Part shown: positions 1 through 35,502 of the stretch, piece by piece
Layout of the letters: each line of letters begins with the position of its first letter
Position numbering within the stretch: position 1 is the stretch's first letter
NCBI GenBank assembly: GCA_000961585.1
Contig: LADN01000032.1
Coordinates: 1-35,502 of the forward strand
Direction of reading: 5' to 3'
Origin: Peptococcaceae bacterium BRH_c4a
GTDB lineage: Bacteria > Bacillota > Desulfotomaculia > Desulfotomaculales > Desulfocucumaceae
Length of the DNA stretch: 35,502 nt
The notes under the pieces: generated by a model
What the model was told of the DNA's origin: nothing
Databases searched by the model: none
Seen by the model: the letters and a program-made list of their open reading frames with translations, nothing else
Translations under genes and position numbers: made by a program

Positions 1-65
1 GTATACTGCAGAGACTGCTACCAGCCTTCACGCTACTAAGAAATAAGCGGAATTCAAAAATTGAA

Positions 66-99
66 CCTGCTGCCATGATTTCATGCGGCAGGCTTTTTT
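66..99 (+). terminator. Rho-independent terminator
   Basis: An 8-bp GC-rich stem (CCTGCTGC against GCGGCAGG, with one G-T pair) is followed directly by six T residues at 94-99. It would end transcription arriving from a plus-strand gene left of the window. The repeat element begins just after the T-run, and the right flank of the island shows the same arrangement in mirror image. Confidence 0.75.
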
Positions 100-106
100 A
101 TAGTTA

Positions 107-593
107 AGGAAAGTATATGACGCATTAAAGTATTAAAGCGCTAAAGCCTTGTCGGCCCTAGTTCCTCCGGGGTCACTTGAGGGTCGCTGCATTGTCGCTA
201 ATGGGTAGGTGGAGCGATTTAAGTCCGGCCTGCATAACCTCCTGCTGCAACTGTCTCTAAACTCGGTCGCCAACGGAATGCCGACCATTTTGGAGGTGGG
301 AGGCCAGAGGTTAGAGGTTAGAAAACTTGTAGGAAATGACCTCAGAGCTATTTCTAGCTTAATCCGACTTCCAACTTCCAACATCTAACCTCCAAATTCG
401 TAGGCTCGGTCGTTAAGAGACAGTAGCAGCCTCCGGTACATTCCGCACGGACTTAAATCACTCCCCCTCACTGCATGTCGCTGTGGGGTCGCTTGAGGGT
501 CGCTTTTAAGGCAGGCTGTCACAATTCTGGCTCCTGGCTTCTGGCTCCTGGATTCCGCCGTCTGCAAGACGGCACCGCCGACAAGGCGGTTAT
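107..593. repeat. Left flanking foldback repeat of the island
   Basis: This stretch holds no credible gene; it is made of repeats. Positions 107-130 match 35171-35194 in inverted orientation without a mismatch (24 nt). Positions 485-593 match 34991-35099 in inverted orientation over 109 nt with only a handful of mismatches, including a perfect 46-nt block (485-530 against 35054-35099). The part between, about 150-477, is itself an imperfect inverted repeat: a block near 217-275 containing GATTTAAGTCCG recurs inverted near 398-458, and purine-rich and pyrimidine-rich arms near 292-320 and 370-395 pair around a centre near 340. The tandem word GGGTCGCTTGAGGGTCGCT is typical of a dispersed non-coding repeat family. 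The inner end (550-590) can form two GC-rich hairpins just past the stop of the activator gene and may also act as its 3' end. Confidence 0.85.
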
Positions 594-606
594 TTTATCG
601 TTAATC

Positions 607-2538
607 TTATTTTAGTTTTCGCCACAGGGTGGAGCGGGATATTCCAAGTAAACGGGCTGCCGCCGATTTATTTCCGTTGACCTCCTCAAGGAGACGCTTT
701 ATTTCATTGGATTCCATTCTTTTTATTTTGCTGTTCAACTCAATAACTGGTATTTCGCATAAGCTATTATCTTCCGGAATGTCGGTTTTTTTGCCTTTAA
801 TGCTGTCCCGGAATACAGCACACAGTATTTCCTCTCTGTTCGGCCTGTCTTTAGAAAGCACCGCAAAACGCTCCAGTAAGTTTTCCAGTTCTCTGACATT
901 GCCTGGCCAGTGATAATTCATGGCCAGAAGTTGAAGCTTTTCAATCAGAAAGCCGTCAATTATTGACATGCTTTTTCTAAGAATGCTTTTTGCCAGATTC
1001 GGTATATCCTCTTTGCGCTCCCGGAGGGGAGGTATGTGTAATTCGAGTACGCTTAACCTGTAGTAAAGGTCTTGACGAAAGTTTCCGGCCTTGATTTCAT
1101 TCCAGAGATTCCGGTTGGTGGCGGCAATTATTCTTACGTCAACGGGGATGATTTTCCTTCCTCCCACCCGCATCACCTCTTTTTCCTGCAGTACGCGCAG
1201 CAAACGGGCCTGCAGGGGCGGTGTCAGTTCCCCCACTTCATCCAGAAAAATGGTGCCGGTATGGGCAAGCTCAAAAAGCCCGGGCTTTCCCTCCTTCTGG
1301 GCGCCGGTGAAAGCTCCCTGCTCGTAGCCGAACAGCTCGCTGTCCAGCAGTGTTTCCGGCAGTGCGGCGCAATTGATGGCCACGAACGGCTTTTTGTGCC
1401 TGGAACTGATGTTGTGGATGCTTTGGGCGAAAAGTTCCTTTCCCGTTCCGGTCTCGCCGGTGATCAGGATGGTGGAGTTGGTCTGGCCGAATGATTTTGC
1501 CTCTGAGACGGCCTTTCTAACAGCTGCGCTCTCACCCACAATGTTGGTTAATGTGTAAGTGGCCACCAGCCTTCTCTGGTGCAGCTGCTGCCTGATTTCC
1601 TGCTCATGTTTTTGTATTGTGCCGGCATCCTGAATGACAAACACCACTCCGGTACAGTTATCGTTAACCACGATCGGCATTATATCCAGGAAAATATTGA
1701 TTCGTCCGGTAGATACCAGCTTGTTTATCCGGGCGGTCAGCTGGTTGGGCCTCTGGGGCAAATTAATTGAAGGCAGGATATCCTTGATGGAGTTGTTGAT
1801 TGCCTTTGGGGCGCGGATACCAAGAATTTTTTCGGCGGCATGGTTAAAGGTGGTTATCTGCCAGTTGTCGTCGGTGCAGATAATGCCGCTGTGCACCAGT
1901 TCAATAATGGTTTTGAACCGTTCCGTTTTCTCAGTTTCCCTGCGGATGGCCTGGAGTATCTCGGCCGCATGAACCAGGGCGTTTTCCACGGCCGAACCGG
2001 AATACATAAGTATTCCTTTCATCCCGTATTTTTTGGCGGTATCAACGGCATTGCTGCCCCCAATGACGACTTTTTTCCCCGCTCTCTTTAATCCACTAAA
2101 GATAACATCCGCCTCTTCGTGATTTTTGAAGACAACCTGCCGTATTTTAACATTCAGCAGATTTTTGTATTTTTCAACTTCCTCCATCTCTTTGTAGAAA
2201 TTTACCAGTATCACTTCGTCATTATCGTTATCGAGATATTTCCGCGCCTTTTTCAACGCTTCCATAAGGGCGTAGCCGGAAAACTTGACGGGTATTACGG
2301 GAATATTGTAATTTTCCTGTAAAAAAACTGCGCATCTGTCTGCCGCCACCAGTACGGAATCGGACGTCAGTCCGGGCAGTTCCTTGCTGATAAATTCCGG
2401 GTCGTTAATGTTATTCAGGAATGGATCGTATAATTCGGTTACTATGTCAATGTTATGCAGTAAATCCAGTTTTTTGGATATGCCAAGGGCAAGCCTGTGC
2501 AGGATGGGGTAACCGATCACTATAATCTTTTGGCGCAA
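607..2538 (-). CDS. Sigma-54 enhancer-binding activator, PrpR_N-PAS-AAA+-Fis
   Basis: A 643-residue sigma-54-dependent transcription activator. Domains in order: PrpR_N-like sensor (about 1-195), PAS (about 205-310), AAA+ core (about 330-570) and a Fis-type helix-turn-helix at the extreme C-terminus (NKSAAARLLGISRSTLWRKL). The core has Walker A GETGTGK (361-367), the sigma-54 contact loop GAFTGA (408-413) and Walker B TIFLDEVGEL. PrpR_N domains in related regulators bind small organic-acid effectors; the ligand here is unknown but could be an alkylsuccinate or another pathway acid. The start is TTG with GGGAGG 8 nt upstream. The gene points away from operon 1, whose promoter (2724-2739) is a near-perfect -24/-12 element, and two further such elements lie in the window. 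It is therefore the likely local activator, and the only regulator present. Confidence 0.93.
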   Translation of the reverse strand: MRQKIIVIGYPILHRLALGISKKLDLLHNIDIVTELYDPFLNNINDPEFISKELPGLTSDSVLVAADRCAVFLQENYNIPVIPVKFSGYALMEALKKARKYLDNDNDEVILVNFYKEMEEVEKYKNLLNVKIRQVVFKNHEEADVIFSGLKRAGKKVVIGGSNAVDTAKKYGMKGILMYSGSAVENALVHAAEILQAIRRETEKTERFKTIIELVHSGIICTDDNWQITTFNHAAEKILGIRAPKAINNSIKDILPSINLPQRPNQLTARINKLVSTGRINIFLDIMPIVVNDNCTGVVFVIQDAGTIQKHEQEIRQQLHQRRLVATYTLTNIVGESAAVRKAVSEAKSFGQTNSTILITGETGTGKELFAQSIHNISSRHKKPFVAINCAALPETLLDSELFGYEQGAFTGAQKEGKPGLFELAHTGTIFLDEVGELTPPLQARLLRVLQEKEVMRVGGRKIIPVDVRIIAATNRNLWNEIKAGNFRQDLYYRLSVLELHIPPLRERKEDIPNLAKSILRKSMSIIDGFLIEKLQLLAMNYHWPGNVRELENLLERFAVLSKDRPNREEILCAVFRDSIKGKKTDIPEDNSLCEIPVIELNSKIKRMESNEIKRLLEEVNGNKSAAARLLGISRSTLWRKLK

Positions 2539-2723
2539 TGCTTAAACCTCCCGTCTGTCAGCTTGCGATGGAAATTGCGGCACTTGCCTGAAACTTTTGT
2601 GTATCAACAGCATCTCTTCTTTAGAACAGTGTACCAATTATGAAATACTTATGCAACAGTGAATTTGCTCTGGATAAATAATAAAAAGCATTGTTACTGC
2701 ACTGCATACGGGGTTTTTGTTTA

Positions 2724-2739
2724 TGGCATAAAAATTGCT
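2724..2739 (+). promoter_or_regulatory. Sigma-54 (-24/-12) promoter of operon 1
   Basis: TGGCATAAAAATTGCT matches the consensus TGGCAYRNNNNTTGCW at every defined position, with the GG and GC dinucleotides 12 nt apart. Transcription would start near 2751, just before the metallo-hydrolase gene at 2773. The divergent sigma-54 activator begins 185 bp to the left, which leaves room for upstream activator sites. Confidence 0.85.
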
Positions 2740-2772
2740 CATGAAATTTTAATATATTCTGCATTTTCATAA

Positions 2773-3783
2773 ATGTCTGCTTCTTTCAATATTAACATTT
2801 TCCGGGGGGTGTCGGCAATCAGTCAGTCAATTATTACCAGCTCGTTAAGCAGGCATACGCATATGATTGGTCTGCCCTGCCTGGGGATAAAGAATCTTCT
2901 GTCGCCGTATGTTTTGACGGGTGAAAAGATTGCCATTTTTGAGGCCGGTACCACAAACACTGCGCCATTATTGTTGGAAGGCTTGGACCGGCTGGGTATC
3001 AGGCGGGAGGACATTGATTATTTAATTGTTTCCCATATTCACCTGGATCACGCCGGCGGAGCGGGTTTTCTGGCCGGGGAACTGCCTTCGGCCAAGGTGC
3101 TGGCGCATGAAGCGGGAGCCAGGCACTTGATTGACCCAAGCAGGCTTATAGCCAGTACTAAAAAGGTGTTCGGCGAGAAAAAGGTGATGGACCTGTATGG
3201 AGAGATCATCCCCATTCCGGCTGAAAGGGTAATACCCTTAAAAGACGGGGATCTGGTTGATCTGGGCGGGGGCCGGCGGCTGGAGGCGATTTATACTCCG
3301 GGACATGCGCCGCATCATTTATGCCTTTACGATCCCCTGACGAAAGGTATCTTTTCCGGTGAGGCCTTGGGGGTATGGGTGGAGGACATCGGGGTTTTTT
3401 CGCCCAGCACCCCAATGCCGGATTTCAATCTGGACCAGAGCGTTGCTTCCGTCCTGCGCCTGCTGGAATGCGATGCCGGAGTCGTTTATTTTTCCCACTA
3501 CGGCTGGACGGAAGACGTACAGAACACCCTTTATAAAATAATAGGCCAATTATTGTGCTGGGGGCAGGTTGTCAGGAGTGGCTCAGAGGAGGATGCGGGC
3601 CGCAGGCTGGCCCGCTATGTTCGGGAAAAGGAGTGGGAGCAGTGGGATACCGTGCGTTTGGCACAGGAAAGGGACTGCGGGGAATTGCTTGAGTGGATGG
3701 CTTGGAGAACGGGCGCCGTGCTGGCGCCGGGGATCCTTAATTTTTACCGCCAAAAACAATACGGGAGGGAAGGCGAAAAATAA
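2773..3783 (+). CDS. MBL-fold metallo-hydrolase
   Basis: Metallo-beta-lactamase-fold hydrolase, up to 336 residues. The metal motif HIHLDH is at 88-93, with further ligand candidates His178 (PGHAPHH), Glu197 in FSGEALG where the family usually has Asp, and a late His in YFSHYGW. As first gene of a CoA-pathway operon it might hydrolyse a thioester or lactone, but the substrate cannot be read from the sequence. The start is uncertain. ATG 2773 has no clear ribosome site but lies about 20 nt after the predicted sigma-54 transcription start, while ATG 2863 (MIGLPCLG) coincides with where related proteins begin to resemble it. No signal peptide is convincing. Confidence 0.8.
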   Translation: MSASFNINIFRGVSAISQSIITSSLSRHTHMIGLPCLGIKNLLSPYVLTGEKIAIFEAGTTNTAPLLLEGLDRLGIRREDIDYLIVSHIHLDHAGGAGFLAGELPSAKVLAHEAGARHLIDPSRLIASTKKVFGEKKVMDLYGEIIPIPAERVIPLKDGDLVDLGGGRRLEAIYTPGHAPHHLCLYDPLTKGIFSGEALGVWVEDIGVFSPSTPMPDFNLDQSVASVLRLLECDAGVVYFSHYGWTEDVQNTLYKIIGQLLCWGQVVRSGSEEDAGRRLARYVREKEWEQWDTVRLAQERDCGELLEWMAWRTGAVLAPGILNFYRQKQYGREGEK

Positions 3784-3872
3784 ATACGGGGATTTAGAAA
3801 ATGGGTGCGAAATGGCGTGATAGGTTATTTGGCTGATGTGACCGGTTAATAAAGTTTTACAAGGAGGAAAAG

Positions 3873-5012
3873 ATGAATTTCGAATTGTCAGAAGAACAGA
3901 AAATACTGCAGAGCACGGCGTACAAGTTTGCGCAAAAAGAGTTCGAGCCAATAGCCAAGGAATGTGACCGGGAAGAAAAATACCCCCGGGAGCTGTGGAA
4001 GAAAGCCTGTGATACGGGCCTGGTGGGGGCGTTCATACCGGAAGAATACGGCGGCCCGGGAATGGGGTTTTTGGATGTCGCACTGCTTACAGAGCAGATG
4101 TGCAGGGTGGATCTCGGCCTGTCCCTGGTTGTCACGGCATCCACATTCGGCGCTGAAAACATACTGTTTTTCGGATCCGAAGAACAAAAAAAGAAATACC
4201 TGCCCTTGCTCCCCGCCGGCGAGGCCATCTTTGCCGGCGCTTATACCGAGCCGGACGCAGGCACTGATGTGGCGGGCGTTAAGACCACCGCTGTAAAGGA
4301 TGGAAATGAGTACGTTATCAACGGCAGCAAGATGTTTATCACCAACGGCACCATTTGCGACTATATTGTGGCTTTATGCGTGACCAATCCCGAGGTGGAA
4401 TCCAGGCATAAAAGGCAGAGTCTGATCATAGTGGAGGCCGACAGGAAAGGCATCACCAAAAACAAGATTAAGGGCAAAATGGGGATCAGGGCCAGCGACA
4501 CGGCTGAACTGGTTTTTGAGGATGTGCGGGTTCCCAGGGAGAATCTGATTGGCGCCGAGGGGAAAGGATTTCATTATCTGATGCATTTCTTCGACACCAC
4601 CAGGACCATGGTTGCCGCCCAGGGGGTGGGTCTGGCCCAGGGGGCTCTGGAAAAGACCGTTAAATACGTCCAGGAGAGGAAAACCTTTGGCAAGCCGCTG
4701 GCCGTCAACCAGGGAATCCAGTTTCAGCTGGCGGAAATGGCCACCAGGATTGAGGTGGCCAGGAATGTAACCTATAAGGCCGCCTGGATGGTTGACCAGG
4801 GCAAAATGGATCCCGGCCTCAACGCCATGGCCAAGTATTACTCCGGGGAGTGCGCCGTCTGGGTGGCCGACAAGGCCGTCCAACTGCACGGAGGCTATGG
4901 ATATATAGACGAATACGATGTGCAGCGTTTTTACAGGGACGCCAAGATATTGGAAATCTACGAGGGCGCCAAGGAAGCAGAGAAAATGACCATTGCCAGA
5001 AGGCTTTTTTAA
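3873..5012 (+). CDS. Acyl-CoA dehydrogenase
   Basis: FAD-dependent acyl-CoA dehydrogenase of 379 residues, a full-length member of the short/medium-chain family. It introduces the alpha,beta double bond in acyl-CoA, the first step of beta-oxidation, and passes electrons to an electron-transfer flavoprotein that is not encoded here. Visible hallmarks are the TEPDAGTD segment, the AVQLHGGYGYIDEYDVQRFY segment and the catalytic base Glu364 in IYEGAKE. In toluene degraders the comparable enzyme, BbsG, oxidises benzylsuccinyl-CoA, so this enzyme could act either on the CoA ester of the adduct or on the decarboxylated branched acyl-CoA. The start is ATG after AAGGAGG. It sits directly upstream of the acyl-CoA ligase. 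Confidence 0.95.
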   Translation: MNFELSEEQKILQSTAYKFAQKEFEPIAKECDREEKYPRELWKKACDTGLVGAFIPEEYGGPGMGFLDVALLTEQMCRVDLGLSLVVTASTFGAENILFFGSEEQKKKYLPLLPAGEAIFAGAYTEPDAGTDVAGVKTTAVKDGNEYVINGSKMFITNGTICDYIVALCVTNPEVESRHKRQSLIIVEADRKGITKNKIKGKMGIRASDTAELVFEDVRVPRENLIGAEGKGFHYLMHFFDTTRTMVAAQGVGLAQGALEKTVKYVQERKTFGKPLAVNQGIQFQLAEMATRIEVARNVTYKAAWMVDQGKMDPGLNAMAKYYSGECAVWVADKAVQLHGGYGYIDEYDVQRFYRDAKILEIYEGAKEAEKMTIARRLF

Positions 5013-5058
5013 CGTCATTGCTTACTGGTGACTATTTGTGCGAAAGAAGGCGGAAATA

Positions 5059-6579
5059 ATGGGCATTGGAGATTTTCTGACCAAGCATACTTTTTATACT
5101 CCCGACAAGGTGGCCATGATCATTGATGACAAGGAGCACACCTTCAGGCAACTGAATGAGCGGACCAACCGGGCAGCCAATTTTTTGCTTGAAAAAGGCA
5201 TAAAGAAAGGGGATCGGGTCTCGGCGCTGCTTTTTAACTGCAGCGAGTTTTTGGAGGTTTATTTTGCTGCGGCCAAGATCGGGGCCATATTTGTGCCGCT
5301 GAACTACCGGCTGGCGCCTGGAGAGTTGGAATATCAGTTGAACGACTGCGGTTCCAGGCTGTTGGTGCTGCATGACGACTTTGTGGATGTCGTGGGATTG
5401 ATCCGTTCCCGCGTGCCTGTAGAAAAGGACAAGTTTCTGGTGGTCGGGGAGAATGTCCCCGGCTGGGGATTGAAATATGAGGAGGCTGTCGGCGGGTATT
5501 CCAGCCAGGAGCCCGTTTTGGAGAAGCCGGTGGAGTGGGAAGATCCCCAGGCGATAATGTATACCTCGGGCGTTACCGGCAACCCCAAGGGCGCCCTGCT
5601 GTCCCACCGGAAGACTCTCTTCAATGCTTTAAACAGCGATTTTACCATGCGGCTGGGGCCTGGCGACATCTTTTTGTCACCGCTGCCGCTTTTTCACTCA
5701 GGAGGGCTTTTTATCGTGGCCACGCCTTCCATTTTCAGGGGAGCGGTATTTGTAACCTATAAAAAGTTCGACACCAAGAAACTACTGAAGACCGTGGAGA
5801 AGTACAGGGCGACTATTTTTTTCGCCCTCACCACAATGCTGAATTTTATTGTCAAAAATGAAAACCTGGACGAATATGACCTGAGTTCTTTGAGGCTGTT
5901 CATGGGAGGGGGTGAGAGAACACCGCTGACCATTATGGAGGAATTCGCCAAAAGAGGCTTATACATGCAGACCGGCTTCGGCCAGACCGAGAATTCCATC
6001 CTGCTGTTCCTGCCTGAAAAGGATACCATCAGGAAGAGGGGATCTCTGGGTAAGCCGGTGTTTTTCTGTGATGTGAAAATATTGAAAGATGACGGGCAGG
6101 AGGCGGCGGCGCACGAAGCCGGCGAGATAGTGGTGAAGGGGCCCACGGTGATGACGGGCTACTGGAACAGGCCTGAGGATACCGCCAAAACCATTGTGGA
6201 CGGATGGCTGCATACCGGCGACCTGGGTTATTATGACGAAGAAGGGTATTTTTACTTCATTGACAGGATCAAGGATATGTACCGCAGCGGCGGTGAAAAC
6301 GTATACCCGGCCGAAGTGGAAAAAATATTGGTCACCCACCCGAAGATTCAAAATGTGTCGATTATCGGTATGCCCGATGATAAATGGGGTGAGACCGGGA
6401 AGGCATTGATTATTTCGAATGAAAATGAAACAGTAACCAAAGAAGATGTCTTTGAATTTTTAAAGGATAAAGTGGCTAAATACAAGTTCCCCAGCCAAGT
6501 GCAAATGGTGGAAAAATTTCCCATGACCGAGAGCGGCAAAATCAAAAAGTCCGCCTTAAAAGAGATGTACGGTAAATAA
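5059..6579 (+). CDS. AMP-forming acyl-CoA ligase
   Basis: ANL-superfamily acid-CoA ligase, about 506 residues, activating a carboxylic acid with ATP and CoA via an acyl-adenylate. Motifs are the phosphate loop YTSGVTGNPKGALLSH, the adenylate-binding segment GFGQTENS, the hinge-region motif GWLHTGDLGYYDEEGYFYF followed by DRIKDMYRSGGENVYPAEVE, and the C-terminal catalytic Lys in TESGKIKKSAL. In alkane degraders a ligase of this family (AssK) is thought to activate the alkylsuccinate, and that is the most economical role here. ATG 5059 is chosen because AAGGCGG lies just upstream; GTG 5038 has no ribosome site. A CoA-transferase relic further on (16894) suggests an alternative activation route was lost. 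Confidence 0.93.
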   Translation: MGIGDFLTKHTFYTPDKVAMIIDDKEHTFRQLNERTNRAANFLLEKGIKKGDRVSALLFNCSEFLEVYFAAAKIGAIFVPLNYRLAPGELEYQLNDCGSRLLVLHDDFVDVVGLIRSRVPVEKDKFLVVGENVPGWGLKYEEAVGGYSSQEPVLEKPVEWEDPQAIMYTSGVTGNPKGALLSHRKTLFNALNSDFTMRLGPGDIFLSPLPLFHSGGLFIVATPSIFRGAVFVTYKKFDTKKLLKTVEKYRATIFFALTTMLNFIVKNENLDEYDLSSLRLFMGGGERTPLTIMEEFAKRGLYMQTGFGQTENSILLFLPEKDTIRKRGSLGKPVFFCDVKILKDDGQEAAAHEAGEIVVKGPTVMTGYWNRPEDTAKTIVDGWLHTGDLGYYDEEGYFYFIDRIKDMYRSGGENVYPAEVEKILVTHPKIQNVSIIGMPDDKWGETGKALIISNENETVTKEDVFEFLKDKVAKYKFPSQVQMVEKFPMTESGKIKKSALKEMYGK

Positions 6580-6603
6580 TTAATTGTATTGGGAGTGATG
6601 TTG

Positions 6604-7941
6604 ATGGGCGCCACTAAAGATATTGCCCGGTATGTGGTTCAGACTTCCTATAATGATCTTCCCGGAGAAGTTGTGAAAATGGCCAAGTCTTGCTTTTTTG
6701 ATTGGTTTGGAGTTGCGCTGGGCGGTGTGCGGGAGGATCTGCTGTCCATTCTGCAGAAGCTGGCCGTTGAAATGGGCGGTGAGAGCCAGGCTTCGATTAT
6801 AGGGACCAGCCTGAAGACCAATGTGTTGTGGGCCGCTCTGTTGAACGGAAGCGTATCCCATGTCCTGGACTTTGACGACGCACACGCCGGTTCCTTTGCC
6901 CACCCCACCGTAACCGTGGCGCCCGCTGTATTGGCCTTGGGCGAATATAAGAAGGTGAGCGGCAAAGACCTGATTGCAGCCTTTGTCATGGGGTTTGAAG
7001 TGGAGACCTGGATAGGCATAGCGGCCGGGAGGACGCACTACGACAAGGGCTGGCACGCCACTTCCACCACCGGGCGCTTCGGCGGGGCGGCAGGGGCGGC
7101 CAAACTGCTGGGTTTGGATGAAGGCCAGTTGGTGAACGCCTTGGGCATCGCCGGCACGCAGACCGGCGGGGTGCGTCAGGTATTCGGGACCATGTGCAAG
7201 CCTTTCCACGCCGGCAAAGCGGCCATGGACGGCGTTTTGGCCGCTTACCTGGCCCAAAAGGGCTTCACCAGTTCCGACAGCATAGTGGAGGGAAAATTCG
7301 GCTTTTTGGACATCTTCTCCTCCGAACCGAAGGTGGAGAAATTAACCGAAGGCATCGGCAGGGAATATACCATCGAATCGGTGGGCTTCAAGCCCTACGC
7401 TGCGTGCGCCGGGACGCACACGGTGATTGACGCCATGAAGGACATCCGGAATAAAGAAAAGCTGACGGCGGACGATGTGCAGGAAATAGAGATGGATTTG
7501 GCCAAACTGTCGCTGGACGCATCGGGCATCGTGGAACCCAAAACCGCCCTGGAAGGCAAGTTCAGCGTTTATCACTGCGCTGCTCTGGCCCTTCTGGAAG
7601 GAGAGGCGGGGGAAGACAAGTTCACCGACGAAAAAGTGAATGATCCCGTTATCGTCGGCCTGAGGAAAAAGATCAAGGCCAGGCTCAATCCAGAACACCA
7701 GCTGCTGGATGCAAAGGTTGTGGTGACAACCAGGGACGGCAGGAAAATTGAAAGGTTTGTCAGAATGCCCAAGGGACAGCCTCAGAATAAAATGACGGTT
7801 GAGGAAATGGAAGGAAAGTTCCGGAGCCTGGCATGTCCGGTACTGCCACGGGAGAATATCGACAGGCTGGTTGAAAAAATTTACCGGCTGGAAGATATTA
7901 GCGATGTCGGCGAGATAATTAATCTGTGCATTGTGCGGTAG
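6604..7941 (+). CDS. MmgE/PrpD family protein
   Basis: Protein of about 445 residues of the MmgE/PrpD family, which includes 2-methylcitrate dehydratase and cis-aconitate decarboxylase. The N-terminal pattern YNDLPGEVVKMAKSCFFDWF and the HVLDFDDAHAGSFAHPT motif are characteristic. Many family members have unknown substrates. In this setting it could dehydrate or isomerise a tricarboxylate or alkyl-dicarboxylate, or feed fumarate regeneration from propionyl units. Its company with a PrpR-like activator echoes prp loci, but no methylcitrate synthase or lyase is present. ATG 6604 follows GGGAG at 8 nt; TTG 6589 and ATG 6598 are less well placed. It ends 120 bp before the mutase. Confidence 0.85.
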   Translation: MGATKDIARYVVQTSYNDLPGEVVKMAKSCFFDWFGVALGGVREDLLSILQKLAVEMGGESQASIIGTSLKTNVLWAALLNGSVSHVLDFDDAHAGSFAHPTVTVAPAVLALGEYKKVSGKDLIAAFVMGFEVETWIGIAAGRTHYDKGWHATSTTGRFGGAAGAAKLLGLDEGQLVNALGIAGTQTGGVRQVFGTMCKPFHAGKAAMDGVLAAYLAQKGFTSSDSIVEGKFGFLDIFSSEPKVEKLTEGIGREYTIESVGFKPYAACAGTHTVIDAMKDIRNKEKLTADDVQEIEMDLAKLSLDASGIVEPKTALEGKFSVYHCAALALLEGEAGEDKFTDEKVNDPVIVGLRKKIKARLNPEHQLLDAKVVVTTRDGRKIERFVRMPKGQPQNKMTVEEMEGKFRSLACPVLPRENIDRLVEKIYRLEDISDVGEIINLCIVR

Positions 7942-8061
7942 GCCGGGCCGTGATTAACTGTATACCGGAAATGTGTTGTGTGTTTCAATGGGCGGCGAGT
8001 ATTTTTCTGTCGTCCATTGTGCATAACGAGATGCAGCAATAATAGGTGGAGGTGTTCAATA

Positions 8062-9798
8062 ATGTCTGACTCAGGGAAGATTAAGGAAAAAAGGAAACTT
8101 TGGGAGGAAAAGGTGTTGGATCCGGCCCTGAAAAGGTTCAGGCTGGATAAGAGTCCCTCTGGTTTTTACACCCCTGCGGACATAGAGGGGTTTGATTTCA
8201 TCAGGAAGGTCGGTTTTCCGGGAGAGTATCCCTTTACAGCCGGCATATATCCAACGCTTCCCTATGCCGTGGTGGGCACCAAGGGATCGCTGCCTTCGGC
8301 CAAGGGGCTGGTGAGGGCGGCCCGCTATTCCGGTTACGGAACGCCGGAGGACACCAGGGATTATTATAAAATGATGCAGTCCCAGGGCCTGCGGGGGGGG
8401 CCCAACCTGGCCATGGACCTGCCCACCCAGTGCGGTTATGATTCGGATAATCCCATGGTGCGCGGGGAAGTGGGCAAGGTGGGTGTCAGTATAGATACAT
8501 TGAGGGACTTTGAGGTGATCTACGAAAGCTATACAGGCAGCCTGGATCTGGATAAGATTGCCTCCAATTTTACAATCAATGCGCCTTCAAATATGATCAT
8601 CGCCTTTTATGCGGCCCTGGCCGAAAAGAGGGGTATTCCCATGGATAAGCTCAGGGCCACTCCTCAGAATGACATCTTGAAGGAGTTTGTGGCCCGGGGC
8701 ACTTATATTTTCCCGCCGCGACATTCCATGCGCATGTTCAGGGACAGTGCGGTATTTTTTGCCAGGCATATGCCCAATGTAAACATTACCAGCATCGGCG
8801 GCTACCATATAAGAGAGGCCGGCGCCACCCGCAACCAGGATCTGGCGTTCAGCATGGCCATCGGCGCCGCTTATCTGGAGGAGGGTGTCAGGGCCGGGCT
8901 GGACATAGATTCCTTTGCGCCCAAGTTTACCTTCAACGCTTTTGGGGGCAGTATGGAGCTGTTTAAGGAGGTCGCCCTCCAAAGGGCCGCCCGTCGGATG
9001 TGGGCCAGGATTCTGAAAGAAAGGTTCAATGCCAGGGATCCTCGCAGCATGCTGATCCGCCAGCCTATGGGCGCCCACATCGGCTGTTCCAGCACCACCC
9101 TCCAGCGTCCCCTCAACAACTTAACCCGGGGGGTTATCGGCGGCATTGCCTCGGCCTTAAGCGGATCCCCGCCCATGGCCTTTCCTCCCTACGACGAGCC
9201 CCTGGGCCTGGGCTGGAGCCTGGAGGCTTCGCAACTGTCCGAAGACGCCGGCAGGATCATACAGTACGAGGCCAGGCTGACCGATGTCGTCGACCCGCTG
9301 GCCGGTTCTTACTATATTGAACACTTAACCGACCAGATCGAGGAGGAGGCGTGGAAGGAACTGGAGAAAATAGAAAACATGGGAGGGGCCGTGGCCGCCA
9401 TCGAAAACGGCTACATGCAGCGCAAAGTGGCCATGAGCGCCCATGAACGCCAGAAGAGGATTGAAAGCGGCGAGGAATTGGTGGTGGGGGTAAACTGCTT
9501 TACGGATGAAAGTGAACTGGAGGTCTTGACCGGAAGGTTGATCCCGCATCCTTACGATGAGGCAAAGAGGGAGCAGGCCGAGGAGCAGCAGATAGCCAGC
9601 CTGACCGGGTTGAAGCGCTCGCGGGACAACCGCCTGGTGGCCGACCTCCTTCGCGAATTGAAGCTCAAGGCCGGAAAAGAAGAGGAAAACCTTATTCCCA
9701 TCTTTATTGAATGCGCCAAGGCATACGTCAGCGAACAGGAAATGTGCGATGTATTGAGGGAAGTTTTCGGAGAGTATAAGGAGGAGGCGGCGTTCTGA
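8062..9798 (+). CDS. B12-dependent acyl-CoA mutase, large subunit (divergent)
   Basis: Catalytic subunit, 578 residues, of the methylmalonyl-CoA mutase family, which performs 1,2 carbon-skeleton rearrangements. The core is intact: DLPTQCGYDSDNP (119-131), QNDILKEFVAR (202-212) and GGYHIREAGAT (246-256). Arg212 and His249 are spaced exactly as Arg207 and His244 in the Propionibacterium enzyme, where Arg207 holds the substrate carboxylate. The usual TRG...YRGRxWTxRQYAGF segment is replaced by a longer, unrelated-looking stretch (59-93), and the usual SLHTNSxDEALGLP is PPMAFPPYDEPLGLG here. The substrate is therefore probably a carboxylated acyl-CoA with a larger side chain, such as alkylsuccinyl-CoA, rather than methylmalonyl-CoA. 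ATG 8062 has GGAGG 9 nt upstream. The B12-binding subunit and MeaB follow. Confidence 0.92.
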   Translation: MSDSGKIKEKRKLWEEKVLDPALKRFRLDKSPSGFYTPADIEGFDFIRKVGFPGEYPFTAGIYPTLPYAVVGTKGSLPSAKGLVRAARYSGYGTPEDTRDYYKMMQSQGLRGGPNLAMDLPTQCGYDSDNPMVRGEVGKVGVSIDTLRDFEVIYESYTGSLDLDKIASNFTINAPSNMIIAFYAALAEKRGIPMDKLRATPQNDILKEFVARGTYIFPPRHSMRMFRDSAVFFARHMPNVNITSIGGYHIREAGATRNQDLAFSMAIGAAYLEEGVRAGLDIDSFAPKFTFNAFGGSMELFKEVALQRAARRMWARILKERFNARDPRSMLIRQPMGAHIGCSSTTLQRPLNNLTRGVIGGIASALSGSPPMAFPPYDEPLGLGWSLEASQLSEDAGRIIQYEARLTDVVDPLAGSYYIEHLTDQIEEEAWKELEKIENMGGAVAAIENGYMQRKVAMSAHERQKRIESGEELVVGVNCFTDESELEVLTGRLIPHPYDEAKREQAEEQQIASLTGLKRSRDNRLVADLLRELKLKAGKEEENLIPIFIECAKAYVSEQEMCDVLREVFGEYKEEAAF

Positions 9799-9853
9799 AC
9801 AGCCGGCAGGTTGGGACAACACCCGGAAGCATTATTTAGGGAGGTAGCTGATC

Positions 9854-10261
9854 TTGGAAAAGAAAAGACCGATTAAAGTATTGGTGGCAAAGCCCGGGCT
9901 GGACGGGCACGACCGCGGCGCAAAGGTTGTGGCTTTGGGTCTGCGGGATGAAGGCATGGAAGTGATTTACAGCGGGTTGAGGCAAACTCCGGAAAAAATA
10001 GTGCAGACCGCCATCCAGGAAGACGTGGACGTCATCGGCCTGAGCTGTCTGTCCGGGGCGCACAACCGCCTTTTTCCGGAAATAACCAGCCGGTTGAAGG
10101 AAAAAAAGATGGAAAACGTCATGGTCATAGCCGGCGGGCACATACCGGAGAAGGACATTGCTTTCCTGCGGGAAAATGGGATAAGCGCCGTATTCGGCCA
10201 TGGGACTCCTGTCAAGAGCATCGCCGAGTATATCCGGCAAAATATTGCTTTTAATCTGTAA
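9854..10261 (+). CDS. B12-binding small subunit of acyl-CoA mutase
   Basis: A 135-residue cobalamin-binding domain that partners the preceding catalytic subunit. The base-off, His-on B12 signature is complete: DGHDRG near residue 17 supplies the lower cobalt ligand, followed by the GLSCLSGAH and VIAGGHIP segments of the Rossmann-like fold. In the classic mutase the two parts are fused or carried on a longer subunit; separate small subunits of about this length are common in Firmicutes and archaea. The start is TTG with GGGAGG 9 nt upstream. MeaB begins about 100 bp later. Confidence 0.95.
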   Translation: MEKKRPIKVLVAKPGLDGHDRGAKVVALGLRDEGMEVIYSGLRQTPEKIVQTAIQEDVDVIGLSCLSGAHNRLFPEITSRLKEKKMENVMVIAGGHIPEKDIAFLRENGISAVFGHGTPVKSIAEYIRQNIAFNL

Positions 10262-10360
10262 CAACCATCCGGACGGGACGTTATTTTATGAAGAAATGAG
10301 GGATCAACAATAAAACCGGGAAGCATCGAGCGGGAACGGCGGCTGCGGGAGGACGAACTG

Positions 10361-11302
10361 GTGGGCAGGCTGCTTGAAGGCAGCGAAATAGCCCTGGCCA
10401 AGCTGATCACCTTAGTTGAAAACAACCCTGCCGGGATGACCGGCGTAATGCCCATGATCCAGCACCGCCTGGGCAAGGCCTTTTGTATAGGACTTACCGG
10501 GCCTCCCGGGGCCGGTAAGAGCAGCCTGGCCAGCCAGGTCATAAAGGCGCTGCGTTCAGCGGGCGCAAAGGTGGGCGTCATTGCCGTGGATCCCACCAGT
10601 CCTTTCACCGGGGGCGCGCTTTTGGGCGACCGGGTGCGTATGCAGGATCACTATCTCGATCCCGGCGTGTTTATACGCAGCATGGCCACCCGCGGCAGCC
10701 TGGGCGGACTGGCCCGGGCCACCAAGGATGTGATCAAGCTGATGGATGTTTTCGGCTTTGATTATGTTCTGGTGGAGACCGTGGGGGTCGGCCAGACCGA
10801 ACTGGACATTATGCAGACCACCGATATAACAGTGGTGGTGCTGGTGCCCGAAGGAGGAGACGGCGTTCAGGCCATGAAGGCCGGATTGATGGAAATAGGC
10901 GATATTTTTGTAATTAACAAGTCGGATCGTCCCGGCGCAGACAGCATGGCCGTACAGTTGCAGGGGGTGCTGCAGATGAACCCCAGGTATGCGTCGGCAA
11001 TGCCGCCGGTTATGCTTACCCAGGGGACGGACGGCAAAGGGGTGGCCGAACTGGTTGAGGCGGTCCGGGCGAGGCAGGCGATCCTGGGTGATACGGACTT
11101 GGAGGAGCGGCGCCGGGAAAAAAGGAACCTGGAGTTTGAGGAAATTTTGAAGTGGGCAGTGGTAGAGGAATGGAAGGGCCTGGCAGGCTCTGACGAAAAG
11201 CTGAAAGATCGGCTGTCCGAGGTCGTGGAAGGCAGTAAAGATCCTTATACGATGCTCAGGGAGATTTTCCCCTACGGCTGTATCAGGCCGCTGACTGATT
11301 AA
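10361..11302 (+). CDS. meaB: MeaB/ArgK-family GTPase, mutase chaperone
   Basis: A 313-residue G3E GTPase of the MeaB/ArgK group, which loads and protects adenosylcobalamin in acyl-CoA mutases. The P-loop is GPPGAGKSS, followed by the conserved VIAVDPTSPFTGGALLGDRVRM block, VLVETVGVGQTE (switch region) and NKSD (guanine specificity). GTG 10361 has GGGAGG 9 nt upstream. An in-frame extension reaching back toward 10310 shows no ordinary start codon. Its place right after the two mutase subunits shows that it serves this mutase. Confidence 0.95.
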   Translation: MGRLLEGSEIALAKLITLVENNPAGMTGVMPMIQHRLGKAFCIGLTGPPGAGKSSLASQVIKALRSAGAKVGVIAVDPTSPFTGGALLGDRVRMQDHYLDPGVFIRSMATRGSLGGLARATKDVIKLMDVFGFDYVLVETVGVGQTELDIMQTTDITVVVLVPEGGDGVQAMKAGLMEIGDIFVINKSDRPGADSMAVQLQGVLQMNPRYASAMPPVMLTQGTDGKGVAELVEAVRARQAILGDTDLEERRREKRNLEFEEILKWAVVEEWKGLAGSDEKLKDRLSEVVEGSKDPYTMLREIFPYGCIRPLTD

Positions 11303-11316
11303 TCCGGAGGGTTTTT

Positions 11317-12108
11317 ATGGCTGATGAGATTACAAAAGAAGAACGGGGAAATGTCTGCACCCTGACCATCAACCGCCCGGAGAGGCGCAACGCTCTCGAC
11401 CGGGCGGCTCTGCTGGACCTGGGAGACACTTTGAACCGGCTGCGGGACCAGGATCGGCCGTCGGTGGTGGTCCTCCGAGGGGCGGGGGTAGACGCCTTCT
11501 GCGCCGGAGGGGACCTGACTGGAGCGGTTAAAGTGAACGAAGGGGAAATGCGCCGCTTCATCGAGGCGCTGGATTACTGTCTAAGAAGCCTGGTTGACTA
11601 CCCCGCGCCGGTTATAGCCATGATTTACGGCTGTGCGGTGGGGGCGGGCCTGGATCTGGCGGTGATTGCAGACTTCCGCCTGGCCGCTGGAAATGCCTTT
11701 TTCGGAGCCAATCTGGTGAAGCTGGGGCGGATATATTATTACACCTCCGCCTTGAGGCTGATCAACCTGGTGGGATGGGGTCCGGCCAGGGAGATGCTTT
11801 TAACCGGCGGGCTGATTGATGTGCACAGGGCCAGGGAGGTTGGCCTGGTCAACCGTGTATTCCCGGTGGAGCAACTGGACCGGGAAACCCACGCCCTGGC
11901 CCGGGAACTGGCCGAAGAAAACAGTTATCCGGCGGTGCTGGGCACCAAGGCCATGTTTAGGAAATTAATGGATAATCAGGTGTTGAACCCGGAGCTGGAA
12001 GCCGAACTGAAGGCCATCATGGAAGACGTGAACAGACACCGGGACGCCCGGGAAGGACCCCGTTCATTCCTGGAAAAGCGCAGGCCGGTTTTCAGAGATG
12101 ACGGCTGA
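11317..12108 (+). CDS. Crotonase-fold protein, YgfG-like decarboxylase candidate
   Basis: Crotonase superfamily protein of 263 residues. The two glutamates that hydrate enoyl-CoA are missing: the positions hold Asp113 (AGLDLA) and Leu133 (NLVKLG), while the enoyl-CoA hydratase at 31765 keeps both. The segment KLGRIYYYTSALRL puts Tyr140 where E. coli methylmalonyl-CoA decarboxylase (YgfG/ScpB) has its active-site Tyr in NLGVPYN. The gene order mutase, MeaB, crotonase also mirrors the E. coli sbm-argK-ygfG operon. The likely reaction is decarboxylation of the alkylmalonyl-CoA made by the mutase; this is inference from residues and order. A non-catalytic or isomerase role cannot be excluded. The start is ATG after GGAGGG. 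Confidence 0.85.
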   Translation: MADEITKEERGNVCTLTINRPERRNALDRAALLDLGDTLNRLRDQDRPSVVVLRGAGVDAFCAGGDLTGAVKVNEGEMRRFIEALDYCLRSLVDYPAPVIAMIYGCAVGAGLDLAVIADFRLAAGNAFFGANLVKLGRIYYYTSALRLINLVGWGPAREMLLTGGLIDVHRAREVGLVNRVFPVEQLDRETHALARELAEENSYPAVLGTKAMFRKLMDNQVLNPELEAELKAIMEDVNRHRDAREGPRSFLEKRRPVFRDDG

Positions 12109-12138
12109 AAATACGGGGGATAACAGGGGGATGGATCT

Positions 12139-14013
12139 ATGACTCAGGATTATGACTTTCGCTACCGGATTATACGGGCGGGTGATGCGGAAACTTCCGG
12201 CGGTGACCGTCCCGCCGAAATGATCAAAAAGCTGTGGCGGAGCCTGCTGGATGTGGCTATTCCCTGTGCGGGCGGTGAAGAGATAAAAATTGACGGTTTC
12301 AAGCTTTTAAACAACCGGGATGTGCTTCATGGAATATTTGACGTGGTCAGCCGGTCCGGAACGAGCCGGGCGGCGGACCGGGGGGAAGAGGTCATACCCC
12401 GCCGGGAAGGTTCGCCGTGCTTCCAGAATATTCACAGCACCGCGCTTTACGAGCCCAGGATCCACCTGATCAAGCAGTTGCTGGAGACCGTCCTGGCCTT
12501 GGTGGATTTGGAAAAGGACGGCTCAACGGTTGATATAGACGGGTTCCGTTTGAAAAACCCCGGTCACTGGACGGTTCCTTCCGCCTGCGACCCGGCGGAG
12601 ATCTTTGAATACGCCGGGTCCCGCTGCAATTGCGACTGTGTTTTTTGCTACCTCAAGGGGGAGCCGTCTCTTCCGTCCCTTGATTTCCCCCGCCGGACGG
12701 CTGCGGAAGAGATGGAAGAAATCAGAACCAGATTGAAATATTTTTCCCCTCAGATGAAAAGGAGCTTGTTTCCGGGGCCGGGCAGCACCTGTGAAGTACT
12801 GGCCCATCCTCACATACTGGAGGTGCTTGCTGAGCTGCGCCTGAAGACCGGCAGTCCCTTCCGGCTGATCACCAACGGCGCGTCGCTGGCGCCGGAGATG
12901 ATCAGCGCACTGGCCGGTCTGGCCCCGGTTTATCTGGATGTTTCGCTGAACAGCGCCTCTCCTTTGCGCAGACAGAGGCTGATGAGGGACAGGAAGCCGG
13001 AGGTGGCCATAAACGCGCTGCCCTTGCTCAAGTCGGCCCGAATACCGTACTCGGTTGTAATTGTGCCGTGGCCGCTGGAATCGGAGGAGGAAATGCTGGC
13101 CGACCTGGAGGGTACGGTGGCCTATGCGGCGGAACACGGCGCTCACCTGGTGCAGGTCAGCCTGCCGGGGTACTCCAGGTATTTTTCCCGCGGCGGGATT
13201 TTTGAGCGGGATTCGCTGTGGCGGTCGCTGGTCTCCCGGGTGCGGGAACTCAGAAAGAAATATCGTTACCCCATCGTGGTTATGCCGGGCATATTTGAGG
13301 AGTTTGTTTCCAGGCCGGTGAAAAACGCCCCCGAGGTAATCGGGGTGATCAAAAATTCTCCCGCGCACTTTGCCGGTGTAAGGCCAGGGGACATAATCGG
13401 CAGCATCGGGGGTCTTGTTGTCCGCAATAGGCCCCAGGCCCGTGACATCCTTTCCATCTTTCAACAGAGCGACACCAAGGGCTTGAATATGGCTGTGCGC
13501 AGGGAAGACCGGGATCTGACCCTGGCTGTAGACCTTGAACAGTGGACCTACCCTTATTCCCAGGTGACCGACACCCACCTGGGGGTGGTTTTTATGGGCA
13601 CCGGCCTCAGGGTCGGCTATTTGGAGCGGCTGAAAGAACTGATTGCGGATCACCGGGCCAAGGAGGTGCTGTTTCTTTCTTCCGCCCTGGTCAAGCCTGT
13701 TTTTGAACAGCTTTTGCGCCAGTCCTTTCTTTTTGCCGGCGGTCAGGTCAGCGTTCAGGTGGCTGTGCCCGAAAACAGGTTTTTCGGAGGGAATATTTTT
13801 ATGGGGGATCTGCTGCTGGTGGAGGACTTCATTGACTGCATAAACGAATATGTACAAAAAAGGAAGAGGAAACCGGATCTGGTGGTGATACCTTCTTCTC
13901 CTTTTAATTTAAGCGGGTGGGGCAGGGATCTTTCCGGAAGATGCCACCTCGATATAGAAAGGACAGTGGGCATTCCGGTAGAGGTCTTGCCGTGTCAAAC
14001 CATATACGACTGA
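12139..14013 (+). CDS. Radical SAM protein with PDZ and DUF512-like domains
   Basis: A 624-residue protein. Residues 1-155 are unrecognised. The radical SAM cluster motif CX3CX2C is at Cys163, Cys167 and Cys170, followed by a barrel (about 160-390) with LITNGASL and VYLDVSLNSASP strands. A PDZ-like domain spans about 395-460 (SPAHFAGVRPGDIIGSIGG). The C-terminal part carries NRFFGGNIFMGDLL near 546-559, resembling the N-x-FFG...GLL hallmark of DUF512. In the DUF512 radical SAM proteins I know, the PDZ domain comes first, so the order here is unusual. Function is unknown; it could modify a protein or cofactor of the mutase or carboxyltransferase, or repair one. It lies between the YgfG-like protein and the carboxyltransferase in one operon. 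Confidence 0.8.
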   Translation: MTQDYDFRYRIIRAGDAETSGGDRPAEMIKKLWRSLLDVAIPCAGGEEIKIDGFKLLNNRDVLHGIFDVVSRSGTSRAADRGEEVIPRREGSPCFQNIHSTALYEPRIHLIKQLLETVLALVDLEKDGSTVDIDGFRLKNPGHWTVPSACDPAEIFEYAGSRCNCDCVFCYLKGEPSLPSLDFPRRTAAEEMEEIRTRLKYFSPQMKRSLFPGPGSTCEVLAHPHILEVLAELRLKTGSPFRLITNGASLAPEMISALAGLAPVYLDVSLNSASPLRRQRLMRDRKPEVAINALPLLKSARIPYSVVIVPWPLESEEEMLADLEGTVAYAAEHGAHLVQVSLPGYSRYFSRGGIFERDSLWRSLVSRVRELRKKYRYPIVVMPGIFEEFVSRPVKNAPEVIGVIKNSPAHFAGVRPGDIIGSIGGLVVRNRPQARDILSIFQQSDTKGLNMAVRREDRDLTLAVDLEQWTYPYSQVTDTHLGVVFMGTGLRVGYLERLKELIADHRAKEVLFLSSALVKPVFEQLLRQSFLFAGGQVSVQVAVPENRFFGGNIFMGDLLLVEDFIDCINEYVQKRKRKPDLVVIPSSPFNLSGWGRDLSGRCHLDIERTVGIPVEVLPCQTIYD

Positions 14014-14059
14014 CACCGGGCGTTTTGGCGGAAAAACTAAAAGCGGAGGTATTAATTGT

Positions 14060-15628
14060 ATGGAAGAGTTTGCAAAGGAGAGGATTGAACAGCTCAGGGA
14101 GGTTAAGTCCAGGGCGCTGCTGGGGGGCGGTGAGGATAAGCTGGCCCAGAGGAGCGCCAAAGGTAAACTTAATGCCCGGGAGAGGATTGACCGGCTTTTG
14201 GATAAAGGCAGTTTTGAAGAGTTTAACATGTTGGTGGGACACCTTGACAAAGCGCCCGGCGACGGGCTGGTGGCTGGCTACGGAAAAATTAACGGCCGGA
14301 TGGTCTGCGTCTATTCCCAGGATCCCACCGTCAAGGGCGGTTCCATCGGCGCTATCCACGGCTACAAAATGTACCGGACGGTGGAGAGGGCATTGGATGT
14401 GCAGGTGCCTTTCATCGGGCTGCACGATTCTCCCGGCGCCCGCACGCCCAAGCCCGAAGAGGGAGGCGGCGCCCTGGGCGTCGGCTCCATTGGTGACAAG
14501 AACGGCGGGTCGATCTTTTTCCCGAACACCCAGGCCTCGGGGGTGATACCGCAGATTTCCGCTATTATGGGCAATTGCGCCGGCATATCGGTTTATTCCC
14601 CGGCGCTGACCGACTTCATCTTTATGGTGGACGGGGCAAGCCATATGTATATCACCGGCCCCAGGATAGTTAAGTCTGTGCTGGGTGAAGAAATCACCGA
14701 CGATGAACTGGGCGGCGCCGCAATGCATTGCAGCGTGTCCGGAGTGGCCGATCTGAGGACGGAAAGCGAGGATGCCTGCCTGCAGAAAATCAGAGACCTG
14801 TTGGGCTACCTCCCCTCCAACCACAATGACGCGCCGCCCCGGGTTGATCTCGGTGACGACCCTGACCGCCTGGAGGACGGCCTGGCCGGGATTGTGCCCT
14901 CCAATCCCTATTTTGCCTACGACATGCACAAGGTGATTTACTTGCTGGTGGACAAGGGAATATTTTATGAAGTTAAACCGGAGTTTGCGCCCGAGATGGT
15001 TGTCGGTTTCGGCCGAATGAACGGCAGATCCGTCGGTATAGTGGCCAATCAGCCGATGCACCGGGCCGGCAGCCTTACTGCGGACAGCTCGGTAAAGCAA
15101 GCCCGTTTCATCCGCTTCTGTGATTCTTTTAACATACCCATCGTCCTGCTGGTGGATACTCCGGCCTATATGCCCGGCAGGCAGCAGGAGCACGCAGGCA
15201 TTATACGCCACGGGGCCAAGGTTCTTTATGCCCTGTGCGAGGCCACTGTGCCCCGCATAGCCGTGGTGCTGCGCAAGGCTTACGGTGGCGGAAATTTGGG
15301 TATGGGCATCATTCCCGGTTTGGGCACCGACATCATTTATTTCTGGCCGACGGTGGAAATGGGTGTGCTGGGGGCCAGACAGTCGGTGGAGCTCTTTTAC
15401 GGAAGAGAGATCATGAACGCCGAAAACTCCGAAGAGTTCAGGGATCGCAAACTGAAAGAATTCATGGAGAAGTACGCCAATCCACTGTATGAGATCAACA
15501 ATAACTGGTATATCGACGACATTATTGAGCCCAGGGAGACCAGGCGCGCCCTGATCAAGGGTTTTGAAATGCTGTCCAGCAAGAAGATGATCCGTAGTCC
15601 CAAGAGGCACGGCAATATTCCCCTGTAG
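14060..15628 (+). CDS. Acyl-CoA carboxyltransferase subunit (PccB/MmdA-like)
   Basis: A 522-residue carboxyltransferase of the propionyl-CoA carboxylase beta / methylmalonyl-CoA decarboxylase alpha family. The N-terminal LNARERIDRLLDKGSFEE signature and the two crotonase-type halves are present, with GDGLVAGYGKINGR in the first and YGGGNLGMG in the second. It moves CO2 between an acyl-CoA and biotin. No biotin carboxylase, biotin carrier or membrane decarboxylase subunit is in the window, so partners must be elsewhere. Next to the mutase it could remove the carboxyl group of an alkylmalonyl-CoA and pass it to another acceptor, conserving energy, or act on the propionyl-CoA released during fumarate regeneration. 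ATG 14060 follows GGAGG. Confidence 0.93.
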   Translation: MEEFAKERIEQLREVKSRALLGGGEDKLAQRSAKGKLNARERIDRLLDKGSFEEFNMLVGHLDKAPGDGLVAGYGKINGRMVCVYSQDPTVKGGSIGAIHGYKMYRTVERALDVQVPFIGLHDSPGARTPKPEEGGGALGVGSIGDKNGGSIFFPNTQASGVIPQISAIMGNCAGISVYSPALTDFIFMVDGASHMYITGPRIVKSVLGEEITDDELGGAAMHCSVSGVADLRTESEDACLQKIRDLLGYLPSNHNDAPPRVDLGDDPDRLEDGLAGIVPSNPYFAYDMHKVIYLLVDKGIFYEVKPEFAPEMVVGFGRMNGRSVGIVANQPMHRAGSLTADSSVKQARFIRFCDSFNIPIVLLVDTPAYMPGRQQEHAGIIRHGAKVLYALCEATVPRIAVVLRKAYGGGNLGMGIIPGLGTDIIYFWPTVEMGVLGARQSVELFYGREIMNAENSEEFRDRKLKEFMEKYANPLYEINNNWYIDDIIEPRETRRALIKGFEMLSSKKMIRSPKRHGNIPL

Positions 15629-15676
15629 CCAGCAACGGCATGATAGACGGAGAATAACTTGCAGGAGGAAAAGAAA

Positions 15677-16885
15677 GTGATTTCAACATCGGCAGCCGAA
15701 CATCGGGCTAGGTGGACGGCTCTGGGAGTTTTTACGACGGTATACATGCTGGCTGGTTTTATAGGTATGAGCGCGGCCCCCCTGGCGCCCTTTATTCAGG
15801 AGGAACTGGGTTTGAGCAGGGCGGAACTGGGAATGTTTATCTCCATGCTGTATCTGGGGTCGATTTTTACCGGCTATATGGCCGGGTGGCTGTCGGATCG
15901 CTGGAGCATTCATAAAACCCTGGTTATAGGGCTGATGCTGGAAGCGACCCTGATCGGCGGCGTTTGGAAGGTAAGTTTATTCCCTGCGATGCTGGCTTTG
16001 GTTTTTCTGGCCGGCTTCGGCTATGGGGCCGTCAATCCGGTTACCAGCAAGGGTGTGATGATCTGGTTTCCTCCCCACCGCAGGGCTGGCGCCATGGCCA
16101 TAAAGCAGACGGGCTTTACCGCAGGCAGCATGATGGCCTCGGTGGCGCTGCCGGTCCTGGCTGAGTCGACCGGCTGGCGGTGGAGCGTGCTGGCCTCCTC
16201 GGTTTTGGTTTTGATTTTCGGGGTGGCGTGTTACTTTGCCTATCCCGCCGCTTACGAGGGCGGCAGGGTAGTGGCCTCAGCGGCTGCGGTGAAGCGGCAG
16301 ACGTCAGAAAACGCCTGGACCGGCGTGGTGGTGGTCTGGAGCCTGATTGGCCTTTTTTTCGCCGCTTTGCAGGGGGCTGGTACGGCCTATATGGCCGTGT
16401 TCATGGTCGAGCGGTTTTCTTACAGCGCTGTTGCGGCCGGCGTTTTTCTTGCAGTCGCCCAGGGCAGCGGCGCCCTTGGGCGCTTATTGTGGGGGTGGGC
16501 CAGTGACCGCTGGTTTAAAGACAACAGGAAAACAGAATTTGTGATTATCGGTTTTTTAGCCGCTGCCATGAGTGTCTTGTGGGGGCTTTTGCCGCAAAAT
16601 ACTCCTCATTTTTTTATCGGGGTTCTGGCGGGTGTATTCGGCTTTACCGCCATCGGCTACAATGCCATTTTTTTTACTCTGGTCGGTGAAGCGGCGGGAC
16701 CGGAAAAGGCCGGCCAGGCCACCGGCCTGTCTATCACCATCGGCTACCTCGGCATAATAGCCGGACCTCCGGTTTTCGGGATGATTGCCGATAAAACAGG
16801 CGATTATTCCATGTCGTGGATGGTGTACGGCGCGGCACTGGCTCTTGCCAACTGCTTTGCCCTGATCTATTTCCGAAAAAAATAG
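15677..16885 (+). CDS. MFS transporter
   Basis: Major facilitator superfamily permease of about 402 residues with roughly twelve hydrophobic segments. The loop 2-3 signature appears as GYMAGWLSDRW, and a related LGRLLWGWASDRW repeat marks the second half, as expected from the internal duplication of the family. It resembles the oxalate/formate-antiporter-like group of carboxylate carriers, but the substrate cannot be assigned; a dicarboxylate or hydrocarbon-derived acid would fit. GTG 15677 is preferred because AGGAGG lies 9 nt upstream; TTG 15659 overlaps that ribosome site. It is the last intact gene of operon 1. Confidence 0.88.
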   Translation: MISTSAAEHRARWTALGVFTTVYMLAGFIGMSAAPLAPFIQEELGLSRAELGMFISMLYLGSIFTGYMAGWLSDRWSIHKTLVIGLMLEATLIGGVWKVSLFPAMLALVFLAGFGYGAVNPVTSKGVMIWFPPHRRAGAMAIKQTGFTAGSMMASVALPVLAESTGWRWSVLASSVLVLIFGVACYFAYPAAYEGGRVVASAAAVKRQTSENAWTGVVVVWSLIGLFFAALQGAGTAYMAVFMVERFSYSAVAAGVFLAVAQGSGALGRLLWGWASDRWFKDNRKTEFVIIGFLAAAMSVLWGLLPQNTPHFFIGVLAGVFGFTAIGYNAIFFTLVGEAAGPEKAGQATGLSITIGYLGIIAGPPVFGMIADKTGDYSMSWMVYGAALALANCFALIYFRKK

Positions 16886-16893
16886 GAGCTTAG

Positions 16894-17100
16894 GAATCAG
16901 ACGGCCACCCGATCAAGTTTCCGGGGGCGGAAACGGACGCAGACCGGTTGCCGCCCGCCCTCGGGCAGCATGCCGTTGAGGTGTTGGTGTCTTTGGGTTA
17001 CAGCCGGGAGCAAATCAGTATCTTGCAGGCAAAGGGTATAGGCGCTGGAATACGATCTTCTTTAAATGCGGAGTTGTTTTATGAACTGTTCCCGGAGTGA
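16894..17100 (+). pseudogene. C-terminal relic of a CaiB/BaiF (class III) CoA-transferase
   Basis: This open frame of 68 codons lacks an initiation codon and follows an in-frame stop. Its translation contains HPIKFPG, then LPPALGQHAVEVL and SLGYSREQISILQAKGI, the typical C-terminal tail of CaiB/BaiF family CoA-transferases, here ending at TGA 17098. The upstream nine-tenths of the gene is absent; the frame begins only 8 bp after the MFS stop. Enzymes of this family (for example BbsEF) activate benzylsuccinate with succinyl-CoA in toluene degraders. The relic suggests a CoA-transferase once belonged to this locus and was deleted, leaving the AMP-forming ligase at 5059 to do the job. Confidence 0.8.
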
Positions 17101-17284
17101 ATCAGCGTGTTAACTTTGAGACATGTCTGAAACGGATAGAAGCCCTTGACGACACCTAATCAAGCCGGCTTTGCGGACTGGTTGCGACAGCGGCAATCAT
17201 TTATTGTGGTATATTACCTTTGAAGTATGTTTAAAATACTATTCGCCGGATGTTTTTTGGTTAATGAGGGAAATTCATTTTGGT

Positions 17285-17300
17285 AGGCATGGGTATTGCA
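17285..17300 (+). promoter_or_regulatory. Sigma-54 (-24/-12) promoter of the synthase operon
   Basis: AGGCATGGGTATTGCA matches TGGCAYRNNNNTTGCW except for the first base, with GG and GC 12 nt apart. Transcription would begin near 17312 and run through an AT-rich leader of about 130 nt to the fumarase subunit at 17446. Between the relic (17100) and this promoter lies a 10-bp perfect palindrome AGACATGTCT (17119-17128), a candidate activator site about 160 bp upstream of the -24 box. Nothing else is recognisable in 17101-17445. Confidence 0.78.
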
Positions 17301-17445
17301 AGTTGTTTAATTCAAAATATTAAGTAAAAATAAAAAATTAATTAAATAGCCAAAACTATCTGTCCTGAATGCGTCGGTCCTGCTGCATGCAGCCGCCGCA
17401 AGCGATGCCTCGGCAGGCAGAGTTAGCTGTAAAGGGGGTAATAAA

Positions 17446-18006
17446 ATGCCGCAAATCAAGTTGACTGCGCCTTTAAGTGGTCCGATGGTGGAGAGCTTGA
17501 GGATAGGGCAGCGGGTGCTGTTGAACGGGGTTATTTACACGGCGGCGGAAGAGGCGCACAGGAGAATGGCGGAGACGTTGAGGCGGGGCGGGGAATTGCC
17601 GTTTCCCATAGCCGGCCAGATTTTGTTTTATGTCTCCTTTTCGCCGGCAAAGCCGGGGAGACTGTGCGGCTCCATCGGTCTCTCCGCCAGCGATCGGCTT
17701 GATGAGTACTCACCGCAGCTTATCGCCCAAGGACTGAAAGGCATGATTGGAAAAGGTGTGCGCTCTTCTGAGACGGTAAAAGCCATGAATAAGCATAAAG
17801 CGGTATATTTTGCTGCGGTAAGCGGCGCATCGGCGCTGATCGCCAGTTTGGTGAAGTCGTGCCGGGTGGTTGCCTACCCCGAACTGTGCGATGAAGCCAT
17901 TTATGAGCTGGTGGTGGAGAATCTGCCGCTGATTGTGGTTAATGATGTCTTGGGCGGTGACCTGTACAAGGAAAGCGCCAGGATTTACGATGTCAGGAGA
18001 TGTTGA
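17446..18006 (+). CDS. Class I fumarate hydratase, beta subunit/C-terminal domain
   Basis: A 186-residue protein corresponding to the C-terminal (beta) domain of two-subunit Fe-S fumarase or L(+)-tartrate dehydratase. The signature runs from IGKGVRSSETVKAM through AVYFAAVSGASALIA to VVAYPELCDEAIYELVVENLPLIVV. The alpha subunit, which carries the 4Fe-4S cluster, is not in the window, so this copy must pair with a subunit encoded elsewhere, or be an orphan. Being the first gene behind the sigma-54 promoter and directly upstream of the fumarate-adding enzyme, it probably helps supply fumarate. The start is ATG after AAAGGGGG. Confidence 0.9.
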   Translation: MPQIKLTAPLSGPMVESLRIGQRVLLNGVIYTAAEEAHRRMAETLRRGGELPFPIAGQILFYVSFSPAKPGRLCGSIGLSASDRLDEYSPQLIAQGLKGMIGKGVRSSETVKAMNKHKAVYFAAVSGASALIASLVKSCRVVAYPELCDEAIYELVVENLPLIVVNDVLGGDLYKESARIYDVRRC

Positions 18007-18056
18007 AATGGCACAATACTGACGGGCCGTTGCTATAAAGTGTAAGGAGGTGAGGT

Positions 18057-18119
18057 TTGAGGTTTAAAAAGAAAAGTGTCGGGATCAAGGAGATTAGCGG
18101 AGTTGATTTGCAGAGTTGA
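18057..18119 (+). other. Possible 20-codon leader ORF before the synthase
   Basis: A strong AAGGAGG (18044-18050) has no gene behind it except a TTG-started frame of 20 codons (MRFKKKSVGIKEISGVDLQS) ending 23 bp before the synthase ATG. The end of the frame runs into a near-perfect tandem repeat of AGTTGATTTG. It could be a short translated leader that couples or tunes synthase expression, or simply a vestigial ribosome site. Confidence 0.25.
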
Positions 18120-18142
18120 TTTGTAAAAAGGAGGCAATACAA

Positions 18143-20617
18143 ATGGCGATTAATGTTGAGGAAATGCAGAAGAAAGAACAGTGGTGGTGGATGGCGGAGC
18201 AGAAGCGTTCCAAGAGGCTGGACTACCTGCGCAAGGCTGCGTGGAAGAAAGGCGCCGTGGGAGGAGCGTACCTGCCCGGAATAAAGATCGACCTGAGCAG
18301 GCCGGTGCTGTACACCCAGGCCTGGGAGGAGAACTCGGGCGACCCCACAATGCTGAGGAAGGCCAAGGCGCTGGCCCATGTATGGGATAACACTCCTATT
18401 TTCATCACCGACCATGCCAACCTGGTGGGCTATGTGGGGGACGCCCCGAACACACTGATGTGGCACCAGGAGGGGCTGTTCCTCACTAACGAGGAAATAT
18501 ACAATGACCGCACGGTGATTCCGGATCCGGAGGAAGATTCGCTCCAGGTAATGCGCGATATTTGCGACTACTGGTCGGATAAGACTGCGCTGGGCAAGGT
18601 GATGGAGCTGTCCAGCCCTGAGGACGCAGTCAAGTTTATGAGCGGCTACATCGCCTGGGGCGTACCCAGCTCGGCCCTGACCTATTCGACCAAGCAGTAC
18701 GACTGGTGGATGCGGGGCTTCAACTACATAATTGATGAGATCGACAAGAACATTGCCAAAGCTGAAGAAGAGATGAACGGCATCCCCTCGCCCGAGATAC
18801 TGGGAAATTACGACAAGATAAAGAACTGGGAGGGCATGAAGATCGTCCTGGAGGCCGGTATCAGGTGGGCCGGGCGCTACGCCAGGCTGGCCAGGATAGA
18901 GGCCGAGAACTTTGAGACCGATCCCAGGAGAAAAGAAGAGCTGCTGAGGATAGCCGAGACGTGCGAGCGGGTGCCGGCCAACCCTCCCAGAAACCTGCAG
19001 GAATCGTTGCAGTTTGAACATTTTGTTCAGGTTATGGCCCGTTATGAGGCCGGGGAAGCCGCCTGGCCGGCCCGCCCGGACTACTGGCACTTCCCGTACT
19101 ACGACAAGGACGTCAACCAGACCAAGCGGATCACCAAGGAAGAGGCCACCGAACTGGTGGGTGAATTCATGATCAGGGCTTATGAAGTGGGCATTTATTT
19201 CATCTCCTTTATCCGGGAAGCCCTGCAGGGAATCACGGGCACCTGGGTATGGACCATCGGCGGCGTCAAGCCGGACGGCAGCGACGCATGCAACGAGCTG
19301 ACCGAAGTCTTCTGCCAGGCGGCCCGGCTGGTGAGGGTGGCCAATCCGACACTGTCGTTCAGGTACCACTCCATGGTGCCGGACTCCACGCTGCGGGAGG
19401 TATTCGAGTGCATCAGGCAGGGGCTGGGGTATCCCAACATAAGGCACGACCCGGTACTGATCGCCAACATGATGCACTGGCACAAGCACCCCATCGAGGA
19501 AGCGCGGACATGGGTGAACCAGGCGTGCATGTCGCCGTGTCCCACCACCAAGCACGGGGCACAGCCCTTCCGGATGGCCTCGGCCACCGTCATTACCTGC
19601 AAGGCCATTGAGTACGCCCTGCACGACGGCATGGATCCGGTGGCCCAGATGCAGATTGGGCCGCAGACCGGGGACGCCAGGAAGTTCAAGACCTATGAGG
19701 AGCTGTATGAGGCGTGGTACATCCAGATCAAGTACCTGATGGACCTGCTGGTGCGGTTTGTCAACCTGGCCCGGATAAAGGACCCCGAGTTTTACGGCCG
19801 CCCGTTCCTGTCAGGGATTTATGAGCGGGCTGTGGAGCAGGGAACCGATGTGTGCAACCCGAAGGGAGAGAGGGGTAACTGCTGGACCACGTTCTTTGGC
19901 TGGATAGAGAACGGCGATTCACTGGCGGCCGTAAAGAAGCTGGTGTTTGACGAGAAGAAGTACACCATGGAACAGCTCATTGAGGCGATGGACAAAAACT
20001 GGGAAGGCAGAGAAGAGATGCGCCTTGACTTTGTGAAGGCGCCCAAGTGGGGCAACGACGACGACTACGTGGATCAGGTCCACGTACGGGCGATGCGGGA
20101 CGTTGCCAAGCACTCCATGGAGATGAAGGATCCCACGGGCAACCCGTGGCCGCCCCTGCCGGAGATGGTGAGCGCCAATATTTCATACAGCAGCAAGGTG
20201 GGCGCGCTGCCCAACGGTCGGAGGCTGGGAGATCCTCTGTACGACGGCGGATTGTCGCCGGGCACAGGACTGGACAAGAAGGGACCGACGGCGGTTTTGC
20301 GGTCGGCTTCCAAGATCAACCACATCACAGACGGCAGGGCCTTTCTTTTGAACCAGAGGCTGTCGCCGGTGCAGCTGCAGGGTGAGAAGGGTTACCAGTT
20401 GTGGAGGGACTACATTAAAACCTGGTTTGACCTGGGCATCGACCATGTGCAGTTCAACATGGTGAACAACGAGACCCTGCGGTCGGCTCAAAAGGATCCC
20501 GAGAAATATAATGAGCTGATTGTGCGGGTGGCGGGCTACAGCGCCCACTTTGTGGACATCAGCAGGAAGACCCAGGACCATATCATCCAGCGGACGATTC
20601 AGGAACTCGGTTGTTAG
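18143..20617 (+). CDS. assA: Fumarate-adding glycyl radical enzyme, alkylsuccinate/benzylsuccinate synthase alpha subunit
   Basis: Catalytic subunit, 824 residues, of an X-succinate synthase, which adds a hydrocarbon C-H across the double bond of fumarate. The thiyl Cys462 is in ACMSPCPTTKHG. Arg477, 15 residues later, sits where benzylsuccinate synthase has fumarate-binding Arg508. The radical site is Gly798 in VRVAGYSAHFVDIS, 26 residues from the end. Dehydratase and decarboxylase relatives have CVEP at the Cys site; MSP here is typical of fumarate-adding enzymes. Length is slightly below BssA of Thauera (about 865). The neighbouring ligase, mutase and decarboxylases favour an alkane substrate (AssA/MasD type), but the subfamily cannot be settled by reading alone. 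ATG 18143 follows AAAAAGGAGG; the 27 upstream in-frame bases contain that ribosome site. Confidence 0.93.
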   Translation: MAINVEEMQKKEQWWWMAEQKRSKRLDYLRKAAWKKGAVGGAYLPGIKIDLSRPVLYTQAWEENSGDPTMLRKAKALAHVWDNTPIFITDHANLVGYVGDAPNTLMWHQEGLFLTNEEIYNDRTVIPDPEEDSLQVMRDICDYWSDKTALGKVMELSSPEDAVKFMSGYIAWGVPSSALTYSTKQYDWWMRGFNYIIDEIDKNIAKAEEEMNGIPSPEILGNYDKIKNWEGMKIVLEAGIRWAGRYARLARIEAENFETDPRRKEELLRIAETCERVPANPPRNLQESLQFEHFVQVMARYEAGEAAWPARPDYWHFPYYDKDVNQTKRITKEEATELVGEFMIRAYEVGIYFISFIREALQGITGTWVWTIGGVKPDGSDACNELTEVFCQAARLVRVANPTLSFRYHSMVPDSTLREVFECIRQGLGYPNIRHDPVLIANMMHWHKHPIEEARTWVNQACMSPCPTTKHGAQPFRMASATVITCKAIEYALHDGMDPVAQMQIGPQTGDARKFKTYEELYEAWYIQIKYLMDLLVRFVNLARIKDPEFYGRPFLSGIYERAVEQGTDVCNPKGERGNCWTTFFGWIENGDSLAAVKKLVFDEKKYTMEQLIEAMDKNWEGREEMRLDFVKAPKWGNDDDYVDQVHVRAMRDVAKHSMEMKDPTGNPWPPLPEMVSANISYSSKVGALPNGRRLGDPLYDGGLSPGTGLDKKGPTAVLRSASKINHITDGRAFLLNQRLSPVQLQGEKGYQLWRDYIKTWFDLGIDHVQFNMVNNETLRSAQKDPEKYNELIVRVAGYSAHFVDISRKTQDHIIQRTIQELGC

Positions 20618-20626
20618 ATGCACAGT

Positions 20627-20650
20627 GTTCCCGGCCTTCGGGCCGGGAAC
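20627..20650 (+). promoter_or_regulatory. Intercistronic UUCG-capped stem-loop after assA
   Basis: A perfect 10-bp stem (GTTCCCGGCC against GGCCGGGAAC) closes a UUCG tetraloop, starting 10 nt after the assA stop. No T-run follows directly, so it is more likely an mRNA 3'-end stabiliser, processing stop or partial attenuator than a full terminator. That would let the catalytic subunit be made in excess over downstream genes. Confidence 0.75.
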
Positions 20651-20698
20651 AGCCGGGATATGTTTTTCCAAAATATGCAGGAAGGCAGGTAAGAACGG

Positions 20699-20860
20699 AT
20701 GAAATGCGATAAATGCAATTATGAAGGTTCCAAAAACGAATTCAGGTACCTGTATAATGTTCAGATAGACGAGAGTATCTCGTGCCGCGAATGCCCAAAG
20801 TGCCATTCCTTTGTCAATTGTGACGAGCTGGCCGAGGAAAAAAGCCGGAAAGGCGCATAA
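20699..20860 (+). CDS. Rubredoxin/zinc-ribbon-like small protein (MasB-like candidate subunit)
   Basis: A 53-residue protein with six cysteines: Cys3, Cys6, Cys29, Cys32, Cys35 and Cys41 (CDKC ... CRECPKC ... C). This spacing suits a rubredoxin-like or zinc-ribbon metal site. Alkylsuccinate synthases have been reported with an additional small subunit, MasB, with rubredoxin-like character; this is my best guess for its identity, based on position and cysteines only. It lies just after assA and the UUCG stem-loop and before the two Fe-S subunits. A longer paralogue with the same six cysteines is found at 21573. Confidence 0.75.
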   Translation: MKCDKCNYEGSKNEFRYLYNVQIDESISCRECPKCHSFVNCDELAEEKSRKGA

Positions 20861-20897
20861 ACAGGTGAAAAGCAATCAAAAGAAGGGGGACTGACCG

Positions 20898-21242
20898 ATG
20901 TCTCAGGATTGGAAAAAATACCGGGAGCAGTGGATGAAAGCCTCGTCGAAGAAGGGCATTAACCGTGATGTGGTGCCGGATAAGGCATGCGGGTACTGTG
21001 AAAAATTTCAGCCCAGCGGAGCTGACGGCGGCGGCGGAAGCGGTATCTGCACTGTGCTGAAAAACGGAAGCGACATAGCAAAGGGTGTTTATGTTAAAGA
21101 GGGCGGGATCCCCATGCCCACTCTGGACATCATGGACGGCGGCAGTTGCGAATATTTTAACCAGATAAAACGTCTGGACACCAACACCACCGAAGTATGG
21201 AACCCGTCCATGCGCGCCAACAGGCTTTTCAAGGAAAGGTAA
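20898..21242 (+). CDS. Small Fe-S subunit of the synthase (BssB-like)
   Basis: A 114-residue protein with four cysteines, Cys31, Cys34, Cys51 and Cys84 (CGYC ... C ... C), as in the HiPIP-like 4Fe-4S small subunits of benzylsuccinate synthase and 4-hydroxyphenylacetate decarboxylase. It is longer than Thauera BssB (about 80 residues), with an extra N-terminal charged stretch and C-terminal tail. A glycine-rich run (GADGGGGSG) separates the second and third cysteines. The start is ATG after GAAGGGGG. By position it is the beta subunit of the synthase. Confidence 0.8.
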   Translation: MSQDWKKYREQWMKASSKKGINRDVVPDKACGYCEKFQPSGADGGGGSGICTVLKNGSDIAKGVYVKEGGIPMPTLDIMDGGSCEYFNQIKRLDTNTTEVWNPSMRANRLFKER

Positions 21243-21279
21243 AAAGATTATCCGAAAAAATTTTAAGGAGGTATAAAAG

Positions 21280-21459
21280 GTGGCCACATGCAAGGATTGC
21301 AAGTTTTATTTTGAAATTGAGGATGACAGTTCAAAAGGTGATTGCGTAACCAAGGTTACCGACGCAAGGCAGTCTTACACCAGGGCGAAATCTGTGCCTA
21401 ACGACGGTGACGCTTCAAAATGCTCCACCTTCCAGGTGAGGCTGGGAACCGTAAAGTAA
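21280..21459 (+). CDS. Small Fe-S subunit of the synthase (BssC-like)
   Basis: A 59-residue protein with cysteines at 4, 7, 22 and 48 (CKDCKFYF, GDCV and SKCSTF). The length and the pattern CxxCKFY...GDCV...TDARQSY match the gamma subunit BssC of benzylsuccinate synthase, which binds a low-potential 4Fe-4S cluster and protects or tunes the radical subunit. The start is GTG, with AAGGAGG 8 nt upstream. Four small metal-binding proteins are clustered after assA, of which this is the third. Confidence 0.85.
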   Translation: MATCKDCKFYFEIEDDSSKGDCVTKVTDARQSYTRAKSVPNDGDASKCSTFQVRLGTVK

Positions 21460-21572
21460 ACATAAAAGGCTTGGCGTGGCGCAGGTCTGATGTAAAAAAG
21501 ATATCAGGCCTGCGCATTCCCGAAGCCTTTGGATTTCTGGGGCGCATTGCCGGGATGAGGAGGTGTCCGGGG

Positions 21573-21938
21573 ATGAAGTTCACCTGCGTTTACTGCGGGT
21601 ATGCCGACAAAGTAACTGAGTTCAGCTATATTTCGGCGGCCGGGTGATGCGGTCCGCGGGAAATGCGCCGCTGTCCCCAATGTCAGAATGCTTGCCTTTT
21701 TGACAAGCTGGAAGCCAGGGAAAAAGATGAAGACAGGGCGAGGGAACTGTGTGTGCAGTTAGACGGCATTAACGGGGATGCGGATGCGGCCGTTCGTGAA
21801 ACGGCCCGGGATATGATAATTGAGCTGGAACAATTGAATAAAGGGCTGTTTATTGATGGTCTCCGGCAATTTATAAGCTACAAGAAAAACGAACTGGGGC
21901 TGCAGGAGCCTGTGGACGATAACAGCCGGACATTTTGA
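21573..21938 (+). pseudogene. Six-cysteine zinc-ribbon-like protein interrupted by one in-frame TGA
   Basis: ATG 21573 has a good ribosome site (GGAGG, 8 nt). Translation stops after 24 codons at TGA 21645-21647, yet the same frame then runs on for 96 codons without another stop. Read through, the 121-residue product has Cys5, Cys8, Cys26, Cys34, Cys37 and Cys41, matching all six cysteines of the 53-residue protein at 20699, plus a helical tail of about 80 residues. The downstream part has its own ATG at 21663 but no ribosome site. Three readings are possible: a recent nonsense mutation, a selenocysteine codon (a small hairpin follows, but closer to the TGA than is usual for bacterial SECIS), or two separately translated pieces. 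Pseudogene is the cautious label. Confidence 0.6.
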
Positions 21939-21954
21939 AAAAAGGAAAAGACAG

Positions 21955-22800
21955 ATGAAATTTGAAGTGGCAAAAATGATCCCTGAAAAGGATCCTTGTT
22001 TTTATTTACCGAAAGAAGCCGTCGGTTATTTGAATTCGCTTGACAGGCTTTCGCGAAAGCACCCTGTTAACGCTCTGATTGCCGGCAAGGAAGGGTGCGG
22101 CAAGTCGTCGCTGGTTCGGCAGTTTGCGGCGAGAAACCACCGGTCGCTGGCCACCTTTCAAATCGGCATCCTTTCGGAACCCGGTCAATTATTTGGTGAA
22201 CACCGTCTCAAGGACGGCGAAACGTATTATCAGCGTTTTTTATTTCCCGAAGCCATACAGACACCAGGATGTGTGATTCACTTGGAGGAGATCAACAGGC
22301 CGGAGCATCCCAAGGCGCTGAATATGCTCTTTTCCGTGCTTTCTGACGACAGGTGCGTGTGGACCGATGAACTGGGCCTGATCAAGGTTGCCGACGGCGT
22401 GGTGTTTTTTGCGACGCTGAATGAAGGTGAAGAATTTGTAGGAACCGAAATGCTTGATGCGGCACTGAGGGATAGATTTTATATTTTGCAGGTGGGCTAC
22501 CTGCCAAGCCCGGTGGAAAAACATGTGCTGATGGCAAAGACCGGTGTTGCTGAAGAACAGGCCCTTACGATTGTGAATATCGCCAATATGATCCGGAGCA
22601 ACTCCAAATTTTCCGTGTCCCTTTCCACGAGGCATGTTTTGATGATTGCCGAACTGGTGGCTGTAGGAACATCCATTCAGGATGCCTTTACGCTGAGTCT
22701 GCAGGTAAACCCGGATGTTCTTGAGTCGATTCTACTCTCACTGCACTTCGGTGTGGCGGTCAAAGGGGAGATGGGTGAAGTGGAATATGAACTCTACTGA
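21955..22800 (+). CDS. MoxR-family AAA+ ATPase, BssE-like (copy 1)
   Basis: A 281-residue AAA+ ATPase. Walker A is GKEGCGKSS, Walker B is VIHLEEIN, and the sensor region FFATLNEGEEF and arginine motif LRDRF follow. It corresponds to BssE of toluene operons, a MoxR-type ATPase. MoxR ATPases work with VWA proteins to remodel or activate metalloenzymes (as CbbQ-CbbO and NorQ-NorD do), so this one with the next gene probably activates or reconditions the glycyl radical enzyme. A close paralogue lies at 27064. ATG 21955 follows AAAGGAAAAG; its end overlaps the next gene by 14 bp, which suggests translational coupling. Confidence 0.93.
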   Translation: MKFEVAKMIPEKDPCFYLPKEAVGYLNSLDRLSRKHPVNALIAGKEGCGKSSLVRQFAARNHRSLATFQIGILSEPGQLFGEHRLKDGETYYQRFLFPEAIQTPGCVIHLEEINRPEHPKALNMLFSVLSDDRCVWTDELGLIKVADGVVFFATLNEGEEFVGTEMLDAALRDRFYILQVGYLPSPVEKHVLMAKTGVAEEQALTIVNIANMIRSNSKFSVSLSTRHVLMIAELVAVGTSIQDAFTLSLQVNPDVLESILLSLHFGVAVKGEMGEVEYELY

Positions 22801-24463
22801 CAGCTATCTTAATGCTGTAAGGGCTGATGAGGAAGATCTGAATCCATATGGCAAGGGGGGCCTTTCGGCATACTGGCGCAAGAATTTATCACCCCTGGAA
22901 ACGGTGGAGCTGGCCAATGTGCTGCGGGCGCTGAGGAAGGTGACCGGCTTTTTAGGGGATAATGTGGGCAGCGTCGACTGGATGGGGATGTCGGTTAAGG
23001 GCAAAGGCAGGCTTGTGCTGGATCCGGAACTTGTAAGGGGAGCGTACCCTGTTCCTTATGAGAAAGTGGATGTTTTGGTGGGCATAGTGGTTCACGAGGC
23101 GCTTCACCGGGTTGTCTGGAGCGAGCGGGTATGGCTTGAGGCCGATAAGCAGGCCGCTGGATTAACTCCCCGGGAGAGACTCCTGTTGTCAAAGATTATA
23201 AGCGCCGGCGAGGATGTCTATGTAGATATTATTTCTCAAAAATCGGTGTTGGGTTTGTATACCGACAAGGTCAGAAAAATTGCTTTGAAGAAGTTAAAAA
23301 AAATTTACAGCGCTATCGTTATTCCATCGGTTGACGAACTGCTCAATCTCTGGTGGGGCTCGGTGGGCGTGGAATTGGTGCCGCAGCCGGCGCCTTACGC
23401 ATACCGGGACAAGATCGACGTGTTTAAGGCCGTCAACGGCAGTCTTAAGGAAATAGCTTCTGACAGCGCCGGTATTCTTGACCGTTGCGGTAAAAGAAAA
23501 GATTTGTACCTGGATCTGTGGAAAGAGGTTTACGGGGATATAAAATCATGGAAAATATTTGACTTTTCCATGCCGTATTACTCAGACAATTATAGTCAGG
23601 AGTCCTCAAAAGCGGTGAAGCGGAGCGGCCTGGCCATGCCTCTGCCGGAAGACATGAATGAGATTGAGGCCAGGCTGGCCGTAGGGTCAACCGATATTAC
23701 CCCGCTGATCCTGGCGGTGGTGGGTGAGGAGGAGGCAGATAAGGTTATACCTACTTCGGTGTGGGATTTTAATATTATCAACTCTCATCCTGTTATTGAC
23801 CCGCACCTGGTAATGCGGCTGAGAAAGATTTTTGAAACCTATGCTGAGCGGAGGTATCTGGTCAACAGGGGACTGAAGGCCGGGAAAATAGACCCCCGGA
23901 GGCTGCATAGAGCGCCCATTGACGGGCGGTGTTTCAAGGAAAAACAGTTTCGTGCGGAAGCGTCGTGGAATATCACACTGCTGATTGATGCGTCTGCGTC
24001 AATGCGCGGCGTGAAATGGAGAATGGTTGAGAATACGGTGGCCACGATATTCACTGCCCTGAAGGGCACAAACAATCACCTGCAGGCGTTTGGATATTAT
24101 GAGATGGATAATATCTGCATGATTTCGAGGCTGATTAAAGATGGCAAGCTGCTCTCATTATATCCCAGCGGCCGGACCGCTTCCGGCCAGGCCATTATCG
24201 GAGCCGCCTTGCAGATGAACTGGGCCGGAGGGAAGCGGCTGATGATTCACGTTACCGATGGGGGATCCAATGTCGGCTGTGATGTCGTGTACGGGATTAA
24301 TTATTGCAAGGTCAAGGGTATAGACCTGGTTACGCTGGGCAGCGGGTATGAGGATCGAGATCTTATGTCGGAACAATATGGCGGGTCGATTCGTTTTTTG
24401 GATTATCTTGATCAGGTTCCCGGCGCCATTGAAAGTCTTTTAAGAAAGAAAATTATGGGTTGA
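22787..24463 (+). CDS. VWA-domain protein with HExxH metallopeptidase-like motif (copy 1)
   Basis: A 558-residue protein. The N-terminal half contains HEALH (103-107), an HExxH zinc motif as in DUF2201_N metallopeptidase-like domains, and a conserved GEDVYVD further on. The C-terminal third is a von Willebrand A domain with the MIDAS motif DASAS and the later THVTDG-like strand (IHVTDGGSNVG). It is the partner of the overlapping MoxR ATPase. ATG 22787 is chosen because the upstream in-frame extension lies inside the ATPase gene. Whether the HExxH site is catalytic or structural is not known. The paralogue at 27921 has lost it (REAYR). Confidence 0.87.
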   Translation: MNSTDSYLNAVRADEEDLNPYGKGGLSAYWRKNLSPLETVELANVLRALRKVTGFLGDNVGSVDWMGMSVKGKGRLVLDPELVRGAYPVPYEKVDVLVGIVVHEALHRVVWSERVWLEADKQAAGLTPRERLLLSKIISAGEDVYVDIISQKSVLGLYTDKVRKIALKKLKKIYSAIVIPSVDELLNLWWGSVGVELVPQPAPYAYRDKIDVFKAVNGSLKEIASDSAGILDRCGKRKDLYLDLWKEVYGDIKSWKIFDFSMPYYSDNYSQESSKAVKRSGLAMPLPEDMNEIEARLAVGSTDITPLILAVVGEEEADKVIPTSVWDFNIINSHPVIDPHLVMRLRKIFETYAERRYLVNRGLKAGKIDPRRLHRAPIDGRCFKEKQFRAEASWNITLLIDASASMRGVKWRMVENTVATIFTALKGTNNHLQAFGYYEMDNICMISRLIKDGKLLSLYPSGRTASGQAIIGAALQMNWAGGKRLMIHVTDGGSNVGCDVVYGINYCKVKGIDLVTLGSGYEDRDLMSEQYGGSIRFLDYLDQVPGAIESLLRKKIMG

Positions 24464-24518
24464 GGCTGGTAAGTCGAACTGTGAGCCGGTTAAAATAGAC
24501 TCAAGGAGGAATTATCTG

Positions 24519-24914
24519 ATGAAGCTTTTTTCCAGAGAGTGGGCGGATACGATGGCGGAGACATTGAAGGCCAGTCCCGATTTTCAAGAAAAGGCGGCGG
24601 GCTTTGACAGCAAGTTTCAGTTCATAGCCCTTCCCGATTCCGGCGCCGGGGTAAGCGAAGAGCGGGCCTGCGGGATTAATTTGCCCCAGTGTGACGAAGT
24701 GTGGTCGGGGAAACGGCCTGACGGAGAGGTGGACGTAATTTTAGAAGGCAAGTACGGAAACATGGCTAAGATAATGGCGGGCCAGACCAACCTGCTGGCG
24801 GCGTTGGCAATGCGAAGCGTCAGGCTGAAGAAGGGGAGTGCGGGCAAGCTGACCACCTATCTGGGAGCTGTAAACATCTTCATAGAAAATTCAAAGAAAC
24901 TCAGTGTATCTTAG
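24519..24914 (+). CDS. SCP2-like lipid-binding protein
   Basis: A 131-residue protein whose C-terminal half (VDVILEGKYGNMAKIMAGQT followed by a ...NLLAALAMRSVRLKKG segment) resembles the SCP-2 sterol-carrier fold, which binds fatty acyl chains and other hydrophobic ligands. There is no signal peptide, so it acts in the cytoplasm. Inside a hydrocarbon locus, between the VWA protein and the activase, it may hold or deliver the alkane or the alkylsuccinate to the synthase; that role is inference. The start is ATG after AAGGAGG. Confidence 0.72.
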   Translation: MKLFSREWADTMAETLKASPDFQEKAAGFDSKFQFIALPDSGAGVSEERACGINLPQCDEVWSGKRPDGEVDVILEGKYGNMAKIMAGQTNLLAALAMRSVRLKKGSAGKLTTYLGAVNIFIENSKKLSVS

Positions 24915-24951
24915 ATTTCTGATGCGGTAGGCAGACGAGGAGGTTGTGCGG

Positions 24952-25890
24952 TTGAAGAAAGCGTTGATTAGCGATATACAGTTTTATTCTCTGAATGACG
25001 GCCCAGGAATTAGAACCAATGTTTTTCTTAAAGGGTGTCCTCTTCATTGTGAATGGTGCCATAATCCGGAGACTCAGCCGCCGACTCCCGAGCTGTATTG
25101 GAAGCGCATGCTTTGCGCGCAATGCGGCAGGTGTATGGAAGCATGTCCCAACGATGCCATAAATGCGCCCATCGACCCTGGGATAGCAATGGACAGCGAT
25201 TCCACCTATCACAAGATCATCAGGGATCGGTGCAATAATTGCATGGCCTGCGTTAAAGCGTGTCTATATGACGCTTTGGTGGTGGTCGGTGAGGATCGCA
25301 GCATTGATGATGTGATAGGAGAAGTTGTAAGAGACGCCCCTTTTTATAATAATTCAGGTGGAGGCATGACCATCAGCGGAGGAGAACCACTGCTGCATCA
25401 TGAGTTTTCGGCGGAACTGGCCAGGCGCGCCAAGGAAAAGGGCATCAACGTATGTGTCGATACTTCCGGGTACGGATCCTGGGAAGCTCTGGAGGAACTG
25501 GCCCGTTATGCCGATATATTCCTTTTCGACCTAAAGCACCTTGACAGCAATGAGCATAAAAGGAGAACCGGTGTCGGAAACAGGGAAATACTTGAGAATC
25601 TCCAAAAATTATCCGCCCTGGGTGAGAGGATATGGATTAGACTGCCTGTAATCGCTGGTTATAACGATTCAATGGACTATATGAAAGGGGTTGTTGATTT
25701 CCTTAAGTCTCTGCCCAATCCTGTCGAGAAGGTGGATCTGCTGCCTTTTCACAACTGGTGTCAGGATAAATATGGCTGGCTAGGCAAGAAATGGGAAATG
25801 AAGGAAATCGACGCTATGGATTACGGGGATTGCGAAACCATAAGACGTATGTTTGAATACAGCGGGTTCACGGCCACTGTGGGCAGTTGA
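24952..25890 (+). CDS. assD: Glycyl radical enzyme activase (radical SAM), AssD/BssD-like
   Basis: A 312-residue activase that generates the glycyl radical on the synthase from S-adenosylmethionine. The radical SAM cluster motif is Cys29, Cys33, Cys36 (GCPLHCEWCHNPE). An inserted ferredoxin-like domain carries two CxxCxxCxxxC sets (Cys55-65 and Cys94-104), as in BssD and the HPAD activase. The SAM-binding GGMTISGGEP segment is present. TTG 24952 lies 8 nt after AGGAGG and is preferred to GTG 24946, which is only 2 nt from it. In Thauera the activase gene is first in the operon; here it is many genes downstream of the synthase. Confidence 0.95.
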   Translation: MKKALISDIQFYSLNDGPGIRTNVFLKGCPLHCEWCHNPETQPPTPELYWKRMLCAQCGRCMEACPNDAINAPIDPGIAMDSDSTYHKIIRDRCNNCMACVKACLYDALVVVGEDRSIDDVIGEVVRDAPFYNNSGGGMTISGGEPLLHHEFSAELARRAKEKGINVCVDTSGYGSWEALEELARYADIFLFDLKHLDSNEHKRRTGVGNREILENLQKLSALGERIWIRLPVIAGYNDSMDYMKGVVDFLKSLPNPVEKVDLLPFHNWCQDKYGWLGKKWEMKEIDAMDYGDCETIRRMFEYSGFTATVGS

Positions 25891-25950
25891 TTTTAAGGTG
25901 GAGTCTGGCAAACAGGCTCCCATCGCTTATTGCAGCGAGGTTTTTATTGT

Positions 25951-26553
25951 ATGGAAAGAAGGTGTGCGGGCTTGGCTGATTATAAGGACCAGTTTATCAA
26001 AAATATTTTAGAAATTGAAATCGAAAATTGGAACAATGCCAAGATAGAAAATAGAGACGAGAGAAGTCTTGACGGGTTTATAACGGTCAGGGGCACAATG
26101 TTTAAAACCTGGTCTATTGGCGCCTTGGAGAGTTATTACGAGGATCTGTGCAATTATAAAAGGGATAATATAAACATCATGACCTTAAAATACGCCAGGG
26201 TTGGTAATCTGATCCCCCGGATCAACGACAACCCGCTGATCGACGAGGTGGTTAAGATCGAGACAAAGTGGCAGGAAGAGGTCAGGAATAAGTACCCCAA
26301 TGTGATCAGGGACAACAGTGAAGTTTTTCTCCAGTACCTGATTGCCGAACTGGAATCGTATTCTGAAGAAACACTGAGGCTGTGTTTTTATGACGTCATG
26401 GAGGCAAAAGAAAACAACGTCAATCTGGCGGAAGAGAGGTATAAGATGCTGTTCGGCGAACTGGGCTACAGTTCGCTGAAAGAAGCTGACGAGGCTGCGA
26501 AGGAAAGGATTGTCCAAACAGATAATTGTGCGGCAGGTTTTCAAAGCACTTGA
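25951..26553 (+). CDS. DUF4125-like protein
   Basis: A protein of about 200 residues resembling DUF4125. The pattern is GFITVRGTMFKTWSIGALES, followed by a run leading to INIMTLKYARVGNLIP. It is rich in charged helices and has no catalytic motif or membrane segment. Function is unknown. It sits between the activase and a flavin-fold protein, inside the operon. ATG 25951 has GCGAGG 10 nt upstream; TTG 25972 is an alternative. Confidence 0.65.
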   Translation: MERRCAGLADYKDQFIKNILEIEIENWNNAKIENRDERSLDGFITVRGTMFKTWSIGALESYYEDLCNYKRDNINIMTLKYARVGNLIPRINDNPLIDEVVKIETKWQEEVRNKYPNVIRDNSEVFLQYLIAELESYSEETLRLCFYDVMEAKENNVNLAEERYKMLFGELGYSSLKEADEAAKERIVQTDNCAAGFQST

Positions 26554-26579
26554 AAAAAATATTGGGAGGATGGCAGAAG

Positions 26580-26990
26580 ATGGCGATAAGCGAGAAGGTA
26601 AAAGAGATCCTGAAAAGCGACTCCAGGTTAAATGTGTACAGCACCTCAAGCAAAGACGGTACGCCAAACATTGCCGTAATAGGCTCCACCACGCTGCTTG
26701 AAGACGGCACTTTAATTATAGCTTTGGGCGACAACAGAACTTACGCCAATTTAAAAGAAAATCCATGTGCGGTTTGCCTGGTGAAAATAGAAGGGACAAA
26801 AGGCCTGCAAATGGAAGGCTGCAGACTGAACCTGAAAGTAAAATCAGTTCTGGACGGCGGAGAAGTATATGATAATTTTATAGCGAAACTGAGGAAAAAA
26901 ATAGGGTCTGCCGCAGATATTTTAAAGCATGTCGTGATCTTTGAGATTGCAAAGGCTAGGCCGGTTGTCGACATGGGACAGGGGATATGA
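26580..26990 (+). CDS. Pyridoxamine 5'-phosphate oxidase-fold (FMN-binding split barrel) protein
   Basis: A 136-residue small split-barrel protein of the PNPOx-like group, visible in NVYSTSSKDGTPNIAVIGST, then LIIALGDNRTYANLKENP and an AVCLVKIEG strand. Such proteins bind FMN, F420 or heme and can act as small reductases. Its role in hydrocarbon activation is unknown; a redox partner or a radical-quenching repair function is conceivable. ATG 26580 has GGGAGG 9 nt upstream. Its stop codon coincides with the left edge of the synthase relic at 26986, so the junction of that rearrangement lies exactly at the gene's end. Confidence 0.8.
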   Translation: MAISEKVKEILKSDSRLNVYSTSSKDGTPNIAVIGSTTLLEDGTLIIALGDNRTYANLKENPCAVCLVKIEGTKGLQMEGCRLNLKVKSVLDGGEVYDNFIAKLRKKIGSAADILKHVVIFEIAKARPVVDMGQGI

Positions 26991-27033
26991 GGAGCTGTAT
27001 GAGGCGTGGTACACCCGGGTCAAGTTTCTGTTG
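26986..27033 (+). pseudogene. Fragment of a second fumarate-adding synthase gene
   Basis: A 27-nt stretch from TATGAGGAGCTGTATGAGG onward (26986-27012) is identical to assA at 19694-19720, and similarity continues to about 27033. Translated, it gives YEELYEAWYTRVKFLL against YEELYEAWYIQIKYLM in the intact enzyme (residues about 518-533). The differences are conservative, so the fragment stems from a diverged, once functional paralogue rather than a fresh copy. It lies immediately before the second MoxR/VWA pair, as if a second assA-MoxR-VWA set had collapsed here. Confidence 0.78.
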
Positions 27034-27063
27034 TTAAGGTAATCATCAGCAGGAAGGAGCAGT

Positions 27064-27924
27064 ATGTTGACGCATCAAAAAGACATAAAAGTTCCTCTGC
27101 TGGATAATTATTTCTTTGCTCCAGGAGAGGTCATATTTGTTTTGGAAAAATTAGAAAAACTTAGCAGGAAACATCCTTTGAATATTCTCATTACCGGCAG
27201 GCAGGGCTGCGGAAAGTCATCCCTGGTGCGCCAGTTTGCCGCTTTTTACAATCGCCCGATGGCTGTTTTCCAGATGGGGCTGCTTTCCGAGCCCGGCCAA
27301 CTGTTTGGAGAGCACGCTTTGAGGGGTGGAGAGACCTTTTATCAGGAATTTCTTTTCCCCAAAGCCATTTCCACCCCGTATTGCGTGATACATTTAGAGG
27401 AAATCAACCGTCCGGAACACCCCAAGGCGCTCAATGAGCTTTTTTCCGTTTTATCGGAAAACAGGTGTATTTGGGTAGACCAACTGGGACTGGTTGAAGT
27501 GGCCGAAGGGGTGATCTTTTTTGCCACCATGAACGAAGGGGAGGAATTTACCGGGACGGATTCTCTGGATGCCGCTCTGAGGGATAGATTTTACACTATT
27601 TCACAGGACTATTTACCGGCCGATGTGGAAAAAGAGGTGCTGTGCCTGAAGTCCGGGATCAGCGCAGAGGACGCCGGGATGATCATCGGCATTGTACACA
27701 GGCTCAGAAAAAATCCCCAGTTCCCGGTGTCGGTTTCCACCAGGCACAGTTTGATGATGGCCGAGCTGATGGCTGTGGGCGCCTCCATCAGGGAGGCCAT
27801 GATATACAGCCTGCAGGTATCAAGGGACCTGGTTGAGTCTATACTGCTGTCCGTTCATGCCGAGACGGGTGATCTGCAGGCCAGAGAGGACAAATACGTG
27901 CTTTTCAGGCCCGATCAGAGGTGA
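27064..27924 (+). CDS. MoxR-family AAA+ ATPase, BssE-like (copy 2)
   Basis: A 286-residue paralogue of the ATPase at 21955. Walker A GRQGCGKSS, Walker B VIHLEEIN, the LSEPGQLFGEH block and the LRDRF arginine motif are shared, with identity by eye of about two thirds across the core. N- and C-termini differ, which suggests a different partner or client. The start is ATG with AAGGAGC upstream. It directly follows the synthase fragment, and its stop overlaps the start of the second VWA gene (GTGA). Confidence 0.92.
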   Translation: MLTHQKDIKVPLLDNYFFAPGEVIFVLEKLEKLSRKHPLNILITGRQGCGKSSLVRQFAAFYNRPMAVFQMGLLSEPGQLFGEHALRGGETFYQEFLFPKAISTPYCVIHLEEINRPEHPKALNELFSVLSENRCIWVDQLGLVEVAEGVIFFATMNEGEEFTGTDSLDAALRDRFYTISQDYLPADVEKEVLCLKSGISAEDAGMIIGIVHRLRKNPQFPVSVSTRHSLMMAELMAVGASIREAMIYSLQVSRDLVESILLSVHAETGDLQAREDKYVLFRPDQR

Positions 27925-29666
27925 ATACGGTGAATATCGATCCCTTGTTGAAAGTTGGGAATCCTCTTTTTTATTACTCTGAATACTGGCGGTGCAATAA
28001 ATCCGCCCTTGAGCCGAGGGAACTGGCCAATGTTTTGCGGGCGCTGCGTAAGGTGGGGGCGTATATTGCCACAAATATCAAGCCCATTGAGTGGGCCGGC
28101 GCACCAGGCTCACCGGAAGAGAAAATACTCCTGGATATATCCCTGGTTTTGGGCAAATATCCGGTACCGGCCTGGAAAATGGATTTTCTGGTGGGCATGG
28201 TGGTCAGGGAAGCGTACCGCTGCAGGGAACTGAGCGATATGGTGGTGGTGCATCTAAAACCGGCGATGGAAGCGATGAAATCAGGCCACAGTGCGTTGAT
28301 GGGCCGCATGGCGGATATCGGAGAGGATATTTATGTCCGGCAGGCTGCCTGCGGCGCAGTCTGGGAGAATTATCTGATCAAGATATGGAACTCTTGCAGG
28401 CGCAAGGAAACAAGGGACCTTTTCCTTCCTCCCACCGCCAGGTGTCTGTTCCAGATATGGGAAGAGTTCTGTCTTGAGGGCAGGATTCAGGGCGTACACC
28501 ATGATTACTTGCAGCCCTTGGAAATTCTGTTGTCCCATACCAGGGCCATTGGCGAATCCGCCGGCCTGCGGTCAATTTTGAAGCGCAGCAAGGTGAGAAG
28601 TGAAATTTATCTCAGCATGTGGCAGGAGGTTGTGCGCTTCATCGACGGGTGGGAGGACGAAAGACCCCTGGAAAATAACGGTGCGGAGATGCTGGATGAG
28701 AGAGGCGTAAAAAAGTTTTCGGAAATGCTGGAAGATATTCCGGATGAGAACCCGGATGATGTTGATGAAAGGAAACCTTTGCCCGGGGAGGGCGAAAGTA
28801 ATCTGGACAAACTGGTTCAGGATGTTAATAAGGAGACTGAGGAAACTGAGGAAAATGGCATTGACGGCAAGGTGCGGATGGCTTACGGGAACGATACCGG
28901 GTCGATGATGGAAACCGTTTTTGTCAACGCCAGCCTGCCCTGCCGGATTCCCCGGGATCCCTTGCTGGTGCAGCGTTTAAAGAGCGCCTTTGAATTGCAA
29001 AGATGGGGTAAGCCGGAACATTTCCGGAACAACAGGGGCTTGCCGTACGGGAAGATTGACGGCAGGAGACTGTACCGGGCGGCTTTGGACGGGAAGATAT
29101 TCCGGCAAAAGGAATTCACCAAGGACAGCAATGCCTGGAACATTACCATTCTTGTGGACGCATCGGCTTCCATGAAGGGGGAAGCGGGAAATATTGGAAA
29201 AGACTGGGCCATTACGCAAAGGACGTTTGTGTCACTGTGCGAGGCAGCCAGGGGTTCCGGCAATACCCTAAATGTGTTTGCTTATTATGAGATTGGCGGC
29301 CGCTGTCAGATCAGCAGGTTATACCATGGCAACAGGTTGTACAGTGTTACCCCGCAGGGGCACACCCCCACCGGCCAGGCCATAGTGGCCGCAGTTTTAA
29401 AGACTCCTAAAGACAAAAGGCGGATGATTGTGCATATCACCGACGGGGAGCCCAACTGCGGGGCCGGTGTGGAACAGGCCCTGGAGTTTTGCTCCAGGGA
29501 AGGGGTGGAACTGGTGACCATCGGGTCCTATAATGATGTGGAAGAGGTAAAGGCTTTGTTTCAGGAACAGTACGGGGACAGGGTTTATTTGATGGAATCT
29601 CTGGAACATCTCCCCGAAGGGCTGGAGTCGTTGTTAAGGAGGAAGTTGCTGGACAGGGGTCACTGA
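27921..29666 (+). CDS. VWA-domain protein (copy 2), HExxH lost
   Basis: A 581-residue paralogue of the VWA protein at 22787. The N-terminal LANVLRALRKV block, PVPAWKMDFLVGMVV and GEDIYV are shared, but the HExxH site of copy 1 reads REAYR here, so any zinc-peptidase function is gone. An acidic linker (PDENPDDVDERKPLPGEGES and onward, about 275-315) is present only in this copy. The C-terminal VWA domain keeps DASAS and HITDGEPNCG. It pairs with the MoxR ATPase upstream. The start may be GTG 27921, overlapping the previous stop, or GTG 27930, which has AGAGGTGA at a better distance. Confidence 0.87.
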   Translation: MNTVNIDPLLKVGNPLFYYSEYWRCNKSALEPRELANVLRALRKVGAYIATNIKPIEWAGAPGSPEEKILLDISLVLGKYPVPAWKMDFLVGMVVREAYRCRELSDMVVVHLKPAMEAMKSGHSALMGRMADIGEDIYVRQAACGAVWENYLIKIWNSCRRKETRDLFLPPTARCLFQIWEEFCLEGRIQGVHHDYLQPLEILLSHTRAIGESAGLRSILKRSKVRSEIYLSMWQEVVRFIDGWEDERPLENNGAEMLDERGVKKFSEMLEDIPDENPDDVDERKPLPGEGESNLDKLVQDVNKETEETEENGIDGKVRMAYGNDTGSMMETVFVNASLPCRIPRDPLLVQRLKSAFELQRWGKPEHFRNNRGLPYGKIDGRRLYRAALDGKIFRQKEFTKDSNAWNITILVDASASMKGEAGNIGKDWAITQRTFVSLCEAARGSGNTLNVFAYYEIGGRCQISRLYHGNRLYSVTPQGHTPTGQAIVAAVLKTPKDKRRMIVHITDGEPNCGAGVEQALEFCSREGVELVTIGSYNDVEEVKALFQEQYGDRVYLMESLEHLPEGLESLLRRKLLDRGH

Positions 29667-29712
29667 TCAGTCTGATTCAGACATAGTAGTTTTATAAGGG
29701 GGCGGATATCTG

Positions 29713-29988
29713 GTGGGGATTACGATCAAACTGGCGGGTTCCATAGCCCTGCTGACGGGCGGCCGGGATGTCCTGGAGAGCGGGGCCTCCAATGTGATGG
29801 GCTGTATTGACGACCTTGAAGCCCGGTTTTCGGGAATAAAAAACAGTTTGTGCGATGATTCGGGAAACCTGAAAGGGGTTTTCAACATTTATGTCAACGG
29901 GGAAAATGTGAAGTATCTGCAGGGTGCTGTCACACCGCTTGAGGACGGGGACGAGGTAAGCATTATACCTGCCATGGCCGGAGGCTAG
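29713..29988 (+). CDS. MoaD/ThiS-like ubiquitin-fold sulfur carrier
   Basis: A 91-residue protein ending in PAMAGG. The beta-grasp pattern FNIYVNGENVKYLQG, then LEDGDEVSIIPAMAGG, is that of MoaD/ThiS small sulfur carriers, whose C-terminal Gly-Gly is adenylated by an E1-like enzyme and converted to a thiocarboxylate. An E1-like MoeB/ThiF protein is encoded two genes downstream. MoaE, ThiG and other molybdopterin or thiamine genes are absent, so this pair is probably dedicated to a local task, such as sulfur delivery or protein conjugation. The start is GTG after AAGGGGGCGG. Confidence 0.88.
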   Translation: MGITIKLAGSIALLTGGRDVLESGASNVMGCIDDLEARFSGIKNSLCDDSGNLKGVFNIYVNGENVKYLQGAVTPLEDGDEVSIIPAMAGG

Positions 29989-30111
29989 GAGGCTGTTGAA
30001 AAAGTCCATCTGCGGCGTTGCGGCGGCGGCTTCAATGCTCAACGTACAAGGAGTACGCCTCCGCTTGAAGCCTTGCCGCGCCTTGCATCTGGAGCTTTTT
30101 GAACAGCCTCC
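29988..30111. repeat. Imperfect palindromic (MITE-like) repeat
   Basis: An approximately 124-bp imperfect palindrome. The left end GGAGGCTGTTGAAAAAG and the right end CTTTTTGAACAGCCTCC are inverted copies with one mismatch, and the interior arms (GCTTCAA/TTGAAGC and others) pair around a centre near 30050. It has no coding capacity and looks like a non-autonomous foldback element, inserted exactly at the stop codon of the MoaD-like gene. It would form a long hairpin in the operon transcript. The region 30112-30231 holds nothing else recognisable. Confidence 0.8.
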
Positions 30112-30231
30112 GGTTGTAGTCGAATAAGTACTTTGTTGACCTCTTAATATAGTTTTGCAACACTCTCCTAGAAGAGGCTGCAATGCATAATTATGGTTTC
30201 AGGCCGCCAATGGGAAGGGGGATTGTCTTCG

Positions 30232-30816
30232 ATGATTGTTGATCATCCGGGATCTCACTTTATTTTTGTTTATCACCCTTATGTATTTTACGGGCGCAGC
30301 TATATTACCTATCAGGGCAGGCCCCTGACTAATAAAGAATATCTGGACCACTGGGGCAAGTGGATTGTTCTCGGTTCAAGAAAAAGACTGGATGATCTGG
30401 CCGCAAAACTGGATCTTTATGTTGAACAGGGTGTGATTCCCTGTGTTAAGTATGACCGGGAGCCTCCCAAAGAAATGGATTTGGAGGTCAAGCAGAAATT
30501 GCGGCGCCGCTTTATTGATGTCGGCCAGGATGAAGCTGTTTTAATGGAATGTGTAATGTGTGTCTTCTGTGACCAAAGACAGAGAGAAGAAGTGTGGCAG
30601 ATTTTGACCGGCCTGGGGGTGAACCTCAAGGCCTGGGTTTATGAGAAGGAAACCATTGACCTGTGGCTGCCGGGCGGGATATTGCTGGAGAGATGGATTG
30701 CCCAGAATTGTTCCGGTGAAGACGAAGCAGAAAAGGTCAGGCAGGAATCGCAGGAGCGGTTTAGGGAAACATTCAAAAATGAGGATGCCATTTATAAAGG
30801 ATGGCCTCAGCAGTAG
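30232..30816 (+). CDS. Unknown protein with CxxCxxC motif
   Basis: A protein of about 194 residues that I do not recognise. A CVMCVFC motif (CxxCxxC) lies near the middle, followed by an Arg/Glu-rich helical segment; the C-terminus is strongly charged. The first part is aromatic-rich (HFIFVYHPYVFYGRSYITYQ). No signal peptide or membrane helix. It lies between the MoaD-like carrier and the E1-like enzyme, which suggests it works with them, perhaps as the acceptor or a sulfur or metal handling partner. ATG 30232 with AAGGGGG 10 nt upstream is preferred to ATG 30193. Confidence 0.6.
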   Translation: MIVDHPGSHFIFVYHPYVFYGRSYITYQGRPLTNKEYLDHWGKWIVLGSRKRLDDLAAKLDLYVEQGVIPCVKYDREPPKEMDLEVKQKLRRRFIDVGQDEAVLMECVMCVFCDQRQREEVWQILTGLGVNLKAWVYEKETIDLWLPGGILLERWIAQNCSGEDEAEKVRQESQERFRETFKNEDAIYKGWPQQ

Positions 30817-30832
30817 CGCAGGGGGAGGGCCA

Positions 30833-31606
30833 GTGAAGGACGTGGATGTTGATTGCCGGCAGAGGTACAGCCGCCAGATCATGCTGCCCGGGGTAGGTGT
30901 GGAGGGACAGCGAAAGATCGGGGCGGCCAGTGTTTTTATTGTGGGGGCGGGCGGCCTGGGATCGGCGGCGGCCTATTACCTGTGTGCCGCCGGGGTGGGA
31001 AAGCTGGGTGTTGCCGACCCCGACCAGGTGGAGTTAAGTAATTTACAGAGGCAAATTCTGCACAACACTGAACGCCTCGGGGCGGCAAAGGCGTTTTCGG
31101 CGGCCCAGACCTTGAGGGACTTGAATCCGGAGGTGGAAGTAGCCCCCCGCCGGCAGAGGCTGACTGTGGAAAATGCGCGGGAATTGCTGGATGGTTATGA
31201 CCTGGTGGTGGACTGCAGCGACAACTTCCACACCCGCCACGCTGTCAACGACGCCTGTGTGTGTGCCCGCAGGCCCCTGATTTACGGCGCGGTGCAGGGT
31301 TTTCAGGGGCAGGCCATGACCATTGTGCCCGGGGAAGGGCCCTGTTACCGCTGCCTCTGCCCTGATCCGCCGGCCCCGGAGGAGGCGCCGCCGGGCTGGC
31401 AGCGGGGAGTGATCGGTGTGCTGCCCGGCTTAATCGGACTGGTTCAGGCCTCCGAGGCGCTGAAGCTGATTCTTGGCCGGGGGGAGTTGCTGACCGGCAG
31501 GCTGTTGCTTTACGACATGCTGGCCATGGAGTTTTCCCAGGTCAGGGTAAAGAGAAGCGCCGGCTGCCCGGCCTGCGGGATGGTAAAAGAGGTGTTTAAA
31601 AAATAG
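30833..31606 (+). CDS. ThiF/MoeB-like E1 adenylyltransferase
   Basis: A 257-residue E1-like enzyme that adenylates the C-terminal glycine of a ubiquitin-fold carrier. It has RYSRQIMLPGVG, the nucleotide loop GAGGLGS (38-44), the SNLQRQILH motif with catalytic arginines, VVDCSDNFHTRHAVND, and zinc cysteines CYRC and CPAC near the C-terminus. No rhodanese domain is present, so a separate sulfur donor is needed. GTG 30833 has GGGGAGG just upstream. With the MoaD-like protein at 29713 it forms a self-contained activation pair at the end of the synthase operon. Confidence 0.92.
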   Translation: MKDVDVDCRQRYSRQIMLPGVGVEGQRKIGAASVFIVGAGGLGSAAAYYLCAAGVGKLGVADPDQVELSNLQRQILHNTERLGAAKAFSAAQTLRDLNPEVEVAPRRQRLTVENARELLDGYDLVVDCSDNFHTRHAVNDACVCARRPLIYGAVQGFQGQAMTIVPGEGPCYRCLCPDPPAPEEAPPGWQRGVIGVLPGLIGLVQASEALKLILGRGELLTGRLLLYDMLAMEFSQVRVKRSAGCPACGMVKEVFKK

Positions 31607-31693
31607 CACGGTCTGTCTCAACCGTTTCAATTATAAAACGCCTATTTATATTGCCTTGCGTATTTATGTAATGTTTTAAGGTGAAAAGTAGTG

Positions 31694-31709
31694 TGGTACA
31701 AAATTTGCA
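31694..31709 (+). promoter_or_regulatory. Sigma-54 (-24/-12) promoter of operon 3
   Basis: TGGTACAAAATTTGCA fits TGGCAYRNNNNTTGCW except for T in place of C at the fourth base, with GG and GC 12 nt apart. Transcription would begin around 31721, inside the long palindrome that follows, and 44 nt before the enoyl-CoA hydratase ATG. A TGTCTCAA at 31614-31621 is the reverse complement of TTGAGACA found upstream of the synthase promoter. Confidence 0.8.
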
Positions 31710-31742
31710 AAACTTTAAATTATGTACATAATTTAAAGTTTT
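31709..31742. promoter_or_regulatory. 34-bp perfect AT-rich palindrome at the operon 3 start site
   Basis: Positions 31709-31742 form an uninterrupted perfect palindrome centred on GTAC (31724-31727), with arms AAAACTTTAAATTAT. It begins at the last base of the -12 element and covers the predicted transcription start. It could be a repressor operator, a DNA-melting aid, or a 5' mRNA hairpin. It is too AT-rich to be an ordinary terminator stem. Confidence 0.7.
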
Positions 31743-31764
31743 TCTAGACATTCGACAGAAAGGA

Positions 31765-32553
31765 ATGAATGCCGAGTTGGAAACACTGGCAGTGGAACGG
31801 CGTGGCCCGGTGGGCGTGATTACGCTGAACAGGCCCCAAAAGATGAATGCGCTGAACAAAATGGTGCTGGCTGAACTGGCCGCCGTATTTGACGATTACC
31901 GGAGGGAGGAAGGGATCAGGTCAATAATTTTGACCGGCGGAGAGAAGATTTTCGGCGCCGGTGCGGACATTGATGAACTGGGTAATCTGGACGGCGTTTT
32001 TGGCGGACACCAGTTTTCCAGCGATGTGCACAGGCTGTTTGCGGACATTGAGAATATGCCCAAGCCTGTTATTGCGGCCATTGCCGGGTTTGCTCTGGGC
32101 GGCTGCCTGGAGCTGGCGCTGACCTGCGATATAAGGATCGCTTCCGAGGGCGCCAAGCTGGGACTGCCGGAGATAACCCTGGGGCTTTTGCCGGGCGGCG
32201 GCGGCACCCAGCGGCTGCCCCGCCTGGTGGGGCCCGGCTGGGCCAAGTGGATGCTCTTTTCCGGCAAGCCCATGGAGGCCGCCCAGTGTCACCGGATTGG
32301 TCTGGTGCAGCAGGTGGTTCCCCAGGGGACACTCCTGGAGGCTGCCCTGAAAGCGGCTGAGGAAATGGCCGCCAGACCGGCACGGGCCTTGGCCACCATT
32401 AAGGATCTGGTCAATACCGGGGCGGGGCTTGATATGACCACGGCCCTGCGCGTTGAGGCCCGGGGCTTCGGGATGCTGCTTGGCACCGAGGACTACCGGG
32501 AGGGGACTCAGGCCTTTATAGAGAAGCGCAAGCCCCGGTTCAAGCATCGGTAA
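31765..32553 (+). CDS. Enoyl-CoA hydratase
   Basis: A 262-residue crotonase with both catalytic glutamates: Glu116 in GGCLELALTCD and Glu136 in PEITLGLLPGGGGTQ, spaced 20 apart as in rat mitochondrial hydratase (Glu144/Glu164). The oxyanion-hole segment GAGADIDEL is intact. It adds water to the alpha,beta-enoyl-CoA made by the acyl-CoA dehydrogenase. ATG 31765 follows AGAAAGGA. It heads the four-gene beta-oxidation operon behind its own sigma-54 promoter. Confidence 0.94.
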   Translation: MNAELETLAVERRGPVGVITLNRPQKMNALNKMVLAELAAVFDDYRREEGIRSIILTGGEKIFGAGADIDELGNLDGVFGGHQFSSDVHRLFADIENMPKPVIAAIAGFALGGCLELALTCDIRIASEGAKLGLPEITLGLLPGGGGTQRLPRLVGPGWAKWMLFSGKPMEAAQCHRIGLVQQVVPQGTLLEAALKAAEEMAARPARALATIKDLVNTGAGLDMTTALRVEARGFGMLLGTEDYREGTQAFIEKRKPRFKHR

Positions 32554-32575
32554 TTTTAAGGAGGTAAGTGAGGCA

Positions 32576-33742
32576 ATGCGTAAAGTTGCTGTGGTAGGTG
32601 TGGGGATGACCAAATTCGGGCCATCCGAAAAGACACAGGTGGAAATGTTTGCGGAAGCGGCACTGGAGGCAATTGACGGTTCGAACATCGAGACCAGGGA
32701 CATCCAGGCGCTCTTTGTAGGAAACGCTCTGGGGGGCTTTGTGGAGGGCCAGTTCAACATAGCGCCGCTTCTGGCCAGTGAGTTGGGGCTCTCAGCGGAC
32801 ACGCCGTCCAATAGGTTCGAGGGAGCCTGCGCTTCGGGCAGTGTGGCCATTAGAGACGCTTTCATGTTGGTGGCCGCCGGTTACCATGATCTGGTACTGG
32901 TGGGCGGCACCGAAAGGTGTACGGTAATGGGGACGCCTATGGCCACCCGGACTTTTGCCATGGCTTCGGACAGCCGGTATGAAGAGTTTAACGGAATTAC
33001 CTTCCCCGGCGTGTTTGCCATGGTGGCCCATCTTTATTCCCAAAAATACGGTATTCCCCTCAAGAAGCTCAAGGAGAGGATGGCCATGGTGGCCGTGAAA
33101 AACCACAAGAACGGGACAATGAATCCTCTGGCTCATTTTCAGAAAGAAATTACCGTGGAAACAGTGTTAAAAGGCTTTATGGTGGCCGACCCGCTTCAGT
33201 TGCTCGACTGCTGTCCCTTCTCAGACGGGGCGGCGGCCATTGTTCTGGCCTCCGAGGAGGTAGCCAAAAAACTGACGGATAAGCCTGTGTACATACGCGG
33301 GGTTGGGCAGGGTTCCGCCGGGCCCCTGTACCGTCAGAAGGATCTCACCGTGCCTGCAGCCAGGGTGGCTGCGGCCAAGCAGGCGTACGGCATGGCCGGT
33401 GTGAAGCCGTCGGACATAGACGTGGTTGAACTGCACGACTGTTTCACCATTGCGGAAATAGTGGCTTCTGAAGCCCTGGGCCTTTTTGAGTACGGTACCG
33501 GCAGCGAAGCGGTGGAGAGGGGCGAGAGCCAAATCGGTGGCCGGGTGGCCATTAACCCGTCGGGCGGCCTGAAGGCCAAAGGGCACCCCATCGGCGCCAC
33601 CGGCGTGGCCCAAGCTTATGAGATTGTCAAACAGCTCAGGGGCGAGTGCGGCGCCCGCCAGGTGAAAGGCGCCAAACTGGGCTTGACCGACACCCTGGGC
33701 GGAGACCTGGCGACTATGGTGAATATAATTTACGGGATTTAA
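32576..33742 (+). CDS. Thiolase-family protein (SCPx/BbsB-like)
   Basis: A 388-residue thiolase of the lipid-transfer/SCPx type. The nucleophile Cys85 is in EGACASGS; HDCFTIAE and GHPIGATG carry the other active-site residues. The usual second cysteine loop near the C-terminus is absent and reads LTDTLGGDLATM, as in thiolase-like proteins that pair with DUF35 OB-fold partners. The next gene encodes such a partner, which matches BbsA-BbsB, the benzoylsuccinyl-CoA thiolase of toluene degraders. It should cleave a 3-ketoacyl-CoA carrying a branch or bulky group. The start is ATG after AAGGAGG. Confidence 0.9.
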   Translation: MRKVAVVGVGMTKFGPSEKTQVEMFAEAALEAIDGSNIETRDIQALFVGNALGGFVEGQFNIAPLLASELGLSADTPSNRFEGACASGSVAIRDAFMLVAAGYHDLVLVGGTERCTVMGTPMATRTFAMASDSRYEEFNGITFPGVFAMVAHLYSQKYGIPLKKLKERMAMVAVKNHKNGTMNPLAHFQKEITVETVLKGFMVADPLQLLDCCPFSDGAAAIVLASEEVAKKLTDKPVYIRGVGQGSAGPLYRQKDLTVPAARVAAAKQAYGMAGVKPSDIDVVELHDCFTIAEIVASEALGLFEYGTGSEAVERGESQIGGRVAINPSGGLKAKGHPIGATGVAQAYEIVKQLRGECGARQVKGAKLGLTDTLGGDLATMVNIIYGI

Positions 33743-33754
33743 GGAGGGGCAAAA

Positions 33755-34204
33755 ATGGCTTATCCGTTGACGCACAGGCAATATTACGAAGGCTTGAAGG
33801 CCGGTAAACTTTTGGGACTGAAATGCGGGAAGTGCGGGGCGATCACCGCACCTCCGAAGATTAACTGCCTGCAATGCAATGGCGCCGATTTGGAAGTGGT
33901 GGAACTGAGCGGGCAGGCTGAAATTAAGACTTTTACGGTGGTTCGGGTGCCTCCCGAAGGGATGACGGCGCCTTATGTGGTGGCGCTGGCCGAACTGGCG
34001 GAAGGCCCGTGGCTGATGGGCAACCTGGAAGTTGCGGATCCCGGCGCTGTTACTATGGATATAATAGGTAGAAAAGTGACCGTCGGTCATAAAGTGGTCC
34101 CGGCTGATTTATACAGCGCCGGTGAAGGGGTGGCAGTCACCTTTTCCATTTGCGGGTCGCCTCCGCCAAGCGGAAGGGAAGCCGTTAAAAAAATGATATG
34201 TTAA
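33755..34204 (+). CDS. DUF35 zinc-ribbon/OB-fold thiolase partner (BbsA-like)
   Basis: A 149-residue protein with an N-terminal helix, a zinc ribbon [18 protein letters not shown] and an OB fold ([22 protein letters not shown]). DUF35 proteins of this kind form complexes with SCPx-type thiolases; BbsA is essential for the BbsB thiolase in toluene degraders. It follows the thiolase by 12 bp with a GGAGGGG ribosome site. It has no enzymatic role of its own that can be read from the sequence. Confidence 0.9.
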
Positions 34205-34217
34205 GGGGGAATTTAAT

Positions 34218-34988
34218 ATGCAGGTAAAAGATACCGTTGTTATGGTTACAGGCGGCGCTTCGGGGCTTGGTGAGGCTACGGTAAGGAGTTTCGCGGCCCG
34301 CGGGGCCAAGGCGGTCATACTTGACATGGCTCAGGATGCAGGCAATAAGCTGGCCGCCGAACTGGGCGCCGATAAGGCAATTTATATCAATACCAACGTA
34401 GTCGACGGGGACAGCGTGCAAAACGCAGTCAACGCCACAGTGGAAAAATTTGGCGGAATCCATGTCGTGGTCAACTGCGCCGGCATCGGGGTGGCCGATA
34501 AGGTGCTGGGCAAGAACGGCCCTGCGTCACTGGAGAATTTCAGCCGGGTGATCCAGGTCAACCTGATTGGAAGCTTTAACGTTATCCGCCTGGCGGCGGA
34601 AAAGATGACCCAAAATGCTCCCAATGAAGACGGGGAGAGAGGGGTAATCATCAATACCGCTTCGGTGGCCGCCTATGAGGGCCAGATCGGGCAGTCGGCT
34701 TACAGCGCTTCCAAGGGCGGACTGGTCAGCATGATCCTCCCCATCGCCCGGGAGCTTGCCGCTTATGGAATTCGCGTAATGGGGATTGCGCCGGGGATTT
34801 TTGAGACTCCCATGCTGGGCCAACTGCCTGAAAATGTCCGCATAGCCCTGGGCAAAATGGTCCCGTTCCCCTCCCGGCTGGGGAAACCGTCGGAATTTGC
34901 CAGGATGGCCTTGGATATTGTGGAGAATCCCATGCTGAACGGAGATACCATTCGCCTTGACGGGGCCATTAGAATGCAGCCGAAGTAA
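34218..34988 (+). CDS. Short-chain 3-hydroxyacyl-CoA dehydrogenase (HSD10-type)
   Basis: A 256-residue SDR. NAD-binding motif TGGASGLG (11-18) with Asp36 indicating NAD preference; catalytic Ser149, Tyr162 and Lys166. The stretches [27 protein letters not shown] and [15 protein letters not shown] closely resemble mitochondrial 17beta-HSD10 (2-methyl-3-hydroxybutyryl-CoA dehydrogenase). This suggests oxidation of 3-hydroxyacyl-CoA, including 2-methyl-branched forms, which fits branched products of fumarate addition. BbsCD of toluene degraders are also SDRs but work as a pair; only one is present here. It is the last gene of the island, its stop 2 bp from the right inverted repeat. Confidence 0.93.
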
Positions 34989-34990
34989 AA

Positions 34991-35206
34991 ATAACCGCCT
35001 TGCCGGCGGTGCCGTCTTGCAGACGGCGGAATCCAGAAGCCAGAAGCCAGAATCCAGAATTGTGACAGCCTGCCTTAAAAGCGACCCTCAAGCGACCCCG
35101 GAGCGACCCCAGAAAAACTCTGGGCTTGCATAAAAATGCTTTGGTGCTTCAGTACTTCAGCGATTTAATGCTTTAATGCGTCATATACTTTCCTAAACGA
35201 TAAAAA
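34991..35206. repeat. Right flanking inverted repeat of the island
   Basis: Positions 34991-35099 are the inverted counterpart of 485-593 (109 nt, about 95 percent identity by eye), and 35171-35194 is the perfect inverted counterpart of 107-130. The roughly 70 nt between them are much shorter than the left-side interior (131-484). The segment nearest the dehydrogenase gene forms GC-rich hairpins (CCGCCTTGCCGGCGG and GCCGTCTTGCAGACGGC). There is no credible gene in this stretch. Confidence 0.87.
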
Positions 35207-35224
35207 AACGCCCTGACGGGCGTT
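35202..35224 (-). terminator. Rho-independent terminator (minus strand)
   Basis: On the minus strand, AACGCCC-GTCA-GGCGTT-type hairpin (7-bp stem, 4-nt loop; 35207-35224) runs into a T-run (complement of 35202-35206). It would end transcription coming from a minus-strand gene to the right of the window. Together with the terminator at 66-99 it insulates the island from both neighbours. Confidence 0.75.
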
Positions 35225-35236
35225 GCCGGCTAAGGA

Positions 35237-35502
35237 AAGGGGACACACCTCTCTAACGTGACTGCCTCCGGGGGTCAGAGGAATGTCCCCGATGCTTAGA
35301 CGGAGGAATTCAGAATCCAGACCTCCATGCCGTAAAAATACGGCACCACGGAGGATGAAAAAATGCATGTAATAATTGTTTTTTTGCCACAGAGGACGCA
35401 GAGAGCACAGAGAAGTTTATAACGCTTTTTTATATTTATATTTTAACCTTCTTCAACCGGCCTATTTCATACTTTGTGTTCTTTTAATCTCTGTGTTCTC
35501 TG
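35237..35502. repeat. Cluster of short palindromic repeats, no gene
   Basis: Three inverted repeats are visible: GGGGACA (35240) with TGTCCCC (35284) flanking AGAGG-type inner arms; CCTCC...GCCGTA with TACGGC...GGAGG around 35322-35354; and CACAGAG-type words near 35391-35412 facing CTCTGTGTTCTCTG at 35489-35502. Such elements are typical dispersed intergenic repeats. An open frame of 67 codons on the minus strand here has no ribosome site and spans the repeats, so no gene is called. Confidence 0.6.

Follow-up and report, generated by a model that had tools for sequence, protein, structure and literature searches.

The window, a 35,502-nucleotide stretch that forms positions 1 to 35,502 of contig LADN01000032.1 of Peptococcaceae bacterium BRH_c4a, very probably encodes a selenocysteine (Sec)-containing paralogue of the subunit MasE/MASS-delta within a gene cluster for an alkane-activating X-succinate synthase (Table 1). 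The gene begins at 21573, and its codon 25 is a UGA that the Sec machinery encoded in the same genome almost certainly decodes as Sec. The Sec coding, the predicted fold of the first domain and the gene neighbourhood are each backed by evidence from sequence. A part for selenium in anaerobic hydrocarbon breakdown, apparently unreported, is probable, and the element would be linked to the first step of oxygen-free alkane breakdown.

Table 1. Location of the X-succinate synthase gene cluster and of the putative selenoprotein gene in the window
Feature	Position	Strand	Remarks
Catalytic glycyl-radical subunit, alkylsuccinate-synthase type (AssA/MasD-like)	18116..20617	+	True start uncertain
MasE/MASS-delta homologue, rubredoxin-like subunit	20699..20860	+	9o8u chain D, E 2.4e-11
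MasB/MASS-beta homologue	20898..21242	+	9o8u chain B, E 8.6e-10
MasC/BssC (gamma subunit) homologue	21280..21459	+	
Putative selenoprotein gene, 121 residues, Sec25	21573..21938	+	Predicted MasE-like N-terminal domain (~1-46) and three helices (45-64, 72-92, 95-108)
UGA codon 25, best read as Sec	21645..21647	+	TGA or Cys in relatives
Possible SECIS-like hairpin 3' of the UGA	21649..21671	+	Clear as a class only in UPAC-type relatives
Terminating TGA of the 21573 gene	21936..21938	+	
MoxR-type AAA ATPase with CbbQ_C domain	21955..22800	+	
VWA-domain protein adjoining the AAA ATPase	22715..24463	+	Start uncertain; scanned from 22778
Glycyl-radical-enzyme activating enzyme (radical SAM)	24946..25890	+	

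Reading frame, relatives and the codon 25 column

The frame that opens with ATG 21573 stays open on either side of the in-frame TGA until a second, terminating TGA is reached, as had been described in the initial annotation of this DNA. Two further points of that annotation were also seen again: a ribosome-binding site is present for the first part of the gene (AGGAGG, nine bases 5' of ATG 21573) with no equivalent at ATG 21663, and Cys26 follows directly on the TGA. On a standard reading, the ORF list holds the second half of the gene alone (21663-21938). The choice that the annotation had left between a selenoprotein and a fresh pseudogene falls on the side of the selenoprotein, given the presence of Sec genes in the genome and a codon 25 column that holds TGA, Cys or a gap. 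The possibility that compensating frameshifts flank the UGA was also weighed by eye and dropped because relatives at loci L026 and L042 match in the plain frame (UCGP...CPxC).

Relatives of the protein were sought in several collections. The first search covered 60 related genomes at E values up to 0.1 and gave matches in nine, with TGA relatives in genomes G019 and G020 in addition to the window's genome; the other matches were without TGA. When the search was made across the order, 12 of 113 genomes had a match, and TGA genes were present in the window's genome (G000), G019 (two genes), G020, G090 and G091. With AssA as bait, 79 named loci were obtained from the best 80 of 275 confirmed stretches, and the long form of the family was identified in 32 of them. 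Where at least 3 kb of sequence lay downstream of the AssA gene (46 loci), the family was present in 29 and missing from the fetched flank in 17: it is therefore not indispensable. A match was found in 27 of the 389 genomes searched from the class of Desulfosarcina alkanivorans; these gave 29 match rows (TGA in the same motif, 24; Cys, four; short form, one), and 15 of the 24 TGA genes were new, raising the number of distinct TGA genes to 37. Desulfosarcina alkanivorans PL12 (locus L077) is one of the organisms with the Sec form. Among 398 genomes drawn evenly from the window's phylum, a draw that may omit G019, G020, G090 and G091, the sole match was the window's own genome, and the plasmid collection searched contained no match to the family.

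In a joint alignment of 43 family members, which was built with Cys standing in for Sec and thus favours that column, all 22 in-frame TGAs share one column. A Cys codon (TGC/TGT) occupies this position in 18 members and a gap in three, all paralogues; no other residue occurs, which answers the comparison of orthologues at codon 25 proposed in the initial annotation. Two of the 18 Cys rows, from contig 8 of G019, are loosely aligned at the Sec column and are without the partner Cys. The sequence 3' of the TGA is under purifying selection, with dN/dS values of 0.07-0.32 in each of the seven UGA-UGA pairs tested, synonymous change being close to saturation in some of these pairs. A tree constructed with the Sec column masked requires seven changes between Sec and Cys, two of which well-supported branches make unavoidable; in this tree the row of the window sits on a long branch. 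The residues flanking Sec form two main motif types, UPACGE (a UxxC) and UCGP, and the window's gene is of the UCGP type, while the five Actinomycetota members possess CCGP.

At loci L047, L048, L049 and L052, as well as at L021, L022 and L023, short proteins resembling MasE have a CCGP or GCC motif close to the Sec column. In the single genome G019 (L035, L036, L039), several AssA-like genes were identified together with two Sec forms; G019 also encodes several long MasE-like paralogues that have no Sec, one of which shows a gap at the Sec column.

RNA structure, selenocysteine machinery and decoding of the UGA

In one clade of the family, the UPAC-type genes, a hairpin lies 3' of the UGA; UGA genes have kept it, whereas most Cys genes have lost it. 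For the window's own gene, the letters of the hairpin reported in the initial annotation are in place, but stability beyond chance was not found, either against synonymous-codon shuffles of bases 4-33 (z -1.09, p 0.148) or against dinucleotide shuffles of 46 bases (z 0.05), and the hairpin was therefore set aside as proof of Sec. Applied to the family, the synonymous-codon shuffles of the same bases gave a mean z of -1.73 for the 22 UGA genes (p<0.05 in eight) and of 0.04 for the 18 Cys genes (p<0.05 in none); the two groups differ with a Mann-Whitney p of 2.7e-5, a value which, like the other p values of the hairpin tests, is only indicative because the rows are related.

UPAC-type genes carry a seven-pair stem that starts seven bases 3' of the UGA. 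Of 17 UGA genes, 14 form six or more of these pairs, compared with a single gene among 10 with Cys (Fisher p 7.5e-4, indicative in the same sense). When the set of UGA genes was enlarged to 28, pairing was observed in 92.9 percent of cells, exceeding all 500 shuffles, and the outer stem pair has changed from G-C to C-G in six of the 28; the corresponding figure for 11 Cys genes is 70.1 percent of cells, with the swap found in none. One stem pair has changed on both sides in the 28 UGA genes, a type of count that is inflated by kinship and that 470 of the 500 shuffles equally reach. Among UCGP-type genes, to which the window's gene belongs, no single common hairpin was seen by eye.

The machinery for Sec insertion, which the initial annotation had suggested looking for as selA, selB, selC and selD, was found in full: selA and selB adjoin each other in the window's genome, and tRNA-Sec and selD are also encoded. 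One tRNA-Sec, with anticodon tca, was called by ARAGORN. Three places score above the Rfam cut-off for tRNA-Sec, the other two of which are assigned to Cys and Ser by ARAGORN. Two selD genes are present (contigs 78 and 97), each possessing one in-frame TGA. Across the order, selA was identified in 13 of 14 genomes tested, the one missing it being G091 (70 percent complete), and selD above cut-off likewise in 13 of 14, missing from G090 (89 percent complete); G090 and G091 both carry a TGA gene of the family. The presence of SelA was also tried as a predictor of the Sec or Cys form and rejected, as no difference was found between UGA genomes (14 of 17) and Cys genomes (11 of 14).

TGA also serves as terminator for 11 of the 32 genes in the window, for seven of the 22 UGA genes (whose end, for this count, was the first in-frame TGA past 50 codons) and for the 21573 gene itself. 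It follows that TGA is not simply reassigned, and reassignment throughout the genome was rejected. A narrower alternative is that an unusual tRNA reads this UGA not as Sec but as some other amino acid such as cysteine, the one residue that takes the place of Sec at the column. The genome nevertheless has the complete Sec machinery with a tRNA-Sec called by ARAGORN, and RNA structure 3' of the UGA is retained mainly in UGA genes, so this alternative is highly improbable. A fresh pseudogene or sequencing error, with the TGA as a genuine premature stop, would fit the short ORF from 21663 and the weak hairpin of the window but is scarcely credible when 22 of 43 rows, including ones from Bacillota and Thermodesulfobacteriota, have a TGA in the same column, 18 have Cys, and purifying selection acts on the relatives' sequence beyond it.

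Fold and family of the protein

The 21573 protein is a paralogue of MasE/MASS-delta and not MasB-like, and its N-terminal domain is predicted to resemble MasE/MASS-delta. The 20699 protein, with which it had been compared in the initial annotation under the label MasB-like, is itself MasE-like (Table 1). Conservation of six cysteines between the two had been claimed and holds for four of the six in the 20699 protein (C3, C6, C32 and C35 with C5, C8, C34 and C37, in ungapped MasE alignments); Cys26 and Cys41 do not align with C29 and C41 of the 20699 protein. One further cysteine, Cys62, is present in the 21573 protein.

The sequence match of the 21573 protein to MASS-delta is weak (E 0.021). 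An AlphaFold model computed with 33 rows (mean pLDDT 86.6, pTM 0.63) consists of five strands followed by three helices, and places residue 25 in the loop that joins strands 18-22 and 29-33 and separates the two metal knuckles. The top PDB match of this model in Foldseek was MASS-delta (9o8u_D; 1.5 A over 45 columns, probability 1.00, E 0.063), and no match in this PDB search reached E 0.001. A second structure aligner also recovered MASS-delta, with Z 5.0 and 1.5 A over 46 residues, at rank 36; the entries ranked above it are mostly helical proteins matching the other part of the model. The C-terminal helices, taken as a domain within the whole-protein model, gave best Z values of up to 7.5, to helical proteins and bundles.

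Like MasE/MASS-delta of Azoarcus HxN1 (9o8u chain D), the 21573 protein possesses a metal site of four cysteine ligands (CxxC...CPxC) and, in the predicted model, a rubredoxin-like fold, and it is encoded in the same type of gene cluster. In the 9o8u structure, a single Fe is bound by MASS-delta, which rests on the glycyl-radical domain (PMC12358834). Two differences set the proteins apart: MASS-delta is described there as having 71 residues with a tail of ~20 (PMC12358834) and lacks a Sec/Cys loop, whereas the 21573 protein is predicted to continue for ~75 more residues with three helices after the rubredoxin-like domain. In addition, the cluster in the window encodes a separate MasE, at 20699, which is closer to MASS-delta than the 21573 protein is. 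At least one other Cys lies at positions -4 to +3 from Sec in all 37 UGA genes, its exact position varying, which points to a selenenyl-sulfide redox pair and not to a lone metal ligand.

No model of Pfam or NCBIfam (June 2026) scored above cut-off for the window protein or five relatives. The nearest candidate considered was NF041197, 'CxxC_Se_CxxC' (OS_HP3), likewise a small protein with the order CxxC, Sec, CxxC but differing in sequence and C-terminus. This profile (cut-off 40 bits) was not among the matches at E values up to 1 for the window protein and the five relatives; in the 16 genomes searched, its matches lay at loci other than that of the family member in each of the 11 with both places known; and hhalign of NF041197 against six members gave a probability of 23 percent over eight columns. 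It was therefore rejected as the known family of the 21573 protein. NF041197 matches were observed at L189-L194, in several of the same genomes as the family. In a recent review, NF041197 is equated with the 'hypothetical protein DW' of deep-Sep, an assignment made by the review (PMC13188914, Table 1); 'DW' is reported in Desulfosarcina BuS5, a strain that carries masD according to PMC4402382.

Sec with a close Cys is also described, in the same review, for HesB-like proteins, which have UxGP, and for UxxC/UC redox selenoproteins (PMC13188914); the likeness to the 21573 family is one of motif, with no relation of fold or sequence found. The accessible part of this 2026 inventory, which covers 119 prokaryotic selenoprotein families and subfamilies, ties none of them by name to alkylsuccinate-synthase enzymes (PMC13188914). 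A literature search joining selenoprotein and alkylsuccinate synthase returned no paper, and a wider one, judged on the partial texts it covered, gave nothing recognisable as the 21573 protein; Haft and Tolstoy 2025, a source beyond its reach, could describe it. Within this scope, the family appears to be an unreported, Sec-bearing paralogue of a known glycyl-radical-enzyme subunit. Mechanical ORF calling cuts the genes of the family at the UGA, as seen for ORF 21663-21938 and for truncated ORFs among relatives, which may leave them overlooked or wrongly annotated in many genomes.

Gene neighbourhood and candidate role

Most known members of the family are located in alkylsuccinate-synthase clusters. 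The AssA-bait search was confined to the surroundings of AssA and biases this share upwards; the genome-wide searches are free of that bias. Gene order was surveyed by tblastn with the window proteins, on the same strand and within 6.5 kb, overlapping matches being dropped. The next gene on the same strand encodes a MoxR-type AAA ATPase in 28 of the 43 rows, usually followed by a VWA gene, and a separate MasE is also present in many of the clusters. In G444 and G495, the family gene lies directly 3' of a gene for an activating enzyme. Cys forms outside such clusters were identified in G056 and on contig 8 of G019, where no neighbours of this kind were found.

The combination of the MASS-delta fold with a Sec-Cys pair in one paralogue suggests that it serves the radical enzyme in a redox capacity. 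The 21573 protein keeps the four metal-ligand cysteines and would carry Sec, with a Cys close by, in the loop that separates the metal knuckles; it could dock near the glycyl-radical domain, as MASS-delta does, where the Sec-Cys pair might reduce or reset the enzyme, for instance by restoring an active-site cysteine that has become oxidised or by quenching a stray radical. The neighbouring AAA ATPase and VWA protein may open or remodel the synthase complex. What we infer here is where the protein docks, its redox partner, its chemistry and what the AAA/VWA pair does, and redox maintenance of the glycyl-radical enzyme by the Sec-Cys pair is tentatively proposed as the likely role from position and fold. 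The fuller scheme, in which fumarate-addition alkane activation has a selenium-dependent arm whose Sec paralogue resets or protects the enzyme from its glycyl-radical domain, driven by the AAA/VWA machine, is a more doubtful possibility. Redox maintenance would give the hydrocarbon-activating glycyl-radical enzymes a testable redox partner, and it bears on a question raised by the 2025 MASS structure, namely the purpose of the rubredoxin-like subunit (PMC12358834).

Two other roles are conceivable for the same features. The rubredoxin-like iron site and the Sec-Cys pair might instead feed the [4Fe-4S] cluster of the activating enzyme, with the 21573 protein as its electron donor or docking factor. 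The gene order in G444 and G495 favours this, and reduction of the activating enzyme is raised as a possibility for MASS-delta in the report of the 2025 MASS structure, whose authors nevertheless consider electron transfer within the catalytic subunit unlikely (PMC12358834). The gene that most often follows is, however, that of the AAA ATPase, and a donor role is on balance unlikely. A metal or cluster chaperone, loading iron into the small subunits together with the AAA/VWA pair, is about equally improbable. The four metal-ligand cysteines are compatible with it, as are the VWA gene and the CbbQ/NirQ/NorQ C-terminal domain of the adjoining AAA ATPase: NorQ and NorD serve iron insertion. The close Cys partner of Sec in each of the 37 UGA genes points to redox chemistry over simple metal binding.

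Some further features of these clusters were recorded. Pfam BssC_TutF (PF08201) matched ORF 21280 only among the seven window proteins scanned, the 21573 protein giving no match. In G020 (L037/L151, 6801-8108), a transposase-looking ORF lies between the MasB-like match and the selenoprotein gene. Besides the MoxR-type AAA and VWA pair at 21955-24463, a second such pair is encoded in the window at 27064-29666. ORF 24519-24914 (131 residues) has no NCBIfam match, and its homologues are found near a family member at L077, L084, L086, L115 and L129. Homologues of ORF 30193-30816 are located close to a UCGP-type selenoprotein gene in G223, G462, G444 and G495 (L184, L186, L187 and L188).

Follow-up and report, generated by a model that had tools for sequence, protein, structure and literature searches.

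The locus lies in Peptococcaceae bacterium BRH_c4a, on a contig of 35,502 nucleotides that was analysed at its full length (hereafter the window) and is one of the 98 contigs of a 3.49-Mb draft genome. An operon runs from assA, the only synthase gene of its type in the window, through a small-subunit-like gene, a first MoxR/vWA pair (MoxR1/vWA1), an activase gene and a DUF4125 gene to a flavin-fold gene, after which come a second MoxR/vWA pair (MoxR2/vWA2), a ThiS-like gene and further genes. With its assA, activase, MoxR/vWA chaperone pair and flavin-fold gene, the operon resembles the (1-methyl)alkylsuccinate synthase (ass/mas) loci of Desulfatibacillum, Smithella and Desulfosarcina. There are four PFL-like genes genome-wide, the other three being 35-39% identical to assA, and the nearest AssA among the genomes compared stands at 68%. 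The G+C content of assA is 58%, against 43-54% in the genes 3' of it, suggesting either separate ancestry or different constraint. The features of the locus are:

18116..20617, + strand: assA, an intact (1-methyl)alkylsuccinate-synthase-type glycyl radical enzyme gene (Pfam PFL-like and Gly_radical)
19694..19741, + strand: source segment within assA (codons 527-542 counted from the TTG at 18116; 518-533 from the ATG at 18143)
26580..26990, + strand: flavin-fold (PNPOx-like) gene with the natural C-terminus of its family (DMGQGI, then stop)
26986..27033, + strand: assA-derived patch, which would read YEELYEAWYTRVKFLL; no open gene
27044..27056, + strand: 13-nt exact match to assA 20557-20569 (CATCAGCAGGAAG), collinear with the 48-nt patch
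27064..29666, + strand: second MoxR AAA+/vWA pair (MoxR2/vWA2), grouping with stand-alone pairs from genomes of the same bacterial order
29713..30816, + strand: ThiS-like gene (29713-29988) and g207 (30193-30816), found directly after the flavin-fold gene in relatives L057 and L089

Only 73 bases separate the flavin-fold gene from MoxR2, and most of them belong to the patch, which matches a segment of assA 7.3 kb upstream at 42 of 48 bases and on the same strand. A preliminary description of this DNA had already noted the block at 26986-27033, and both this position and the assA residues that it named (518-533, if the ATG is the start) hold. The identical run that it put at 27 nt is present but comprises 28 nt (19694-19721), followed by a tail in which 14 of 20 bases agree. 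The excess similarity on which that description turned is borne out by the statistics: E is 1.8e-10 against the whole genome, where the patch is the sole assA-like DNA outside assA, and 100 shuffles gave no match. Even the 20-nt tail exceeds chance, as only about 1 in 10,000 20-mers of the window fit the tail of the assA segment equally well. In a survey of self-copies covering the window and 88 other loci with assA-type or related synthase genes (1.02 Mb outside those genes), the patch scored 60.8 bits and the next-best of the 89 loci 33.7; the comparison with other synthase loci that the preliminary description had called for thus yielded no comparable copy of synthase DNA in any of the 88. 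Repeat statistics drawn from 410 kb of the genome place the patch among the few low-copy exact repeats of at least 28 nt that remain once hairpins and the genome's many intergenic repeats are set aside. The repeat is genuine and far beyond chance. Membership of the many intergenic repeats was rejected, there being two copies only and low-copy surroundings, as was an origin from the other three PFL-like genes, whose corresponding segments are unlike the patch. Searches of IMG/VR with the patch block returned nothing, and assA had no match in IMG/VR or plasmids.

An alignment of the patch with 93 homologous segments puts it closest to the resident assA; the best non-resident synthase agrees at 38 of 48 bases and is equidistant from the patch and the resident gene. 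The six differences sit at codon positions 2, 2, 1, 2, 3 and 1 and alter five residues, while differences among real assA homologues fall mostly at the third position (890/1886). The codon changes had been called conservative, which is true of most in chemical terms but not of a Q to R change. This one falls on the best-conserved residue of the segment, where 90 of the 93 homologues have Gln. With five residues altered and this Gln lost, nothing in the patch suggests that it once evolved under purifying selection as a gene in its own right. Together, these features mark it as a drifting, untranslated and non-functional copy from the resident assA lineage and not as part of another working synthase. 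When polarised on the closest homologues (L073, L068, L064, L122, L076, L063, L036 and L037), three differences would have arisen in the patch and one (T to I) in assA, with two ambiguous. All six fall within the last 20 of the 48 bases (p about 0.003 under even drift), a crowding that simple copying followed by drift does not explain. A diversity-generating retroelement was considered and rejected: four of the six changes are at A of assA, but the other two lie elsewhere, and A makes up 8 of the 24 bases there.

No plausible gene appears to make use of the patch. The frame that would read YEEL across it has only TTG starts, inside the flavin-fold gene, and its only ATG frame (ATG 26987, MRSCMRRGTPGSSFCC) spans 16 residues. 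It is very unlikely that this short frame is a leader peptide, or that the patch acts as a site of translational coupling for MoxR2: drift has touched the tail but not the leading 28 nt, and the patch creates an ATGA overlap with the flavin-fold stop, but the region has neither RNA structure (z 0.39 and 0.16) nor an Rfam match, no similar leader was found in relatives, and the 88 other loci offer no counterpart. We consider it highly improbable that the patch was retained as a co-opted translational leader, with the unchanged 28 nt giving the newly joined MoxR2 a stop/start overlap and a leader; if so, a piece of one enzyme gene would serve as the leader of its own chaperone.

The gene order around the patch differs from that of relatives. 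We found two with the same gene set, both Desulfomonile-like (L057 and L089), in which the order is flavin-ThiS-g207-MoxR2-vWA2, with no synthase between the flavin-fold gene and MoxR2; in the window it is flavin-patch-MoxR2-vWA2-ThiS-g207. In this comparison, the patch sits exactly where the gene order departs from that of the relatives. Phylogenetic trees place the vWA2 of the window with stand-alone pairs from genomes of the same bacterial order (L162-L166; 99/97), and MoxR2 less firmly with the same pairs (94/85), separate from the Desulfomonile pairs (L057, L089 and L061) and from all MoxR1/vWA1, which rules out the second pair as a tandem copy of the first. The stand-alone pairs are themselves of the alkylsuccinate-synthase type and follow folK-like or radical SAM genes. 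The second pair of the window is therefore not what was left of a duplicated synthase operon, given its separate grouping and stand-alone relatives; the trees identify it as an anciently separate, stand-alone type and not as a sister copy from operon duplication. Most likely, it joined the operon by itself; its left joint is exactly where the patch lies. We infer insertion of the pair, as opposed to relocation inside the operon, from two trees and only two relatives that share the gene set. This stand-alone-type second pair, placed differently than in L057 and L089, sets the window apart from the ass/mas operons that it otherwise resembles. Nothing comparable to the patch was seen at the right-hand joint, on the vWA2 side. 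The 9/10-mers GGACAGGGG and GTTGTTAAGG, shared between the joint and the end of vWA2, were dismissed as coincidence, since such sharing occurs in 0.66% of random pairs and their order is reversed.

These observations bear on the main claim of the preliminary description, that the block is the footprint of a lost second fumarate-adding synthase. A distinct synthase that arrived with the second MoxR/vWA pair has some precedent in bss-type loci, where the synthase precedes MoxR and vWA (L169, L171, L172 and L173). Nevertheless, we regard this origin as very unlikely. Of the synthase genes compared, the resident assA is the one that the patch resembles most, and the near-invariant Gln has become Arg; the patch has abrupt edges and intact neighbours, and the second pair is of the stand-alone type. 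The closest relatives of that pair (L162 and L164-L166) stand alone after unrelated genes, the nearest synthase in L163 is divergently transcribed relative to its pair, and no synthase was found ahead of the pair in its own operon in any of these five examples. Relatives with a full second synthase at this spot were also looked for, and neither of the two operons that share the gene set has one there.

As first described, the patch begins at the stop of the flavin-fold gene, overlapping the TGA at 26988-26990, and precedes the second MoxR pair, ending 30 nt ahead of the MoxR2 ATG (27064). The flavin-fold gene ends at the natural C-terminus of its family, therefore the left joint cost the gene nothing, and truncation of the gene by the joint was rejected. 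The patch opens with TATGA, five bases that also end the flavin-fold gene (two from its Ile codon, then the TGA), and the same TATGA is present in assA at the entry point of the copied tract; no microhomology was identified at the exit. The deletion or recombination joint proposed earlier stands to the extent that gene order here differs from that of relatives with the same gene set and that assA-derived DNA marks the spot.

Our preferred reading, held with moderate confidence, is that the patch is repair filler templated from assA at the left joint of the inserted MoxR/vWA pair. In this model, MoxR2/vWA2 would have been joined into the operon between the flavin-fold and ThiS-like genes; the flavin-fold gene, broken at its end (...ATATGA), would have paired there with the TATGA in assA, a short assA tract would have been copied onto that end, and the extended end would have been ligated to the MoxR2 leader, leaving filler that has drifted since. 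Priming by TATGA is perhaps how copying began, though the match could be a five-base coincidence. The model is consistent with known templated insertion by microhomology-mediated template switching, in which a short tract from nearby in the same molecule is inserted with abrupt edges and a few bases shared at entry: the tract here was copied from the same genome, where assA is its unique match, and it lies at a joint of gene order beside a pair of other ancestry. It differs in that the event is deduced from sequence and not observed, and in that the differences crowd at one end. The literature that we found on such insertions concerns mainly eukaryotes. Bacteria also make templated insertions. 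Like a gene relic, the patch derives from a known gene, is non-coding and has drifted non-synonymously, but it comprises only 48 (+13) nt of 2.5 kb and has two clean edges between intact neighbours. Both templated filler and gene relics are well established, and the patch adds a small new example. As filler, it would be a scar marking the union of a stand-alone MoxR/vWA pair with an alkylsuccinate synthase operon and would illustrate on a small scale how operons of this kind come together. The analysis also corrects a tempting but unsupported inference, that of a lost second alkane-activating enzyme. We found no paper combining alkylsuccinate synthase with MoxR.

The flanks of the patch are otherwise unrelated to assA, the 13-nt match near the MoxR2 start being the only further assA-like sequence. 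Its source lies near the 3' end of assA, with order and strand as in the patch. The match overlaps the likely ribosome-binding site of MoxR2 and has an E of about 0.02 in the window; among 110 control leaders with a Shine-Dalgarno match, none reached 12 nt against that part of assA. This is suggestive only, and may reflect a second template jump, the whittling down of a longer assA copy, or chance. Templated filler would need the second jump, or the match would point to a longer copy since lost. It is possible, though doubtful, that a longer and recent copy of the same assA, or of its 3' half, once lay between the flavin-fold gene and MoxR2 and that several deletions reduced it to the patch. 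What keeps this idea alive is the second assA match, which makes two collinear matches within 71 nt, together with synthases downstream of a flavin-fold gene elsewhere. Such loci often hold more than one synthase gene (two in tandem in L065), and in L051 two assA genes lie 2.8 kb downstream of the flavin-fold gene, where they come after two sensor/regulator-like genes on an 8.4-kb contig without MoxR2. A left joint at TATGA would suit a microhomology deletion equally well. Against a remnant, at least three deletions would be needed that together spared both neighbours, nothing else of assA is left, and the 13-nt match at the ribosome-binding site may be chance.

That the patch is an assembly artefact is barely credible: the genome is a draft, but a false join through a repeat would not account for the six differences in the copy, flanked as it is by two genes that are intact and end correctly. 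Long mosaic intergenic repeats, present in many genome copies, occupy both contig ends (94-596 and 34986-35384) and the gap between the ThiS-like gene and g207 (29984-30182), with exact matches reaching 189 nt from the window contig and 266 nt elsewhere; these repeats are the probable cause of the breaks in the assembly and may favour rearrangements in the island. The ThiS-like, g207 and ThiF-like genes (29713-31606) form part of this alkane-activation island, and flavin-ThiS-g207 is kept in L057 and L089. Another genome of the same bacterial order (G019; contigs C145, C107, C90, C84 and C23; loci L036-L041) has several assA-like genes of 51-65% identity, and on C90 there is a run of adjacent glycyl radical enzyme genes.
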